From Pseudoclavibacter sp. AY1H1 (GTDB lineage Bacteria > Actinomycetota > Actinomycetes > Actinomycetales > Microbacteriaceae): 64,000 nucleotides of DNA. Within the stretch, counting starts at the first letter, position 1. Each line of letters starts with the position of its first letter. Below, in pieces: positions 1 through 64,000 of this stretch. The DNA lies in the NCBI RefSeq assembly GCF_002931055.1, contig NZ_PSXX01000017.1, positions 1 to 64,000 on the forward strand. Reading direction: 5' to 3'. A model generated the notes under the pieces. The model ran no database searches. It saw only the letters and a program-made list of their open reading frames with translations, and was not told the origin of the DNA. The position numbers and the translations under genes are program-made.

Positions 1-44
1 GTACTGCAGGGGGGACCCTGTGGGAGAGTAGGTCACCGCCGGAC
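1..44 (+). rRNA. rrf: 5S ribosomal RNA, 3' end only
   Basis: The first 44 bases match the 3' half of an actinobacterial 5S rRNA, including the GGGGGGACCCTGTGGGAGAGTA helix region and the GGTCACCGCCGGAC end. The 5' part and the rest of the rRNA operon lie outside the window. An intrinsic terminator follows 9 bases later, which fits the end of an rrn operon. Confidence 0.9.
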
Positions 45-52
45 TTCTTCAT

Positions 53-114
53 AAGCCGGGGTTGGTTGTTGAGTGAGCAGAGATGCTCCTCGATGACCAG
101 CCCCGGCTTTTTTG
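53..114 (+). terminator. Intrinsic terminator of the rRNA operon
   Basis: A 14-base stem (53-66 with 96-109, one mismatch) built on AAGCCGGGG/CCCCGGCTT is followed directly by a T-rich run. Its place 9 bases after the 5S end makes it the rrn terminator. Confidence 0.88.
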
Positions 115-153
115 TTGCCCGAAAACAACAGCATTGCAGGCGGAGCGGCGGAT

Positions 154-198
154 GTGCGCCAAGGCCTGCTGAGATGAGCCCCCGCAGCCCTGGCGCAC
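154..198 (-). terminator. Possible terminator of the DUF58/MoxR operon
   Basis: An inverted repeat (154-165 with 187-198, one mismatch) lies just beyond the stop of the minus-strand DUF58 gene. There is no T tract on the minus strand, so it is either a weak terminator or only a 3'-end stabilising hairpin. Confidence 0.4.
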
Positions 199-208
199 GC
201 TGAGACGC

Positions 209-1516
209 CTAGAGGCGGCCCGTGGCCTTCAGCTCGATGTAGTGGTCGGCGATCGCTGGCGGCAGCGCCGATGGCGTCCCTGTCACCGTGTCTCCGCCGA
301 GGCGGAGAACCGTCTGACGCACGCGCTCCTGGTCCAGGAGCGCGCGCTCCGCGGCCGACGCAGCATACGTCTGCTCACGCGTCTCACGACGCACGGCGAC
401 CTCGTGCACATCCGGGTTCAGCACCGACCCCAACACGACGACGTGCTTGCTCGCCAGCTGCGGCAGCGCAGCGATGACGGGCTCGAGGGTGCCACCGGTC
501 TCCAGTGTCGAGAGAATGACCACAAGAGAACGGTGTGTCGTCACTCCACGCACCAGCCCTGGGATGGCCCGCCAATCCGTCGCGATGAGTTCGGGCTCGA
601 CATCCGCGAGCGACTCGACCATGCGGCTCAGCAGCTCAGCCCCCGAGACGCCTTGGATGCGCGCCCGCACTCGACGATCCCAGGCGACGACATCGACGCG
701 GTCACCCGCACGCGTCGCCAGCGCCGCGAGCAGCAGCGCCGACTCGATGGCAGTATCGAGGCGCGTCTCGTCCGCGACGCGAGCCGCCGACGTTCGCCCG
801 GTGTCGATCACGATCACCACGCGGCGGTCACGCTCGGGCCGCCAGGTCCGTACGACCAGGTCCTGACGACGAGCGGTGGCTCGCCAATCGATCGAGCGGA
901 CGTCGTCGCCCCGCACGTACTCGCGCAGCGAATCGAACTCCGTGCCCTGCCCACGAACCATGAGGCGCGTGGCGCCGTCCAGCTCGCGGAGGCGCGCCAG
1001 ACGTGAGGGGAGATGCTTCCTCGAGTTGAAGGGAGGGAGCACCCGCAGGACTCCGCGGTCAGCGAGGCTCACCTGTCGGGCCGCCAGCCCCATCGGACCC
1101 CAGCTGCGGAGCGTGACGAGCTCGGCCCGACGGTCGCCGCGGCGCGACGGGAGCAGCGGGAACTCGGCCACGCGGCGCTCGCCGACTGGCACATCCAGCT
1201 TCGGTCGGTGCTGCGTGCCGCCGGCCGTCGGCTCCCAGCCGTCGCGCACCTGCAGCCGCAGCGTGCGTGAGCCGCGGTTCGTGATGGCGACGCGGCTGAC
1301 GGCCGCCTCGCCGAGGCGGACCCGCGAAGGCAGACTCCGCTCGATCTCGACCTGACGCGGTGCCCCCGCCAGGAGGACATCCGCGATGGACGTGAGCAGC
1401 ACGAAGAGCAGCCAGATCGCCAATGTCACATACGCCGATTCGGCGGTCTGCCCGAAGAGCACCACGGGTACCGCCCCGACGGCGGTCAGGAGGACGAGGC
1501 GTCCACTCACGACCAT
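209..1516 (-). CDS. DUF58 domain-containing membrane protein
   Basis: This 435-residue protein begins with two hydrophobic segments (about residues 5-47) and carries the DUF58 signature EFDSLREYVRGDDVRSIDW near residues 193-211, followed by a von Willebrand A-like fold (VVIVIDTGRTSA). In this family DUF58 proteins are encoded next to MoxR ATPases and are thought to act together with them as a chaperone-like or metal-insertion system; no substrate is known. It is the last gene of a minus-strand operon and lies 58 bases after the MoxR gene. The ATG at 1516 is the first good start after the MoxR stop. Family assignment is firm; function is inferred. Confidence 0.9.
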   Translation of the reverse strand: MVVSGRLVLLTAVGAVPVVLFGQTAESAYVTLAIWLLFVLLTSIADVLLAGAPRQVEIERSLPSRVRLGEAAVSRVAITNRGSRTLRLQVRDGWEPTAGGTQHRPKLDVPVGERRVAEFPLLPSRRGDRRAELVTLRSWGPMGLAARQVSLADRGVLRVLPPFNSRKHLPSRLARLRELDGATRLMVRGQGTEFDSLREYVRGDDVRSIDWRATARRQDLVVRTWRPERDRRVVIVIDTGRTSAARVADETRLDTAIESALLLAALATRAGDRVDVVAWDRRVRARIQGVSGAELLSRMVESLADVEPELIATDWRAIPGLVRGVTTHRSLVVILSTLETGGTLEPVIAALPQLASKHVVVLGSVLNPDVHEVAVRRETREQTYAASAAERALLDQERVRQTVLRLGGDTVTGTPSALPPAIADHYIELKATGRL

Positions 1517-1574
1517 GTGCTCACGCTTCCCTTCCAGCTCTCGACTTCAACGGTGATTGCGCAGCCTGCACGGC

Positions 1575-2528
1575 TCAGATCGGAACCTGCACCTGCGCGA
1601 GCACGGAGCGGAGGATCGCATCGGCGCCGACCCCCTCCAGCTCGGCTTCGGGCCGGAGCTGGAGGCGGTGGCGGAGGACGGGAAGCGCCATCGCCTGCAC
1701 GTGATCCGGAGTCACCGCCTGGTAGCCGCTCAGATATGCGAACGCCTTGCTGGCCGACATGAGGGCCGTCGCCCCGCGGGGAGAGACCCCCATCCGCACG
1801 GACGGAGACTGCCTGGTCGCGCGGGCGATGTCGACGATGTACGCCAGCACATCCGCTCGCACCTCGACGGCAGCCGCCTCAGCCTGCGCTCGGCGCAGCT
1901 CCTCGGCAGAGAGGGCGCTCCGTACCCCGGCAGCCCGCAGGTCACGCGGCGAGAAGCCGGCGGCATGCCGCCGGAGCACTTCGAACTCCGCGTCCCGGGA
2001 TGGGAGCTCGAGGACGAGCTTCAGCAGGAAGCGGTCGAGCTGCGCCTCGGGCAACGTGTACGTGCCCTCGTACTCGATGGGGTTCATCGTCGCCGCCACG
2101 AGGAAGGGAGCCGGGAGGGCGCGGGTCACGCCGTCGGCGGACACCTGTCGCTCCTCCATCGCCTCGAGCAGGGCCGACTGCGTCTTCGGCGGCGTGCGGT
2201 TGATCTCGTCGGCGAGGAGGATGTTCGTGAAGACGGGGCCCTCGCGGAACTCGAATTCGCCGGCTGCGGAGTCGTAGACCAGCGACCCGGTGATGTCGCC
2301 CGGCATGAGGTCCGGGGTGAACTGGACCCGTTTCGTGTCGAGCGACAGGGTCTCGCTCAGCGTGCGCACGAGCAGCGTCTTGCCCACGCCGGGTACACCC
2401 TCGAGCAGTGCATGCCCTCCTGCCAGGAGGGCCACGAGGAGGCCGTCGACGGCGCGCTCCTGTCCGACGACGGCCTTGGCGACCTCGCCGCGGACTCGCT
2501 GCAGTGCTTCACGGACATCAGTGCTCAT
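1575..2528 (-). CDS. MoxR family AAA+ ATPase
   Basis: The 317-residue protein has a Walker A motif GVPGVGKT (residues 44-51), a Walker B-like LLADEINR and the AAA lid typical of MoxR ATPases. These ATPases remodel partner proteins, often ones with von Willebrand A domains such as the DUF58 protein encoded next. The reading frame is open further upstream (to 2636), but the start at 2528 gives the usual MoxR N-terminus (MSTDVREALQRV) and removes a proline-rich extension that is really the coding tail of the DUF4350 gene. The start overlaps the DUF4350 stop by 11 bases, suggesting translational coupling. Confidence 0.93.
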   Translation of the reverse strand: MSTDVREALQRVRGEVAKAVVGQERAVDGLLVALLAGGHALLEGVPGVGKTLLVRTLSETLSLDTKRVQFTPDLMPGDITGSLVYDSAAGEFEFREGPVFTNILLADEINRTPPKTQSALLEAMEERQVSADGVTRALPAPFLVAATMNPIEYEGTYTLPEAQLDRFLLKLVLELPSRDAEFEVLRRHAAGFSPRDLRAAGVRSALSAEELRRAQAEAAAVEVRADVLAYIVDIARATRQSPSVRMGVSPRGATALMSASKAFAYLSGYQAVTPDHVQAMALPVLRHRLQLRPEAELEGVGADAILRSVLAQVQVPI

Positions 2529-3816
2529 AGGTGCCTCCGTTGTTCTCGGCGGTGCTGCTTGGGTCGGTGGTCGTGGGGCGGGCCTGGCGAGGGCGGGCGC
2601 TGCTCGGATCGACGGCTGCTGCGACTTCCCGTTCAAGGGTCAGCAGCGCTTGGCTCAGATCGAGGAGCTCGGCCTCGCTGCCGGGAACGGCGTCGAGCAG
2701 CGTCCACGCGACTGCGGCTCGGTTCGCCCCGAGGGCCGCAGCGCTCGATGTGATGATGTCCTGGACGTGGCTCGCGCGGGCTAGCCCGAGCGACCTCGCG
2801 AGACGAGTCGTCGTGCCGATGCGGAGATTGTCGATGGCGCGAAGCCGGGCCCGCTGCTGCGCGTAGAGCCTGCCGCGGCCCTGCATCGTCTCGGAAGCCT
2901 CGACGACGACTGGCAGCCGCTCCTCGACGAGGGGCCCGAAGCGGCGTCCTCGCCACACCATCACTCCGAGCAGCGAAGCGAGCGCGATGAGGATGGTCGG
3001 CGTGAGCCACGGCGGGACGTAGGTGCCGAGCGACGGCTGCGCTCCGAAGACCGCCTCGGCGTCGGCGACGCCCGGCACGTACCAGACCAGCGACTCCGTC
3101 TCGCCGAGGACCGCGAGACCCATGGCCGCGTTCGCGGCGCTGAGCACTTCGCCGTTGCTGAGGTTGTCGGTCGCGCCCAGCGCGGCGAGCTCCGTTCCGG
3201 AGGCGAGCTCCGTCTCGACGTAGGCGAAGCGCCCGGACTCGGCGTAGCAGGCGCTCCCTCCAGAGGCCTCGTCACTCAGCTGGTACAGCCGCGCACCCCG
3301 CTGGGAGATGTCGGGGGCGAGATCTCCGAGCGGTGAAGCGCATTCCTCGCCGGCGGCGACCGTGTCTGCATCTTCACCGTCGGCACCGACGCCGCCCACG
3401 ACGATCGCCCCGTCGAACGCCTCGAGGAGGTCCCGGCTCGGCGCGAGCAGCAGCACCCGCTCCGCGTCCAGCTCCGCGATCTGCGCGGCGAGGTCATCGA
3501 CAGCCAGGCCGTCACGGTCGTGGACGACCAGCGTCGTATCGCCCTCAGCATCCCGCAGCTGCGACCGAGCCTCCTCGAGGCTCGTCGCCGCGCTCGTGGA
3601 CACGCCCTGGTCGCCGAGCACGGTGAAGACGGCCTTCGCTCCGTTGGGCTGTGCGGAGTCCACGCCGAGATACGGCGAGGTCGCGCTTGCTATCCCCCCG
3701 GCGAGGAGCGCGCTCGTCACGGCGATGACGACCGCGCCCGCGGCGATGAGCAGCCACGGACGCGCGCGTCTGAGCCGCTCCGAAACGGTCGGCGTCGCGG
3801 CCCGCGTGATGCTCAC
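2518..3816 (-). CDS. DUF4350 domain-containing membrane protein
   Basis: This 432-residue protein has one N-terminal membrane segment (about residues 19-45), an extracytoplasmic DUF4350 region with the SPYLGVDSAQPNGAKAVF-type start, and a second membrane segment near residue 255 followed by a cytoplasmic tail. DUF4350 proteins are found in actinobacterial MoxR/DUF58/DUF4129 operons; their role is unknown. The start is GTG at 3816, inside a 4-base GTGA overlap with the stop of the upstream DUF4129 gene. The overlap and order make co-expression very likely. Confidence 0.87.
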   Translation of the reverse strand: MSITRAATPTVSERLRRARPWLLIAAGAVVIAVTSALLAGGIASATSPYLGVDSAQPNGAKAVFTVLGDQGVSTSAATSLEEARSQLRDAEGDTTLVVHDRDGLAVDDLAAQIAELDAERVLLLAPSRDLLEAFDGAIVVGGVGADGEDADTVAAGEECASPLGDLAPDISQRGARLYQLSDEASGGSACYAESGRFAYVETELASGTELAALGATDNLSNGEVLSAANAAMGLAVLGETESLVWYVPGVADAEAVFGAQPSLGTYVPPWLTPTILIALASLLGVMVWRGRRFGPLVEERLPVVVEASETMQGRGRLYAQQRARLRAIDNLRIGTTTRLARSLGLARASHVQDIITSSAAALGANRAAVAWTLLDAVPGSEAELLDLSQALLTLEREVAAAVDPSSARPRQARPTTTDPSSTAENNGGTYEH

Positions 3817-4490
3817 GAGGCCCGCCCGGAGAACGAGGCCAGCTTGACCGGTGCTGCCGAGTCGAGCGCGAGGTCGAGATCGCGCAGCTGGTGCCAGTCG
3901 GCCTCGGAGGCTCCGAGGCCGAGGTATCTGGCAGCGTCGAAGGACTTCGCGGCGACGTGCAGCGCTGGAGCGTGACCGGGGAACGAGACGCCCGTCGCCT
4001 CCGCGACCGCCGTCGCCGTCATCCCAGGACTGAGAGAGAGAACCGTGCGGTCGTGCACTGCCCGAGCGAGCGCCCGGAACTGCTCTACGACGGCCGTCTC
4101 GAAATCGCCTCGCGATGCCGCCGCCGCAGCGGAACCGCGCAGGTCGCGAGCAGAGCGCTCATCGCCGTCGAAGAGATCCGCGGGCATTCCGGTCCGTCGC
4201 CTCGCTCGTTGCGCGAGGATCGGCCGGCCGATGAGCAGCGCGAGGACGCCGAGGACGACAACTCCGCCCAGGATGAGCGCGATCGGCGAGAAGCCCCCTG
4301 GCACCCCCTCGATGGGCTGGAGCAGGTCATTCACCCAGTTCCAGAAATCGTCGATCCAGAGATCGAGCCAGGTGGGGGAGGCCTGCGTGTACTCGGCCTT
4401 CGCGAGCTCACCCTGCAGAAGATCGCGCGCCGGATCCTCGTCGATCTCGAGCGGCGGCTCCATCGAGCCGACCCACGGGCCGAGCCGCAT
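3813..4490 (-). CDS. DUF4129 domain-containing membrane protein
   Basis: The protein has 225 residues with one membrane span near residues 68-90 and a C-terminal cytoplasmic DUF4129 domain (around AAAASRGDFETAVVEQFRAL and the DARYLG-like segment AARYLGLGASEADW). DUF4129 is often fused to transglutaminase-like proteins or carried next to DUF58/MoxR genes; no activity is established. The ATG at 4490 overlaps the upstream stop as TGATG. It sits in the middle of the five-gene operon. Confidence 0.87.
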   Translation of the reverse strand: MRLGPWVGSMEPPLEIDEDPARDLLQGELAKAEYTQASPTWLDLWIDDFWNWVNDLLQPIEGVPGGFSPIALILGGVVVLGVLALLIGRPILAQRARRRTGMPADLFDGDERSARDLRGSAAAAASRGDFETAVVEQFRALARAVHDRTVLSLSPGMTATAVAEATGVSFPGHAPALHVAAKSFDAARYLGLGASEADWHQLRDLDLALDSAAPVKLASFSGRAS

Positions 4491-5815
4491 CAGCGCACGT
4501 ACCCCGGAGCCCCCGTCGCGGAGACCGGCCGCTGCACCTGCACGTCGAAGTCAGCATCGGCGATGTCGGCACCGGCCGCGGACTGCTCCGCATATCGCTG
4601 CAGGGTGACGCCGAGCGCCTCTTTGCGCATCCGCAGGTCGAAGTACAGGATCGTCGCGTTCCCGCTCGTCAGGACGAGGACGATCGCCCCGAGGAGCACC
4701 TGCAGCGCGGAGGTGATGAGCAGGATCAGCGCGAACGCGACGATCGTGCCAGCGTCAGGTTCGGACGACTCGCCACTTCCGAGGGGCAGGATGATGACCT
4801 GACCAAGGCTGACGGCCAGCTGCGCGACCGTCGAGACGGCGCCGGTGGCGACGTTCAGGATCACCTGGATGACGACGACGACCCCGAGCACTCGCCAGAA
4901 GTTGCCATGGGAGAGGTTCCAGCTGCGGCGGATGGCGGCGATGGGGCCGAGGCCCTCGAGGACGATGGCGCTCGGGGCGAACATGATCTTGATGCCGAGC
5001 CACACCATGAGCACGACCGTCGCCCCGCCGAGGAGCAGCGTGAAGATGACGCCGAGCCCGATCGAGCCGGCGATCGTCGCCTCATCTCCGCCTGACCCCG
5101 AGAGGACGGCGAACATGATGAGCGGGATGAGGAGCCAGCCGACGGCGATGAGCACCACCGCGCCGACTCCGACGAGCAGCGCGTACCCGATCAGTCGCCA
5201 GATGCCGCGCCACCCCGCGCGCCAGGCCTCCTTGAAGCCGAGCTTCTCGCCGATCGCGCCACGGGCGACGACGCGCACGAGGATGCCCTGCAGGAGCGCT
5301 GAGCCGACCCCCGCGACGGCGAGGCCGAGGATCGCGGCAAGCGATGTCAGCGTGATGGAGGAGACCAGCATCGGCGCGATGTCCTCTTGGCTTCCCCCAA
5401 AGGGGATGCGCGTGAACATGAGCATTCCGACGACGACGGGAAGCAGGCTCGCGAAGAGCGTCGTTGCTCCCATGACGATGACGGCGCTCCCGAGCGTTGT
5501 CTTCGGTGAGGTGCGGAACAGGCGGAACGTCGCGGCGAGAGCGTCGCCGAAGGCGAGCGGACGGAGGGGGAAGAGGCCGGGCGTCGGGGCCGGCATCCAC
5601 TGACCGCCCGGCTGGCCCTGGCCCGGTTCCTGCGGAGGTCCGTACTGCCAGCTCGCCGGGCCGGGTGCGCCGTACTGATCGGGCTGCTGTCCCTGCCATT
5701 GCCCCTGGCCCTGCCAGTGACCGGCCTGCGGGAAGGCGCTCGGCGTCGGCGCTCCGGGCTGCGGCGGATACGCGTGGTTGGGCTCGGGTGCGTGCTCGTA
5801 TGGGCCATGCGTCAC
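4490..5815 (-). CDS. Polytopic membrane protein with Pro/Gln-rich N-terminus
   Basis: The 441-residue protein starts with about 75 residues rich in Pro, Gln and Gly, then has five or six hydrophobic segments with the layout of the glycerophosphoryl diester phosphodiesterase membrane domain family; no phosphodiesterase catalytic domain is present. It heads the operon. The frame is open to 5992, but that would run into the mtrA promoter region. GTG at 5815 (VTHGPYEHAPEP) gives the Pro-rich start typical of such actinobacterial proteins. Role unknown; membrane scaffold or transport is conceivable. Confidence 0.78.
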   Translation of the reverse strand: MTHGPYEHAPEPNHAYPPQPGAPTPSAFPQAGHWQGQGQWQGQQPDQYGAPGPASWQYGPPQEPGQGQPGGQWMPAPTPGLFPLRPLAFGDALAATFRLFRTSPKTTLGSAVIVMGATTLFASLLPVVVGMLMFTRIPFGGSQEDIAPMLVSSITLTSLAAILGLAVAGVGSALLQGILVRVVARGAIGEKLGFKEAWRAGWRGIWRLIGYALLVGVGAVVLIAVGWLLIPLIMFAVLSGSGGDEATIAGSIGLGVIFTLLLGGATVVLMVWLGIKIMFAPSAIVLEGLGPIAAIRRSWNLSHGNFWRVLGVVVVIQVILNVATGAVSTVAQLAVSLGQVIILPLGSGESSEPDAGTIVAFALILLITSALQVLLGAIVLVLTSGNATILYFDLRMRKEALGVTLQRYAEQSAAGADIADADFDVQVQRPVSATGAPGYVR

Positions 5816-5933
5816 GCGTCCATCGTGGCACACCCCGCGCCGCGCACTCTGGGTTGAGCCTCTGAGGGGACTATGCCCGCTACGCTGAGGGAAGCGCCCG
5901 GTCTCGGGCAGGTTCTGGAACAGGGAGGGTTCT

Positions 5934-6623
5934 GTGGGCGAACGCATCCTCGTGGTCGATGACGACCTCGCGCTGTCGGAGATGATCGGCATCGTTCTCA
6001 GGGCCGAAGGCTACGAACCCGAGTTCTGCGGCGACGGCGCGGCTGCCCTCGGCGAGTTCCGTCGGGTCAAGCCGGAACTCGTCCTGCTCGATGTCATGCT
6101 TCCCGGCCTGGACGGCATCCAGATCTGCCACCTGCTTCGCGCGGAATCCGGCACGCCCATCATCATGCTGACCGCGAAGTCGGACACGACCGACGTGGTC
6201 CGCGGGCTCGAAGCCGGTGCCGATGACTACATCGTCAAGCCCTTCAACCCCAAGGAGCTCGTCGCTCGCATCAAGACCCGGCTGCGCGCGAGCCAGCCGG
6301 AGGTGCAGAGCATCATCCGCGTCGGCGACCTCACGTTGAACGTCAACGCGCACGAGGTCCTGCGCGGCGAGGAGCAGATCAACCTGACTCCGCTCGAGTT
6401 CGATCTGCTGCTCACGCTCGCCGCGAAGCCGCAGAAGGTCTTCACACGCGAGGAGCTGCTCGAGCAGGTCTGGGGCTACCAGTACAAGGCCGACACGCGT
6501 CTCGTCAACGTGCATGTGCAGCGCCTGCGCGCGAAGGTGGAGCACGACCCGGACCACCCGAAGATCGTGGCGACGGTTCGCGGCGTGGGGTACCGCGCTG
6601 GGAACACGACCGCGTTCTCCTGA
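5934..6623 (+). CDS. mtrA: Two-component response regulator MtrA
   Basis: This 229-residue OmpR/PhoB-class regulator has a receiver domain with acidic pocket DDD (9-11), phospho-acceptor Asp53 (LLDVMLPG) and Lys102 (VKPF), then a winged-helix DNA-binding domain ending in VRGVGYRAG. MtrA controls cell division, cell-wall and osmotic genes in Actinobacteria. It is followed within 1 base by the mtrB kinase and then lpqB, the canonical order. The start is GTG at 5934, preceded by a GGGAGGG ribosome-binding site. It diverges from the DUF58/MoxR operon. Confidence 0.96.
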   Translation: MGERILVVDDDLALSEMIGIVLRAEGYEPEFCGDGAAALGEFRRVKPELVLLDVMLPGLDGIQICHLLRAESGTPIIMLTAKSDTTDVVRGLEAGADDYIVKPFNPKELVARIKTRLRASQPEVQSIIRVGDLTLNVNAHEVLRGEEQINLTPLEFDLLLTLAAKPQKVFTREELLEQVWGYQYKADTRLVNVHVQRLRAKVEHDPDHPKIVATVRGVGYRAGNTTAFS

Positions 6624-6624
6624 C

Positions 6625-8763
6625 GTGAGCGCAGTAGCCCGGCGGACGACCTCCACCCCTTCTTCTCGGACGCCCGACGTCGACACGGAGGGCATCCGCG
6701 TCCCGTACCGGTGGCGCTCCGCGCACGGGGTCTGGCGGAACCTCGTCTTCCTCTGGCGGACGTCGCTTCCCTTCCGGACGATCGCGCTCTCGGTCGCGTT
6801 GACGACGGCGACGGTGCTGTCCGTCGGCTTCGTCATGTCCAACTCCATCGCGAGCGACCTGTTCAACTCGAGGCTCAGGCCCCTCGTCTCGGAGACCGAG
6901 CGTGCTGTGACCGCGGCTCAGACGGTCTTCGCCTCAGGCGAGGAGACCGACAGCGCGGCCCTCGAGACCCTGCAGACGCTTGCGGTTGACGCGGCGCAGG
7001 ACTCGGCGGCCAACAGCTACGGCGTCATCTTCATGCAGGGGGCGTCGGACGGCGAGGAGCAATCCAACGAGCTGCGGGCGCTGGCGAAGGGGCCAGTCTC
7101 GGCCGATCTGGTCTCGCCGGAGCTGAAGGAAGCGGTGAGGTCGGGCGCGGAGACCGCGGCGACCGGAACGACCTCGGCGTCGCCGCAGACGTACTACCAG
7201 TCGATCGCGCTCGTCGACGAGTTCGGCAACGAGGTGCCCGGCATCGTCATCGGCTCGACCGTCACCGTGCAGAGCCTCGGCCAGTACGAGATGTACTTCG
7301 TGTACTCGATGGAGGAGACGCAGCAGACGCTCGACTTCGTGCAGCGCACCCTCGTGGTCGCCATGATCGTCCTGGTGCTCCTGGTCGCCGTCATCACGGG
7401 GTTCGTCATGCGGGCTGTGATCCAGCCGATTCGGGAGGCCGCGAAGACGAGCAGGCGCCTCGCGGCGGGGCACCTGGAGCAGCGCGTGCCGGAGTCGGGA
7501 GAGGACGACATCGCGACGCTCGCGAGGTCGTTCAACGAGATGGCGGACAGCCTGCAGGACCAGATCGAGCGCCTCGCGAACCTGTCCCAGGTGCAGCAGC
7601 GCTTCGTCTCAGATGTCTCGCACGAGCTGCGCACGCCGCTCACGACCATCCGTCTCGCCGGTGGGATGCTCTTCGACCGTCGCGACGACTTCGACACCGT
7701 CACGGCGCGGTCGGTCGAGCTCCTCCACGACCAGATCGAACGGTTCGAGATCCTGCTCGCCGACCTCCTGGAGATCTCCAGGTACGACGCCGGAGCGGTC
7801 GAGATCCTGCGGGAATCGAACAGCCTCGCGACCGTCGCCGACGACGTCATCGGCGCCATGACCCCGGTCGCGCTCGATCACGGCACGCGCCTCGTGCTCA
7901 AGGCGCCAGGTGGCTACGGGGAGTCCGAGTTCGATGCCCGCCGCATCAACCGCGTCGTCAGGAACCTCCTCGGCAACGCCATCGAGCACGGGGAGGCGAA
8001 GCCGATCGTCGTGTCGGTCGACTCCAACGAGTCTGCCGTCGCGCTGTCCGTGCGCGATTACGGCATCGGCATGACCGAGGCCGAGCGCACCAGGGTCTTC
8101 GACCGCTTCTGGCGCGCCGACCCGTCGCGCAAGCGCACGATGGGCGGGTCCGGTCTCGGTCTCGCGATCTCGCTCGAGGACGTTCGCCTGCACGAGGGGC
8201 GCCTGGAGGTCTGGTCGGAATCGGGCAAGGGGACGAACTTCCGGCTCACCCTGCCGAGATTCGTCGGCGGCAAGATCATGGGCTCACCGCTTCCGCTCGA
8301 GCCCGGAGATGCAGGTGCCGCCACCGTCACGATCGACGAGGAGGATGCGTCCTCCGAGGCGTTCACCGACGAAGACGTCGACACTCAGCCGATCGAGCTG
8401 CCTGACCTCGTCGGCATGCGCTCCTCCAACGCCGAACCGCTCGTCTCCTCGGCACCCACGAACTCGATGGATGTCATCGAGGCGACGTCCCTCGACGAGC
8501 CGGCGCAGACCCCAGCACCCTGGGACGATGCGGAAGCTGTTGTGGTGACCAGCTCGGCTCCCGAGTCCGTGCCTTCGCTTCCCAGCATCGACGACCACGA
8601 TGGCGACGAACACGATCACGATCACGACGGCGATGCCGACATGCGCCGCGAGGACGACCAAGGCGACGAGGGCACGCGCGGCGAGGATGCGCGCGAGGAC
8701 ACAGAGGACGAGGACCCGCCCGTCGGGGAATCAGCAGAGCAGGGGCAGGAGGAGCGGACATGA
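6625..8763 (+). CDS. mtrB: Sensor histidine kinase MtrB with acidic His/Asp-rich tail
   Basis: The 712-residue kinase has two membrane spans flanking an extracellular region, a HAMP domain, a HisKA site with His333 (SHELRTPLTT) and an HATPase domain with the N box NLLGNAIEHG and the GSGLGLAI motif. It phosphorylates MtrA. The chosen start is GTG at 6625, one base after the mtrA stop; the longer frame to 6514 lies inside mtrA. Beyond the kinase core is a tail of about 160 residues that becomes very acidic and contains DDHDGDEHDHDHDGDAD (about residues 655-671), which is longer than I would expect for MtrB. The end overlaps lpqB by 4 bases. Confidence 0.95.
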   Translation: MSAVARRTTSTPSSRTPDVDTEGIRVPYRWRSAHGVWRNLVFLWRTSLPFRTIALSVALTTATVLSVGFVMSNSIASDLFNSRLRPLVSETERAVTAAQTVFASGEETDSAALETLQTLAVDAAQDSAANSYGVIFMQGASDGEEQSNELRALAKGPVSADLVSPELKEAVRSGAETAATGTTSASPQTYYQSIALVDEFGNEVPGIVIGSTVTVQSLGQYEMYFVYSMEETQQTLDFVQRTLVVAMIVLVLLVAVITGFVMRAVIQPIREAAKTSRRLAAGHLEQRVPESGEDDIATLARSFNEMADSLQDQIERLANLSQVQQRFVSDVSHELRTPLTTIRLAGGMLFDRRDDFDTVTARSVELLHDQIERFEILLADLLEISRYDAGAVEILRESNSLATVADDVIGAMTPVALDHGTRLVLKAPGGYGESEFDARRINRVVRNLLGNAIEHGEAKPIVVSVDSNESAVALSVRDYGIGMTEAERTRVFDRFWRADPSRKRTMGGSGLGLAISLEDVRLHEGRLEVWSESGKGTNFRLTLPRFVGGKIMGSPLPLEPGDAGAATVTIDEEDASSEAFTDEDVDTQPIELPDLVGMRSSNAEPLVSSAPTNSMDVIEATSLDEPAQTPAPWDDAEAVVVTSSAPESVPSLPSIDDHDGDEHDHDHDGDADMRREDDQGDEGTRGEDAREDTEDEDPPVGESAEQGQEERT

Positions 8764-10478
8764 GACGAGCTGCGAACCGACGGCGCGCGACGCGGGGAGC
8801 CGCGGCAGGAATCCTGGTCATCGCGATGCTCGTGCTCGTCGGATGCGCCCGCATCCCGACCTCCGGCCAGGTCCTCGCGGGCGAGTCCGAGCAGCAGGAG
8901 AGCGACCAGTCGTACAGCTTCTTCCCCGATCCGCCGCGAGACGGCATGAGCCGCGAGGAGGTGATCGAGGGGTTCCTCGATGCAGGAACGGGAACACAGA
9001 ACGACTACGAGGTCGCTCGGCAGTACCTCGACGAATCGTTCCGGCAGGAGTGGGACCCGAACGCGCGCATCATCGTCACCGCCTCCGTCCCCGATGTGGT
9101 CGACGACGGGTCCGATCGGGTCGAAGCGAGCTACAAGTCCTCGGCCAGCGTCGATGCCGAGGGCATCTACAGCGAGCTCAAGAGCGGGACGACCGAGCGC
9201 CTCGACTTCACGCTCGCCCAGAACGCGGACGGTGAGTGGAGGATCACGGAGGCGCCTCCCGGCATCGTGCTGCTGAACCAGAACTTCCGCAGTCTCTTCA
9301 AGAGCTACACCCTCTACTTCTACGACGACACGCTTTCGCGGCTCGTCCCGGACGTCCGGTGGTTCGACGCGCAGCAGACCGCGATGACGCGCATCGCGCG
9401 TGCCCTGGTCAACGGGCCGGCGCCCTGGCTCGCCGAGGGCAACGTCGTCAGCGCCATCCCCTCCGACGTGACGCTGCTCGGCGCCGTGACCGTCGAGGGA
9501 GACGTCGCCGATGTCGACTTCTCGTCGGTTCTCTCCTCGGCCTCTCCCGAACGATATTCGCGGATGCTCTTGCAGCTCACCGAGAGCTTCGCCGACTTCG
9601 AGTCGATCACGAGCGTCACCATGTCCATCACAGGCGTCCCGATCGACCAGGATCTCCCTCCTGAGGACGCCGTCGTCGTCAACCGACAGGTGACCAGCAC
9701 CCCCCTCGTCTACAAGGGCGGCGAGCTCGGATTCCTGAGCGGCGTCAACGTGACGGCGTCGCCGGAGACCGCGGCCCTGCAGGGGGCGATCGCCTCCCTC
9801 ACCCCGCAGAAGGGCGCCTACTCGAGCGCCGGCGATGTCGCCTCGTTCGTGACGCCCGACGGCGTCTACACGACCCCGATCGCCGTCCCCGACCCGCTGC
9901 TCGTCGACGCCAGGCCGGGTCCCCTCGCGATGAGCCTCGACAGCTGGGGGTACACCTGGACGGGCAGCACGGATGGTTCCGGGCTCCGTGCCACGGATGT
10001 CGACGACCGTCAGCACAGCTGGCTGGAGCCCGCGGAAAACGTCGGCGCGACCGGCTATCGGTCCATCGCCGTGTCTCGAGACGGCGCCAGGCTCGCGGTG
10101 CTCGAGAACAGCTCCGTCGGAGTCAAGGTCGCCGTCATGGCGATCGAACGCGAGCCCAGCACCAACCGGCCGATCGCGCTCGGCAACCCGCTCATCCTCG
10201 AGCCGGGCGGCGCCTCGCCGATCGACCTCGCCTGGGTCGATGAGACCTCGCTCGCGGTGCTCGCGACGGGGAGCGAGGGCACTGCCGAGGTGCGCACGCA
10301 GACGGTCGGCGGCACGGTCAGCGTCAACGGCGCCGTGCTCGAAGGGCAGCAGATCACGGGGAGCAACACGCCCGCCGGTCTTCGAGTGCTCGACAAGGAC
10401 CGCCATATCTACGTGCCGAAGGGCAACAGGTGGCAGCAGTCGGAGGCTGTCGTCGACTTCATCCTGACCCAGGTGTGA
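8760..10478 (+). CDS. lpqB: Lipoprotein LpqB
   Basis: The 572-residue protein has a lipoprotein signal (hydrophobic stretch then LVGC lipobox with Cys29), a GerMN-type domain and a C-terminal LpqB beta-propeller-like domain. LpqB interacts with the extracellular part of MtrB and modulates MtrAB signalling in mycobacteria. Its ATG overlaps the mtrB stop as ATGA, indicating translational coupling. Context and lipobox make the identification firm. Confidence 0.95.
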   Translation: MRRAANRRRATRGAAAGILVIAMLVLVGCARIPTSGQVLAGESEQQESDQSYSFFPDPPRDGMSREEVIEGFLDAGTGTQNDYEVARQYLDESFRQEWDPNARIIVTASVPDVVDDGSDRVEASYKSSASVDAEGIYSELKSGTTERLDFTLAQNADGEWRITEAPPGIVLLNQNFRSLFKSYTLYFYDDTLSRLVPDVRWFDAQQTAMTRIARALVNGPAPWLAEGNVVSAIPSDVTLLGAVTVEGDVADVDFSSVLSSASPERYSRMLLQLTESFADFESITSVTMSITGVPIDQDLPPEDAVVVNRQVTSTPLVYKGGELGFLSGVNVTASPETAALQGAIASLTPQKGAYSSAGDVASFVTPDGVYTTPIAVPDPLLVDARPGPLAMSLDSWGYTWTGSTDGSGLRATDVDDRQHSWLEPAENVGATGYRSIAVSRDGARLAVLENSSVGVKVAVMAIEREPSTNRPIALGNPLILEPGGASPIDLAWVDETSLAVLATGSEGTAEVRTQTVGGTVSVNGAVLEGQQITGSNTPAGLRVLDKDRHIYVPKGNRWQQSEAVVDFILTQV

Positions 10479-10555
10479 TCGAGGGCCGGTCTCGGTTCTC
10501 CACAGCACCGGGATCGAGGCAGCGTCTCGCCCTCGCTTGTCGTCATGCTTGGACG

Positions 10556-11344
10556 ATGCCCCTGCCCGCCGGCGTCACAGCGCTGCTCCACGACCGGGTG
10601 GAGCGACTGCGCGCAGCTTCACTCGACGCACTGGCGGTTCTCCTCCCCGTCGCCTGCGCCGCCTGCGGCCGGCTCGGTCGCGCGCTCTGCCGGGGCTGCG
10701 CTGAGCAGCTTGCCCGGCTCGCTGCGGTGCGGGCGTGCGGCGTGAGGATCATCGCCGCTGATGGAGGCCGGATCCCCGTCATCGCCGCCTGCGCCTACGA
10801 GGGCTCCGTGAAGGTGCTCCTCGCCTCGCTCAAGGAACGGGGGAGAGCGGATGCGGCGCGCCCGCTCGGGGTGCTCCTGCGGTCGGCGGTCTCGGGGTTC
10901 GCCGCCGCTGCCAGAAGCGGTCGGGAGGCGGCGCCGCACTCCGGGCCCGTCTCCGCGACCTGGGTGCCGGTGCTCATCCCGTCGTCGGCGAGCTCGATCC
11001 GTGCTCGTGGCTACGTGCACCTCGCTCTGCTCTGGGAGCAGGCGCTGCCAGGGACGAGGAGTGTGCGGGCGCTCCGACTCGTCCGGCGCGTGCAGGACCA
11101 AGCTGGGCTCACGGCCCCCGCTCGGGCCGAGAACCTGCGGCGCGCCTTCGCCGCCGACCCGGGACTGGCAGGCGCGCGGGTGGTGCTCGTCGACGATGTC
11201 GTCACGAGTGGCGCGACGATGCGTGAAGCGGTCCGTGCCTTGGAGAGCGTCGGCGCGGTCGTGGTCGGATGCGTCGTCGTCGCCGAGACAGTCGGCAGAT
11301 CTGCGAGGGCAGCGCGCCCGGAAGTCGACACGCGCGGAGGGTAG
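10556..11344 (+). CDS. ComF family phosphoribosyltransferase-like protein
   Basis: The 262-residue protein has an N-terminal Cys cluster (CAACGRLGRALCRGC) that likely binds zinc and a C-terminal PRTase fold with the PRPP loop VVLVDDVVTSGATM. ComF proteins support natural transformation in competent bacteria, but most actinobacterial homologues have no proven role. The ATG at 10556 is chosen because the longer frame overlaps lpqB and encodes no conserved sequence. The locus between lpqB and hpf matches that in mycobacteria. Confidence 0.88.
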   Translation: MPLPAGVTALLHDRVERLRAASLDALAVLLPVACAACGRLGRALCRGCAEQLARLAAVRACGVRIIAADGGRIPVIAACAYEGSVKVLLASLKERGRADAARPLGVLLRSAVSGFAAAARSGREAAPHSGPVSATWVPVLIPSSASSIRARGYVHLALLWEQALPGTRSVRALRLVRRVQDQAGLTAPARAENLRRAFAADPGLAGARVVLVDDVVTSGATMREAVRALESVGAVVVGCVVVAETVGRSARAARPEVDTRGG

Positions 11345-11348
11345 GGCA

Positions 11349-11394
11349 TGTCTGCGAAATCGCAGACAACACCGGGTGAATAGGGGTCTACGAT
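11349..11394 (+). promoter_or_regulatory. Perfect palindrome and -10 box upstream of hpf
   Basis: TGTCTGCGA-AA-TCGCAGACA (11349-11368) is a perfect 20-base palindrome. It sits 20 bases before TACGAT (11389-11394), a good actinobacterial -10 box, so it overlaps the expected -35 position. It could be an operator for hpf or a terminator hairpin of the comF gene; there is no T tract, which favours an operator. Confidence 0.5.
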
Positions 11395-11455
11395 TGCGGC
11401 ACAGCATCACGAGGCAGTGACACCTCGGCCTCGTGCAGAACGACAGGAGAGTGAC

Positions 11456-12124
11456 ATGGAAATCACGATCACCGGTCGCAACACCGAGATCCCGGACCGC
11501 TTCCGCGAGTACGCCACCGAGAAGGCGCTTGCGAAGGTCTCGCTTCTCGATGGCAAGACGCAGGCAGCGGAAATCAAGCTGACCAAGCGAACCGACAGGG
11601 CTGGAAACCTGCTCGACAAGGGCAAAGTCGAGATCACGCTCTTCGGACCCGGCCCGGTCGTCCGCGCCGAGGCCGAGGCCGGTGACAAGTACGCGGCCTT
11701 CGATCTGGCCCTGGACAAGCTCGTCGAGCGACTTCGCCGCAACAAGGACCGCAAGAAGATCCACCGCGGCCAGCACACGCCACTCCGTCTCCAGGAGGCG
11801 GCCGCCGACAACTTCGCGCAGATCGACGTCACTCCCGCCAACACCGACACGATCCGCCTCGTCGAATCCGGCGCCACCGCGTCGGAGATCGAGGCGGAGG
11901 AGGAGAGCCTCGAGGAGCTCTACTCGCCCGTGGTGATCCGGGAGAAGACCTTCGCCCCCAAGCGCCTCAGCAACGACGAAGCCGTCGACCACATGGAGCT
12001 CCTCGGGCACGACTTCTTCCTCTTCATCGAGAGTGAGTCCCTCCGTCCGAGCGTCGTGTACCGACGCCGCGGCTGGGACTACGGAGTCATCGCGCTCGAC
12101 GAGAACTCGGTTCCCGTCTCCTAG
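11456..12124 (+). CDS. hpf: Ribosome hibernation-promoting factor, long form
   Basis: The 222-residue protein has the S30AE/RaiA domain (MEITITGRNTEIPDRFREY, then basic residues) and a C-terminal dimerisation domain (PVVIREKTFAPKRLSNDEAV to GWDYGVIAL). Long HPF dimerises ribosomes into inactive 100S particles in stationary phase. ATG at 11456 is preceded by an AGGAGAG ribosome-binding site. It lies between comF and secA as in other Actinobacteria. The palindrome and -10 box about 60 bases upstream suggest its own regulated promoter. Confidence 0.95.
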   Translation: MEITITGRNTEIPDRFREYATEKALAKVSLLDGKTQAAEIKLTKRTDRAGNLLDKGKVEITLFGPGPVVRAEAEAGDKYAAFDLALDKLVERLRRNKDRKKIHRGQHTPLRLQEAAADNFAQIDVTPANTDTIRLVESGATASEIEAEEESLEELYSPVVIREKTFAPKRLSNDEAVDHMELLGHDFFLFIESESLRPSVVYRRRGWDYGVIALDENSVPVS

Positions 12125-12137
12125 TTCCGTTCTCGCC

Positions 12138-12190
12138 CACCTCGCCCCGGTCGATGCATCCAGCATCGGACGGGGCGAGGTGCGTAGAAT
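12138..12190 (+). terminator. hpf terminator hairpin and adjoining secA -10 box
   Basis: CACCTCGCCCCG (12138-12149) pairs perfectly with 12171-12182. Three bases later TAGAAT (12185-12190) is a good -10 box for secA, giving a 5' untranslated leader of about 70 bases. The hairpin therefore lies within the secA promoter. Confidence 0.6.
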
Positions 12191-12266
12191 CAACCGATGT
12201 GCACAGCACGGGCTGTGCTTCGCCGCGCGTTCTCGCGCCACTTGCGTCAACCAGTAGGAGCAGACC

Positions 12267-15221
12267 TTGGCCTCAGTTCTCGAGAAGATCCTCCGCATGG
12301 GCGAAGGGCGCACCCTTCGCAAGCTGGAGAGCGTAGCCAAGCAGGTCGGTCGCCTCGAGGACGCCTTCAAGGAGTACAGCGACGACGAGCTCCGTGACAT
12401 CACGGTCTCGTTCCGTGAGCGTCACGAGGCTGGGGAGTCGCTCGACGCTCTCCTCCCAGAGGCCTTCGGTGCCGTCCGCGAGGCCGCGGGACGTGTGCTC
12501 GGCCTCCGGCACTACGACGTGCAGCTCATGGGTGGGGCGGCGCTCCACCTCGGCAACATCGCCGAGATGAAGACCGGTGAGGGCAAGACCCTCGTCGCGA
12601 CCCTGCCCGCGTACCTCAACGCCATCGCCGGCAAGGGCGTGCACGTGGTCACGGTCAACGACTTCCTCGCGACCTACCAGTCCGACCTCATGGGCCGCGT
12701 CTTCCGCGCCCTCGGCATGACGACCGGATGCATCGTCGCGGGGCAGTCCCCGGCCGAGCGCCGTGAGCAGTACGCCGCCGATGTCACCTACGGCACGAAC
12801 AACGAGTTCGGCTTCGACTACCTCCGCGACAACATGGCCTGGCGATCAGAGGACATGGTGCAGCGCGACCACTTCTTCGCGATCGTCGACGAGGTCGACT
12901 CCATCCTGATCGACGAGGCCCGAACGCCTCTCATCATCTCCGGGCCAGCGCAGGGTGACGCGAACAGGTGGTACTCGGAGTTCGCCTCGATCGTGCGCAA
13001 GCTCAAGGAAGGCCGCGACTACGAGGTCGACGAGAAGAAGCGGACCATCGGCGTGCTCGAGCCGGGTATCGACCGAGTGGAAGACGCCCTCGGCATCGAC
13101 AACCTCTACGAGTCGGCCAACACCCCGCTCATCTCGTTCCTGAACAACGCCATCAAGGCGAAGGCGCTCTTCAAGCGCGACAAGGAATACGTCGTGCAGA
13201 ACGGCGAAGTCAACATCGTCGACGAGCACACCGGCCGCATCCTCAAGGGCCGACGCTACAACGAGGGTCTCCACCAGGCCATCGAGGCGAAGGAAGGGGT
13301 GCAGATCAAGGCCGAGAACCAGACGATGGCGACGGTCACGCTGCAGAACTACTTCCTCATGTACGACAAGCTCGCAGGCATGACCGGTACGGCCGAGACC
13401 GAGGCCGCGGAGTTCATGAGCACCTACAAGCTCGGCGTCGTGCCCATCCGCACGAACCGCCCCATGCAGCGCAAGGACAACCCCGACCTCGTCTACAAGA
13501 ACGAGAAGGTCAAGTTCGATCAGGTCGTCGAGGACATCGTCGAGCGCCACGAGACCGGCCAGCCGGTCCTGGTCGGCACCACGAGCGTCGAGAAGAGCGA
13601 GTACCTCTCGAAGCTCCTCGCGAAGCGCGGCATCAAGCACGAAGTGCTCAACGCGAAGAACCACGCACGCGAGGCGGCGATCGTCGCCCAGGCTGGGCGC
13701 CGAGGCGCCGTCACGGTCGCGACGAACATGGCCGGCCGCGGTACCGACATCATGCTCGGCGGGAACGCCGAGTTCCTCGCCGTCGCCGAGATGACGGCGC
13801 TCGGTCTCGACCCGCAGGAGAACGCGGACGAGTACGACGAGAAGTGGCTCGAGGTCTTCGGCTCCATGAAGGAGCAGGTGAAGAGCGAGGCTGACGAGGT
13901 GGCTGAGGCAGGGGGGCTCTACGTCCTCGGCACCGAGCGTCACGAGTCCCGCCGCATCGACAACCAGCTCCGCGGCCGCTCCGGCCGTCAGGGCGACCCC
14001 GGCGAGAGCCGCTTCTACCTGTCGATGACCGACGACCTCATGCGTCTCTTCAACACGGGAGCGACGCGCGCGATCATGGCAGGCGACGGAACACCCGACG
14101 ACCTCGCCCTCGAGTCCCGCATCGTGTCGAGGGCCATCCGGTCGGCGCAGTCCCAGGTCGAGTCCCGCAACGCCGAGATCCGCAAGAACGTGCTCAAGTA
14201 CGACAACGTGCTCAACGAGCAGCGCACCGCGATCTACAGCGATCGCCGCCGCATCCTCGAGGGCGACGACATCGCCGACAAGGTGCAGAACTTCCTCACC
14301 GACGCCATCGACGACATCATCCAGGAGCACACGGGAGACGGCACGGGCGACGACTGGGAGTTCGACGCCCTGTGGACCGACCTCAAGCAGCTCTACCCGG
14401 TCGGCATCACCGAGGACGAGCTCTTCGAGGAGGCTGGCGGGCGCAGCAAGCTCACGAGGAAGATGCTCGAGGAGGAGGTGCTCTCCGATGCACGTCTCGC
14501 GTACGAGCGTCGTGAGGAGTCGATCGGCGAGGAAGCGACCCGCGAGCTCGAGCGACGCGTCGTGCTGAGTGTCATCGACCGCAAGTGGCGCGACCACCTG
14601 TACGAGATGGACAACCTGAAGGACGGCATCGGTCTGCGTGCGATGGCCCAGCGCGACCCGCTCGTGGAGTACACGCGTGAGGGCTTCGCGATGTTCCAGC
14701 AGATGCTCGGCAGCATCCGTGAGGAGTCCGTCGGGTTCCTCTACAACCTCGAGGTCACCGTCAAGAAGGACGAGACCCCGTCTGCGAGTGAGACCCCGGA
14801 CGTGCAGATCGTCGCGAAGGGGCTGGACGAGAAGGCCCAGACCGCGTTGAGCTACTCTGCCGCGACCGACCAGGGTGAGGTCGAGGTGCGCAACGAGCGT
14901 GGCCAGCTCAACCAGCGGGCGACGGCGGACGCGAAGCGTCGCGAGCGCGACCTCGGCACTTCGTCGGCGCTCGACCAGGCTCGTGAGGAAGCTGGCGAGG
15001 AGCCCGCGGCACCGGTCGCGAAGGCCCCGCAGGGCACGCGACCCCGCCAGCCTGTCTCTCGCTCGGGGAACCCCGCCAAGCGTCAGGCTGCGGAGCAGGG
15101 CGAGCAGGCGGAGGCGGAGTCCTCAGGGCCGGCTGCAGGCAGCTCGTTCGGCAAGGGCGCGACGTCCAAGCCGGGTGGACAGCCAGCGGGCAACCGGGCT
15201 CAGCGCCGCAGGAAGAAGTAA
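12267..15221 (+). CDS. secA: Preprotein translocase ATPase SecA
   Basis: This 984-residue essential ATPase drives proteins through SecYEG. It shows the DEAD motor with Walker A GEGKT ([17 protein letters not shown]), Walker [15 protein letters not shown], the preprotein cross-linking domain, the second helicase half ([14 protein letters not shown]) and [11 protein letters not shown]. The C-terminus is a low-complexity Pro/Ala/Gly tail ending in RAQRRRKK; the Cys-rich zinc-binding SEC-C motif of many SecAs is absent, as is usual for actinobacterial SecA1. The start is TTG at 12267 with GTAGGAG just upstream. Confidence 0.97.
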
Positions 15222-15252
15222 CGACGGCTGCTCGGAGTCGAGCACCCTGACC

Positions 15253-15290
15253 AGCGGGCGTCCCTCAGTGTGGGGCGCCCGCTGCGTCGT
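15253..15290 (+). terminator. secA terminator
   Basis: AGCGGGCGTCCC (15253-15264) pairs with 15272-15283 (one G-T pair). It lies 31 bases after the secA stop, between convergent genes. The T tract is poor. Confidence 0.6.
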
Positions 15291-15310
15291 CCGAGGCGCC
15301 GCAACCGCGA

Positions 15311-15778
15311 TCAGAGCACGTGGATCGCGGACGCCCGCCAGCGACGGTCGAGCCCTTCCAGCCGCACGGTGACCGCGCGAACGCGCGCCCCGAAATCGAG
15401 GATGACAACCGCGTCGACGATGTTCTCGCTTGTGGTCTGCACTCGCAGGCTGAGCTCCACGAAGTGCGGGCGTCGCGTCGGTCGCCGTCGTGCCTGCCGC
15501 GCTCTGTTCGCGTGCTGCGTGCGGATGAGGAGATGGCGGAAGACGTCGTCGGTGACCCACCGTGAGAGCTGCTCGATGTCTCGGACGCCCGCGATCACCT
15601 CGACGACGCTCCTCGCGAGGTTCGAGATGAGCGGGCTCGGTTCCGGCAGGTCGCTCGCGGCCGTGCGCTCGCGGACGAACAGCGGATCGGCATCGATGAG
15701 CACCCCCGCCCCGGACGTGGCGGATGGATGAGCTGCATCGACGGCGCGTAGCGCCCCGATGCTGCGCGCTGGCAACAT
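15311..15778 (-). CDS. Rv3235-family protein
   Basis: The 155-residue protein matches the small Rv3235 family of Actinobacteria: a variable N-terminus, then LARSVVEVIAGVRDIEQLSRW, VFRHLLIRTQHANRAR and a C-terminal beta segment with LEGLDRRWRASAI. No function is known for the family. It is convergent with secA, matching the mycobacterial neighbourhood. Start ATG at 15778. Confidence 0.82.
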   Translation of the reverse strand: MLPARSIGALRAVDAAHPSATSGAGVLIDADPLFVRERTAASDLPEPSPLISNLARSVVEVIAGVRDIEQLSRWVTDDVFRHLLIRTQHANRARQARRRPTRRPHFVELSLRVQTTSENIVDAVVILDFGARVRAVTVRLEGLDRRWRASAIHVL

Positions 15779-15904
15779 GCGGCCCCCGAATGTTCTGCGG
15801 CGATTCCCCCCGAACCGCCTGGCGTCATGAAACCACGCGTCCGGCTCGGCTCGCGAGGTTCGAACTGCCCTGTGGATAACCCTCGCCGCTGCTGCGCCTG
15901 CCCC

Positions 15905-15910
15905 TACGCT
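15905..15910 (+). promoter_or_regulatory. -10 box for a leaderless gene
   Basis: TACGCT ends 6 bases before the GTG at 15917, which would place the transcript start at or next to the start codon. Confidence 0.5.
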
Positions 15911-15916
15911 GGCCGC

Positions 15917-16513
15917 GTGCGCTGGGACGACATGTTCGACGACCTCGCAGGTCAGCTTCAGGGCGGGATCGACGACGAGGCCGCCAGGCGCGCCATCGAC
16001 GACGAACGGCTGCGGGTCGGTCGGCTCTCGCTGCGTGAACGGCTCGTCGCGCTCGCGGAGAGCGGTGACGAGCCCGTGTCGCTGCAGATGTCCGACGGCT
16101 CGATCGTGGCGGTGCGCCCACGGGCCTTCGGCAGCGACTGGCTCTCGGCCGAGCTCGTCGCGGAATCGGGGCGAGTTCGCGTCTGCATCGTGCCGACTGC
16201 CGGCATCGCGTCGTTGGTGCTCACGGAGGCGCAGCTGCTCGCGAGCCTCCGCGAGTCAACGGGGAACAGGCCGGGCGATCTCTCCGGCAGGCTGGGGCTG
16301 GCGTTCGCACTCCGAGACCTTGGTCGGCGCCGAGCGCAGTGCGAGTTCGTCGTGACCACTGGGTCGATCGTCGGCACCATCGACCGCGTCGCCCGAGACC
16401 ACGTCGACGTCGCGGTGCACGAGCGAGGGGTCGCGCGTCGCTCGAGGGATGTCGTCGCCTACCGGATCATCCCGCTCGACGATCTGCGTCTCGTGATCCT
16501 CGCCGGCGACTGA
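15917..16513 (+). CDS. Conserved actinobacterial protein of unknown function
   Basis: The 198-residue protein starts VRWDDMFDDLAGQL and contains LRERLVALAESG and VVTTGSIVGTIDRVARDHVDVAVHE. No signal peptide or membrane span is seen. It resembles small actinobacterial proteins encoded near secA that are variably annotated, but no function is known. GTG at 15917 is chosen because a -10 box lies 6 bases before it and the longer frame is Cys/Arg-rich without conservation. It diverges from the Rv3235-like gene. Confidence 0.75.
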   Translation: MRWDDMFDDLAGQLQGGIDDEAARRAIDDERLRVGRLSLRERLVALAESGDEPVSLQMSDGSIVAVRPRAFGSDWLSAELVAESGRVRVCIVPTAGIASLVLTEAQLLASLRESTGNRPGDLSGRLGLAFALRDLGRRRAQCEFVVTTGSIVGTIDRVARDHVDVAVHERGVARRSRDVVAYRIIPLDDLRLVILAGD

Positions 16514-16604
16514 GCCGCGGACCGGCCGAGGATCGCGGCCTCGCACGCCCGCGCGGCACTCTCCCGCGTCGCTGGCTCGGTGTGAGCGCTTGAAGAGGTG
16601 CGAG

Positions 16605-16916
16605 CTAGAGGAGTGGTCGAAGTCGCGGGGGTGCCTCGTCTTGATGCTCGTCAGCGGTCAGGAAGTCGCCGGAGTCGGCGAACTCGGCCTGCCGGAGCGC
16701 GGCGACACGGCGCTGGTAGTCGTACTGGTCGTCGATGTACTGCTCGAGCATGCTCCGCTCGACCCGCCACTCGCCGACTCCGCCGATGCGGATCGCGGGC
16801 AGCTCCGCGCTCTGCACGAGTCCCATTGCGACATCCATCGTGACGTTGAGGATCTCGCAGACCTCGGCGAGGGTCAGGAAGCGGCCGATTGACTGGGGGT
16901 CAACGGATGCGTTCAT
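16605..16916 (-). CDS. MerR/excisionase-type helix-turn-helix protein
   Basis: This 103-residue protein contains a helix-turn-helix of the excisionase/MerR type (FLTLAEVCEILNVTMDVAMGLV, then IGGVGEWRVERSMLEQYID). Such small actinobacterial proteins are chromosomal regulators and need not mark a phage; no integrase is nearby. The ATG at 16916 has GATAAT 7 bases upstream on the minus strand, so it is probably leaderless; a longer frame to 16994 is not needed. Confidence 0.82.
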   Translation of the reverse strand: MNASVDPQSIGRFLTLAEVCEILNVTMDVAMGLVQSAELPAIRIGGVGEWRVERSMLEQYIDDQYDYQRRVAALRQAEFADSGDFLTADEHQDEAPPRLRPLL

Positions 16917-16923
16917 GCCGTCG

Positions 16924-16929
16924 ATTATC
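16924..16929 (-). promoter_or_regulatory. -10 box for the leaderless HTH gene
   Basis: Reading on the minus strand, GATAAT ends 7 bases before the ATG at 16916. Confidence 0.5.
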
Positions 16930-17041
16930 GCCCGACCTCGCTTGCTCGCCCCGCGTTGTGGATAACTTCTGCGCCGTTTCCCACCTTGCGCCACGATGTC
17001 CGAGTCGCCGCGCCTGGCGACCGACGGTGGGGGAGAGACGC

Positions 17042-17668
17042 ATGACCGTGACCAAGGCTCGGAAACCGAGACGCTGGGTCGACCCGCGGGTCGTCATCGG
17101 CGTGCTTCTCGTCGCCGTCTCGGTGCTGGGGGTCGTGGGGGTGCTCGTCGTCGGCAACCGCACATCGGTCGCCTACGCGGCGGCATCGACGATCGCGCCA
17201 GGCGCGGTGCTGACGGTCGATGACCTCGTCCCGGTCGAGGTGGGTCTCGGAGCGAGCGCCGGGGCGTACCTCGATGTCGGGACCGCCCCGCAGGGCGAGT
17301 TCGTCGTGACGCAGGCAGTGCAGTCGGGCGAGCTCGTCCCGAGATCCCTGATCGGAGCCGCAGACACCAGCCGCACCTCGATCGTCGTGGAGATCGCGGG
17401 CGGCCTCCCGACCGAGCTGGGTGCGGGCGGCGCGGTGGAACTCTGGTCGAGCCAGGAGAGCAGCCCAGGAACCTACGGTGCGCCAGTCCTGATCTCGGCA
17501 AGCGCCATCGTCGCGAAGATCCTCCCCCGGGAAGGAGCGCTCTCGCGCAGCCAGGCCGATCGCGTCGAACTGCTCCTCCCGAAGAGCGAGATACCGACGC
17601 TGCTCGCTGTCGTCAGCAACGACGCCCGCGTCGCGCTTGTGCCTGTGTACCTCGAGGCGGAGCACTGA
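17042..17668 (+). CDS. SAF-domain membrane-anchored protein
   Basis: The 208-residue protein has one N-terminal membrane anchor (about residues 18-43) followed by an SAF-like domain (AAASTIAPGAVLTVDDLVPVEV and later GELVPRSLIG), as seen in CpaB/FlgA-related proteins. In tight-adherence pilus systems CpaB acts in the periplasm, but here no pilin or secretin gene is seen. ATG at 17042 follows a GGGGGAGAG ribosome-binding site. It is one base from the CpaE-like ATPase gene and probably forms a two-gene unit with it. Confidence 0.8.
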   Translation: MTVTKARKPRRWVDPRVVIGVLLVAVSVLGVVGVLVVGNRTSVAYAAASTIAPGAVLTVDDLVPVEVGLGASAGAYLDVGTAPQGEFVVTQAVQSGELVPRSLIGAADTSRTSIVVEIAGGLPTELGAGGAVELWSSQESSPGTYGAPVLISASAIVAKILPREGALSRSQADRVELLLPKSEIPTLLAVVSNDARVALVPVYLEAEH

Positions 17669-17669
17669 G

Positions 17670-19181
17670 GTGGCGCGCATCCTCATGGCCATCGACTTCG
17701 AGATCGAGGCCCGCCTCCTTGAGGGCATCATCGCGGCCGGGCACGACATCGTCGACCGGGTCTCCGGAGGACTCGCCGCCGCAACAGCAATCGAGCGTCT
17801 CCGCCCCGAGATCGTCCTCCTGCAGGGCGCGCCGGAGACCCTGACGGCACGGAGCCTCGCCGCCTGCGTCCGGTTCGGGGCGCGCTTCATCGTCGTGGTG
17901 GCAAGCGACCTCGAGCGCCGCAACGCGGAGGCGCTCTCCGCGCGGGAGGTCGTGGAGGCGGCGGCGAGCTGGAGCGAGATCGAGATGCTGCTCGAGTCCG
18001 CGCCAGACGGCGTCGGCGATGTCTCGACGGGGCCGATCCCACAGCAGTCGCCCTCGTTCGCGAGGCCTCCTGCGGCTCTGCCTCGCCCGACGGACGCGCG
18101 GCATGCAGCCCGCGACACGGAGCGCGTTCCGGTGGCCGAGGGCAGCCGCTCAGCGGCCAGGCGTGCTGGGCGAGCCCGTGCACACGCGGCGACTCGGGCG
18201 ACGAGAGAGCCGGGCGCCGCAGAGGCACCACGTCCAGCACGAAGAGGAGAGCGGGGAGGAAGGGGCGCCCTGCTCGCAGTCTGGGGCTCGCACGGGGCGC
18301 CGGGGGCGTCGACGGTCGCGGCCGCGGTCGCCGCCAGCGCGGCCGCGGCAGGCCGGAGGGTGCTCCTCATCGATGCCGACAGCTACGGGGGATCGCTCGC
18401 CGCCATGCTCGGCATCACCGACGAGGCCCCTGGCTTCGCAGCCGCGTGCCGTCTCGCGGGTGCGGCGCGGCTGACGCTCGCCGAGCTCGAGCGGATCGCG
18501 GCCCCCTCTGCAATCGGTCGAGACGAGCTGCTGGTGCTCACGGGCATCGCCAACCCTGCCAGGTGGCCGGAGCTCAGTCGGGAGCGTGTCTTCACGGTGC
18601 TCGAGAGATGCCGGGAGATCGCCGATCTCGTCGTCGTGGACGTGGGGTTCAGCCTCGAGAGGGACGACGAGATCGCGAGCGATGCGTTCTCCCCTCGTCG
18701 ATCGGCGGCGACGCTCACCTCACTCGGCGCTGCGGACCGGATCCTGGCCGTCGCAGACGGGCAGGCGGTCGGCCTGCAGCGGTTCCTGCGAGCGAGGGTG
18801 AACCTCATCGAGATCACCGGCGAGACCCCTGTGGACGTGATCGTCAACCGAGTGCGGGGGGAGGCGGTCGGCCTTGGCGCAGCGGGACAGATCAAGCACG
18901 TGCTCTCGCGCTTCGCCGGTCTGCAGGCGAGCGCCCTCATCCCGCTCGACCAGTCGGCGTGCGACCGTGCGCTCCTCGCAGGCGAGCCCGTGACCTACGC
19001 GAGTCCCCGCTCCGGATTCGCACGCGCGATCTCCAGCTACGTCGCAGACTCATTGCTGGCGGAGGCGGAAGTCAACACCCCGGCTGTCGACGGCGTGCGC
19101 CTCGGCAAGCGGACAGCAGGAAGTGCCCCATTTCGTCGATTCTGGCGCGGTCGTGGCGAACTGCAAGGTCAGAACTCCTAA
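17670..19181 (+). CDS. CpaE/MinD-like ATPase with variant P-loop
   Basis: The 503-residue protein has an N-terminal receiver-like region, an Ala/Arg-rich linker (residues about 130-195) and a MinD/ParA-like domain. Its P-loop reads GSHGAPGAST near residue 206, without the lysines of KGGVGKTT, followed by VLLIDADSYGGSLAAMLG and LVVVDVGFSL. Actinobacterial CpaE-like proteins often show this variant. The partner is the SAF protein just upstream. The start is GTG at 17670, one base after the previous stop. A role in polar or septal localisation, or in secretion, is only inferred. Confidence 0.8.
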   Translation: MARILMAIDFEIEARLLEGIIAAGHDIVDRVSGGLAAATAIERLRPEIVLLQGAPETLTARSLAACVRFGARFIVVVASDLERRNAEALSAREVVEAAASWSEIEMLLESAPDGVGDVSTGPIPQQSPSFARPPAALPRPTDARHAARDTERVPVAEGSRSAARRAGRARAHAATRATREPGAAEAPRPARRGERGGRGALLAVWGSHGAPGASTVAAAVAASAAAAGRRVLLIDADSYGGSLAAMLGITDEAPGFAAACRLAGAARLTLAELERIAAPSAIGRDELLVLTGIANPARWPELSRERVFTVLERCREIADLVVVDVGFSLERDDEIASDAFSPRRSAATLTSLGAADRILAVADGQAVGLQRFLRARVNLIEITGETPVDVIVNRVRGEAVGLGAAGQIKHVLSRFAGLQASALIPLDQSACDRALLAGEPVTYASPRSGFARAISSYVADSLLAEAEVNTPAVDGVRLGKRTAGSAPFRRFWRGRGELQGQNS

Positions 19182-19190
19182 GCTGACCGA

Positions 19191-20693
19191 GTGTCCAGTC
19201 TCTCCTCGCAACTCCAGCGCCGCGGAACCCTCAGTGAAGCTGAGCAGTCGTGGATACTCCAGCTGAGCGCCGACTGGCAGCTCCTCACCGACCTCTCGTG
19301 CGCCGACGTGGTTCTCTGGGTCCACACCAAGGACGACGACTTCGTAGCGGTCGCGCAGGGCCGCCCATCGAGCGCCCCGACGCTGTTCTACCGAGACCTC
19401 ATCGGGCAGCCCGTTCGCGAGCAGTGGGCGGTCGCCGTCCGCCGTGCCTACGAAGAGGGCACAACCGTGCGATCGACAGAACCCGACTGGTTCGACGAGA
19501 TCCCGACACAGCTTCTCGTGACGCCCGTCTTCTGCCGTCTCCCCGGCGAGGGTGTGAGCCAGCACCCCATCGCCGTCATCACACGGCACACCAATCTCGG
19601 CAGCACGCGTTCCATCACTCGTCAGGAAGAGACCTTCCGTGACTGCGCGGACGAGATCTTCGCCATGATCGAGGAAGGCGCCTTCCCAGACCCGGAAGCC
19701 CCGCAGATCTCCCGCCGGGGCGCGCCACGCGCCTCCGACGGCCTCATCCGGCTCGACCGGGATGGGGTCGTCACGTTCGCGAGCGCAAACGCGCTGAGCG
19801 CGATGAACAAGCTCGGCTTCGGCGGCGAGCTCGAAGGCGAGGTGCTCTCGGAAGTCGCTTCCGCCCTGGTCCACGACAAGAGCCGCGTCACGGTCGATGA
19901 GGCGCTTCCGCTTGTCGTCACCGGTCGAGCACCCTGGATGACCGACGTCGAGGCACGAGACATCACTGTCACCCTGCGTGCACTCCCGCTGCGAGCGCAC
20001 GGAGAGCGCACGGGCGCGATCGTCCTCTGCCGTGACACGACCGACGTCAGGCACCAGCAGCAGGAGCTCATCACCAAGGACGCCACGATCCGCGAGATCC
20101 ATCACCGGGTCAAGAACAACCTCCAGACCGTCGCGGCCCTCTTGCGCATCCAGGCCCGTCGCTCCCGCAGCGACGAAGCCAGGGAGTCCCTCACCCAGGC
20201 GATGCGGCGTGTGTCCTCCATCGCGGTCGTGCACGACACGCTCTCCGGCGGCTTCTCGCAGACCGTCGACTTCGACGAGGTCTTCCTCCGCGTGATGAAG
20301 CTCATCACCGAAGTGTCCTCGACCTCCAACACGGTCGTCAGGCCCGTCGTCAGCGGGCGCTTCGGCACGCTGCCGAGCGAGTACGCGACCCCCCTCGCCC
20401 TGGCGCTCACCGAGCTCGTCACGAACTCCGTCGAGCACGGCCTCGCCGGCCAGGAAGGCGAGGTGACGGTCACCGCTGAGCAGACGCCGGGAGGCCTCTC
20501 CGTCACGGTCGCCGACACCGGCTCCGGATTCGTCGCCGGACGAATCGGGGCGGGTCTCGGAACGCAGATCGTGCGCACGCTCGTCGAGGGCGAACTCGGT
20601 GGCTCGATCGAATGGCATTCGGAGCCAGGTGAGGGCACGCAGGTGAAGCTGCGCATCCCGAGCCGCTGGAAACGCGAAACGGGCGGCGCGTGA
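19191..20693 (+). CDS. pdtaS: PdtaS-like sensor histidine kinase
   Basis: The 500-residue soluble kinase has an N-terminal GAF-like sensory region, a central PAS-like region (GLIRLDRDGVVTFASANA) and a HisKA_2/HATPase module with His304/His305 in EIHHRVKNNLQTVAALL and the N box LTELVTNSVEHG. It matches mycobacterial PdtaS, which phosphorylates the RNA-binding antiterminator PdtaR; no PdtaR gene is in this window. GTG at 19191 has TAAGCT (19179-19184) 6 bases before it, so the gene is probably leaderless, with its -10 box on the stop codon of the preceding gene. whiB follows convergently. Confidence 0.9.
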   Translation: MSSLSSQLQRRGTLSEAEQSWILQLSADWQLLTDLSCADVVLWVHTKDDDFVAVAQGRPSSAPTLFYRDLIGQPVREQWAVAVRRAYEEGTTVRSTEPDWFDEIPTQLLVTPVFCRLPGEGVSQHPIAVITRHTNLGSTRSITRQEETFRDCADEIFAMIEEGAFPDPEAPQISRRGAPRASDGLIRLDRDGVVTFASANALSAMNKLGFGGELEGEVLSEVASALVHDKSRVTVDEALPLVVTGRAPWMTDVEARDITVTLRALPLRAHGERTGAIVLCRDTTDVRHQQQELITKDATIREIHHRVKNNLQTVAALLRIQARRSRSDEARESLTQAMRRVSSIAVVHDTLSGGFSQTVDFDEVFLRVMKLITEVSSTSNTVVRPVVSGRFGTLPSEYATPLALALTELVTNSVEHGLAGQEGEVTVTAEQTPGGLSVTVADTGSGFVAGRIGAGLGTQIVRTLVEGELGGSIEWHSEPGEGTQVKLRIPSRWKRETGGA

Positions 20694-20703
20694 GCGCCGC
20701 CCG
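20680..20703 (+). terminator. Hairpin enclosing the pdtaS stop codon
   Basis: CGGGCGGCGC (20680-20689) pairs perfectly with GCGCCGCCCG (20694-20703); the loop GTGA holds the TGA stop. A second GC-rich hairpin (CCGCGGCC/GGCCGCGG) follows at about 20715-20731. Together they probably terminate pdtaS and, from the other side, whiB. Confidence 0.6.
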
Positions 20704-20741
20704 TCGGGCGATCCGCGGCCAGGCCGCGGAATGTTCGGTTG

Positions 20742-20990
20742 CTAGGAAGCTCGTCGAGCCCTCGCTGCGCGTCGCTTGAGTGCGCGCCGCTCGTCCTCCG
20801 AGAGGCCTCCCCAGACGCCGGAATCCTGACCGGTGTCGAGTGCGTACTGGAGGCATACCTCGGTGACCTTGCACGAAGCGCAGACGGCCTTCGCAGCATC
20901 GATCTGGTCTACAGCTGGGCCGGTGTTCCCGACGGGGAAGAAAAGCTCGGGATCTGCGTCCAAGCAGGCGGCAGTGTCGCGCCAATCCAT
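20742..20990 (-). CDS. whiB1: WhiB1-type iron-sulfur transcription regulator
   Basis: The 82-residue protein has the four WhiB cysteines (Cys9, Cys37, Cys40, Cys46) that hold a 4Fe-4S cluster, the turn GVWGGLSEDERR and a basic C-terminus. The N-terminus MDWRDTAACLDADPELFFPV is very close to mycobacterial WhiB1, an essential nitric-oxide-sensitive regulator that binds the principal sigma factor. Gene order next to pdtaS is the same as in mycobacteria. The start has AAGGAG 8 bases upstream. Confidence 0.93.
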   Translation of the reverse strand: MDWRDTAACLDADPELFFPVGNTGPAVDQIDAAKAVCASCKVTEVCLQYALDTGQDSGVWGGLSEDERRALKRRAARARRAS

Positions 20991-21169
20991 CAGTGGTGCT
21001 CCTTATCGAGTGCGCCTCGCGCACAAAAACGCTCCGCTGGGAGCGAAGTTCTGGAACCCGGGATGCGGTGACTGGCCTATAGACTTGGCCTCGATTTTGC
21101 ATTCCTCCGGGTATCTCTACCTAGAGAAAGATTTTGCCACAGCGTGATTTTCCAGGCAAGGGGTAATTC

Positions 21170-21586
21170 GTGAGCACCGGCACGACCAAGCGCCCGAAGA
21201 CCGTCCTGCTGCTCGCCGGAGTCCTCGGGCTCGAGGCCGCGATCCTCGCCGCCGCGACGGTGTTCCTCGTCATCGAGACGGTTGCGCAGGAGGCGGAGTT
21301 CCTCGCCTCATCCCTTGCGCTCGCTGGCCTGTCGCTGCTCGGGGCCGTTCTGCTGGCGCTCGTCGCCGTCTCGACGCTCCGCCTGCGCTCCTGGGTCCGT
21401 GGTGCCGCCATCACCTGGCAGATCATGCAGCTGGCAGTCGCCTGGGTGTTCCTCCAGGGCGATATCGCGGTCTGGGTCGGCTGGGCGCTGACCGCGGTCA
21501 GCCTCGTCGGCGTCGTCGCGGCCGTGCATCCGGCGACCGGCCGTGCACTGCACCGCGACGACGACGAGCTGGCCGAGTCCCGCTAG
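21170..21586 (+). CDS. Small four-helix membrane protein, unknown function
   Basis: The 138-residue protein is mostly hydrophobic, with four predicted membrane helices (about residues 12-34, 42-65, 70-90 and 95-115) and an acidic C-terminus HRDDDELAESR. No family with a known function is recognised. GTG at 21170 follows a GGCAAGGGG sequence. The stop overlaps the end of the convergent bcp gene by 4 bases. Confidence 0.75.
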   Translation: MSTGTTKRPKTVLLLAGVLGLEAAILAAATVFLVIETVAQEAEFLASSLALAGLSLLGAVLLALVAVSTLRLRSWVRGAAITWQIMQLAVAWVFLQGDIAVWVGWALTAVSLVGVVAAVHPATGRALHRDDDELAESR

Positions 21587-22062
21587 ACCTCGAGCAGCTT
21601 GAGGATGCGGGCGACGTGGCCCGCAGCTCGAACGTTGTAGAGCGCGTGCACGATGCGCCCCTCTTCGTCGATCACGAAGGTGGAGCGGATGGAGCCGACC
21701 GCGACGCGGCCGTACTTGTTGCGCTCGCCGTACGCGCCGTAGGCGGTCTGCACCGCGTGATCGGCGTCGCTCAGGAGCGTGAAGTCGAGGTGCTCCGCTT
21801 CGCGGAACTCGGCCAGCTTCTCCGGGTCGTCCGAGGAGATGCCGAGGATCGTGTAGCCGGCTGCGCGCAGGGGAGCGTCGCTCTCGCGGAAGTCGCAGGC
21901 CTCAGCCGTGCATCCGGGCGTGAAGGCCTCGGGGTACGTGTAGAGGATGACCCGCTTGCCGCGGAAGTCGGCGAGGGAGACGGCGCTGCCGTCCTGGTCG
22001 GTCAGGGTGAAGTCCGGGGCGCTGGTGCCCGGCTCGAGGCGGGCCGGAGTTGTTGTCGTCAT
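21583..22062 (-). CDS. bcp: Thioredoxin-dependent peroxiredoxin (BCP/PrxQ)
   Basis: This 159-residue peroxiredoxin has the BCP motif FTPGCTAEACDFRE, where the first Cys is peroxidatic and the second, five residues on, is resolving. It reduces hydroperoxides with thioredoxin. The usual P-x-x-STPGC is PEAFTPGC here. ATG at 22062 gives a normal-length protein; the longer frame to 22155 would run into the tRNA gene region. It is monocistronic and convergent with the small membrane-protein gene. Confidence 0.93.
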   Translation of the reverse strand: MTTTTPARLEPGTSAPDFTLTDQDGSAVSLADFRGKRVILYTYPEAFTPGCTAEACDFRESDAPLRAAGYTILGISSDDPEKLAEFREAEHLDFTLLSDADHAVQTAYGAYGERNKYGRVAVGSIRSTFVIDEEGRIVHALYNVRAAGHVARILKLLEV

Positions 22063-22090
22063 GCCCTCAATCGTGGCATGTTGCGGCCGA

Positions 22091-22121
22091 TTGGACTTCG
22101 AGTTCAAAACAGTGCTATGCT
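22091..22121 (+). promoter_or_regulatory. Promoter of tRNA-Lys
   Basis: TTGGAC (22091-22096) and TATGCT (22116-22121), 19 bases apart, precede the tRNA by 30 bases. Confidence 0.45.
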
Positions 22122-22151
22122 CTCTCGGTCGCCACGGAAACGGAACGACAT

Positions 22152-22224
22152 GCACCTCTAGCTCAATTGGCAGAGCAATTGACTCTTAATCAATGGGTTC
22201 TCGGTTCAAGTCCGAGGGGGTGTA
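22152..22224 (+). tRNA. tRNA-Lys (anticodon CTT)
   Basis: The cloverleaf is complete: acceptor GCACCTC/GGGGTGT (with G-U pairs), D arm GCTC/GAGC, anticodon stem ATTGA/TCAAT with loop CTCTTAA, T arm CTCGG/CCGAG with loop TTCAAGT. CCA is not encoded. Confidence 0.95.
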
Positions 22225-22231
22225 CGAGATA

Positions 22232-22266
22232 GGCCCGGTAGCTCTCGCCAGCTACCGGGCCTTCTT
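22232..22266 (+). terminator. tRNA-Lys terminator
   Basis: GGCCCGGTAGCT (22232-22243) pairs perfectly with 22250-22261, followed by TTCTT. It starts 7 bases after the tRNA. Confidence 0.85.
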
Positions 22267-22434
22267 GCATCTGTGCGCAGTCCCCGGCGTCGGTACGCAG
22301 GCTCTTGCATCTCCCCGCAGGGTGCCTCGCCGGCCCGCCCATCGCCGGTCTGCCGTTCTTGGAGGCTGGGTGCTGGCAGAATGGGCATGCACTGGCTTGG
22401 CGCGGAACGCGCCGACGACGAGGAGGCGGATTCC

Positions 22435-23742
22435 GTGACGAATGCACCCGGTGAACTGTGGGCGAACTGGCCGCGAACCGCACGGGCGAACCCCTCGAGC
22501 ATCGTTGCTCCACGGGTCGCTGAAGACGTGCAGCAGATCGTCGCGGACGCCTACGCGAGTGGCAGGCACGTTCGTCCGGTCGGCGCGAGCCACACCTCGA
22601 ACGCCCTGGCTGCAGCACCTGATGTCCTGCTCGACGCGCGCGGGCTGCGCGGCCTGAACTGGATCGACCTCGACAGCCGCGAGGCCGCGTTCGGCGCGGG
22701 CACCACGATCGCCGAGGCCGGGGCCCTCCTCGAGTCCTACGGCTGGCAGCTCGAGAACATCCCGAACAACCCGGCCGTGACGCTCGGCGGTGCCGTCGCC
22801 ACGGGGAGCCATGGCACGGGCGCGCGCTTCGCGAGCCTCTCGTCCCAGCTGGTCTCGGCCACGCTCGTGTCGGGCACGGGCGAGCTGGTCACGGTCAGCG
22901 CCCACCAGGATCTCGAGCTCTGGCCATCGGTCAAGCTCAGCCTCGGCGCGCTGGGCGTCTTCACGGAGCTCGTGTTCCGCATCGTGCCCGGCTACCGCAT
23001 CCGCACCTCCGCCGAGGAGATGCGCATGAGCGCGCTCGTCGACGAGTTCGAGGTCCTCGCCTCCGGGGCCGACCACTTCTCCGCGAGCTGGCGGCCGCAC
23101 ACCGACGAGGTGTTCGTGACGCAGGGGTTCCGCGAGTCCGGTGAGATCGCCGACGAGCCGACGCCGTCACGGCGTTCGGCGTCGTTCGGTGCGCTTGGCG
23201 AGGTGCTCGCGATCGGGCTCTCGAAGTCGCTGCCGCTGCTGACTCCCGCCGTGAACAGGCTCGCGAACCGCGTGCATCCGGTGGGCGAATCGACCCTCGG
23301 CCCCATGCGGGCGCTCGCGGAGCCCGCCCCGGTGCGGTTCGCGTCGCTCGAGTACTCGTTCCCCATCGCCGAGACGCCTGAGGTGCTTCGCGCCCTCGAC
23401 GAGACGATCGAGCGCGCTCACCTGAACCTGCCGTACGCCGTGCGCATCTCGACGACTGCCGCCGACGACGCGTGCCTGTCGAACGCGTACCGCAGGGCCG
23501 TCGGCAACATCGCCGTCCGGGTTCCGTCGACGCTCGACGCTCGGCCCATCTTCAGCGCCGCAGAAGACCTGTTCCTCCGCCTCGGGGGTCTGCCCCACTG
23601 GGGGAGCTTCCACACGGTGCGGGCCGAGGAGTTCAAGCACGTCATCACGCGCTTCGGCGACTTCCATACGGCACGGGAGCGACTCGACCCCGCAGGCGTG
23701 TTCGACAACGCGCACCTCACGCGGGTCCTCGGGGCGCACTAG
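22435..23742 (+). CDS. FAD-linked sugar-1,4-lactone oxidase (ALO family)
   Basis: The 435-residue oxidoreductase has an N-terminal FAD-binding domain with VRPVGASHTSN, whose His is the likely covalent flavin site, and NNPAVTLGGAVATGSHGTG, followed by an ALO-type C-terminal domain ending in LPHWGSFHTV and RLDPAGVFDNAHL. The family oxidises L-gulono-, D-arabinono- or related lactones or alditols; the substrate cannot be told. GTG at 22435 is chosen because AGGAGG lies 8 bases upstream; an upstream ATG would add about 16 unconserved residues. No operon partner. Confidence 0.88.
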   Translation: MTNAPGELWANWPRTARANPSSIVAPRVAEDVQQIVADAYASGRHVRPVGASHTSNALAAAPDVLLDARGLRGLNWIDLDSREAAFGAGTTIAEAGALLESYGWQLENIPNNPAVTLGGAVATGSHGTGARFASLSSQLVSATLVSGTGELVTVSAHQDLELWPSVKLSLGALGVFTELVFRIVPGYRIRTSAEEMRMSALVDEFEVLASGADHFSASWRPHTDEVFVTQGFRESGEIADEPTPSRRSASFGALGEVLAIGLSKSLPLLTPAVNRLANRVHPVGESTLGPMRALAEPAPVRFASLEYSFPIAETPEVLRALDETIERAHLNLPYAVRISTTAADDACLSNAYRRAVGNIAVRVPSTLDARPIFSAAEDLFLRLGGLPHWGSFHTVRAEEFKHVITRFGDFHTARERLDPAGVFDNAHLTRVLGAH

Positions 23743-23778
23743 CGGCCCTGCGGCCCTGCGGGGCGTGCTCAGGGCCGC

Positions 23779-25041
23779 TCAGAGCGGTTGGTCGGCTCGC
23801 GGGTCGTCCGGTTGGCGCCATGGCCTGTCGCGCCATCTGAACGCTCCGGCCCGATGCAGGATCCAGGCGGCGAGCAGGGCTCCGACGGCTCCGGATGCGC
23901 CGCCCACGAGCAGGGCGGCTCGCGGCCCGAACAGCTCGACGATCCACCCCACGACGGGCGCGCCGATCGGGGTTCCGCCGAGGAAGATCGCCATGTACAG
24001 CGAGAGCACCCGTCCGCGCATGGACGGCTCGACGCTGCCCTGCACGAGCGCGTTCGCGGTCGTGATGGCGCTCAGCGAGGTGAAGCCGATCGGGATGAGC
24101 GCCAGCGCGAACAGCCAGAAGGTCGGCGCGAGGGCCGCCGCGAGGCAGCTGAGCGCGAAGAACCCGCTCGAGGAGAGCAGTACGCGGAACCTGGCGCGTT
24201 CCCGCTTCGCGGCGAGCAGCGCACCGCCGAGCGAGCCGATGGCCAGGATCGAGGAGAGCAGCCCGAAGCTGTCGGCGCCGCCCTGGAACTCCATGGTCGT
24301 CATCGTCGCGGTGTAGATCGGGAAGTTGAGTCCGAAGGTGCCGAGGAGGAACACCAGCACGAGCACGGCGACGATATCGGGGCGGTTCGCGACGTAGCGG
24401 ATGCCCTCCCGGATCTGGCCACGACCTCGCTTCGACGGGGGAGACGGCAGCAGCTCCGAGGTGCGCATGGCCAGGAGCGCGGCGATCGTGGCGACGTACG
24501 TGAGCGCGTTGACGAGGATCACGGGGCCGGCGCCGATGAACACGGTGAGGACCCCGGCGACCGCCGGGCCGATCATCCTGGCACCGTTGAACGACGCTGA
24601 GTTGAGCGCCACGGCGTTCGACAGCAGCTTGAGCCCGACGACCTCCGAGACGAAGGCCTGGCGTGCTGGGGCGTCGAGGGACGCGGCACAGCCGAGCAGC
24701 AGGGCGAAGACGTACACGTGCCAGAGCTCGGCGACGCCCGCAGTGACGATGGCGCCGAGCGCGAGCGCGAGCACGGCCATGACCGACTGCGTCCAGATGA
24801 GGACCTTCCGCTTCGACACGCGGTCGGCGATCACCCCCGCGTAGGGGGCGAGCAGCAGCTGGGGGCCGAACTGCAGGGCCATGACGACGCCCAGCGCGGT
24901 GGCGTCGTTGTCGGTGAGCTCGGTCAGCACGATCCACGCCTGGGCGGTGCGCTGCATCCACGTTCCGACGTTGGATGTCAGCGACCCGGCGAACCAGATG
25001 CGGTAGTTCCGTTCACGGAGCGAGCGGAACATCGAACTCAC
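23779..25041 (-). CDS. MFS transporter, EntS-like (MFS_3) family
   Basis: The 420-residue protein has 12 likely membrane helices with the MFS_3 start MFRSLRERNYRIWFAGSLTS, the loop GVIADRVSKRKVL between helices 2 and 3, and LPSPPSKRGRGQIREGIRY in the central loop. The family exports siderophores, drugs or metabolites. The open frame runs on to 26643, but only the part after 25041 is homologous. GTG at 25041 has AGGGAGC upstream; an ATG at 25032 is the alternative. It diverges from the dsbA-like gene. Confidence 0.9.
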   Translation of the reverse strand: MSSMFRSLRERNYRIWFAGSLTSNVGTWMQRTAQAWIVLTELTDNDATALGVVMALQFGPQLLLAPYAGVIADRVSKRKVLIWTQSVMAVLALALGAIVTAGVAELWHVYVFALLLGCAASLDAPARQAFVSEVVGLKLLSNAVALNSASFNGARMIGPAVAGVLTVFIGAGPVILVNALTYVATIAALLAMRTSELLPSPPSKRGRGQIREGIRYVANRPDIVAVLVLVFLLGTFGLNFPIYTATMTTMEFQGGADSFGLLSSILAIGSLGGALLAAKRERARFRVLLSSSGFFALSCLAAALAPTFWLFALALIPIGFTSLSAITTANALVQGSVEPSMRGRVLSLYMAIFLGGTPIGAPVVGWIVELFGPRAALLVGGASGAVGALLAAWILHRAGAFRWRDRPWRQPDDPRADQPL

Positions 25042-25138
25042 GGCAGCGGCTCCCTGGGGGTGGTCTTGGTCGCGGGGGTGCACAATGTAATGGTTGTGGC
25101 CGCAAGTATTTATGTGAAGGTCACAAAATGATCTCACG

Positions 25139-25144
25139 TACAAT
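25139..25144 (+). promoter_or_regulatory. -10 box for the DsbA-like gene
   Basis: TACAAT lies 32 bases before the ATG at 25177 in a locally AT-rich 135-base divergent region. No convincing -35 box is seen. Confidence 0.4.
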
Positions 25145-25176
25145 GACGCCGGTCGTCGAACCCGAGGAGAGCCGCA

Positions 25177-25968
25177 ATGGCAGACAAGAACCGCGAACAC
25201 ATCCAGAAGCTTCGCGAGGAGGCCAACGCCATCCGCAAGCAGGAAGAAGCGCGCGCCAAGCGCACGCGCGTCCTGACGCAGGTCGGCATCATCGTCGGCG
25301 CCGTGGTCGTGCTTGGCGCGATCGTGCTGCTCGCCGTGTTCGGCTCGACCTGGTTCGGCAAGAAGATCGAGATCTCGGCTGAAGGAAACGTCGCCGTCGC
25401 GCGCCTCGACGGCTCGACCGTCGAGCAGCCCATCCAGGTCGTCGACAACTCGGCGATCGTCGTCGGCGCAGCGGATGCTCCGGTCAAGATCGACTACTAC
25501 TACGACTACTCGTGCCCCCACTGCGTGGACTACCACGAGCAGACCGGGGCCGTGTACAACGACCTCGTCGCAGCCGGTGAGATGCAGGTCACCTACCACG
25601 CGATCAACATCGTCGCGCCGTACGGTGCCGAGGCCGCAGCCGCCATCGCCTCGACTGTGGCGTACGAGCCCTCCGCCTTCTTCGCGGTGCACGACGGACT
25701 CTTCGGCATCCCCGCACAGACGCAGACCAGCTGGGGCCCCGCGGACTACTCCTCGGCGCTCAGCCAGCTGGGCGTCACGAACCCGGAAGCGCTCGCCGCT
25801 GCGACGAACGGCGAGTTCTCGGGCTGGGCTGCCTCGAACACGACCGCCTCGCGCGAGGCTGGCGTCTCCGGCACCCCGAGCATCTTCGTGGACGGCGAGC
25901 TGCAGCAGACTCCTCCGGACGTCGAGGCGCTCATGGCGCTTGCCGGCACCGCGAACACCGGCGAGTAG
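25177..25968 (+). CDS. DsbA-like membrane-anchored thiol oxidoreductase
   Basis: The 263-residue protein has a charged N-terminal coil (residues 1-32), one membrane anchor (about 33-57) and an extracytoplasmic DsbA-like thioredoxin fold with active site Cys113-Pro-His-Cys116 (YSCPHCVDYHEQ) and the cis-Pro loop GVSGTPSIFVDG. It introduces disulfide bonds into exported proteins. The gene 12 bases downstream encodes a VKOR protein that would reoxidise it, the usual actinobacterial arrangement. Confidence 0.92.
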   Translation: MADKNREHIQKLREEANAIRKQEEARAKRTRVLTQVGIIVGAVVVLGAIVLLAVFGSTWFGKKIEISAEGNVAVARLDGSTVEQPIQVVDNSAIVVGAADAPVKIDYYYDYSCPHCVDYHEQTGAVYNDLVAAGEMQVTYHAINIVAPYGAEAAAAIASTVAYEPSAFFAVHDGLFGIPAQTQTSWGPADYSSALSQLGVTNPEALAAATNGEFSGWAASNTTASREAGVSGTPSIFVDGELQQTPPDVEALMALAGTANTGE

Positions 25969-25980
25969 CGGGCACGCGAG

Positions 25981-26628
25981 ATGGCGAGCTCTTCCGAACC
26001 GGCAGAGACCATCGAGGACGAGCAGGGCGGCGCAGCCAAGCTGCCCTGGCTCGTCCGAACGCCCCAGAACGTGGCGTGGGCGCTCGTCGTCTTCGGCGGC
26101 GTCGGTCTGCTTGCGAGCTTCTTCCTGACCGTCGAGTACATCCACAAGCTGCAGGAGCCCACGCAAGCGCTCATCTGCGACCTGAACGTCTTCGTCACGT
26201 GCGGGCCTGCCATGCAGTCGTCCGCCGGCGCGATCCTCGGCTTCCCGAACATCATCATCGGGCTCGTCACCTTCGCGGTGACGGTCGCGATCGGCGCGGG
26301 GATCCTCGCCGGCGCGAGCTACCGCCGCTGGTTCTGGGTCGCGTTCCAGGTCGGGCTCGTGGGTGCCGCAGCGCTCGTCAGCTACCTGCAGTGGTACAGC
26401 GCCTTCGAGCTCGCCCGCCTGTGCCTGTGGTGCATGATCATCTGGGCCGCGACGATCCCCCTCGTCTCGACCGGCACGATCTTCAACATGGCGCACGGGC
26501 ACCTCGGTGCCGGCGCCAAGCGCGTAGGGGAGAAGCTCGCCCCGTTCCTGCTGACGATCATCATCGTCTGGTACCTCGTGGTCGCCGCCGTGATCTTCAC
26601 GGGGCTCCTGCCCTACCTCGCCTTCTAG
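25981..26628 (+). CDS. Vitamin K epoxide reductase (VKOR) family protein
   Basis: The 215-residue membrane protein has five likely helices, the loop cysteines Cys66 and Cys74 (ICDLNVFVTCG) and the quinone-site pair Cys148-Leu-Trp-Cys151 (CLWC). Bacterial VKOR passes electrons from DsbA to menaquinone. It follows the DsbA-like gene by 12 bases and a strong terminator closes the unit, so the two form an oxidative folding operon. Confidence 0.93.
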   Translation: MASSSEPAETIEDEQGGAAKLPWLVRTPQNVAWALVVFGGVGLLASFFLTVEYIHKLQEPTQALICDLNVFVTCGPAMQSSAGAILGFPNIIIGLVTFAVTVAIGAGILAGASYRRWFWVAFQVGLVGAAALVSYLQWYSAFELARLCLWCMIIWAATIPLVSTGTIFNMAHGHLGAGAKRVGEKLAPFLLTIIIVWYLVVAAVIFTGLLPYLAF

Positions 26629-26645
26629 GCGCGCAGCGCGCACGC

Positions 26646-26683
26646 AAGAACCCCGGTCCGAACTTCGGACCGGGGTTCTTCGT
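26646..26683 (+). terminator. Terminator of the dsbA-vkor operon
   Basis: AAGAACCCCGGTCCG (26646-26660) pairs perfectly with 26666-26680 around loop AACTT, with TTCTTCGTT at the end. The A-run on the 5' arm also makes it a terminator for the convergent gene. Confidence 0.9.
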
Positions 26684-26729
26684 TGTGCAGCTCAGCTGGA
26701 GAGTCGGTGACGACTCAGCCGATGAAGAC

Positions 26730-27359
26730 TCAGGCGATCTTCCGCTCTGCGGACATTGCTGCCCGAGCGGCGATGTCGGCGGGGCGAGGAGTGACCGTCT
26801 CGACGAGGTCCTCGAGCGACTCCTCTGGCTTCAGAAACGTCTCGATGGCGCGCTGACGTTCCTGCTCGCTCACGGGCGTCAGTCGGGCCGGAGCCGCGTC
26901 GCCGGCTTCGAGTGCGGCAACCGTTCCGAGCGTGTTCTGGATGCGCCGAACGAGGTCGGCGACCATGATCTCGGAGAACATGGCGTCGTCGCCTGGCTCG
27001 CGGTCTGGGCGCCACTCGAGCCGGTAGCGGCCCTCTGCCCCGAACATGTCGTCGAGGAGGAGCGTGAGCTCTTCGCGTGCCTCGTCGCTCATGATGGCGC
27101 TCGGCTCGAGCAGGCGCGGCGGCTCCAGCTCGCTGCCGGGACGCTCGAGCCCCGAGAAGTTCGGGTGGCCTCCGAGCGGCATGGCCGGGCGGGCTGACGG
27201 TGCCGAGACTGCAGGGATCGGCGCAGGAATCGCGCTCATCGGCTGCTGGGGGAAAACGGGGGGAGTGGGGGCTCCCTGCTGGGGGGTGGGCTGTGTCGAG
27301 TCTGTCGTCGACGTGGCGTCACCCTCGGGGTGTCGCCGCTTGCGGAACCAACCGAACAC
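26730..27359 (-). CDS. Protein of unknown function, acidic helical C-terminus
   Basis: The 209-residue protein starts VFGWFRKRRH, has a Pro/Gln/Ala-rich region to about residue 85 and a more conserved-looking C-terminal half (AIMSDEAREELTLLLDDMFG, MVADLVRRIQNTLG). No membrane span or known domain is recognised. GTG at 27359 is chosen because AAAGGGGAC lies just upstream; an ATG six codons earlier would lack a ribosome-binding site. It may be peculiar to Microbacteriaceae; function unknown. Confidence 0.7.
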   Translation of the reverse strand: MFGWFRKRRHPEGDATSTTDSTQPTPQQGAPTPPVFPQQPMSAIPAPIPAVSAPSARPAMPLGGHPNFSGLERPGSELEPPRLLEPSAIMSDEAREELTLLLDDMFGAEGRYRLEWRPDREPGDDAMFSEIMVADLVRRIQNTLGTVAALEAGDAAPARLTPVSEQERQRAIETFLKPEESLEDLVETVTPRPADIAARAAMSAERKIA

Positions 27360-27450
27360 GGAGTCCCCTTTCTGCACCGGGAATATGGGCTCTTCTTCCG
27401 GGTACAGGTCATCTGCGCCCGAAATGAGACGGCACTAGTCTCGCGGCGTT

Positions 27451-27480
27451 CGTGCGGCGAGTCGAGAGACACGCCGCACG
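27451..27480 (-). terminator. Hairpin after the 63-aa membrane-protein gene
   Basis: CGTGCGGCG (27451-27459) pairs perfectly with 27472-27480, about 12 bases beyond the minus-strand stop at 27493. There is no T tract. Confidence 0.4.
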
Positions 27481-27492
27481 CTGCCGGGATTG

Positions 27493-27684
27493 TTAGTCGA
27501 GCTCGAGCTTTCGCTGGTTGGCGTCGTCCATGACGGCGCTGATGGCGAGGGCCGTCGAGATGCCCCAGGCGAGCCAGACGAGCACCGCGCGCCAGCGCTT
27601 GGTCTCCATCGAGGTCTGTCGGAAGACGCCGACGATACCGAAGATCGAGGACAGGATCGCTCCGTTGGTGAGGAATTTGCGCAT
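27493..27684 (-). CDS. Small membrane protein, unknown function
   Basis: The 63-residue protein starts MRKFLTNGAILSSIFGIVGV and has two hydrophobic segments followed by a polar end DDANQRKLELD. ATG at 27684 has AGGGAGCGG upstream; the longer frame to 27810 would run into the TetR operators. No function is recognised. Confidence 0.65.
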   Translation of the reverse strand: MRKFLTNGAILSSIFGIVGVFRQTSMETKRWRAVLVWLAWGISTALAISAVMDDANQRKLELD

Positions 27685-27816
27685 GGCTTCCGCTCCCTGC
27701 TTGTGCCGGGGGTCGCGTCGTTGTGATCGCGCCGACGTTCTGGTGGACGTGGTCAGGTTAGCGGTGCCGTCTGTCTGCATCTTGGAGAGTGCCGTGAAGC
27801 GCCACCCCACGTTTCC

Positions 27817-27856
27817 TGACCGATCGGTTGAAGTCTGACCGTTCGGTCAATAGACT
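27817..27856 (+). promoter_or_regulatory. Tandem TetR-type operators and -10 box
   Basis: Two palindromes, TGACCGATCGGTTG (27817-27830) and TGACCGTTCGGTCA (27836-27849), lie 19 bases apart centre to centre, the second almost perfect. TAGACT (27851-27856) follows, 6 bases before the tetR GTG. This looks like an autoregulated operator on a leaderless promoter. Confidence 0.75.
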
Positions 27857-27862
27857 CCACGG

Positions 27863-28459
27863 GTGACCGAGATCCCCCCAGCCGAGAAGGCCCAGGCCGA
27901 AGCGCCCCACGCAGGGCAGCGCAAGCACCCGACCGACCTCCTCAAGCAAGCCGCACTCGTCGAGTTCGCCGCGCACGGCTACGAAGGGGCCTCACTGCAG
28001 GAGATCGCGAGCAAGGCCGGGTACACGAAGGCCAACCTCCTCTACCACTTCGGTTCGAAGCAGGGGCTCTTCGAGCAGGCAGTGCTCGAGGCCCTCGGCG
28101 CGTTCGAGGAGCTCGTCGACTCGCTGCAGCACCTCGACATCGGCACGGAGGAGGAGCGCCTCGTCGGCCCCTTCGTCGACTTCCTGCTGCAGCACCGCCT
28201 CGCCGTGCACATGTTCGTGAACCACCGCAGCACCGGGGCCGGCGAGTTCATCGCCACCCGAGTCGACCCCATCATCGAGCGGCTCGTCGTCGCCCTCTCG
28301 GACGACGACCCGGACCGCGCCCTGCGCATCGCCATCGGCCTCGCGGGAGTCGCCTACTGCCTCGCCAACGAGAACATCCCAGGCGAGGCCAACAAGCCGG
28401 AGCCGACACGCGACGAGCTCGTCGCCGCCCTCACCTTCATCTCGGCCACGCGCCGGTAG
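27863..28459 (+). CDS. TetR/AcrR family transcriptional regulator
   Basis: The 198-residue repressor has an N-terminal HTH (LKQAALVEFAAHGYEGAS, IASKAGYTKANLLYHFGSK) and a ligand-binding helical C-terminal domain. It probably controls itself and the MMPL/YhgE genes that follow by 29 bases, through the paired palindromes just upstream. GTG at 27863 lies 6 bases after a -10 box, so the transcript is likely leaderless. The ligand is unknown; regulators of this layout usually sense drugs or lipids exported by the partner transporter. Confidence 0.92.
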   Translation: MTEIPPAEKAQAEAPHAGQRKHPTDLLKQAALVEFAAHGYEGASLQEIASKAGYTKANLLYHFGSKQGLFEQAVLEALGAFEELVDSLQHLDIGTEEERLVGPFVDFLLQHRLAVHMFVNHRSTGAGEFIATRVDPIIERLVVALSDDDPDRALRIAIGLAGVAYCLANENIPGEANKPEPTRDELVAALTFISATRR

Positions 28460-28488
28460 TCGACCGACGACAGTCAGGCAAAGAACCC

Positions 28489-31449
28489 ATGGCCCTCCTC
28501 CTCTTCCGAATCGCCCGCGGCTCCTACCGCCACCCGTGGCGCGTCCTGTCCGCCTGGATCCTGCTGCTCGCCGTGCTGCTCGGCGTCGGCGTCGCTGCCG
28601 GAGGGGCGCTGAAGGAGTCGTTCGCGATCCCAGGCACCCAGTCGCAGGCGGCGCTCGACCGGCTCGGCGAGGTGTTCCCCGAGGCCGCAGGCGCGAGCGC
28701 GAGCATCGTCGTCGTCACGCCGACGGGTGACTCCGTCGAGGATGAGCCGTACCGCGGCGCCATCGACGATGCGGCGGACCGGCTCGGCGAGCTCGACGGA
28801 GTCAGCCAGGCGCTGTCGCCCTTCTCCGAGTTCGCGACCGACGCGATCTCCGACGATGCCGAAGCCGGCATCATCCGCGTGCAGTTCGACGGCACCAGCG
28901 AGGACATCAGCGAGGCGACGATCGACGAGGTCACCGAGATCGGCACCTCGCTCGAGGGGTCCGGCCTGCAGGTCGGCTTCGACGGTCAGATCTTCCAGAA
29001 CCTCGAGTACGGCCTCACCCCGACCGAGGTCATCGGCGTGGTGTTCGCGGCCATCGTGCTGTTCGTCGCCTTCGGGTCGGTGCTCGCCGCAGGTCTCCCG
29101 CTCGCCTCCGCGATCGTCGGGGTCGGTGTGACGATGGGCGGGATCCTCTTCGCCGCGAAGTTCGTGGTCGTCTCCAGCGCCACCCCGCTGCTCGCGGTCA
29201 TGATCGGCCTCGCCGTCGGCATCGACTACGCGCTCTTCGTCGTCTCCCGCCACCGCACGCAGCTCGCCACCGGCATGGACCCGGAGGAGTCCACGGCCAC
29301 GGCCGTCGGCACCGCGGGCAACGCCGTCGTCTTCGCTGGCGTGACCGTCATGATCGCCCTGCTCGGCCTGGTGATCGTCGGCATCCCGTTCCTGAGCGTC
29401 ATGGGCGTCGCCGCCGCCGCCGCGGTGTTCGCGGCGATGGCCGCCGTCATCACCCTCGTGCCAGCCCTCCTCGGCTTCGCCGGCGAGCGGATGCGGCCCA
29501 AGGCCGGGTCGCGCGCCTTCCGCCGCGAGACCGGCGCGAACGCGAAGCCCACCATGGGCAGAAGGTGGGTGCGACTCGTCATGCGGGCGCCGCTCGCCTT
29601 CGCGCTCGCGGTCGTCGCCATCCTCGGCACGCTCGCCATCCCCGCCCTCGACCTCAAGCTCGCACTGCCCTCCGGCGCCTCCGAGCCGGAGGACAGCGTC
29701 GCGCACATCGGCTACGACCTCGTCTCCGAGCACTTCGGGCCGGGGGCCAACGGGCCGCTCATCGTGATGGTCGACATCACGCAGGGCGACAACGACACAC
29801 TGCTCGACGACCTGCAGCTCATCGCCGACCGCGTCGCGCAGGTCGACGGCATCGACACCGTCGGCGACCCGCTGCCGAACCTGACCGTCGACTCCGCGAT
29901 CATCCAGGTCGTCCCCTCGACCGGACCGGACGACGACGAGACGCTGAGGGTCGTCGGCGAGATCCGCGACCTCGGCGACGAGCTCGAAGCCGAGACGGGC
30001 ATGAAGACCTCGGTGACCGGTGCGACCGCCATCGCGCTCGACATCTCCGATCGCCTCAACCAGGCGCTCCTGCCGTTCGCGGCTGTCGTAGTCGGGCTCA
30101 GCTTCTTCCTGCTCATGATGGTGTTCCGGTCGATCCTCGTTCCCCTCAAGGCGGCGCTGAGCTTCCTGCTGAGCGTCTTCGCCGCCTTCGGAGTGGTCGT
30201 CGCGATCTTCCAGTGGGGGTGGTTCGCCGACGCCCTGCACGTCGTGCCCGGCCCCATCATCAGCTTCATGCCCATCCTGCTCATGGCCATCATCTTCGGG
30301 CTGGCCATGGACTACGAGGTCTTCCTCGTCTCCGGGATGCGCGAGGCCTACGTTCGCGGCGGGAACGCCAAGGAGGCGGTCGAGACCGGCTTCGCGAACG
30401 GCGCGCGCGTCGTCACGGCTGCCGCACTCATCATGTTCTTCGTGTTCGCCGCCTTCGTGCCAGAGGGAGCCGGCGTCATCAAAGCCATCGCCCTCGGCCT
30501 CGCGGCCGGGATCTTCTTCGACGCGTTCCTCGTGCGCATGACACTCGTTCCCGCCATCATGGCGATGCTCGGCAAGCGGGCCTGGGCCCTGCCCGCCTGG
30601 CTCGAGCGCATCCTCCCCGACCTCGACGTGGAGGGCGAGCACCTTCGCCACTACCGGCAGAACGCGGAATGGATGCGGGACCAGCCAGACGGCATCGCCA
30701 TGGACGCGCTCATCGCCGGTTCCGACTCGGCGGCGACACGCCCCGTCACGGGCGGCATCGAGCGCGGCGGCGTGCTGCTCGTCGAAGGACAGCTCGCCGA
30801 ACGGCGGCTGCTCGCCGCGACGCTCGCCGGACGCATCGCCCCCGTGAGCGGGCACGCCCACGCCCACGGGCACCTCACTCCCGGAGACGAGAGCGCGCTC
30901 ATGCAGCGCGTCGCCGTCGTCGACGCGTCGACGCTCGACGCCAGATCCGCGGAGCTCACCGTCGGGGCGCTCCTCGAGGAGCGCCTCCGCCTCGGGCGCG
31001 GCGCCGCCGGGGGAGCCGTGCCGTCGGGACTCATCGACCAGGGAGTGGCCGAGATCTCGGCCGCCACAGCCCGCCTGCGCGACGGCTCGCCGCGCGTCAG
31101 CGCCGAGACGAGCCTCGGCGAGCTGCGGCCAGCATCCAGAGGAGTCGCGCTCGCCCGCATCGCGCTCGCCGAAGGGCCGGAAGTGCTTGTCCTCGACCTC
31201 GGGCCGGGAGCCGAACCGGACGTCACGACGCGCCTGGCGGCCGCCGTGCTCGCCGCCGCCAGCTCGCTCGCCGCACCGGAGACGACGATCGTGCTCGGGC
31301 TCCCCAGCGGACTCGACGCCGCCGCCATCCTCGGAGAAGTCCGCCGCCCCGCCGGGCGCATCCGCCTCGATGCGCAGCCGAGCGCACCCACCGGCACCCC
31401 AGCATCCACCCAAGCAGCAACCAGCACGCACAAGGGAGCACTCGCATGA
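28489..31449 (+). CDS. MMPL transporter with C-terminal ABC-ATPase-like domain
   Basis: The 986-residue protein has an MMPL/RND core (about residues 1-710) with paired sets of membrane helices (VVFAAIVLFVAFGSVLAAGL; LMAIIFGLAMDYEVFLVSGM) and two extracytoplasmic loops. After about residue 725 a further 240 residues resemble an ABC ATPase: GGVLLVEGQLAERRLLAATL in the P-loop place, and RPASRGVALARIALAEGPEV then LVLDLGPG in the signature/Walker B places. The P-loop Lys and the Walker B/catalytic acidic pair are missing, so ATP hydrolysis is unlikely. It lies between tetR and a YhgE/Pip gene (4-base overlap). Proton-driven export of lipids or drugs is inferred. Confidence 0.88.
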   Translation: MALLLFRIARGSYRHPWRVLSAWILLLAVLLGVGVAAGGALKESFAIPGTQSQAALDRLGEVFPEAAGASASIVVVTPTGDSVEDEPYRGAIDDAADRLGELDGVSQALSPFSEFATDAISDDAEAGIIRVQFDGTSEDISEATIDEVTEIGTSLEGSGLQVGFDGQIFQNLEYGLTPTEVIGVVFAAIVLFVAFGSVLAAGLPLASAIVGVGVTMGGILFAAKFVVVSSATPLLAVMIGLAVGIDYALFVVSRHRTQLATGMDPEESTATAVGTAGNAVVFAGVTVMIALLGLVIVGIPFLSVMGVAAAAAVFAAMAAVITLVPALLGFAGERMRPKAGSRAFRRETGANAKPTMGRRWVRLVMRAPLAFALAVVAILGTLAIPALDLKLALPSGASEPEDSVAHIGYDLVSEHFGPGANGPLIVMVDITQGDNDTLLDDLQLIADRVAQVDGIDTVGDPLPNLTVDSAIIQVVPSTGPDDDETLRVVGEIRDLGDELEAETGMKTSVTGATAIALDISDRLNQALLPFAAVVVGLSFFLLMMVFRSILVPLKAALSFLLSVFAAFGVVVAIFQWGWFADALHVVPGPIISFMPILLMAIIFGLAMDYEVFLVSGMREAYVRGGNAKEAVETGFANGARVVTAAALIMFFVFAAFVPEGAGVIKAIALGLAAGIFFDAFLVRMTLVPAIMAMLGKRAWALPAWLERILPDLDVEGEHLRHYRQNAEWMRDQPDGIAMDALIAGSDSAATRPVTGGIERGGVLLVEGQLAERRLLAATLAGRIAPVSGHAHAHGHLTPGDESALMQRVAVVDASTLDARSAELTVGALLEERLRLGRGAAGGAVPSGLIDQGVAEISAATARLRDGSPRVSAETSLGELRPASRGVALARIALAEGPEVLVLDLGPGAEPDVTTRLAAAVLAAASSLAAPETTIVLGLPSGLDAAAILGEVRRPAGRIRLDAQPSAPTGTPASTQAATSTHKGALA

Positions 31450-33668
31450 GCGCCGCCGTCCTCCACGCCGTCACGGCCGACCGCGGGGCCCTGCGCCAGA
31501 GGCGCCTGCGCAACCTGCTCGTCGCCATCCTCGTGCCGCTCGTCGTCGCGGGTGCCTACTTCGCCGGCCTCGCCGGCGCGGAGGCACGCACCTCGGCGAT
31601 CCCCGCGATGATCGTCAACAACGACCAGCTGCAGACCCAGACGGCGCCAGACGGCACGGAGACGACCGTCATCGCCGGACGCCTCGTCGTCAGCGCCCTC
31701 ACCGATCCCGACACCGCGACGGGCTTCGACTGGCAGCTCGCCAACGCGGACACGGCCAAGGCAGCGCTGGAAGACGGTTCCGCGTATGTCGTCGTCACCA
31801 TCCCGGAGGACTTCTCCGCGCGCATCACGGGCATCGCCGATGATGGGGCGCAGCCGGCCACGATCGACGTGACCACCGACGAGTCGCACGACTACCTCTC
31901 CCCGGCAATCGCCAACGGACTCGCAGATGCCCTCACCGCCCAGTTCGGCACGCAGGTGACCGAGATGGTCGCCGTGCAGCTCTTCGACGGCATCGGTCAG
32001 ACGGCGACCTCGCTGCGCGACGCGGCAGACGGCGCCTCGCAGCTCGCCGACGGCGGCACGCAGCTCGGCTCCGGGCTCTCCCAGTTCGCCGACGGGCAGG
32101 ACGAGCTCGCGACCGGGCTCGTGCAGAGCGCCGACGGTGCAGGCGAGCTCTCCACCGGTGTGACCACCTACGTGTCCGGAGTCGGCGAGCTCTCGAGCGG
32201 CATCAGCCAGTACACGGCGGGCGTCGACCAGCTCTCGGCGGGCGTCACGCAGTACACGAGCGGCGCCGACCAGCTCGCGGCCGGTGTCGGCAAGCTTGCC
32301 GCGCAGGCGCCAGGGCTCCGCGAAGGCGGCCAGCAGCTGCAGGACGCCGGCACCCAGCTCGAGGGATACTCGAGCGCCGTCACACAAGGCACCGCGACCT
32401 ACCAGGAGCAGATCAGGCCAGCGCTCGTCGCCCTGAACGACTCCACAGACGGTCTCGTCGCCTGGTGCGCCGCGCTCGCCGACCCGACCCTCAAGACCGA
32501 GTGCGAGACGCAGCTGAAGGGCCTCGTCGGCACGACCGGTGGCGTCGACGGCCTCGTCGAGACCCTCGACAGCGCGACGGGCGAGCTCACCGCCGTGACC
32601 GAGGGCGCATCCGATCTGCCCACGCTCGGCGCCGGCCTCGTCCAGCTCGCCGACGGCCTCGTCCAGCTCAACGCCGGGGCCACGCAGCTCTCCGCCAGCT
32701 CAAGCAGCCTCACGACGGGAGCCTCCGACCTTGCGACGGCAGGCGACGAACTCGAGAGCGGCGCGTCCCAGCTCGTGACCGGCGGCGCCCAGCTCGAGAC
32801 GGGTGCCAGCGCGCTCGCGACAGGGCTCGGGCAGCTCCGCGACGGGCAGCAACTGCTCGTCGACGGCGTCGCGCCCATCCAGGACGGCGTCGGAGAGCTC
32901 ACCTCCGGTGCAAGCCAGCTCTCGACGGGCCTGAGCGACGGCGCCGCACAGGCCGAGAACGCCGTCGGCGACCCCGACGCGCTCGCCGAAGTGGTTGCCA
33001 ACCCCGTGCAGGCGAACCAGACCATGCAGCACGAAGTGAGCTTCGGCGAGATCCTCACCACCCTCATCCTGCCGCTCGCCCTCTGGCTCACGGCCCTCGC
33101 GACCACGCTCATGCGGCGCCTCGTGCCGACCGAGGCCTACGCCTCCATGGCCTCGAACGGGCGCATCCTGCTCGACGCGACCAGGCGCATGCTCCTCCCG
33201 CTCAGCGCGGTGCTCTTCGCCGTCATGGTCATCGCCCACGGCTTCGTGGGGGTTCCCGTCACAGCCGCGTTCGCGACGCTCGGACTCGGAGCGCTCTGCG
33301 CGCTCGCCCTCATCGGGGTGCACCTGCTCTTCACGACGCTCTGGGGCAGGCGTGCCGCGGCCGTGGCATCCATGGGCCTGCTGAGCATCCAGGTGCTCGC
33401 CATGCGCGGTCTCGTGCCGCTCGAGCTGAAGTCGCCCTTCGTCGAGATGCTGTCGGGGCTGCTCCCCGGCACGCACCTCGCCGCTGGGCTGCAGCTCGCC
33501 TACTCGGGCGGCACCGCATCCGGAGTCGTCATGGCCGCTGTCGGCATGCTCGTCATCGCCGCCGTCGCCTTCGGGGCCGCCAGCCTGGTCATCGGCCGCA
33601 GGCGGCGCTCGAAGCCGTCGCTCGTGGCTGGACTCACGGCGAGCCGACGCGAGCCCGTCACCGTGTAG
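31446..33668 (+). CDS. YhgE/Pip family ABC-2-like membrane protein
   Basis: The 740-residue protein has one N-terminal membrane helix (residues 18-40), a long extracytoplasmic region with many repeats of the type GxxQLxxG (about residues 195-515, e.g. GASQLADGGTQLGSGLSQFA) and five or six C-terminal helices of ABC-2 type. It matches the YhgE/Pip family, which includes phage infection proteins and ESX/type VII-linked EsaA relatives. The ATG overlaps the MMPL stop as ATGA. The frame is open upstream to 29565 only as a shadow of the MMPL gene. Confidence 0.88.
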   Translation: MSAAVLHAVTADRGALRQRRLRNLLVAILVPLVVAGAYFAGLAGAEARTSAIPAMIVNNDQLQTQTAPDGTETTVIAGRLVVSALTDPDTATGFDWQLANADTAKAALEDGSAYVVVTIPEDFSARITGIADDGAQPATIDVTTDESHDYLSPAIANGLADALTAQFGTQVTEMVAVQLFDGIGQTATSLRDAADGASQLADGGTQLGSGLSQFADGQDELATGLVQSADGAGELSTGVTTYVSGVGELSSGISQYTAGVDQLSAGVTQYTSGADQLAAGVGKLAAQAPGLREGGQQLQDAGTQLEGYSSAVTQGTATYQEQIRPALVALNDSTDGLVAWCAALADPTLKTECETQLKGLVGTTGGVDGLVETLDSATGELTAVTEGASDLPTLGAGLVQLADGLVQLNAGATQLSASSSSLTTGASDLATAGDELESGASQLVTGGAQLETGASALATGLGQLRDGQQLLVDGVAPIQDGVGELTSGASQLSTGLSDGAAQAENAVGDPDALAEVVANPVQANQTMQHEVSFGEILTTLILPLALWLTALATTLMRRLVPTEAYASMASNGRILLDATRRMLLPLSAVLFAVMVIAHGFVGVPVTAAFATLGLGALCALALIGVHLLFTTLWGRRAAAVASMGLLSIQVLAMRGLVPLELKSPFVEMLSGLLPGTHLAAGLQLAYSGGTASGVVMAAVGMLVIAAVAFGAASLVIGRRRRSKPSLVAGLTASRREPVTV

Positions 33669-33728
33669 CCCCGGCTCGGCCGGCCCGGCCTCGCCTCACC
33701 ACTGCAGGTTTCTGGATGGCTTTCTCGC

Positions 33729-33775
33729 CTCGGGATGGCCTGCAAGCCATCCGAAGTCGTGCAAGCCATCCCGAG
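33729..33775. repeat. Intergenic palindrome with nested arm
   Basis: CTCGGGATGGC (33729-33739) pairs perfectly with 33765-33775; a third copy of the arm (GCCATCC at 33746-33752) allows an alternative inner hairpin, and a degenerate GGATGGC lies at about 33712. It lies between two convergent genes and may terminate both. Confidence 0.6.
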
Positions 33776-33800
33776 AACCGAGTGCGGGAGGCGACCGGGC

Positions 33801-34616
33801 CTAGACGGTGTCGGAGACGGGGCGGCCGAGCTGCAGGTGCTCGTGCGCGAACGCGACCGTCTCGCGCAGCATGCGCAGGCGATCCGGCTCGTTCTTCGCC
33901 TTGCGCGTGTTCACCTCGGCGACCACATGGCCAGACCAGCCGATCGACGCGAGGTACTGGAGGGTCTCGGCCACGGGCTGCCCGCCCTCGCCGGGCGCGA
34001 GGTGCTCGTCGAAGAGCTTGTCGTTCGCCTCGGGCGCCTGTCCGTCGCAGAGGTGGATGTGCCGCAGCCGGTCGCCGGCCGCCTTCGCCATCTGCAGGGA
34101 GTCGCGGCCAGAGAGCGCGGCGTGCGAGAAGTCGAGCGTGATGGCGTCGCAGTCCATGTCGACCGGGTCGATTCCCGGCTTGTAGGCCTGCAGCGCCCGG
34201 CCGGACACCTTCCACGGGAACATGTTCTCGACGGCGATCTCGGTGCCGGTGTCCTCGTTGATCTCGCGGACGATGCCGAGGAAGTTCTCCGCGTATCCCG
34301 ACTGCCACCGGAACGGCGGGTGCACGACAACCGTGGAGGCGCCGATGTCGCGGGCGAGCTCGGCGGAGCGCTGGAGCTTCGTGCGCTGGTCGCGGCCCCA
34401 CACGAACTGCGTGAAGAGCAGAACGGGTGCGTGCACGGCCAGCACCGGGAGCTGGTACTTGTCGATGAGCCGCTTCAGCGCATCCACGCTTCGTGACGTC
34501 TGGTCCGTCGAGATCATGATCTCCATACCGTCGAAGCCCGCGTCGCGAGCTATCTGGAACGAGGTCTCGACAGACTTCGGGAACGTGCAGGAGGTGCTCA
34601 TGCCGACGGTGATCAT
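33801..34616 (-). CDS. Sugar phosphate isomerase/epimerase (TIM barrel)
   Basis: The 271-residue protein has the xylose-isomerase-like TIM barrel of the AP-endonuclease 2 family: MITVGMSTSCTFP, ARDAGFDGMEIMIS, VVHPPFRWQSGYAENF, IAVENMFPWKV, HIHLCDGQ with metal-ligand-type His/Glu/Asp residues, and GHVVAEVNTRKAK. Substrate is unknown; such proteins act on inositol, hydroxypyruvate or other sugar-like compounds. It stands alone on the minus strand downstream of, but not clearly in an operon with, the CitB/CitA genes. Confidence 0.85.
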   Translation of the reverse strand: MITVGMSTSCTFPKSVETSFQIARDAGFDGMEIMISTDQTSRSVDALKRLIDKYQLPVLAVHAPVLLFTQFVWGRDQRTKLQRSAELARDIGASTVVVHPPFRWQSGYAENFLGIVREINEDTGTEIAVENMFPWKVSGRALQAYKPGIDPVDMDCDAITLDFSHAALSGRDSLQMAKAAGDRLRHIHLCDGQAPEANDKLFDEHLAPGEGGQPVAETLQYLASIGWSGHVVAEVNTRKAKNEPDRLRMLRETVAFAHEHLQLGRPVSDTV

Positions 34617-34670
34617 TTTCCGGAGATTACTCCTCCCGTCTGTCCGAAAGGTGACGGAGCCCGGCCCGGC

Positions 34671-35393
34671 TCAGGAGAGCCGGTACTCGAGTTCCGGTCG
34701 ACCGGGTGTGCCGTACCTCGGCGTGCGCTCGGCGGCTGCCGTGTCGACGAGGTGCTCCAGGTAGCGGCGGGCAGTGACTCGGGAGAGGGCGAGCTGCTCG
34801 GAGAGCTCCTTGGCGGAGATGCCGCTGCCGGCGTCGAGGCCGCGGAGGGCGGCGATGACGCCCGTGAGGGTCTCGCTGGTCAGCCCCTTGGGGAGGCTCG
34901 ACTGCGGTGCGGCGTGCCGGAGCGCTGCGAGGGTCTGGTCGACCTCGTCCTGGCTCGAGACGACGTGGTCGAAGAGGCCGGCACGGTATTCGCGGAGCGC
35001 TTCGAGCTTCTCCGCGAAGGTCTGGAACGTGAAGGGCTTCAGCAGGTAGTGGGCGATGCCGAGCGACACCGCCTGCTTGACCGTCGCGGCCTCGCGGACG
35101 GCGGTCACCGCGATGATGTCGACGTCGTGTCCCTCTGCCCGAAGCTTGCGGGCGACGTCGATGCCGGTCGCATCCGGCATGTTGATGTCTAGGAGGACGA
35201 CGTCGATGCGAGCAGCATCGCCGTGGCCCGACGCTCGGACGGCGAGGATCGCGGCGGACGCCGTGCCGACGACGCCGACCGTCGTGAAGCCGGCGAGCCG
35301 GTCGACATAGGAGGCGTGCGCTCGTGCGGTCATGGGCTCGTCGTCGACGACGAGCACATGCAGGTCTCGCGGCGAGCGTTCGTCAGCGGTCAT
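34671..35393 (-). CDS. CitB/DcuR-type response regulator
   Basis: The 240-residue regulator has an N-terminal receiver domain (LHVLVVDDEP, acceptor Asp in VVLLDINMPD, Lys in LLKPF) and a C-terminal HTH (LSEQLALSRVTARRYLEHL) typical of CitB/DcuR. These control uptake of citrate or C4-dicarboxylates. ATG at 35393 has AGGAG upstream and overlaps the end of the kinase gene by 11 bases. The divergent symporter gene at 37242 is the likely target. Confidence 0.9.
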   Translation of the reverse strand: MTADERSPRDLHVLVVDDEPMTARAHASYVDRLAGFTTVGVVGTASAAILAVRASGHGDAARIDVVLLDINMPDATGIDVARKLRAEGHDVDIIAVTAVREAATVKQAVSLGIAHYLLKPFTFQTFAEKLEALREYRAGLFDHVVSSQDEVDQTLAALRHAAPQSSLPKGLTSETLTGVIAALRGLDAGSGISAKELSEQLALSRVTARRYLEHLVDTAAAERTPRYGTPGRPELEYRLS

Positions 35394-37080
35394 CCGACGC
35401 TCCTGCACTGCGCGAGGTGGCGCCTCGGGTGCCCGCGGGCACGTGGATTCGCGGCACGCCGTGCCCGGTCTCGGTCACCGTGCCCTCTGCTCGGGCCTCC
35501 GGCTGCTCGCGCAGCGGCAGGCAGACCGTGAACGCGGACCCCTCGACGTCGATGCTTCCCCCGGACCTGCGCACGGCCTGGCGGACGAGCGCGAGCCCGA
35601 CGCCTCGGCCCTTGCCGGGCTTGCCGGAGACGCCGAAGTCGAAGATGCGGCTGAGGAAGTCCGGGTCGGGTCCCTCTCCGCTGTCGCTCACCTCGATGAG
35701 CACCTCCCCGTCGAGTTCCTCGACGAGCACCCGCACGGCGGGGGAGGGCGTCGTCCGGGCCGCCTCGAGCGCGTTGTCGACGAGGTTGCCGACGATCGTG
35801 ATGAGGTCGCGAGCCGAGGCGCTCGCGGGGACCCGCTCCGGCAGGTGCAGCTCGAAGCGCACGTCCATCTCGTCGGCCTGCGCGGATTTGCCGAGGAGCA
35901 GGGCGACGAGCACCGGGTCCTCGACGGCGCGCACGAGGCGGTCGGCCAGCTCCTGGCTGACTCCGAGGGTCGAGCTGGCGAGGCGCATCGCCTCCTCCGG
36001 CTGCCCGAGCTCGATGAGGGCGATGATGGTGTGGAGTCGATTCGCGAACTCGTGCGCCTGCGAGCGGAGCGCCGCGGCGAGGGTCTGGGAGGTCTCGAGC
36101 TCGCCGCTCAGCTCCTCGATGCGGGAATGGTCGCGCAGCGTGACGACGGTGCCCGCGAACCGGGGAGCGTCGTGGCCGGGGCCGCGCGTCACGACCGCCT
36201 CGCCGTTCACGACGAGCACGTGGCGCTCCGTCACCACGATCTCGTCGACGACGGCCTCGCCGCGCAGCATCACCTCGCGGAGGATCTCGGGTGCCTCCAG
36301 GTCGCGCACCGGGACCGGCGCGGCGTGCTCGTCGAAGGGCGGCAGGCCGAGGTACTCGGCGGCCTTCACGTTCGTGAGCGCGATCCTGCCCTTCGTGTCG
36401 ATGAGAACCAGGCCCTCGTCGATGGAGCGCAGTACCCCCTCGTAGTAGGCGAACATCCGCGCGAGGTCCTCCGGGCCGCGATTGTCGGTCACGCGGCGAA
36501 GATAGCGGCTGAGCGCCCAGGCGCCAGCCCCGCCGATGAGCAGCGCGCCGAGCGCGGACCAGAGGATGAGCGCGATACGGGACCCGGTCGCGACGTGCGC
36601 GTTCGACACGGTGACGCCCGCAGAGACGAGGGCGACGACCTCGCCGTCGTCCCAGATGGGGGCGACGGCGCGCACCGAGGGGCCGAGGGTGCCCGTGTAG
36701 GTCTCCGTGAAGGTGGAGCCGGCGAGTGCAGCGTCGATGTTGCCCTGGAACGGGCGGCCGATCTCCTCGGGGTTGCGGTGCGTGATGCGCACCCCGTCCG
36801 TGTCCATGATCGTGATGAAGTCGACGCCGGTGGAGTCGGAGATGGAGATCGCGTAGGGCTGCAGGGTGCTGCTCGGGGCGGCGGTCTCGAGCTGCTCCAC
36901 GACGAACGGGTCGTGGGCGATGGTCTCGGCGACGGCGAGGCTGCGCAGCGCGGCGTCGTCTTCGGCTTCGCGTCTGGCATCCGCCCACACGATCGCCACG
37001 CCGATGCCGGTGAGCACGAGGATGGCGACGAACTGCAGCACGAAGAGGCGCGTCGCGACGCTCCAGCTTGCGAATCGCAT
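35383..37080 (-). CDS. CitA/DcuS-type sensor histidine kinase
   Basis: The 565-residue kinase has two membrane helices (about residues 10-32 and 173-197) around a PASC/sCACHE sensor with DSTGVDFITIMDTDGVRITH, then a cytoplasmic PAS (GLVLIDTKGRIALTNVKA), the SPOB-type site AHEFANRLHTIIALIELGQ and an HATPase domain (GNLVDNALEAA; GRGVGLALV). It senses di- or tricarboxylates. ATG at 37080 has AGGAGG upstream; the longer frame lies in the divergent promoter region. It is divergent from the dicarboxylate symporter gene. Confidence 0.92.
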   Translation of the reverse strand: MRFASWSVATRLFVLQFVAILVLTGIGVAIVWADARREAEDDAALRSLAVAETIAHDPFVVEQLETAAPSSTLQPYAISISDSTGVDFITIMDTDGVRITHRNPEEIGRPFQGNIDAALAGSTFTETYTGTLGPSVRAVAPIWDDGEVVALVSAGVTVSNAHVATGSRIALILWSALGALLIGGAGAWALSRYLRRVTDNRGPEDLARMFAYYEGVLRSIDEGLVLIDTKGRIALTNVKAAEYLGLPPFDEHAAPVPVRDLEAPEILREVMLRGEAVVDEIVVTERHVLVVNGEAVVTRGPGHDAPRFAGTVVTLRDHSRIEELSGELETSQTLAAALRSQAHEFANRLHTIIALIELGQPEEAMRLASSTLGVSQELADRLVRAVEDPVLVALLLGKSAQADEMDVRFELHLPERVPASASARDLITIVGNLVDNALEAARTTPSPAVRVLVEELDGEVLIEVSDSGEGPDPDFLSRIFDFGVSGKPGKGRGVGLALVRQAVRRSGGSIDVEGSAFTVCLPLREQPEARAEGTVTETGHGVPRIHVPAGTRGATSRSAGASDDR

Positions 37081-37241
37081 GGCGCTCCTCCTCACGGTCG
37101 TCGCTTCTCCCGGCGCTGCACTGCACCGCCGGCGGTGAGAACAGTATGAACGCAAGTCGCGGCGGTCATGTGGGGGAGCGGATGCTCGATCCATCGTTCC
37201 CGACGCAGCTCGCGTCGGATCTCAAAGGAGAGAAGACAGCA

Positions 37242-38621
37242 ATGGCGCTCACATCTCAGGACCAGAAGGCTCCGCGCAAGCGCGGCATCGACAAGACGCA
37301 CTGGCTCTACATCGCCGTCATCATCGCGGTGCTCGCGGGCATCACGGTCGGTCTCGTCCTCCCGGAGTTCGGGAAGGCGCTCAAGCCCGTCGGGGAGGCG
37401 TTCGTCGCCCTCATCAAGATGATGATCGCCCCGATCATCTTCTGCACGATCGTGCTCGGCGTCGGCTCCATCGCGAAGGCCGCGACGGTCGGCAAGGTGG
37501 GTGGGCTCGCGCTCCTCTACTTCATCACGATGTCGACCTTCGCGCTCGGCATCGGCATGGTCGTCGGCAACTTCATCCACCCGGGTGAGGGCCTCAACAT
37601 CGCCAGCGCGTCGTACGAGGCGGATGCGGCGAAGAGCGAGGGAACGGCCGACTTCCTCCTCGGCATCATCCCGACGTCGCTGTTCTCATCGCTGACGGAC
37701 GGCAGCATCCTGCAGGTGCTGTTCGTGGCGCTGCTGCTCGGCTTCGGCCTGCAGAAGATGGGCACAAAGGCGGCGCCCATCATCGACGCGATCGCGCAGA
37801 TCCAGGCGCTCGTGTTCCGCGTGCTCGGCATGATCATGTGGGTCGCCCCGGTCGGCGCGTTCGGTGCCATCGCCGCGGTCGTGGGGGCGACGGGCATCGA
37901 CGCGGTCATCGCGCTCGGCACGCTCATGATCGCCTTCTACATCACGTGCGCGCTGTTCATCGTCGTGGTGCTCGGTTCGCTGCTGTGGCTCGTGGCCCGC
38001 GTCAACATCTTCAAGCTCATGAAGTTCCTCGGCCGCGAGTACCTCCTCATCGTGTCGACGTCGTCGAGCGAGGTCGCGCTGCCCCGCCTCATCGCGAAGA
38101 TGGAGCACGTCGGCGTCTCGAAGTCGGTCGCCGGCATCACGATCCCGACCGGTTACTCCTTCAACCTGGACGGCACGGCCATCTACTTGACGATGGCGTC
38201 GCTGTTCATCGCCAGCGCGATGGGCACGCCGCTCTCGATCGGCGAGCAGGTGTCGCTGCTGGTCTTCATGATGATCGCCTCGAAGGGTGCCGCCGGTGTG
38301 ACCGGTGCTGGCCTCGCGACGCTCGCCGGTGGCTTGCAGGCTCACCGCCCCGACCTCGTGGATGGCGTCGGCGTGATCGTCGGCATCGACCGCTTCATGT
38401 CGGAGGCGCGTGCCCTCACGAACTTCACGGGCAACGCCGTCGCGACGGTGCTCGTCGGAACGTGGACGAAGGAGATCGACAAGCAGCGCGTCGACCTCGT
38501 GCTCAGCGGAGGCGCCCCTTTCGACGAGGCGACCATGAACGAGGACGTGCATGGCTCGACCGACCACTCCCGTGACGCGAAGAGCGCACAGGTCATCGAC
38601 CAGGAGCGCGCGACCGCGTAG
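37242..38621 (+). CDS. dctA: Cation:dicarboxylate symporter (DctA family)
   Basis: The 459-residue transporter belongs to the DAACS family: eight helices and two re-entrant loops, with the Ser-rich STSSSEVALPRL and the TGYSFNLDGTAIYLTMASLF motifs that bind substrate and cations. The CitA/CitB-type kinase and regulator encoded divergently point to C4-dicarboxylates. ATG at 37242 has AAGGAGA upstream; a longer frame overlaps the kinase gene. It is monocistronic and ends before a large palindrome. Confidence 0.9.
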   Translation: MALTSQDQKAPRKRGIDKTHWLYIAVIIAVLAGITVGLVLPEFGKALKPVGEAFVALIKMMIAPIIFCTIVLGVGSIAKAATVGKVGGLALLYFITMSTFALGIGMVVGNFIHPGEGLNIASASYEADAAKSEGTADFLLGIIPTSLFSSLTDGSILQVLFVALLLGFGLQKMGTKAAPIIDAIAQIQALVFRVLGMIMWVAPVGAFGAIAAVVGATGIDAVIALGTLMIAFYITCALFIVVVLGSLLWLVARVNIFKLMKFLGREYLLIVSTSSSEVALPRLIAKMEHVGVSKSVAGITIPTGYSFNLDGTAIYLTMASLFIASAMGTPLSIGEQVSLLVFMMIASKGAAGVTGAGLATLAGGLQAHRPDLVDGVGVIVGIDRFMSEARALTNFTGNAVATVLVGTWTKEIDKQRVDLVLSGGAPFDEATMNEDVHGSTDHSRDAKSAQVIDQERATA

Positions 38622-38656
38622 GCCGCTCGGCGCGGTCGGCTGGGGCGGCCCGCGCA

Positions 38657-38718
38657 CGCAGACCTGTGGGGTGTGCATCCGTTTCGCAAGAACCGGATGC
38701 ACACCCCACAGGTCTGCG
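38657..38718. repeat. 25-bp perfect intergenic palindrome
   Basis: The 25-base arm at 38657-38681 (CGCAGACCTGTGG...) pairs perfectly with 38694-38718 around a 12-base loop. It lies between the convergent dctA and membrane-protein genes. It lacks a clear T tract, so it may be a bidirectional terminator or a REP-like unit. Confidence 0.85.
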
Positions 38719-38751
38719 CGAGTCGCTTGAGGATTGCCCCGCGCGGTCAGA

Positions 38752-40083
38752 TCACGCCGTCAGGTCGCGAACACCGGTGCTGGCTGGTGTCCGCGCGTTC
38801 CTGGTGAGGGTTCGCTGGCGCCAGAGAGCCCAACAGCCCGCTCCGAGACAGAGGAACGGGGTGATGGCGAAGAGCTGAAGGATGGCGACGCCGAGGAGAG
38901 CTCCACCGGAGAGCGCCAGTGCGGCTACGGCAGTCACGACCCGAGCCGTTGGCGGCCCCAAGTCGGCTGCGAGAAGGAGACCCGTTCCGAACAACGCCAG
39001 CGCCGCGGCCAAGACCGGCACGAGGGCGAACAGGTATCCCTCGGCGAGCGGTCGAACTGTCCAACAGGCCGCGATCAGTGCGAGCGCCAGTACCCAGGCC
39101 GCCGTCGCCCAGTCCGTGACGCGCCCCATGCGGCGTCGAAGCAGTGCGCTTCCCACGAAGAGAGTGGGGAGGGGCGCGAGGACGGCGAGGACGAGAATGA
39201 GCGAAGTCCAAAGCTCCGCGCCGGCGAGGTTGAAGTGATGGACAGCGAGACAGGTGGCACCGATCGTGCCACTCGAGGCTGCAACGATCCCGAACACTGA
39301 AGGGTCGCGGAAGGAACGCCGCCGGTCCAGGCCGGAGCTCCTCACGCAGCCCGGTTGACGCCCGCTCGCGGCGGCCAGCGCCACGACGAGCAATGTGCAG
39401 GCCGCCAGCGATGCGACGCCTGACCCCTCGCGCATGATCTCTGAGTAGGCCGCCCCGCTGAGCACGCCGAGTGCGATACCCGATGGCAGTCGGATCCAGA
39501 CCGGACATGCGTCGCGGAGGGCGCCGGTGAAGACGAGTGCGGCGCCCGCCATGAACAGAGCCGTGCTCGTCGGCCAGGTGAGGTTGAGCGGGAAGGGCAA
39601 CTCCGCCGCAGCACCGGCGAGAGGCAACAGCCAGGAAGCGAATTCGATGCTCCCCGCCAGGGCGCTCAGTGCAAATGCCGCCGCCGCGAGTGCCGCGGGC
39701 CAGGCATTCAGCAAGCGCGCGCGGACCGCGAGCACGACCACGGCGACCCCGAACGCTGTGACGCCGATGGCACGCCCGATGAGGACGGCGGCGAGGAGCG
39801 CAGGGCTGATGGACAGAAAGGTGTCGCCGGTCATGAGTCGCTGTATGAGGCCGACTGTGGCGGGACCAGAGAGGCTCACCAGAGCGAGCAATGCACAGAC
39901 CAGCGCGACCTTGTAGCTCGCGCGCTCCGCCAGGCCGTGCACGCGGATGGACCACGCTTCGGCAACCCCGGGCCTCATCGCGCCGCGCGCTGCCGCGTCG
40001 TCTTCGAGCATCCCGAGGAAGACCTCGCCGTTCTCTTCGCGCCAGGCCCTCGGGTACCAGCGGAGCAGCTTGCCGTAGCTCAC
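38752..40083 (-). CDS. Polytopic membrane protein partnered with PadR
   Basis: The 443-residue protein starts with a short cytoplasmic segment, MSYGKLLRWYPRAWREENGEVFLGMLEDD, of the kind seen in PadR-linked permease-like proteins, and then has about twelve hydrophobic helices. No transporter family is recognised with confidence. Its start overlaps the padR stop by 4 bases, so both are made from one transcript. Possibly a stress- or antibiotic-responsive membrane protein; function unknown. Confidence 0.78.
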   Translation of the reverse strand: MSYGKLLRWYPRAWREENGEVFLGMLEDDAAARGAMRPGVAEAWSIRVHGLAERASYKVALVCALLALVSLSGPATVGLIQRLMTGDTFLSISPALLAAVLIGRAIGVTAFGVAVVVLAVRARLLNAWPAALAAAAFALSALAGSIEFASWLLPLAGAAAELPFPLNLTWPTSTALFMAGAALVFTGALRDACPVWIRLPSGIALGVLSGAAYSEIMREGSGVASLAACTLLVVALAAASGRQPGCVRSSGLDRRRSFRDPSVFGIVAASSGTIGATCLAVHHFNLAGAELWTSLILVLAVLAPLPTLFVGSALLRRRMGRVTDWATAAWVLALALIAACWTVRPLAEGYLFALVPVLAAALALFGTGLLLAADLGPPTARVVTAVAALALSGGALLGVAILQLFAITPFLCLGAGCWALWRQRTLTRNARTPASTGVRDLTA

Positions 40084-40439
40084 AGGGGCACCACTGCGCT
40101 CATGCCCACGGTGCCCGGGCGGAACGCCGCTGGTGGAGGCGTGGCCAGGCGCTCCTCGGCGGCGCGTGCCCGAGCCATGAGCCGTGCGGTCTCGTCCTTC
40201 AGGGCTTCCCTGCCGTCCGGCGTGAGCTCGTAGTAGCGCCGTGCGCGACCATCCACGGTCTCTTCGCCTGCCCGCTGGATGCGCCCGTCGCGTTCGAGGC
40301 GGTCGAGGGAGGCGTAGAGCGTGGTCACTCGCAGCTTCACGGCACCGTCGCTCAGCTCTTCGGCGTCTCTGAGGATGCCGTAGCCATGTTGGCGACCGCC
40401 TGCCAACGCCGTCAGGATCCAGAATGCAGCTTCAGTCAT
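40080..40439 (-). CDS. PadR family transcriptional regulator
   Basis: The 119-residue regulator has the PadR winged helix (MTEAAFWILTALAGGRQHGYGIL, LRVTTLYASLDRLERDG, RRYYELTPDGREAL) and a short C-terminal helix. PadR proteins usually repress themselves and an adjacent membrane protein, here the gene at 38752. The ATG at 40439 lies 7 bases from a TATATT -10 box inside a palindromic operator, so the gene is probably leaderless and autoregulated. Confidence 0.92.
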   Translation of the reverse strand: MTEAAFWILTALAGGRQHGYGILRDAEELSDGAVKLRVTTLYASLDRLERDGRIQRAGEETVDGRARRYYELTPDGREALKDETARLMARARAAEERLATPPPAAFRPGTVGMSAVVPL

Positions 40440-40440
40440 G

Positions 40441-40470
40441 TGTGGGAATATACCCACATTGGGAATATCT
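40441..40470 (-). promoter_or_regulatory. PadR operator overlapping the -10 box
   Basis: TGTGGGAATATACCCACA (40441-40458) is an 18-base palindrome with one mismatched pair; a second half site TTGGGAATAT follows (40459-40468). The minus-strand -10 box TATATT (40447-40452) is in the middle of the palindrome. Confidence 0.72.
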
Positions 40471-40499
40471 CGTCAATCGGCGAGGTCATCACGGTCTGC

Positions 40500-41474
40500 C
40501 TAGAGCCAGTCGCGCCTCTTGAACACGATGTAGAGCACGACGGAGGAGCCGATGACGAGGGTGATGGACGCGATGAGGCCCTCGACCTGGTCGTGGCCGG
40601 GGAAGTCGACGTTCATGCCGAAGAAGCCCGTGATGGCTGTCGGGACGGCGATGATCGCCGCCCAGCCCGTGACCTTCTTCATGATCTCGTTCATCTTGTT
40701 GCCCTGCAGGGCGATGCTGGTCTCGATGGCCGTCGAGATGTGGTCGGCGAGTGTCTCCGACCAGTCGGCGGCAAGGCCAGCATGGTCTCCGACGTCGGCG
40801 AAGTAGGGGTGCAGCTCCGGCGCCACCTTCTCCTCTCCCTGGTGGATGAGGAGGGTGATGACCTCCTTGAGGGGGAGCGTCGCGTGGCGCAGCTTGGAGA
40901 CGCTGCGGCGCAGGGTGAATGCGCGCCGCTGCACCTCGCTGGTGTCGGGCCGTTCGCTGAAGAGGCCGTCGCTGAGCGCCTCGATGACCTCGTCGAGCCG
41001 CTCGACCGAGTCGGTGTGGCTGTCGACGACGGTGTCGAGCAGAGCCCACACGAGCCATGGGACCCCGTAGGTGGAGAGCTCCTCGTTGTCGTCGTGCCGC
41101 TTCGCGACCGCGTCGATGGGGAAGCGATCCTCGTGGACGGTGACGAGGATGCCGGGCAGGATGAAGGCCGTCAGCCGCGAGATCTCGACGGTGCCCTCCT
41201 CGTCGCACTCCGACGCCGAGAGCGTCAGCAGGAGGTGCGAATCGAACCTCGCGAGCCGTGGCCGCTCGAGGTGGGATCGCGCGTCCTCGACCGCGAGCTG
41301 GTGCAGGTCGAGGAGCGTCGCCAGCTCGTCGAGGGCACCCTCCTCGTCGAGCGTCAGGTCGACCCAGACGGTGCAGTTCGCGGATGCTCGGTGCTCGGCG
41401 AGGGCCGTCAGCGAATGCTCACCCTCGACTCGCTTTCCTTCGCGGTAGAGCCTCTTCGTCTGCATGCGGCTCAT
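40500..41474 (-). CDS. corA: CorA family magnesium/cobalt transporter
   Basis: The 324-residue protein has a cytoplasmic alpha/beta funnel domain, a long helix and two C-terminal membrane helices with the pore signature GMN (ITGFFGMNVDFPGHD) between them. CorA forms a pentameric channel for Mg2+, Co2+ or Ni2+. It stands alone; no M-box riboswitch is seen upstream, where only 19 bases separate it from the next gene. Confidence 0.92.
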   Translation of the reverse strand: MSRMQTKRLYREGKRVEGEHSLTALAEHRASANCTVWVDLTLDEEGALDELATLLDLHQLAVEDARSHLERPRLARFDSHLLLTLSASECDEEGTVEISRLTAFILPGILVTVHEDRFPIDAVAKRHDDNEELSTYGVPWLVWALLDTVVDSHTDSVERLDEVIEALSDGLFSERPDTSEVQRRAFTLRRSVSKLRHATLPLKEVITLLIHQGEEKVAPELHPYFADVGDHAGLAADWSETLADHISTAIETSIALQGNKMNEIMKKVTGWAAIIAVPTAITGFFGMNVDFPGHDQVEGLIASITLVIGSSVVLYIVFKRRDWL

Positions 41475-41493
41475 CGTACGACCGCGGCTGGCG

Positions 41494-42720
41494 TCAGCTG
41501 TGCGGGGACTGTGCGGCGCTCGCGGGAGGCTTGCCGTAGCTGAGTCTGCGGATGGCCCACTCGGCCGGTCCCGGCTTGCCTGCCCGCTCGAGCAGGACGG
41601 CGCCGAGGAGCGTCACGAGCCACGCGCCGGCCCCGATGAGGAACGCGCCACCGGTGCCGACCGTGCCGCCCAGACCGAGCGACCAGGCGGGCATGAGGAG
41701 CAGGAAGATGACGGACTGTGCCAGGTAGCCGGACATGGAGCGGCGCCCGAGGGCGGTCAGTGCCCCGACGATGGGGCCGGGCGCGGTCCCGGCCCGCTGG
41801 CTGCGGGCGACGATGAGGGCGAAGAGCGCCGCGTAGCCAGCCCCGGCCAGGATGCCGGTGGCGGAGTGCAGCGATCCGGCCAGGAACCACACCGGGCCAG
41901 GCTCGAAGCCGAACGCGAGCCCCAGGGCGAACGGGATCCCGCCGATGACGGCCGCCGCGACGCCGGCCGTCGCGATGAGACGCACGGCGCGAGCGTGCTC
42001 CCACGGCCGCTCGAGGAGCTGGTGCCTCGCCATGATGAGGCCGAGCATCATGGGTGGGAGGACCCCGAGCACTGTCAGCGGCGCGAACGCCAGGAACGGC
42101 AGGAACTCGCCCACGCGCGTGGCCTGCGCATCCAGGAACGTCTCGCTCAGGACCGACGGCATCTGGACGATCGCCCCCGTCTCCATCTCGCTGAGCCCGG
42201 ACGCCGCAGCCCCGTCGCCGCTGCCGAACGCGATGGCAAGCGGGGCGGTGATGCCGAAGACGAGCCAGAGTACCCAGCTCGGTGAGCGCATCAGCAGGAT
42301 GAGGACGAAGCCTGCGAGGGCGTACGTGTGCATGATGTCGCCCATGAAGAGGAGAAGCCCGTGGAGGGCGCCGAACACGAACAGCCACGTGTTGCGCTTC
42401 GCGAGGAGCCCGCGCACCACCGGCCACGGCGTGCCCCTGCGCTCCTCGCGGGTGACGAGCTGATGCAAGCCGTACGCGAACAGCAGCGAGAAGAGGGGGA
42501 AGCTGCGGTTGTCGATGAAGAGCGCACCGAGGACATCGGCGATGCGGTCGCCGACGCCAGGGTCCAGTGGGCGGAACAGGATGCCCTGTTCCCTGCCGTA
42601 CAGGTACACGGTGAGGTTCGCGATCGCGATGAAGAGGAGGGCGAAACCTCGAGCCGCATCCGGCGCGAGAGCACGCGCCTGAGTCGCCGTGGGCTGGAGT
42701 CCTGGCGGTGAGAGCTGCAT
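41494..42720 (-). CDS. DUF418 domain-containing membrane protein
   Basis: The 408-residue protein has about nine membrane helices, the N-terminal heparan-N-acetyltransferase-like pattern ARGFALLFIAIANLT and the C-terminal DUF418 region (LGRRSMSGYLAQSVIFLLL). The family is thought to be membrane transporters or acyl-related enzymes, with no proven role. ATG at 42720 has TAGCGT 6 bases upstream on the minus strand, so it is probably leaderless; GTG at 42726 is an alternative. It diverges from the Mrp operon. Confidence 0.87.
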   Translation of the reverse strand: MQLSPPGLQPTATQARALAPDAARGFALLFIAIANLTVYLYGREQGILFRPLDPGVGDRIADVLGALFIDNRSFPLFSLLFAYGLHQLVTREERRGTPWPVVRGLLAKRNTWLFVFGALHGLLLFMGDIMHTYALAGFVLILLMRSPSWVLWLVFGITAPLAIAFGSGDGAAASGLSEMETGAIVQMPSVLSETFLDAQATRVGEFLPFLAFAPLTVLGVLPPMMLGLIMARHQLLERPWEHARAVRLIATAGVAAAVIGGIPFALGLAFGFEPGPVWFLAGSLHSATGILAGAGYAALFALIVARSQRAGTAPGPIVGALTALGRRSMSGYLAQSVIFLLLMPAWSLGLGGTVGTGGAFLIGAGAWLVTLLGAVLLERAGKPGPAEWAIRRLSYGKPPASAAQSPHS

Positions 42721-42772
42721 GCACACACGCTACCGAGAACGGCATTCGGCACACACGCAGTCAACTGCCAGG

Positions 42773-42778
42773 TAAAAT
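42773..42778 (+). promoter_or_regulatory. -10 box of the Mrp operon
   Basis: TAAAAT lies 39 bases before the mrpA ATG in an AT-rich patch of the divergent region. The -35 box is not clear. Confidence 0.45.
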
Positions 42779-42817
42779 AAATCTGTCCACACCGCTGCAT
42801 GAGCTCCAGGAGGCCGA

Positions 42818-45800
42818 ATGATCGCGTTCCTGGCTATCTTCCTCGGCGCGAGCATCCTCATTCCGGTGCTCCACAGGTGGCTTCGGAACGTGACGTTCCT
42901 CGTCGCCGCCGCCGTCCCCGCCGTCGCCTTCGTCTGGACCGCGCTGCTCGGTCCGCGCATCCTGAGTGGCGAGGTGCTCGTCGAGAGCATCCCCTGGATC
43001 CCGCAGATCGACATCGCCATCGCCATGCGGATGGACGTGCTCGCCTGGGTCATGACGCTCATCGTCACGGGCATCGGCTCGCTGGTGCTCGTCTACTGCG
43101 GCCGCTACTTCAAGCCGGACGAGCCCGACATCGGCCGCTTCGCCGCGGTGCTGCTCGCCTTCGCCGGCGTCATGTTCGGCCTCGTGCTCGCCGACGACAT
43201 CTACCTCCTCTTCATCTTCTGGGAAGCGACGAGCGTGCTCTCCTTCCTGCTCATCGGGCACTACTCGTCGAAGCGCGCGAGCCGCGGTGCTGCGATGCAG
43301 GCGCTGCTCGTCACGACGCTCGGCGGCCTCGCCATGCTCGTCGGCCTCGTCATGCTGCACGCCTCGACCGGCACGTCGCTGCTGTCCGGGATCATCGCGA
43401 ACCCGCCCGAGTTCGACGGCTTCACCATCACGGCCATCATGCTCGTGCTCGCGGGCGCGGTCACGAAGTCGGCCCTCGCGCCGTTCCATTTCTGGCTCCC
43501 CGCCGCGATGGCCGCGCCCACCCCGGTGAGCGCGTACCTGCACGCCGCGGCCATGGTGAAGGCCGGCATCTACCTCATCGCGCGCCTCGCACCCGGCTAC
43601 GCGGAGATGCCCGGCTGGCGCGAGGTGCTCGTCACGATCGGCATCGCGACGATGCTCATCGGCGGGTGGCGTTCGCTGCGCCAGCACGACCTCAAGCTGA
43701 TCCTCGCCTACGGCACCGTCAGCCAGCTCGGCTTCATGACCATCGTCGTCGCCTTCGGCACGCGGGACGCGGCGCTCGCGGGCCTCGCCATGGTCATCGC
43801 CCACGCGTGCTTCAAGGCCGCGCTGTTCCTCATCGTCGGCATGATCGACCACCGCACGGGAACCCGCGACATCCGCAAGCTCTCCGGCCTCGCGAAGGCC
43901 GCACCCGTGCTGTTCTGGATGACGGCGCTGGCGATCGCCGCCATGGCCGGCGTGCCCCCGATGTTCACGTTCGTGGCCAAGGAGGCCATCCTCACGGCCC
44001 TCCTCGAGGCGGGCGAGGCCGGCAACATGTGGGGCTGGGTCGCACTTGTCGGCGTCATCATCGGCACCGTGTTCACGGTCGCCTACTCGGCCCGCTTCCT
44101 CTACGGCGCCTTCGCGTCGAAGCCCGAGGTCGAGCGCGTCCGCTACGTGCCAGAGCACCTCGACTTCATGTTCTCCCCGCTCATCCTCGTCGCCGCCTCG
44201 CTCGGCCTCGGCTTCGCCTCCGGCCTCGTCGACCCCGTGCTCGCGATGTACGCGGACACGCTGCCGGAGATGCCGGGCGCCAAGCCGTACTACCTGGCCC
44301 TGTGGCACGGATTCGAGCCAGCGCTGTTCATCACGATCGGCACCTTCATCCTCGGTGGCCTGCTCTTCCTCTGGCGGGCGCCCGTCGCCCGCGCCCAGGC
44401 GAAGGTGCCGCCGCTCATCGAGTCGTCGCGCGGCTACTGGACCACGATGCGCGTCGTCGACGTCATCGCCGCCCGCACCACCGCGACCACCCAGCGCGGT
44501 TCGCTGCCCTTCTACCTCGCGTCGATCTTCATCATGTTCGTCGTCGCCTCCGTCTTCACGCTCGTCACGATGGACACCCCGGTGCCCGCGTTCGAGACCG
44601 AGATCCGCTGGCAGGAGATCGCGATCATCCTGATCATGATCCTCGCCGCGTTCTTCGTGACGAGCTCGGAGAAGCGCTTCCAGGGCGTCATCCTCGTGGG
44701 CGTCACCGGCTACGGCATGGCGGGGCTCTTCGCGCTTTCCGGCGCCCCGGACCTCGCGATCACGCAGGCGCTCATCGAGACGATCACGCTCGTCGTGTTC
44801 GTCCTCGTGCTGCGCCGGCTCCCGGCACGCCACGGCAAGGCGCTCAAGAACCCGCCATCGTGGCTGCGCTGGCTCATCGGCGGCTCCGTCGGGATCGTCA
44901 TGGCCATCGTCGCCTGGATCGCGCTCGCCTCCCGCCAGGCTTCCCCCGACTCGCTGTTCTTCCCCGAGTTCGCCTTCAAGGGCGGGCACGGCTCGAACAT
45001 CGTCAACGTCACGCTCGTCGACATCCGCGGCTGGGACACGATGGGGGAGCTCTCCGTGCTCATCGCCGCCGCCACGGGCGTCGCGAGCCTCGTCTACCTC
45101 AACAACCGCGGCCGCTCGCGCGTGGACGCCGCCCGCGGCCCGCGCTTCCTGCGCGCCTCGCGTCCCGTCACCGAGCCCATCGACCTCGCGGCCGTGAGCG
45201 CCGCCGGCCAGAAGCTCGGCAAGGCAGACAAGCTGCAGGGGGAGCGCCGCAAGGTCTGGCTCATCGCCGGGAAGTCGCTCGCCCCGAACAACCGCTCGAT
45301 CATCCTCGAGGTCGTCGTGCGGCTCGTGTTCCACGCGCTGCTCATCGCATCCCTCTTCCTCCTCTTCACCGGCCACAACACCCCAGGTGGCGGCTTCGCG
45401 GGCGGTGCCGTCGCGAGCCTCGCGCTCGCCGCGCGCTACCTGGCCGGCGGCAGGGCCGAGCTCGATGAGGCAGTGAAGGTGGATGCGGGTCGGCTGCTCG
45501 GCATCGGGTTCCTGCTCGCGACGCTCACGGCGCTCGTGCCGATCTTCTTCGGCCAGGCACCCTTCACCTCCTCGTGGATCGACCAGGACATCCCCGGCAT
45601 CGGCCAGTTCGTCTTCGTCACGTCGACCGTCTTCGACATCGGCGTCTACCTCATCGTCATCGCGCTGGTCATCGACATCCTGCGCTCCCTCGGCTCGGAG
45701 ATCGACCTGCAGATCGAACAGGATGCGTCCCCCGACTCCGACTCGGCTGCCGAGCACGACGGCCTCCAGGGCGAGACCCCGGACGGTGGCGAGACGGGCT

Positions 45801-45895
45801 ACAACACGGGGGCGCTCGCCCGCGTCAACGAAGAGGTCGAAGCCGTTCAGTCAGATATCGAACCCGTCGAATCCGAGGAGGTGACCCGCTCATGA
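42818..45895 (+). CDS. mrpA: Na+/H+ antiporter subunit A fused to subunit B
   Basis: The 1025-residue protein has the NuoL-like proton channel (residues about 1-500; FIFWEATSVLSFLLIGHYS, LVLAGAVTKSALAPFHFWLP), the MrpA C-terminal DUF4040 region (GAPDLAITQALIETITLVVF) and, from about residue 800, an MnhB domain (FTGHNTPGGGFAGGAVAS), then an acidic tail. Group-2-type Mrp operons carry such an A-B fusion. The complex exports Na+ in exchange for H+. ATG at 42818 has CAGGAGG upstream. First gene of mrpA-C-D-E-F-G; overlaps mrpC by 4 bases. Confidence 0.95.
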   Translation: MIAFLAIFLGASILIPVLHRWLRNVTFLVAAAVPAVAFVWTALLGPRILSGEVLVESIPWIPQIDIAIAMRMDVLAWVMTLIVTGIGSLVLVYCGRYFKPDEPDIGRFAAVLLAFAGVMFGLVLADDIYLLFIFWEATSVLSFLLIGHYSSKRASRGAAMQALLVTTLGGLAMLVGLVMLHASTGTSLLSGIIANPPEFDGFTITAIMLVLAGAVTKSALAPFHFWLPAAMAAPTPVSAYLHAAAMVKAGIYLIARLAPGYAEMPGWREVLVTIGIATMLIGGWRSLRQHDLKLILAYGTVSQLGFMTIVVAFGTRDAALAGLAMVIAHACFKAALFLIVGMIDHRTGTRDIRKLSGLAKAAPVLFWMTALAIAAMAGVPPMFTFVAKEAILTALLEAGEAGNMWGWVALVGVIIGTVFTVAYSARFLYGAFASKPEVERVRYVPEHLDFMFSPLILVAASLGLGFASGLVDPVLAMYADTLPEMPGAKPYYLALWHGFEPALFITIGTFILGGLLFLWRAPVARAQAKVPPLIESSRGYWTTMRVVDVIAARTTATTQRGSLPFYLASIFIMFVVASVFTLVTMDTPVPAFETEIRWQEIAIILIMILAAFFVTSSEKRFQGVILVGVTGYGMAGLFALSGAPDLAITQALIETITLVVFVLVLRRLPARHGKALKNPPSWLRWLIGGSVGIVMAIVAWIALASRQASPDSLFFPEFAFKGGHGSNIVNVTLVDIRGWDTMGELSVLIAAATGVASLVYLNNRGRSRVDAARGPRFLRASRPVTEPIDLAAVSAAGQKLGKADKLQGERRKVWLIAGKSLAPNNRSIILEVVVRLVFHALLIASLFLLFTGHNTPGGGFAGGAVASLALAARYLAGGRAELDEAVKVDAGRLLGIGFLLATLTALVPIFFGQAPFTSSWIDQDIPGIGQFVFVTSTVFDIGVYLIVIALVIDILRSLGSEIDLQIEQDASPDSDSAAEHDGLQGETPDGGETGYNTGALARVNEEVEAVQSDIEPVESEEVTRS

Positions 45896-46578
45896 CCCTG
45901 TCCCTCGTGCTCCTCGTCGGCATGGCCGCGCTCTACACGTGCGGCGTCTACCTGCTCCTCGAGCGCAGCCTCACGCGCATGCTCCTCGGGATCCTGCTCG
46001 TCGGCAACGCCACGAACATCCTGCTCTTCTTCATGTCGGGCAGCTTCGGCCTCGCCCCCATCTACGACCCTGATGTCGCGCCGGAGGACTACTCCGACCC
46101 GATCCCACAGGCCTTCATCCTCACGGCCATCGTCATCACCTTCGGCGTGACGGCCTTCATGCTCGCCCTCATCTACCGCTCGTGGCGCCTGGCGCAGGCC
46201 GACACCGTGAGCGACGACGAAGAGGACATCGCGATGCGCACGGCCGACCTGTCTCAGGACGACGAGGAGTTCGACGAGGACGACTCGGGCGACACGGAGT
46301 TCGGGGAGTACGCGGAAGCGGCGGTCTCGACCGCCCGCATCAACATGGGCGGGGGGCCGAAACCCGGCTCGGGCAAGGACAGCTTCGCCGAGGCATCGCT
46401 CAAGGCCACCGAGCCGAGCAACCGGCACGAGGAGCTCGAGGAGTTCCGGGCCGGTGAGCAGGATGCGGAAGCCGAGCAGGGCTCGCAGCCCGACGGTGCT
46501 CGCGAGGTCGGACTCGACTCCGGCGCCGACGACCACGCCGAACCGCACGACGACGCAGGGAAGGGGGACCGCTCATGA
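45892..46578 (+). CDS. mrpC: Na+/H+ antiporter subunit C with acidic tail
   Basis: The 228-residue protein has the NuoK-like MrpC core in its first 110 or so residues (three helices; LLGILLVGNATNILLFF, DPIPQAFILTAIVITFG), which is the normal full length of MrpC. It then continues for about 115 residues of acidic, low-complexity sequence (SDDEEDIAMRT, DDEEFDEDDSGDTEFGEY). The ATG overlaps mrpA as ATGA; it is translationally coupled to mrpD. Confidence 0.93.
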   Translation: MTLSLVLLVGMAALYTCGVYLLLERSLTRMLLGILLVGNATNILLFFMSGSFGLAPIYDPDVAPEDYSDPIPQAFILTAIVITFGVTAFMLALIYRSWRLAQADTVSDDEEDIAMRTADLSQDDEEFDEDDSGDTEFGEYAEAAVSTARINMGGGPKPGSGKDSFAEASLKATEPSNRHEELEEFRAGEQDAEAEQGSQPDGAREVGLDSGADDHAEPHDDAGKGDRS

Positions 46579-48140
46579 CCTGGCTCGTTCCCCTCATCGT
46601 GCTCGTGCCGCTCATCGGAGCGGCCCTCACGCTGACCGCGGCTCGCGCGGCACGCCTCCAGATCTTCCTGGCCCAGGCGACGCTCGTGCTCGCACTCGTC
46701 GTGAGCATCGGCCTGCTCGTGGCCGTCAACACCTCGGGTGAGGCGCTCGTCGTGCAGGGCGGCGGCTGGCTCGCCCCCTTCGGCATCTCGCTGGTCGTCG
46801 ACCAGCTGTCGGCGATGCTCGTGCTCGTCACGAGCATCGTGCTGCTCGCCGTCATGGCGTTCTCCATCGGACAGGGCGCAGCGGACGGCGACGACGAGAC
46901 GCCCGTCTCCATCTTCTACCCCACCTACCTCGTGCTGGCGGCTGGCGTCTACAACGCGTTCATCGCCGGCGACCTCTTCAACATGTTCGTGGGCTTCGAG
47001 ATCCTCCTCGTGTCGAGCTTCGTGCTCATCACGCTCGGCGGCACGACGGAGCGCATCAAGGCGGGCGTGACGTACATCGTCGTCAGCCTCGTGTCCTCGT
47101 TCATCTTCCTCGGCTCGATCGCCCTCATCTACGGCGCAGTCGGCACCGTGAACTTCGCGGAGATCGCCGTGCGGATGGCCGAGCTGCCGCAGGACGTGCA
47201 GCTCATGCTGCACATGCCGCTCCTCATCGCGTTCGCCATCAAGGCGGCGCTCTTCCCACTGTCCTTCTGGCTGCCGGACTCGTACCCGTCGGCGCCAGCA
47301 CCGGTGACGGCCGTGTTCGCGGGCCTGCTCACCAAGGTGGGCGTGTACGCCATCCTGCGCACCGAGACGCTGCTGTTCTGGGACAACGACATCTCGGTGC
47401 TGCTCATGGTCATAGCGCTGCTGACGATGGTCGTCGGCATCCTCGGCGCCGTGGCGCAGGCGGGCATCCGACGAATGCTGTCGTTCACGCTCGTCAGCCA
47501 CATCGGCTACATGATCTTCGGCGTCGCGCTCGGCACGGAGCTCGGTGACGCCGCGACGGTGTTCTACATCGTCCACCACATCATCGTGCAGACGGCGCTG
47601 TTCCTCGTCACGGGTCTCATCGAGCGCATCGCGGGCTCGTCCTCGCTCACGCACCTGGGCGGGATGCTCAAGCGCGCGCCGTTCGTGGCGGTGCTGTTCT
47701 TCATCCCGATGCTCAACCTCGGCGGCATCCCGCCGTTCTCGGGCTTCATCGGCAAGGTCGGCCTCTTCACGGCTGGCGCGGCGGAGGGCAGCGTGCTCAG
47801 CTACGTGCTCATCGGCGCGGGTGCCGTGACGAGCCTCCTGACGCTCTACGCCCTCATCCGCGTCTGGAACCTCGGCTTCTGGCGCACGCAGGAGCAGGTC
47901 GTCGACTTCTCGTCGCCCATGACGGAGCGCATCTCCGACACCCCCGAGTCCGCCGTCGTGACCGAGACGAAGTCCTCGTCGCGCCTCATGACGATCGCGA
48001 CGACCACCATGGTCGCCGTGAGCGTCGCCATCACGGTCTTCGCCGGCCCCATCTACGAGTGGTCCGAGACGGCCGCGTTCGACCTGGTACCCGCCGAGTA
48101 CATCAGCTCGGTCTCCAACGGGGAGGTGCTCAAGCCATGA
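46575..48140 (+). CDS. mrpD: Na+/H+ antiporter subunit D
   Basis: The 521-residue protein is a NuoM/N-like proton channel with about 14 helices; it shows FVGFEILLVSSFVLITLGG, the Lys-containing AFAIKAALFPLSFWLPDSYPSAP segment and LVSHIGYMIFGVALG. It pairs with MrpA in the antiporter. 4-base overlaps at both ends (mrpC, mrpE). Confidence 0.95.
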   Translation: MTWLVPLIVLVPLIGAALTLTAARAARLQIFLAQATLVLALVVSIGLLVAVNTSGEALVVQGGGWLAPFGISLVVDQLSAMLVLVTSIVLLAVMAFSIGQGAADGDDETPVSIFYPTYLVLAAGVYNAFIAGDLFNMFVGFEILLVSSFVLITLGGTTERIKAGVTYIVVSLVSSFIFLGSIALIYGAVGTVNFAEIAVRMAELPQDVQLMLHMPLLIAFAIKAALFPLSFWLPDSYPSAPAPVTAVFAGLLTKVGVYAILRTETLLFWDNDISVLLMVIALLTMVVGILGAVAQAGIRRMLSFTLVSHIGYMIFGVALGTELGDAATVFYIVHHIIVQTALFLVTGLIERIAGSSSLTHLGGMLKRAPFVAVLFFIPMLNLGGIPPFSGFIGKVGLFTAGAAEGSVLSYVLIGAGAVTSLLTLYALIRVWNLGFWRTQEQVVDFSSPMTERISDTPESAVVTETKSSSRLMTIATTTMVAVSVAITVFAGPIYEWSETAAFDLVPAEYISSVSNGEVLKP

Positions 48141-48844
48141 AGGTGAAAGACGTCAGCGCCCGCAAGCCGAGGCGACACGCCATCCTCGTCCAGCTGCCGC
48201 TGCTGCTCGCGCTCGTCGCGTTCTGGCTGGTGCTGTGGGGGCACGTCGACGTCATCAGCGTCGTCACCGGGATCATCTTCTCGGTCATCATCGTCGAGGT
48301 CTTCTACCTGCCGGCGGTCGACCTCTCGGGTCGCTTCAACCTGTGGTGGAGTCTCGTCTTCTTCGTGAAGTTCCTCTACCGCCTCGTGAGCGCATCCCTC
48401 ATCGTCGCGTGGCTCGCGTTCCGGCCCGCGAAGCCGCCACTCGGCTCCGTGGTCTCGGTGCAGCTGCGCACGCGCAGCGACTTCGTGCTCACGCTCACCG
48501 CCGAGGTGAACATGCTCATCCCCGGCTCCATGGTGGTCGAGGTCGACCGGATGCACTCCGTGCTGTACCTGCACGTGCTCGATGCCTCCACCGACGAGGC
48601 CGTCGAGTCCGTCAAGGCGCTTGCGCTCGACGTCGAGGAGGGCCTCGCGCTCGCCCTGGGCACACGCGACGACCTCTGGCGAGTCAACCGAGACCGGGTG
48701 CGCCGCGGCCTCGGCCCCATCGGCCAGTCGCCGGCGCAGAAGAAGCACGAGGGCATCCGCGACAAGCAGTTCGCGCACGACATGCCCGTCTTCATCGAGG
48801 GCGCGGCGGGCAGCCGCTCAACGGCTCCGGAGGGGAACAAGTGA
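48137..48844 (+). CDS. mrpE: Na+/H+ antiporter subunit E
   Basis: The 235-residue protein has the MnhE fold: helices in the first 110 residues (LPLLLALVAFWLVLWGHVDV) and a cytoplasmic domain with LTLTAEVNMLIPGSMVVEVD and a DLWRVNRDRVRRG tail that is longer than in Bacillus MrpE. ATG at 48137 overlaps the mrpD stop. Confidence 0.93.
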   Translation: MKVKDVSARKPRRHAILVQLPLLLALVAFWLVLWGHVDVISVVTGIIFSVIIVEVFYLPAVDLSGRFNLWWSLVFFVKFLYRLVSASLIVAWLAFRPAKPPLGSVVSVQLRTRSDFVLTLTAEVNMLIPGSMVVEVDRMHSVLYLHVLDASTDEAVESVKALALDVEEGLALALGTRDDLWRVNRDRVRRGLGPIGQSPAQKKHEGIRDKQFAHDMPVFIEGAAGSRSTAPEGNK

Positions 48845-49128
48845 TGGTCGTCGACGTGCTCGTCTGGATCTTCGGCACGATGTTCGCGGTCGCCGCGCTG
48901 CTCGCGGTGATCCGCATCATCCGCGGCCCCTCCATCATCGACCGCATGGTCGCGTCCGACGCGCTCCTCACGATCCTCATCTGCGTGCTCGTCGCCGACA
49001 TGATCATCCGCGGACACACGGACACCCTCCCGCTGGTCCTCGCGCTCGCGATGACCGCATTCATCGCCTCGGTCGCAGTGGCCAGGCACGTCACCAGGCA
49101 GGAGGCGAACGCCAGTGAGCGCTTCTGA
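48844..49128 (+). CDS. mrpF: Na+/H+ antiporter subunit F
   Basis: The 94-residue protein has three helices and the MrpF motif IIRGPSIIDRMVASDAL. ATG at 48844 shares a base with the mrpE stop (TGATG); GTG one codon earlier is an alternative. Overlaps mrpG by 14 bases. Confidence 0.93.
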   Translation: MVVDVLVWIFGTMFAVAALLAVIRIIRGPSIIDRMVASDALLTILICVLVADMIIRGHTDTLPLVLALAMTAFIASVAVARHVTRQEANASERF

Positions 49129-49612
49129 CCCGCTTCTCGCATCCGGGGGGCTCCTCTCCGAGGGGCCACTCGAGATCCTCGACGTCATCTCCCTCGTCTG
49201 CCTCGGCCTCGGCGCGCTGCTGTCGCTCGCCGCGGGCGTCGGCCTCATGCGCTTCTCCGACGTGCTCATGCGCATGCACGCGCAGACGAAGCCGCAGATC
49301 GCCGGGCTCATGTTCCTGCTCATCGGCCTCGCCGTCCAGCAGACGCACCTGCCGACGATCCTGTTCCTCATCCCGATCATGTTCTTCCAGATGCTGACGA
49401 CCCCGGCGGGTGCGACGATGCTCGCGCGAGCCGGCTACCGCAGCAGGCAGTTCGACAACGTGCCCCTGTACGCCGACGAGCTCGCGGCCGCCGTCGAGAG
49501 CGCGCAGCGCCGCACGGACGACGAACTGACTCGGGCGCACGCCGTCCGGACCGGCCAGCCGGAACGAGAGCCGGCACCCGAGCACGAGGGCCTCGGGCAC
49601 GGCGAGAAGTAG
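49115..49612 (+). CDS. mrpG: Na+/H+ antiporter subunit G
   Basis: The 165-residue protein has three helices with the MnhG signature [21 protein letters not shown], then a charged tail of about 50 residues ([14 protein letters not shown]) beyond the normal family length. GTG at 49115 lies within the end of mrpF. Last gene of the operon. Confidence 0.92.
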
Positions 49613-49649
49613 CCTGTCGCGACGGCACTGCCCGGCCGTCGCCGCGGCG

Positions 49650-49655
49650 TAGAAT
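49650..49655 (+). promoter_or_regulatory. -10 box for leaderless ilvD
   Basis: TAGAAT ends 7 bases before ATG 49663. An upstream ATG at 49654 overlaps the box itself. Confidence 0.55.
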
Positions 49656-49662
49656 GGCGGGC

Positions 49663-51363
49663 ATGCCTGAGCCAGAAATCGACATCAAGCCACGCAGTCG
49701 GGTCGTCACCGACGGCATCGAAGCCACCACGTCGCGCGGCATGCTCCGCGCCGTGGGCATGGGCGACGAGGACTGGGACAAGCCGCAGATCGGCATCGCG
49801 TCCTCGTGGAACGAGATCACCCCCTGCAACCTCTCCCTCAACCGCCTCGCGCAGGGCGCGAAGGAGGGCGTGCACTCGGGCGGCGGCTACCCGCTGCAGT
49901 TCGGCACCGTCTCCGTCTCCGACGGCATCTCGATGGGCCACGAGGGCATGCACTTCTCGCTCGTCTCGCGCGAGGTCATCGCCGACTCCGTCGAGACCGT
50001 CGTCATGGCCGAGCGCCTCGACGGCACGGTCCTCCTCGCGGGATGCGACAAGTCGATCCCCGGAATGCTCATGGCTTCCGCACGCCTCGACCTCTCGAGC
50101 GTCTTCCTCTACGCGGGGTCCATCGCGCCGGGCTGGGTGAAGCTCTCGGACGGCACCGAGAAGGACATCACGATCATCGACTCCTTCGAGGCGGTCGGCG
50201 CCACGAAGGCCGGCAAGATGTCCGAGTCCGACCTGAAGCGCATCGAGTGCGCCTTCGCGCCAGGCGAGGGTGCCTGCGGTGGCATGTACACGGCCAACAC
50301 GATGGCCTCCGTCGCCGAGGCCCTCGGCCTCAGCCTGCCGGGCTCGGCGGCTCCCGCGTCGGCCGACCGCCGCCGCGACGCGTTCGCGCACCGCTCCGGC
50401 GAGGCCGTGGTGAACCTGCTCCGCCAGGGCATCACGACGGGCGACATCCTCACGAAGGAGGCCTTCGAGAACGCGATCGCGATCGCGATGGCACTCGGCG
50501 GATCGACCAACGTCGTGCTCCACCTCCTCGCGATCGCCCGCGAGGCGCAGGTCGACGTCACCCTGCACGACTTCAACCGCATCGGCGACAAGGTTCCCCA
50601 CATCGCCGACATGAAGCCCTTCGGCAAGTACGTCATGAACGACGTCGACCGCCACGGCGGCATCCCCGTCGTCATGAAGGCGCTCCTCGACGAGGGCCTC
50701 ATGCACGGCGACGCGCTCACGGTGACGGGCAAGACGCTCGCCGAGAACCTCCGCGACCTCAATCCCGACCCCGTCGACGGCGACGTCGTGCACACGGTCA
50801 GCAACCCCATCCACGCGACCGGCGGCATCACGGTGCTGCACGGCTCCCTCGCTCCCGAGGGCGCGGTCGTCAAGACGGCCGGCTTCGACGCCGACGTGTT
50901 CGAGGGCCCAGCGCGTGTCTTCGAGCGCGAACGCGGCGCGATGGATGCCCTCACGAACGGCGAGATCGAAGCGGGCGACGTCATCGTCATCCGCTACGAG
51001 GGCCCGAAGGGTGGACCGGGCATGCGCGAGATGCTCGCCATCACGGCGGCCATCAAGGGCGCAGGTCTCGGCAAGGATGTACTACTCTTGACGGACGGAC
51101 GATTCTCAGGCGGCACAACCGGCCTGTGCATCGGCCACATTGCACCGGAAGCGGTCGACCAAGGTCCTATCGCTTTCGTCCGCAGTGGAGATCTGATTCG
51201 GGTCGACATCGCGGCTCGCTCGATCGACCTACTCGTCGACGAAGCTGAGCTCGCCTCCCGCCGAGAAGGCTGGGAACCGCTCCCTCCGAAGTTCACGCGC
51301 GGCGTGCTTGCGAAATACTCGAAGCTCGTTCGCAGCGCGTCCGAGGGCGCGACCACGGGCTAG
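49663..51363 (+). CDS. ilvD: Dihydroxy-acid dehydratase
   Basis: The 566-residue iron-sulfur enzyme makes the 2-keto acids of valine and isoleucine from dihydroxy acids. It has the conserved motifs [25 protein letters not shown] and [16 protein letters not shown] with Fe-S cysteines, and [19 protein letters not shown] near the end. ATG at 49663 follows a -10 box by 7 bases (likely leaderless); an ATG three codons earlier overlaps that box. The last 280 bases (from about 51080) use A/T-ending codons far more than the rest. It starts the ilvD-B-N-C series. Confidence 0.95.
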
Positions 51364-51425
51364 CCCTCAGGGCTGTCCCTCATCGACCGCGCTCGACTCA
51401 TCGAGTACGAAGAAGAACGGATCTC

Positions 51426-53231
51426 ATGACGCAGGAAACTGCCGCCCGCATCGCCGCGGCGTCACCACCCTCCGCTGGGCACGAGCCCGAGATGCTGACC
51501 GGAGCCCAGGCTGTCGTCCGCACCCTCGAGAACCTCGGGGTCACGGACGTCTTCGGACTGCCGGGTGGCGCCATCATCGAGGTGTACGACCCACTCCTCG
51601 ACAGCACCAAGCTCCGCCACATCCTGGTTCGCCACGAGCAGGGCGCCGGCCATGCCGCCGAGGGCTACGCCTCGGCGAGTGGCCGCACCGGCGTCTGCAT
51701 CGCGACCAGCGGCCCAGGCGCAACGAACCTCGTCACCGCGATCGCCGACGCCTACATGGACTCGGTGCCGCTGCTGGCCATCACCGGCCAGGTGTTCTCG
51801 CACCTCATGGGAACGGACGCCTTCCAGGAGGCCGACATCATCGGCATCACCATGCCGGTGACGAAGCACAGCATCCTCGTCCGCACGCCGGAGGAGATCC
51901 CGGCGGCCATCGCCGCGGCGTACCACATCGCGTCGACCGGTCGCCCCGGGCCCGTGCTCGTCGACATCACGAAGGACGCGCAGCAGAAGAAGGCGCCGTA
52001 CGTCTGGCCGGTGAAGCTCGACCTGCCCGGCTACCGCCCGGTCCTGAAGGCGCACGGCAAGCAGATCCTCGCCGCGGCGCAGCTCATCGCGCAGGCCAAG
52101 AAGCCCGTCTTCTACCTCGGTGGCGGCATCGTCCGCTCCGGTGCGTCCGCCGAAGTGCAGCGCCTCGTCGAGAAGACCGGTGCGCCGGCCGTCACGACGC
52201 TCATGGCACGCGGCGCGTTCCCCGACTCGCACCCGCAGATGCTCGGCATGCCCGGCATGCACGGCACGGTACCCGCGGTGCTCTCGCTGCAGGAAGCCGA
52301 CCTGCTCATCACGATCGGTGCCCGGTTCGATGACCGAGTGACCGGCAAGTCGGCGCTCTTCGCGCCGAACGCCAAGGTCATCCACGTCGACATCGACCCC
52401 GCCGAGATCTCCAAGATCCGCACGGCCGACGTGCCGATCGTGGGTGACGCGCGCGAGGTCGCCATCGACCTCCTCGCCGCCGTCACCGACCACGCTCCCG
52501 CGGAGGCCTCGCGCCTCGAAGAGTGGTGGACCTACCTCAACGGCCTCAAGGCGGAGTTCCCGCTCGGCTTCACCGAGCCGAGCGACGGCCTCCTCTCGCC
52601 GCAGCGCATCATCCAGCGCATCAGCGAGCTCACCGGGCCCGAAGCCATCTACGCGGCGGGCGTCGGCCAGCACCAGATGTGGGCGGCGCAGTTCGTCAAG
52701 TACGAGCGCCCCAACGCGTGGCTCAACTCCGGCGGCGCCGGCACCATGGGCTACGCCATCCCAGCGGCGATGGGCGCCAAGGTCGCCGAACCGCACCGCA
52801 CGGTGTGGGCGATCGACGGCGACGGATGCTTCCAGATGACCAACCAGGAACTCGCGACCTGCGCGATCAACGACATCCCCATCAAGGTCGCGATCATCAA
52901 CAACTCGTCGCTCGGCATGGTGCGACAGTGGCAGACGCTCTTCTACGACGGACGCCACTCGAACACCGACCTCAACACGGGGCACGAGACGGTCCGCATC
53001 CCCGACTTCGTGAAGCTCGCCGACGCCTACGGGGCGCTCGGCATCCGCGTCACGAAGGAGGAGGAGATCGACGCCGCGATCAAGCTCGCACTCGAGACCA
53101 ACGACCGCAGCGTCGTCATCGACTTCGTCGTGAGCGCCGACGCCATGGTGTGGCCGATGGTGCCGCAGGGCGTCTCGAACAGCTTCGTCCAGTACGCCAA
53201 GGAACACAGCCCGACCTTCGAGGGGGAGTAG
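51426..53231 (+). CDS. ilvB: Acetolactate synthase large subunit
   Basis: The 601-residue ThDP enzyme makes acetolactate or acetohydroxybutyrate. It has the catalytic Glu in [15 protein letters not shown], the FAD-binding middle domain ([20 protein letters not shown]) and the ThDP-binding [19 protein letters not shown]...NN motif. It forms a holoenzyme with IlvN, encoded 3 bases later. A short gap of 62 bases separates it from ilvD; no attenuator peptide was found. Confidence 0.96.
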
Positions 53232-53234
53232 AAC

Positions 53235-53741
53235 ATGTCGAAGCACGTACTTTCCCTCCTCGTCGAGGACAAGCCGGGCCTCCTGACGCGCGTCGCCGGG
53301 CTGTTCGCCCGCCGAGGCTTCAACATCGAGTCGCTCGCCGTCGGAACGAGCGAGGTCGAAGGGCTCTCGCGCATCACGGTCGTCGTGGACGTCGAGGAGT
53401 TTCCGCTCGAGCAGGTGACCAAGCAGCTCAACAAGCTCATCAACGTCATCAAGATCGTCGAACTCGAATACGACGCCTCCGTGCAGCGCGAGCACCTCCT
53501 CGTGAAGGTCAAGGTCGACGCGACGACGCGCTCGCAGGTCATCGAAGCCGTCAACCTGTTCCGGGCCCGCGTCGTCGACGTGGCGACGGATGCGCTCGTC
53601 ATCGAGACCACGGGCGACACGGGCAAGGTGCAGGCCTTCCTGCGCGTGCTCGAGCCGTACGGCATCCGCGAGATCGTCCAGTCGGGCCTCGTGGCCGTCG
53701 GGCGCGGCGCCAAATCCATGACCGAGCGGGTCGCACGCTGA
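53235..53741 (+). CDS. ilvN: Acetolactate synthase regulatory subunit
   Basis: The 168-residue protein has an N-terminal ACT domain (HVLSLLVEDKPGLLTRVAGLF, RRGFNIESLAVG) for valine feedback and a C-terminal ACT-like half (LEPYGIREIVQSGLVAVGRG). It activates IlvB. Follows ilvB after 3 bases. Confidence 0.96.
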   Translation: MSKHVLSLLVEDKPGLLTRVAGLFARRGFNIESLAVGTSEVEGLSRITVVVDVEEFPLEQVTKQLNKLINVIKIVELEYDASVQREHLLVKVKVDATTRSQVIEAVNLFRARVVDVATDALVIETTGDTGKVQAFLRVLEPYGIREIVQSGLVAVGRGAKSMTERVAR

Positions 53742-54836
<1,095 letters not shown>

Positions 54837-54869
54837 GCGTCACCAGCCGTCCGCAGTCCTGAACTGCAC

Positions 54870-54907
54870 GGGGCCGGCCCAGAGCATCCGCTCGGGGCCG
54901 GCCCTTC
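54870..54907 (+). terminator. ilvC terminator
   Basis: GGGGCCGGCCC occurs at 54870-54880 and again at 54894-54904; each is self-complementary, so the two copies pair, followed by TTCT. It ends the ilvDBNC series. Confidence 0.65.
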
Positions 54908-54963
54908 TGCGCATGCCAGGGGCCGCGTGTTACGGCGGCGCGGGCCGCTGGCGCGCCCCGCGA

Positions 54964-54969
54964 TAGGAT
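54964..54969 (+). promoter_or_regulatory. -10 box of serA
   Basis: TAGGAT lies 51 bases before the serA GTG; the -35 box is weak. Confidence 0.45.
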
Positions 54970-55020
54970 CGGTTCGGCCTGCGCCCGCAGACTCCCTGTC
55001 TCCACTGGAGGATTCTTCAC

Positions 55021-56613
55021 GTGTCAAAGCCCGTCGTTCTGCTTGCCGAGCAGCTTTCCCCCGCAACCGTGGATGCGCTCGGTCCCGACTTCGAAGTCCG
55101 CCAGGTCGACGGTACCGACCGTCCCGCGCTCCTCGAGGCACTCGCCGAGGCCAACGCCATCCTGGTGCGCAGCGCGACCCAGGTCGACGCCGAGGCGATC
55201 GCGGCAGCCCCGAACCTGAAGATCATCGCGCGCGCCGGCGTCGGCCTGGACAACGTCGACACGCCAGCCGCCACGAAGGCCGGCGTCATGGTCGTCAACG
55301 CGCCCACCTCGAACATCACGTCGGCCGCCGAGCTCGCGGTCGGCCACATCATCTCGCTCGCTCGCCACATCCCGAACGCCAACGCGTCGATGAAGGCCGG
55401 CGACTGGAAGCGCTCGAAGTACACGGGTGTCGAGCTGTTCGAGAAGACCGTCGGCATCGTCGGCCTCGGCCGCATCGGCACGCTCGTCGTCGACCGCCTC
55501 AAGGGCTTCGGCGTGACGCTCGTCGCCTACGACCCCTACGTGACGCCCGCCCGCGCCTCCCAGCTGGGCGTGCAGCTCCTCAGCCTCGAAGAGCTCATGG
55601 CGCAGTCCGACTTCATCACCATCCACATCCCGCGCACCCCCGAGACGACGGGGCTCATCGGCGACGCGGAGTTCGCGCTCGCCAAGCCCGAGCTGCGCAT
55701 CGTGAACTGCTCACGCGGCGGCATCATCGACGAGAACGCGCTCCGCGACGCCCTCGAGTCGGGCAAGATCGCCGGCGCCGCCCTCGACGTGTTCGTCACC
55801 GAGCCGCCGTCGAACCGCGACCTCCTCGACCAGCCGAACCTGCAGCTCACGCCGCACCTGGGCGCATCCACCGACGAGGCCCAGGAAAAGGCCGGCGTCT
55901 CGGTTGCCCGCTCCGTGCGCCTCGCGCTCGCCGGTGAGCTCGTGCCCGACGCGGTGAACGTCGCCGGCGGCGTCATCGACGAGTACGTGCGCCCCGGCAT
56001 CCCGCTCATGGAGAAGCTCGGCCAGTTCCTGCAGGGCCTCATCGGCGCCTCCCCGGTGGCGTTCGACATCGAGGTGCACGGCGAGCTCGCACGCTACGAG
56101 ATCAAGGCGCTGCGTCTCGCCGCGCTCAAGGGCTTCTTCACGAACATGGTTACCGAGCAGGTCTCCTACGTGAACGCGCCGCTCCTCGCGGAGGAGCGCG
56201 GCCTCGAGGTTCGCATGAACGCGGATGAGGACAGCGACGAGTACCGCAACGTGCTTACCCTCCGCGCGACGCTCAGCGACGGCAAGACGGTTTCCGTGTC
56301 CGGCACGCTCACCGGCCCGAAGCAGATCGAGAAGCTCGTCGGCATCAACGGATACAGCATCGAAGTGCCGCTCGCGAACCACCACCTCGTGATGGTCTAC
56401 AGCGACCGCCCCGGCGTCGTCGCCGTCTACGGTGCCGCGCTCGGCGACGCCGGTGTGAACATCGCCGGCATGCAGATCGCGCGCGATGAAGAGGGCGGCC
56501 AGGCCCTCTCCGTGCTCACGATCGACGAGCCCGCGAGCGACGAGCTGCTCGCGAAGCTGCGCGACGCGATCGGCGCCTCCGAGCTGCACGAGATCGACAT
56601 CATCGAGAGCTAG
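55021..56613 (+). CDS. serA: D-3-phosphoglycerate dehydrogenase
   Basis: The 530-residue protein is the long actinobacterial SerA type: NAD domain (GIVGLGRIGTLV), catalytic segments with RGGIIDENAL and HLGASTDEAQEKAG, then the extra ASB domain and a C-terminal ACT domain (HLVMVYSDRPGVVAVYG, NIAGMQIARDEEG) for serine feedback. It starts serine synthesis from 3-phosphoglycerate. GTG at 55021 has GGAGGATTC upstream. It is a separate unit from ilvC, from which a terminator divides it. Confidence 0.96.
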   Translation: MSKPVVLLAEQLSPATVDALGPDFEVRQVDGTDRPALLEALAEANAILVRSATQVDAEAIAAAPNLKIIARAGVGLDNVDTPAATKAGVMVVNAPTSNITSAAELAVGHIISLARHIPNANASMKAGDWKRSKYTGVELFEKTVGIVGLGRIGTLVVDRLKGFGVTLVAYDPYVTPARASQLGVQLLSLEELMAQSDFITIHIPRTPETTGLIGDAEFALAKPELRIVNCSRGGIIDENALRDALESGKIAGAALDVFVTEPPSNRDLLDQPNLQLTPHLGASTDEAQEKAGVSVARSVRLALAGELVPDAVNVAGGVIDEYVRPGIPLMEKLGQFLQGLIGASPVAFDIEVHGELARYEIKALRLAALKGFFTNMVTEQVSYVNAPLLAEERGLEVRMNADEDSDEYRNVLTLRATLSDGKTVSVSGTLTGPKQIEKLVGINGYSIEVPLANHHLVMVYSDRPGVVAVYGAALGDAGVNIAGMQIARDEEGGQALSVLTIDEPASDELLAKLRDAIGASELHEIDIIES

Positions 56614-56643
56614 CACTTCCAGCGGCGGCCTGCCGCCCCGGCG

Positions 56644-56709
56644 AACGCTGCCTGCGTCTTCACCCCCTGCGAGAGCTCGCCGGGGGTGAAGACGCAGGCA
56701 GCGTTTTTT
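56644..56709 (+). terminator. Strong 24-bp terminator of serA
   Basis: A 24-base arm (56644-56667, AACGCTGCCTGCG...) pairs perfectly with 56682-56705, followed by TTTTTT. The stem is much longer than usual terminators and lies 30 bases after serA. Confidence 0.9.
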
Positions 56710-56725
56710 GGTCAGTGGCTGTCAT

Positions 56726-56801
56726 GGCCAGCTTGCGGGATGGATGCCGCCCGGTGGGACCCGGTGGACGTGCTGCGGTGCATCCGTCACGCAAGCTGGC
56801 C
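56726..56801. repeat. Hairpin repeat, copy A
   Basis: A 22-base arm GGCCAGCTTGCGGGATGGAT.. (56726-56747) pairs with 56780-56801 (two mismatches). It is about 76 bp long and similar to copy B at 57004. Confidence 0.75.
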
Positions 56802-56824
56802 GACGCCCGGGCGGGTGGAGAGCC

Positions 56825-56849
56825 GTCCCGTCCCGTCCCGTCCCGTCCC
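56825..56849 (+). repeat. GTCCC pentanucleotide microsatellite
   Basis: Five perfect tandem copies of GTCCC. Confidence 0.9.
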
Positions 56850-56864
56850 GCCGCGGGCGCGATC

Positions 56865-57156
56865 GCTGCCAGCCAATTGCCCCGCTGACGCCCCGGCTGG
56901 AGGGCGACTGCTGGGCAGCGATGGAGGCTCGGGGCCGGAGCGGGTGGCGGGGCGTGGACGGTCCCGGTGGTTGGTCTGTCGCCGCGGCCGGCTCGTGGCG
57001 TGACCAACTTCCGGGATGGATGCGGGTCGGCGGGGCCTTGCGAGGCTGTTCTGGCGCGTCCATCACGCAAGTTGGACGATGCTGCGCTGGCGCGAGCGCT
57101 GCCAGGCAAGTGGCGCTCTCGAGGCGAGCGACGCCCGTCGCTGCCAGCCAAGTGGC
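56865..57156. repeat. Three dispersed copies of GCTGCCAGNCAAKTGSC
   Basis: Near-identical 16-17-base copies lie at 56865-56881, 57098-57114 and 57140-57156, all in the same orientation. Confidence 0.7.
57004..57075. repeat. Hairpin repeat, copy B
   Basis: CCAACTTCCGGGATGGATGC (57004-57023) pairs with 57056-57075 (three mismatches). Arms share CTTNCGGGATGGATGC and TCACGCAAG with copy A; the loops differ. Confidence 0.72.
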
Positions 57157-57178
57157 CTCTTTGGCATCCGTCATGTCG

Positions 57179-57375
57179 CGGGACATCGGTGACAGTTCGA
57201 GCGGGGCCGGTAGTGACACTTCTCGGGCTTATCGGTTGGGTGGGCGTGCTGATCAACCCGGGGCATGTCGTCGAATGAGCCTGTTGATGCCCGTGTCGGT
57301 CCCGCGATCAGTCAGCCGCCGGTGGCACCGTTCAGCTCCAGATCATTCGCGGGCAAAACTGTCACCGATGTCCCG
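57179..57375. repeat. 19-bp perfect inverted repeat, possible IS ends or MITE
   Basis: CGGGACATCGGTGACAGTT (57179-57197) recurs as its exact inverse complement at 57357-57375, 159 bases apart. The TGTCACCGATGTCCCG form is like the ends of some actinobacterial insertion sequences, but no transposase fragment is seen. Either a small non-autonomous element or two flanking IS remnants would explain it. Confidence 0.65.
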
Positions 57376-57755
57376 TGAACTCACACCCGAGGCGTCACAG
57401 ATCGCCGCGGTTGTGCACACAAGCAGCATTGTTGTGCGCTCGGGATGGGGTGGACCTGAAGTGCGCGGCTCCGTGGTGGGGATGCTTGTCGCCCAATGTT
57501 CGGGCGAAACACGCATTGGTGCGTGGAATCAGGTGAATTGTCCAAGGGTCGAACTTTCGAAGGATGGTCCGCGGACCGCGCGAATGCAACGCTAGCCGCA
57601 TGCACAGAAAAGCACGTCAGCAGCACGGAGGCGGTGTCCTTCCCAAACCGCATTCTCGTTGCCGGGAGAGTCGTGTGGGAAAGGGGTCCGAGAATGCTCT
57701 TGTCGCGGCGCAATGCTGTAAATCGGAAACTTGCATGATGCTTCATGGTAAATGC

Positions 57756-57784
57756 TTGACGTGAAGAGCGACCTTTTCTAGTTT
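57756..57784 (+). promoter_or_regulatory. Lasso cluster promoter
   Basis: TTGACG (57756-57761) and TAGTTT (57779-57784) are separated by the ideal 17 bases and lie 48 bases before the precursor ATG. It is the best sigma-70-type promoter in this part of the window. Confidence 0.7.
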
Positions 57785-57832
57785 AGAACGGCGGTCGAAC
57801 GGAGGCCGCGAAGTCACTATCAAGGGGGAAAG

Positions 57833-57961
57833 ATGTCCAATTACATTGCGCCGAAAATCGAGCAGGTCGGATCCTACCGAAAGGTCACGAACGGGGTCTG
57901 GTTCGGTCGCTGGCGCGACATCTTCGGCGGGCGAGCATTCATCAAGGTGACGGTCGGCTAG
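57833..57961 (+). CDS. Lasso peptide precursor, propeptin-like
   Basis: This 42-residue peptide was read directly from the DNA. The leader has the actinobacterial lasso motif Y-x-x-P (Tyr4, Pro7), G13 and an aromatic Tyr15, and ends with Thr19-Asn20, Thr being the conserved penultimate leader residue. Cleavage after Asn20 gives a 22-residue core: ring segment GVWFGRWRD, where the Gly1 amine would join the Asp9 side chain (9-membered ring), then tail IFGGRAFIKVTVG. The shared RD(I/L)FGG..FI pattern resembles propeptin as I remember it. AAGGGGGAAAG precedes the ATG. The cyclase gene follows after 74 bases. Identity as lasso precursor is strong; structure and activity are inferred. Confidence 0.93.
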   Translation: MSNYIAPKIEQVGSYRKVTNGVWFGRWRDIFGGRAFIKVTVG

Positions 57962-58035
57962 GGGTCGTCGTTCGAACGAGGGGGCGGTGCGCTCATCGCG
58001 TGCATCGTCCCCTCCAGGCTCGAAGGAGAAAGGTG

Positions 58036-59539
58036 GTGAGGGGCATCTCAACGCTCAATGAAATCCGGTCGACTTTCTCGACGTCCACGCTCTGCTATTG
58101 GACGATGGATGACGGGGTCGTTCGTACCAGTGCATCCCAGCTCGACCTGCGTGGCTTCGCTGCGCTGGACCTCGACCGACTTTCGCTGGAGACCTGCCCC
58201 AACCTGCCGAGCATCTTCCGCCTGCGTCCGTTCTGGGCGAATGTCCGGGTGGTCGCCCCAGGTCACGACCTGGTTGTCGCTGGGGGGGCGAGGGGGTGAT
58301 CGACGCTGGTGGGAGGCGGGCGAGCACCGAGATGCGACGTTCGAAGCGGCGGCGGACCAATTGCGGCACGCTCTCCGCACCGCGGTCGAGCGGCGCCTCT
58401 GCCCGGGCGAGCGCCTCGGGGCAGATCTCTCTGGGGGGATGGACTCGACGTCGCTCGCCTACCTGGTTGAGGCGGTCGGGGGCGAGGTTGCTCACTTCCA
58501 TGCAGGAACTGCGGATGCACAGAACCAGGACTCGCGATACGCGCGGCGAGCCGCGGCTGAGCTGCGCGGCGAGTTCGTGGAGCTGCCGTCCTTCACATCG
58601 ACGCTTGACGCGTTCGCCACGGCAGCACGGAACGGGGAACGCACAGGGCGCGGCGTTTCCGGGCCGCCGGCCTGGCGAGCCAACATGCCACATCTGCAGA
58701 TGCTGTTCGAGCAGGAGCGTGCCCGAGATATTCGCACGCACATCAATGGGCTGGGTGGTGACGAGCTGTTCGCCCTGCAACCGGCGATCATGTCGTCGTT
58801 GGTGCAGTCCGGCGCGGTCGCTGTTGGGCTGCGATCCGCTGCCCGTCTGGCGCGTGCGCAACGGTGGCCGGTGCTGCGGACTCTTGCAGCCGTGTGCTCC
58901 ACACGCACCCTTGGTGACGAATTGGTGGCGCGTGTCCACGCGGACGTGAGTCCGCACGCTGACGCCTTCGGCTGGGCCCCGGGCTTCGGGGTCTCACGTT
59001 TCGCCTCCGCGCAGACACGGGCGAGAGTCGAGGCGCAGATCCGCGGTCAGGCAACGGCCGGGATCGAGCCGCACTTTCCCGATAAGGCCCGGCACCAGAT
59101 GGCCGAGTCGGTCATGTTCCAAGGGGAAGTCGTGCGGCAGGTCAACGAGACGTTTGCCGACGAGGGGGTTGGTTGGGAAGCGCCCTTTCTCGATGACGAG
59201 ATCCTGCGACTCATGTTCGGGCTCTCCTCGTCGATAGCGATAGGACAGCGGCATTCGAAGCCCCTGCTGGCTGCGAGCATGAAGGGTCTCGCGCCTGAGT
59301 GGATATTCAGTCGTGAAGACAAGGGTGAGTACAGCGCAGATCTGTTCAGTGCCTTTGCTTCCAGAATCGATGGCCTGAAATCACTGTTTCGCGAGAGTTT
59401 TCTTATCGATCAAGGTCTGTTGAATCCCGACGCGATTCTCACTGCACTGGAGATGCCCGTGTTGAAGACGCACGACCTCTTCGAAATCGAGCAGCTCGCG
59501 ACCCTTGAGCTCTGGGCTCGGGAAATGGAAGGCGAATGA
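58036..59539 (+). pseudogene. Lasso cyclase (asparagine-synthetase-like), frameshifted
   Basis: The gene encodes an ATP-dependent lasso macrolactam synthetase (C protein) in two frames. The N-terminal glutamine-amidotransferase-like half is read from GTG 58036 (AAGGAG 7 bases upstream) and stops at TGA 58297-58299. The rest is open in the next frame through the synthetase domain (PP-loop ADLSGGMDSTSLAYL, then HINGLGGDELFALQ and EAPFLDDEILRLMFGL) to 59539. The shift must fall in 58282-58299, which holds G7 and G5 runs; deleting one G restores a 500-residue protein reading ...VVAGGRGGDRRWW. A sequencing error, a true mutation or slippage are all possible. Its stop overlaps the next gene by 4 bases. 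Confidence 0.88.
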
Positions 59540-59820
59540 GCGACAGATTGAGCGACGCCGATATCTATACCTTGTCGCCGACATGCTCGTTTGAGCAAGA
59601 GGGAGAAGGGGTTGTGGTTTTCGATGCAGGTGGAGGAATGTACTGGCGCGGCAACTCGACCGCCAGGCTGGTGCTTGAGCTCACCGTCCGGGGATGCACG
59701 CGCGCGGACGCCGTTGACCGGTTGGAGCGCGAGCACGGCCCCTCGGCAGGCGTGCGAGATGACGTGCGAGGCCTCTTGGCCGTCCTGATCAAAGCGCGCA
59801 TCGTGAAGCGCAGCGCATGA
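59536..59820 (+). CDS. Lasso RRE protein (PqqD-like, B1/E protein)
   Basis: The 94-residue protein has the PqqD-like RiPP recognition fold: GEGVVVFDAGGGMYWRGNST beta-hairpin, then helices with TRADAVDRLEREHG and DDVRGLLAVLIKARIV. Such proteins bind the Y-x-x-P leader of the precursor and present it to the peptidase and cyclase. The ATG overlaps the cyclase stop as ATGA and the stop overlaps the peptidase start, the usual actinobacterial C-B1-B2 order. Confidence 0.9.
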   Translation: MSDRLSDADIYTLSPTCSFEQEGEGVVVFDAGGGMYWRGNSTARLVLELTVRGCTRADAVDRLEREHGPSAGVRDDVRGLLAVLIKARIVKRSA

Positions 59821-60239
59821 GCCTTCCGCTGAACGCCCAGCCTTCCATCGCGACGAGAGGCTGCCGCGCCCTGACCGTGCGGTGCGCGGTCTCGGTCGCG
59901 TATCTGATCACGTACGCCAAGCCGCGGCAGATCAGACGGTTGCTCATCGAGCTGCGCCGTGGGGTCCGCCCATCGACGCGCGAGGAGGCGGAAGTCGCGC
60001 GCGCGGCGGTGTGCGGCGTGAGTGAGCGTTGCGCTGGAGAGGGCTGCCTGCAGCGCTCCATCGCGACGGTCCTTCTCTGCCGCTTCGAAGGCCACGCGCC
60101 GAGCTGGTGCTCCGGCTACCGGACGGGGCCGTTCGTCGCGCATGCCTGGGTGGAAGCGGATGGCGTGCCCGTGTCGGAACCCCCCGAGGTAGCCAGCTAC
60201 CGGAGAGTCGTCACGACCGAAGAGGACAGGCCGTCATGA
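59817..60239 (+). CDS. Lasso leader peptidase (transglutaminase-like, B2/B protein)
   Basis: The 140-residue cysteine protease has the catalytic Cys in EGCLQRSIATVLLCR and His in FVAHAWVEADG. It would cut the leader after Asn20. Homologues have an Asp a few residues after the His segment as third catalytic residue; here the sequence is GVPVSEPPEV, so Glu may stand in its place. A Tyr-Ala-Lys-Pro stretch (LITYAKPRQIRRLL) marks the N-terminal part. Overlaps both neighbours by 4 bases. Confidence 0.88.
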   Translation: MSLPLNAQPSIATRGCRALTVRCAVSVAYLITYAKPRQIRRLLIELRRGVRPSTREEAEVARAAVCGVSERCAGEGCLQRSIATVLLCRFEGHAPSWCSGYRTGPFVAHAWVEADGVPVSEPPEVASYRRVVTTEEDRPS

Positions 60240-61030
60240 CCATGTTCCTCCAATCGCTCCACGCGGAAGCCATCAAGTTCACCTCACTGCGTTCGTCGCG
60301 GAACGCGAGTCTCACAACCGTTGCGGTCGTGACAGGTGCCGCGTACGGCGTCACCGCGCTGACGCACCAGGCGATGCTCTCTGGAGATGTCAGCGCTGCT
60401 GGCGGACTCGAGCCTCAGTCGGCTTTCCTCATGGTGTTGCACTACGGGCAGATCGGGGCGATCTTCCTGGGGGCGAGTGTCTTCGCGCAGGAGCGGGACA
60501 ACGGTGTTGTGGCATCCTCGCTTCTCGCTGTTCCCAACCGACGCAGCTTCTTCCTCGCGAAGGCGCTCTCCGCCCTCGCCTTCGGCTTCGCGGTCGCCCT
60601 TCCTGCTGTTCTCGGGAGCTATGCCGTCCGCTGCGCTGTCCTCGACTGCCGTGCGGTCGACAGCCTGACGAGCCTCCCCGGTGGAGACCTGCGCCTGCTC
60701 GCGGGGTACCTCGTCTACTGGTCGCTCATCAGCCTGCTCTCGTTCCTGATCTCGTCGGCGTTCCGCAGCGGCATCGTTGGGCTCTGCGCCATGCTCGCGC
60801 TCACGCTCGCCATCTCGCCGTACCTGCTCGAGTTCACCTCGGTCGCCAGGTTCTTGCCCGACCAGGCAGGCGCACAACTCCTTCTTCAGGACGCTCCGCT
60901 TGTCGGGGACCTGGGGCCGATGCTCGGGCTCGCCGTGCTGCTGAGCTGGATCGGCGTCTTCGCCGTCGCTGGATTTCTCTCGGTCCGCTCCTGGGCCGTC
61001 AACCACGCAGAAAAGGGGGTGGGTTCATGA
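60236..61030 (+). CDS. ABC-2 type permease in lasso cluster, first
   Basis: The 264-residue protein has six likely helices in ABC-2 layout with the conserved FAQERDNGVVASSLLAVPNRRSFF segment. It starts at ATG 60236, overlapping the peptidase stop; the open frame to 60029 is not used. It pairs with the ATPase that follows and the second permease, probably for lasso export or self-protection. Confidence 0.86.
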   Translation: MTMFLQSLHAEAIKFTSLRSSRNASLTTVAVVTGAAYGVTALTHQAMLSGDVSAAGGLEPQSAFLMVLHYGQIGAIFLGASVFAQERDNGVVASSLLAVPNRRSFFLAKALSALAFGFAVALPAVLGSYAVRCAVLDCRAVDSLTSLPGGDLRLLAGYLVYWSLISLLSFLISSAFRSGIVGLCAMLALTLAISPYLLEFTSVARFLPDQAGAQLLLQDAPLVGDLGPMLGLAVLLSWIGVFAVAGFLSVRSWAVNHAEKGVGS

Positions 61031-61752
61031 TCGAAGTCGAGAACCTGACAAAGAACTACGGTAAGCGCACGGCCATCGAGTCCGTGTCCTTCGAAGCCAG
61101 AGCAGGCAGGGTGACGGGATTGCTCGGCCCGAACGGAGCGGGCAAATCAACGACGATGCGGATTCTGCTCGGCCTCGACCGAGCAACGTCCGGGCGCGCG
61201 TTGGTGCTCGGCTCCGAGTACCGAAGTCTGCGGCGTCCCCTGACCCGCGTTGGCGCGCAATTCGACGGGTCGGGTGCCCATCGCGGACGCACGGCGAGAG
61301 CGCACCTCCGCTGGATGGCGGCCAGCAACGGGATCTCGCCCACGCGCATCCCGGAAACGCTGCAGCTCGTCGGGCTGTCGGACGTCGCTGACCGTCGCGT
61401 CGGGACCTTCTCTCTGGGCATGGGGCAGCGTCTGGGCATCGCGGGCGCGCTCCTCGGCGACCCGGAGGTCGTGATCCTGGACGAACCGATGAACGGGCTC
61501 GACCCGGAGGGTATTCGCTGGATTCGAGATCTTGCTCGCTCGCTGGCGGGTTCCGGACGCACGGTGCTCATCTCGTCGCACCTCATGGGGGAGATGCAGT
61601 CCATGGCTGATGACCTCGTCGTGATGGCACGCGGAAGGGTCATCAGGGCGGGGGCAGCGGCGAGCCTCGTCGCGGAGTTCGACAGTCTCGAGCACGCGTA
61701 CTTCGCCTGGACGCAAGGGCGCGCCGAGCATGTTGCGGGTGATGCCGCGTGA
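61027..61752 (+). CDS. ABC transporter ATP-binding protein
   Basis: The 241-residue ATPase has Walker A GPNGAGKST (34-42), signature SLGMGQRLGIAGALLG, Walker B VVILDEPMNGLDPEG and the H-loop SSHLMGEM. It energises the two ABC-2 permeases encoded on either side (4-base overlaps). The layout resembles bacitracin/lantibiotic BcrA-type immunity transporters. Confidence 0.93.
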   Translation: MIEVENLTKNYGKRTAIESVSFEARAGRVTGLLGPNGAGKSTTMRILLGLDRATSGRALVLGSEYRSLRRPLTRVGAQFDGSGAHRGRTARAHLRWMAASNGISPTRIPETLQLVGLSDVADRRVGTFSLGMGQRLGIAGALLGDPEVVILDEPMNGLDPEGIRWIRDLARSLAGSGRTVLISSHLMGEMQSMADDLVVMARGRVIRAGAAASLVAEFDSLEHAYFAWTQGRAEHVAGDAA

Positions 61753-62519
61753 AGATGGCACTGGCGTCAGAGTCCTGGAAGCTCTTCACCCTCAGAGCAG
61801 TCCTCATCACGCTGGCGGTGAGTCTCGTCGTTCCTGTCCTGATGGCAGCAGTCACCGCCCCCTCCGTTGGCGAGGGGCTGCGCGTCGACGACCCGATGCT
61901 CGCAGCGGGGACAACGCCGGAGGTCGTCGGTCTCGAATGGATCGCACTCGGGCAGATCGGCGTCATCATCGTAGGGGTGCTTGCGGGAAGCGGTGAGTTC
62001 TCCGGCGGCCAGATCCAGACCTCGCTCGTCGCGGTGCCGAATCGGCTCAGGTTCGTCATCGCGAAGATCTCGGTCCTCGCCGTCACAGTGACGTTGCTCG
62101 GCGCGGTCACGATCCCGCTGCTCAGCATCTGCAGTCAGCTCGGTCTCGGATCGCTGAGTGTGCTCAGCGAGGGCGTGCCTGTCTCGCTCCTGGTGCGCTG
62201 GCTGGGCGGCGTCGTCTACTGGACGGGAATCGCGCTGATCGGGTTCAGCTTCGCGGTGCTGGTCCGCCAGGCCCTGGTGCCATTGCTCGTGCTCATCGCG
62301 GTCTCGCAGATATCGCTCGTCCTGGTCTTCCTGACGCCATGGGCGAAGTTCCTGCCGACGATCGCCGGCGCGCAGCTGTTCGATGCGGCCGCCGTGACCG
62401 CAGCGAATCCGGCAGCAGCGCTCGAACCCGGGAGCGCATACGCGGTGTTCCTCCTCACGGTCGTGGCATTGGTCTGCTCCGCCGCCTTCGCGTTCTGCCG
62501 ACGGGATGTGCGCGCATGA
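61749..62519 (+). CDS. ABC-2 type permease in lasso cluster, second
   Basis: The 256-residue protein is a paralogue of the first permease: six helices and SGGQIQTSLVAVPNRLRFVIAK in place of the same loop. Start GTG at 61749 overlaps the ATPase stop as GTGA; ATG 61755 is the alternative. Together the three genes make a heteromeric ABC-2 transporter. Confidence 0.86.
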   Translation: MKMALASESWKLFTLRAVLITLAVSLVVPVLMAAVTAPSVGEGLRVDDPMLAAGTTPEVVGLEWIALGQIGVIIVGVLAGSGEFSGGQIQTSLVAVPNRLRFVIAKISVLAVTVTLLGAVTIPLLSICSQLGLGSLSVLSEGVPVSLLVRWLGGVVYWTGIALIGFSFAVLVRQALVPLLVLIAVSQISLVLVFLTPWAKFLPTIAGAQLFDAAAVTAANPAAALEPGSAYAVFLLTVVALVCSAAFAFCRRDVRA

Positions 62520-64000
62520 GCCTTCCGCGGGAGAAGCGGTCGGCGGCACTCGCCGGTCTGTTCCGACACGTCTTCGTGCAGAAGCCCACGCTCGTCGTGA
62601 TCGTGGTCCTCAGCATCTGCGGCTCGGGGGCGGCGCTCGCGCAGCCGTGGCTCGTGGGCCAGATCATCGACCGGGTCGGCGCGAGCGAATCGCTTGGGGT
62701 GCTTCCGTGGCTGATCGTCGGCCTTCTCGTCGTGGGCGGGCTGATCTCGGGCTTCCTGCAGTACCTCATCCAGAGAACGGCCGAGGTCGCCATCCGATCA
62801 GCTCGGGTGGACCTCGTCGACCACATCCTGCGTCTTCCCATCGCGACCCTCGATCGCCACCGCGTCGGTGATCTGGTCTCCCGCGTGAACGCGGACACCT
62901 CGGTCATCCGCAGCATGTTGACGCAGGGATTCGTGGAGTCGATCGCCGGTGTCGTGACCTTGATCGGCGCGCTGGTGGCGATGTGGTTGATAGATCCGTT
63001 GCTGCTCGTGGTCTCACTCGGCGTCGCACTCGTTGCCGTCTTCCTCGTCGTGATGATGACGTCACGGATCGAGGAGGCCAGCTTGGGGGTGCAACAGGCG
63101 GTCGGCCGCCTGTCGTCCTCGCTGGATCGGGCTATCCGCGCCGTGCGCACAGTGCGGGCGGCGAACATGACAGGCGCGGAGTCGGAGCGTGTGAAGGGGG
63201 ATGTGGAAGCCAGCTGGGCTGCCGGCCTGCGGGTCGCGCGGATCACCGCCACGCTCGCGCCGGTCTCGTCCGCCGCCATGCAGGCCACGTTCCTTGTGGT
63301 CCTCGGACTCGGCGGCTACCAGGTCGCGGCGGGTGTGCTGACCGTCTCCGACCTGGTCTCCTTCATCTTGTTCCTGTTTTTGATGATCATGCCGCTCGGG
63401 CAGATCTTCGGAACGATCAGCGCTGTCGGCGAGGCTGTGGGCGGGATGGTGCGCATCAGCGAGGTCATGGAGCTGCCGCTGGAGGCGGATGCTGAAGCTG
63501 GAGCCGTTACCGCTCCTGCCACCGATGAGGGCAATGTCCTCGAGTTCCAGGACGTCGCTTTCTCCTACCCAGTCGCTCCCGAGCGGGATTCCGAGGATCT
63601 CGCGACGCTCGCAGCGGTCAGCTTCGAGGTGCCGCGAGGCGAGCGCGTCGCGCTCGTCGGGCCATCCGGGGCAGGGAAGAGCACGCTGCTGCAGCTCATC
63701 GCTCGCTTCTACGATGTGGATCGGGGGACGATCCGCTTCAACGGGGTCGATACCGCTGGCATCTCGCGTGAGGCCGTGCGGTCCCGGATCGCCTACGTCG
63801 AGCAGGAGGCGCCCGTGCCCGCGGGGTCCCTGAGGGACGCGGTGACACTTGGCTCACAGGCGCACACCGACACCGACATTCGCGAGCTGTTGAGCGAACT
63901 GGACCTCGTGGGAGTGCTCGAGCGCTCCCCACTCGGCCTCGACGCAGATCTGGGGGAGGGCGGCGTGCTGCTTTCAGGCGGTGAGCGTCAGCGCCTGGCG
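62516..64000 (+). CDS. ABC exporter with fused membrane and ATPase domains (lasso D protein), 3' truncated
   Basis: The first 495 residues are present. An ABC transmembrane domain of six helices (residues about 20-305; IIDRVGASESLG, LPIATLDRHRVGDLVSRVNAD) is followed by an ATPase domain with Walker A GPSGAGKST near residue 382, Q-loop IAYVEQEAPVPAG and signature LLSGGERQRLA at the very end; Walker B lies beyond the window. Lasso clusters usually carry such a D exporter after B2; here three ABC-2 genes come between. The ATG overlaps the previous stop. Confidence 0.93.
   Translation, partial: MSLPREKRSAALAGLFRHVFVQKPTLVVIVVLSICGSGAALAQPWLVGQIIDRVGASESLGVLPWLIVGLLVVGGLISGFLQYLIQRTAEVAIRSARVDLVDHILRLPIATLDRHRVGDLVSRVNADTSVIRSMLTQGFVESIAGVVTLIGALVAMWLIDPLLLVVSLGVALVAVFLVVMMTSRIEEASLGVQQAVGRLSSSLDRAIRAVRTVRAANMTGAESERVKGDVEASWAAGLRVARITATLAPVSSAAMQATFLVVLGLGGYQVAAGVLTVSDLVSFILFLFLMIMPLGQIFGTISAVGEAVGGMVRISEVMELPLEADAEAGAVTAPATDEGNVLEFQDVAFSYPVAPERDSEDLATLAAVSFEVPRGERVALVGPSGAGKSTLLQLIARFYDVDRGTIRFNGVDTAGISREAVRSRIAYVEQEAPVPAGSLRDAVTLGSQAHTDTDIRELLSELDLVGVLERSPLGLDADLGEGGVLLSGGERQRLA

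Follow-up and report, generated by a model that had tools for sequence, protein, structure and literature searches.

The natural point of comparison for the lasso peptide locus described here is propeptin of Microbispora, whose sequence, GYPWWDYRDLFGGHTFISP, is printed in PMC12427821. PMC13368793 reports a putative propeptin-2 family lasso cluster in Bifidobacterium bifidum, so propeptin-like clusters outside Microbispora are already in print. The locus lies on the forward strand at 57833 to 64282 of contig NZ_PSXX01000017.1 (86,348 bp) of Pseudoclavibacter sp. AY1H1, and the window, by which we mean the whole stretch of DNA that was analysed, covers positions 1 to 64,000 of that contig. Judged by its genes, the locus is a genuine lasso peptide cluster of Pseudoclavibacter, and a class II, propeptin-type cluster is the best explanation of its type.

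The precursor gene A (57833 to 57961) encodes 42 aa, a 20-aa leader (MSNYIAPKIEQVGSYRKVTN) and a 22-aa core (GVWFGRWRDIFGGRAFIKVTVG, 57893 to 57958). The first-pass annotation had proposed this small open reading frame as the precursor, and the proposal stands: the leader scores 22.6 bits on the NCBIfam model NF033521 (lasso_leader_L3; cut-off, 19) and carries the lasso pattern of Y4xxP7 with Thr at position −2. A leader/core pattern, written after the precursor had been seen, fits 1 of the 312 open reading frames of 25 to 90 aa in the window, namely the precursor; when 20 windows with shuffled bases were searched, the pattern matched in 1. The 22-residue core is identical in P. helvolus DSM 20419. 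New lasso cores turn up often. This one is apparently undescribed, as the first-pass annotation had supposed, since neither it nor the related actinobacterial (G026) and Bacillota cores discussed below gave a string match in the literature searched; among solved structures nothing matched the precursor.

As printed in PMC12427821, propeptin shares with the window core Gly1, R8-D9, the x-F-G-G motif (F11-G12-G13), and F16-I17, but it has 19 residues rather than 22, reads G-Y-P-W-W-D-Y where the window core has G-V-W-F-G-R-W, and differs in that the KVTVG tail is the window core's. The D9-x-F-G-G motif recurs in the cores of relatives, and a Gly1-Asp9 ring would be expected from the core and its family. 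Cores close to propeptin are encoded by two other genomes, G026 of the same family (GYPWWDHRDVFGGRTFIAPW) and G993 (GYPFWDNRDIFGGYTFIG), and the near-propeptin G026 precursor has the YxxP motif and Thr at −2 of its leader in common with the window precursor. In its first half (G-V-W-F-G-R), the window core is nearer, among the matches listed, to Bacillota cores like GVWFGKFTDVFGGKAVFAIVY than to propeptin. The earlier description of the core as propeptin-like is supported in part, by the D9-x-F-G-G block, and the core combines a Bacillota-like beginning with a propeptin-like F-I. This likeness is judged on core sequence; the window cyclase falls in another clade from those of G026 and G993, with deep forks that are not firmly supported.

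The Bacillota clusters in question come from Metabacillus malikii, two Enterococcus, and Lactococcus plantarum (L013, L015, L016, and L018). They emerged from a check of precursors and gene integrity in ten relatives (L010 to L019, ten of the best 80 of 227), among which there are at least four Bacillota clusters, with cores of the form GLWTGKFRDVFGGRALF... or GVWFGKFTDVFGGKAVFAIVY. As in the window, these cores start with GVWFG or GLWTG and contain D9, FGG, and then K/R-A, and an ATPase with two permeases accompanies an exporter of the window type in all four clusters. They differ in having B2 joined to the exporter (a single open reading frame in three of the four, frame-broken in Lactococcus plantarum), in the order ATPase-permease-permease, and in a cyclase that is about 25% identical and has a longer N domain.

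Downstream of the precursor, the genes follow the A-C-B1-B2-D order that had been proposed, except that three genes (60236 to 62519) intervene between B2 and D. B1 (59536 to 59820), an open frame of 94 aa, is a PqqD-like RRE protein by PF05402, and B2 (59817 to 60239), a transglutaminase-like lasso leader peptidase, reaches 93.5 bits on NF033537 (cut-off, 33); both matches lie above their own cut-offs, and on the lasso-specific B1 model NF033530 B1 scores 44 bits against a cut-off of 70. The ABC exporter D, recognized by a profile match, begins at 62516, is cut by the window end at 64000, and continues to contig position 64282 (588 aa). These three assignments agree with the first-pass annotation, which did not describe the continuation of the exporter past the window. 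The intervening genes encode an ABC-2 type permease (60236 to 61030; PF12730 at 19.1 bits, under the cut-off of 27), an ABC ATPase (61027 to 61752), and a second permease (61749 to 62519, GTG start), an open reading frame with 33% identity to the first permease and no match in Pfam or NCBIfam profile searches. The best NCBIfam family for the ATPase is the lantibiotic-protection ATPase TIGR03740, with a score under the cut-off, and the trio has a putative self-protection role. Going by these families, in a functional copy of the cluster B1 would bind the leader, B2 would cleave after Thr-Asn, an ATP-using cyclase would close the ring around the tail by linking Gly1 with the side chain of Asp9, D would export the peptide, and the permease/ATPase/permease trio would protect the cell.

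The cyclase is where the locus departs most from its first reading. A PP-loop cyclase had been reported, and the family is correct (PF00733, E 1.2e-26), but there is no single open reading frame. The N part (58036 to 58299) starts at a GTG with AAGGAG, a putative ribosome-binding site (58023 to 58028), 7 nt 5′ of it, aligns to residues 1 to 87 of the P. helvolus cyclase, and ends at a TGA; the asparagine-synthetase-like PP-loop part (58295 to 59539) aligns to residues 87 to 499 in another frame. The P. helvolus DSM 20419 cyclase occupies one frame of 500 codons, whereas the window copy does not make up a complete one-frame cyclase with N domain and PP-loop domain. The break falls at a G7 run (58282 to 58288); nowhere else in the contig does a mononucleotide run reach 7 bases. 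P. helvolus has a break of its own, in B1, where the frame changes after residue 56 at a G7 run that is likewise the sole run of 7 or more in the 120 kb of contig taken. Genome-wide, overlapping G7 matches number 69 in this genome (4.2 Mb) and 35 in P. helvolus (3.8 Mb), which collapse to 33 and 21 distinct runs, respectively, each at least seven G long.

Independently of the break, both Pseudoclavibacter cyclases have a shorter N end than all 12 other cyclases aligned. The P. helvolus cyclase has 92 to 106 residues fewer before the common alignment column than eight actinobacterial cyclases (L005, L006, L008, L010, L011, L012, L014, and L017) and 57 to 88 fewer than four Bacillota cyclases, two of which may have mis-set starts. 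Its PP-loop motif sits at residue 131, compared with 221 to 240 in the actinobacterial and 189 to 220 in the Bacillota proteins. Only 74 bases separate the stop codon of the precursor from the GTG of the cyclase, too few to encode the missing part of the N domain. The PP-loop domain itself, with DLSGGMDS, is common to the window cyclase and full-length lasso cyclases, and among solved structures the window cyclase part matched beta-lactam synthetase alone. An AlphaFold2 model of the full-length Symbioplanes cyclase had a mean pLDDT of 80.5 and an ordered N domain, and the full-length model resembled TsnB9 and the beta-lactam and asparagine synthetases (7ylz, 1jgt, and 1ct9 matched by fold for full-length relative L014). 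The short cyclase gave a mean pLDDT of 59.7, with residues 1 to 88 under 50. Because the two targets are different proteins, this contrast is suggestive only; both models used the same 11 alignment rows, among which the full-length target has nearer relatives and the window row begins about a dozen residues before the frame break.

Because the cyclase has lost its frame and also has a short N end, production of the peptide by this strain cannot be assumed, and in the draft as sequenced the strain may no longer make it. The mass test suggested in the first-pass annotation presumes a working cyclase. On our best reading the cluster may be silent or switchable in this strain; most likely a slip in the cyclase gene has silenced it.

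A cyclase search at E 1e-10 picked out 2 of the 10 genomes of the genus; at 1e-15 it picked out 4 of 398 Microbacteriaceae genomes, and at 1e-25, 2 of 396 phylum genomes, this genome among them. In the family and phylum searches at most four candidates were scored per genome, and members may have been missed. A precursor profile found five matches in the 398 family genomes, namely this genome, P. helvolus, G026, G268, and a weak match in G210 (E 0.004) that we set aside, and ten in 374 class genomes, where beyond this genome G993 alone was strong. All four clear propeptin-like clusters in the 398 Microbacteriaceae genomes carry a lesion in the precursor, biosynthesis, or export: the cyclase of the window and the B1 of P. 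helvolus are each split over two frames, the G026 exporter is fragmented and interrupted by stops, and in G268 the core contains a stop and residues 1 to 50 alone remain of the cyclase. All four keep an open frame for the trio ATPase, and three keep open frames for the permeases; in the stretch taken for G268 no permeases were found. Outside the family, G993, L015, L016, and L018 look whole in the genes compared, and Lactococcus plantarum (L013) combines the exporter break with a stop in the trio ATPase. Since the G268 permeases were not found and the Lactococcus plantarum cluster is damaged on both sides, loss of production with retention of protection is not a general rule.

Comparison of this genome with P. 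helvolus is compatible with late damage. The precursor has a dN/dS of 0.07, and the core differs between the species by two synonymous and no nonsynonymous changes. Values for the cyclase are 0.153 in the C part and 0.344 in the N part, the latter from 10.5 nonsynonymous changes; for B1 they are 0.195 in the first 56 codons and 0.541 in the tail past the P. helvolus break. The remaining genes of the cluster range from 0.046 to 0.313 (permease 2, 0.046; ATPase, 0.119; D, 0.122; permease 1, 0.219; B2, 0.313). Outside the cluster, serA gives 0.078 and ilvC 0.051, and C, B1, and B2 all exceed serA, which, like the value of the B1 tail, counts against the reading we prefer. The values fit genes that stayed under selection through most of the period after the species diverged and broke recently, although the breaks stay undated; on the best explanation, purifying selection would have acted on the core and the enzymes after that divergence, with the cyclase N end already short.

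We think it probable that this is a propeptin-type cluster selected until recently, that its cyclase has since slipped out of frame, and that the strain is likely a nonproducer keeping its export and protection genes; the cyclase would have had an already short N end before a slip at the G run put it out of frame in the sequenced strain. The simplest objection is that the break is a sequencing or assembly error and that a whole cluster makes the peptide. The break does lie at the contig's longest homopolymer, where errors fall, and neither cyclase part has an inner stop. Against this, error would have to strike independently in one cluster of two sister genomes, and a scan of matched genes, 58 from the window contig and 52 from P. 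helvolus, revealed no convincing inner break: its five flags (two and three, respectively) probably reflect wrongly set upstream starts or short coverage. The gene picker flagged neither the lasso cyclase nor B1, so this background is not directly comparable. Taken together, we regard error as doubtful.

The opposite possibility, that the cluster stopped working once the N end of its cyclase was gone and that neither species ever made the peptide, draws on the structural models, in which the missing part is a confident fold region of the full-length relative and residues 1 to 88 of the short protein are poorly predicted. That the short cyclase might never have worked is also a point against the reading we prefer. 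Yet the core remained identical at 22 of 22 residues and the cyclase C part constrained after the shortening, and a ribosome-binding-like site precedes the short start, and early death therefore seems unlikely. A reversible on/off switch at the G run (phase variation), or read-through by slippage, would account for lineage-specific G7 runs in different lasso genes of two species and for the continued constraint on the genes at issue, and separate long G runs are available in both genomes. The two runs stand at nonhomologous places, however, and a slip that inactivates a dispensable gene would be expected at a G run anyway, which makes a switch quite unlikely. Among the 32 further runs of G7 or longer in this genome (30 stretches), a coding test that did not pick up even the cyclase gave one apparent shift (L121). 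Recent loss of cyclase function by slippage remains the reading we carry forward.

The missing cyclase part also has a possible counterpart elsewhere in the genome. Searching with a profile of it turned up a free-standing P. helvolus protein (E 2.1e-6), and this protein occurs in 5 of 10 genus genomes, including this one (E 4.3e-56; G000:C1:816669-817214, without a PP-loop part), and in none of 383 other family genomes searched. It aligns along the cyclase N domain with about 21% identity and contains H-x-S-G-x-P-W-L. In P. helvolus it adjoins AfsA- and TetR-type genes, and four of the five copies sit between AfsA-like and epimerase genes, which were not found adjoining this genome's copy; the N-domain query of this survey was one base off frame, and its neighbors and positions alone were used. 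One could imagine a split lasso cyclase, with a short PP-loop protein, a separately encoded N-domain protein, and production further gated by G-run slippage, but we consider this highly improbable. The N-domain protein is also present in three of the eight genomes of the genus that gave no cyclase match, so its role in a lasso pathway is speculative, and as an obligate trans partner it is a weak candidate, the G008 copy having an inner stop.

In the cyclase tree the Pseudoclavibacter pair stands on a branch of 1.66, outside both the Bacillota clade and the G026-G993 pair, with deep forks at 89/84. The pair is likewise outside the Bacillota clade in the ATPase tree, both trees being midpoint rooted, and recent transfer from Bacillota is not supported. 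The cyclase patterns matched no stretch of viral contigs.

If our preferred reading is right, the locus contributes a lasso core linking propeptin to a Bacillota group with cores not found in the literature searched, and nature would here have set up a test of whether lasso cyclases can do without the first half of the N domain. On a small scale, it would also show production genes being lost repeatedly within one family, and it would advise caution in looking for the peptide when this strain is cultured. The shortened cyclase and the recurrent lesions are what merits further attention.

As to signals around the cluster, a consensus scan of 56600 to 60300 gave no promoter- or terminator-like sites. 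A separate observation concerns the serA gene, 3′ of which lies a 30-nt inverted repeat, 97% complementary and followed by a T run (56644 to 56705).

The alignment with the sister species P. helvolus leaves positions 56706-57398 of the window, an intergenic stretch with several inverted repeats, without a counterpart and picks up again at 57399. Upstream of the lasso cluster there is also an element of ~203 bp (57176-57378) with inverted ends of 22 nt that are 95% complementary; its exact 19-nt end sequence occurs nowhere else in the window strain's genome and has no exact match in P. helvolus.

In Pseudoclavibacter, the N domain of the lasso cyclase can be aligned to a separate protein that lacks the PP-loop part. 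This stand-alone N-domain protein is encoded in the window strain (G000:C1:816669-817214, minus strand) and in other genomes of the genus, at L147:5313-5909 and in the stretches L155, L156, and L157. Of the 10 genomes of the genus, 5 carry it, and a search of 383 other Microbacteriaceae genomes found no copy; AfsA-like and epimerase genes flank it in four of the five.

The propeptin-like precursor of another Microbacteriaceae genome, G268 (L110, about position 6695), has a core interrupted by TGA, and the cyclase remnant there comprises the first 50 residues only.

Lasso clusters of the Bacillota members Lactococcus plantarum, two Enterococcus, and Metabacillus malikii (L013, L015, L016, and L018) encode cores beginning GLWTGKFRDVFGG... 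or GVWFGKFTDVFGG..., for which a string search found no match in the literature searched. These clusters carry a B2-exporter fusion together with an ABC trio.
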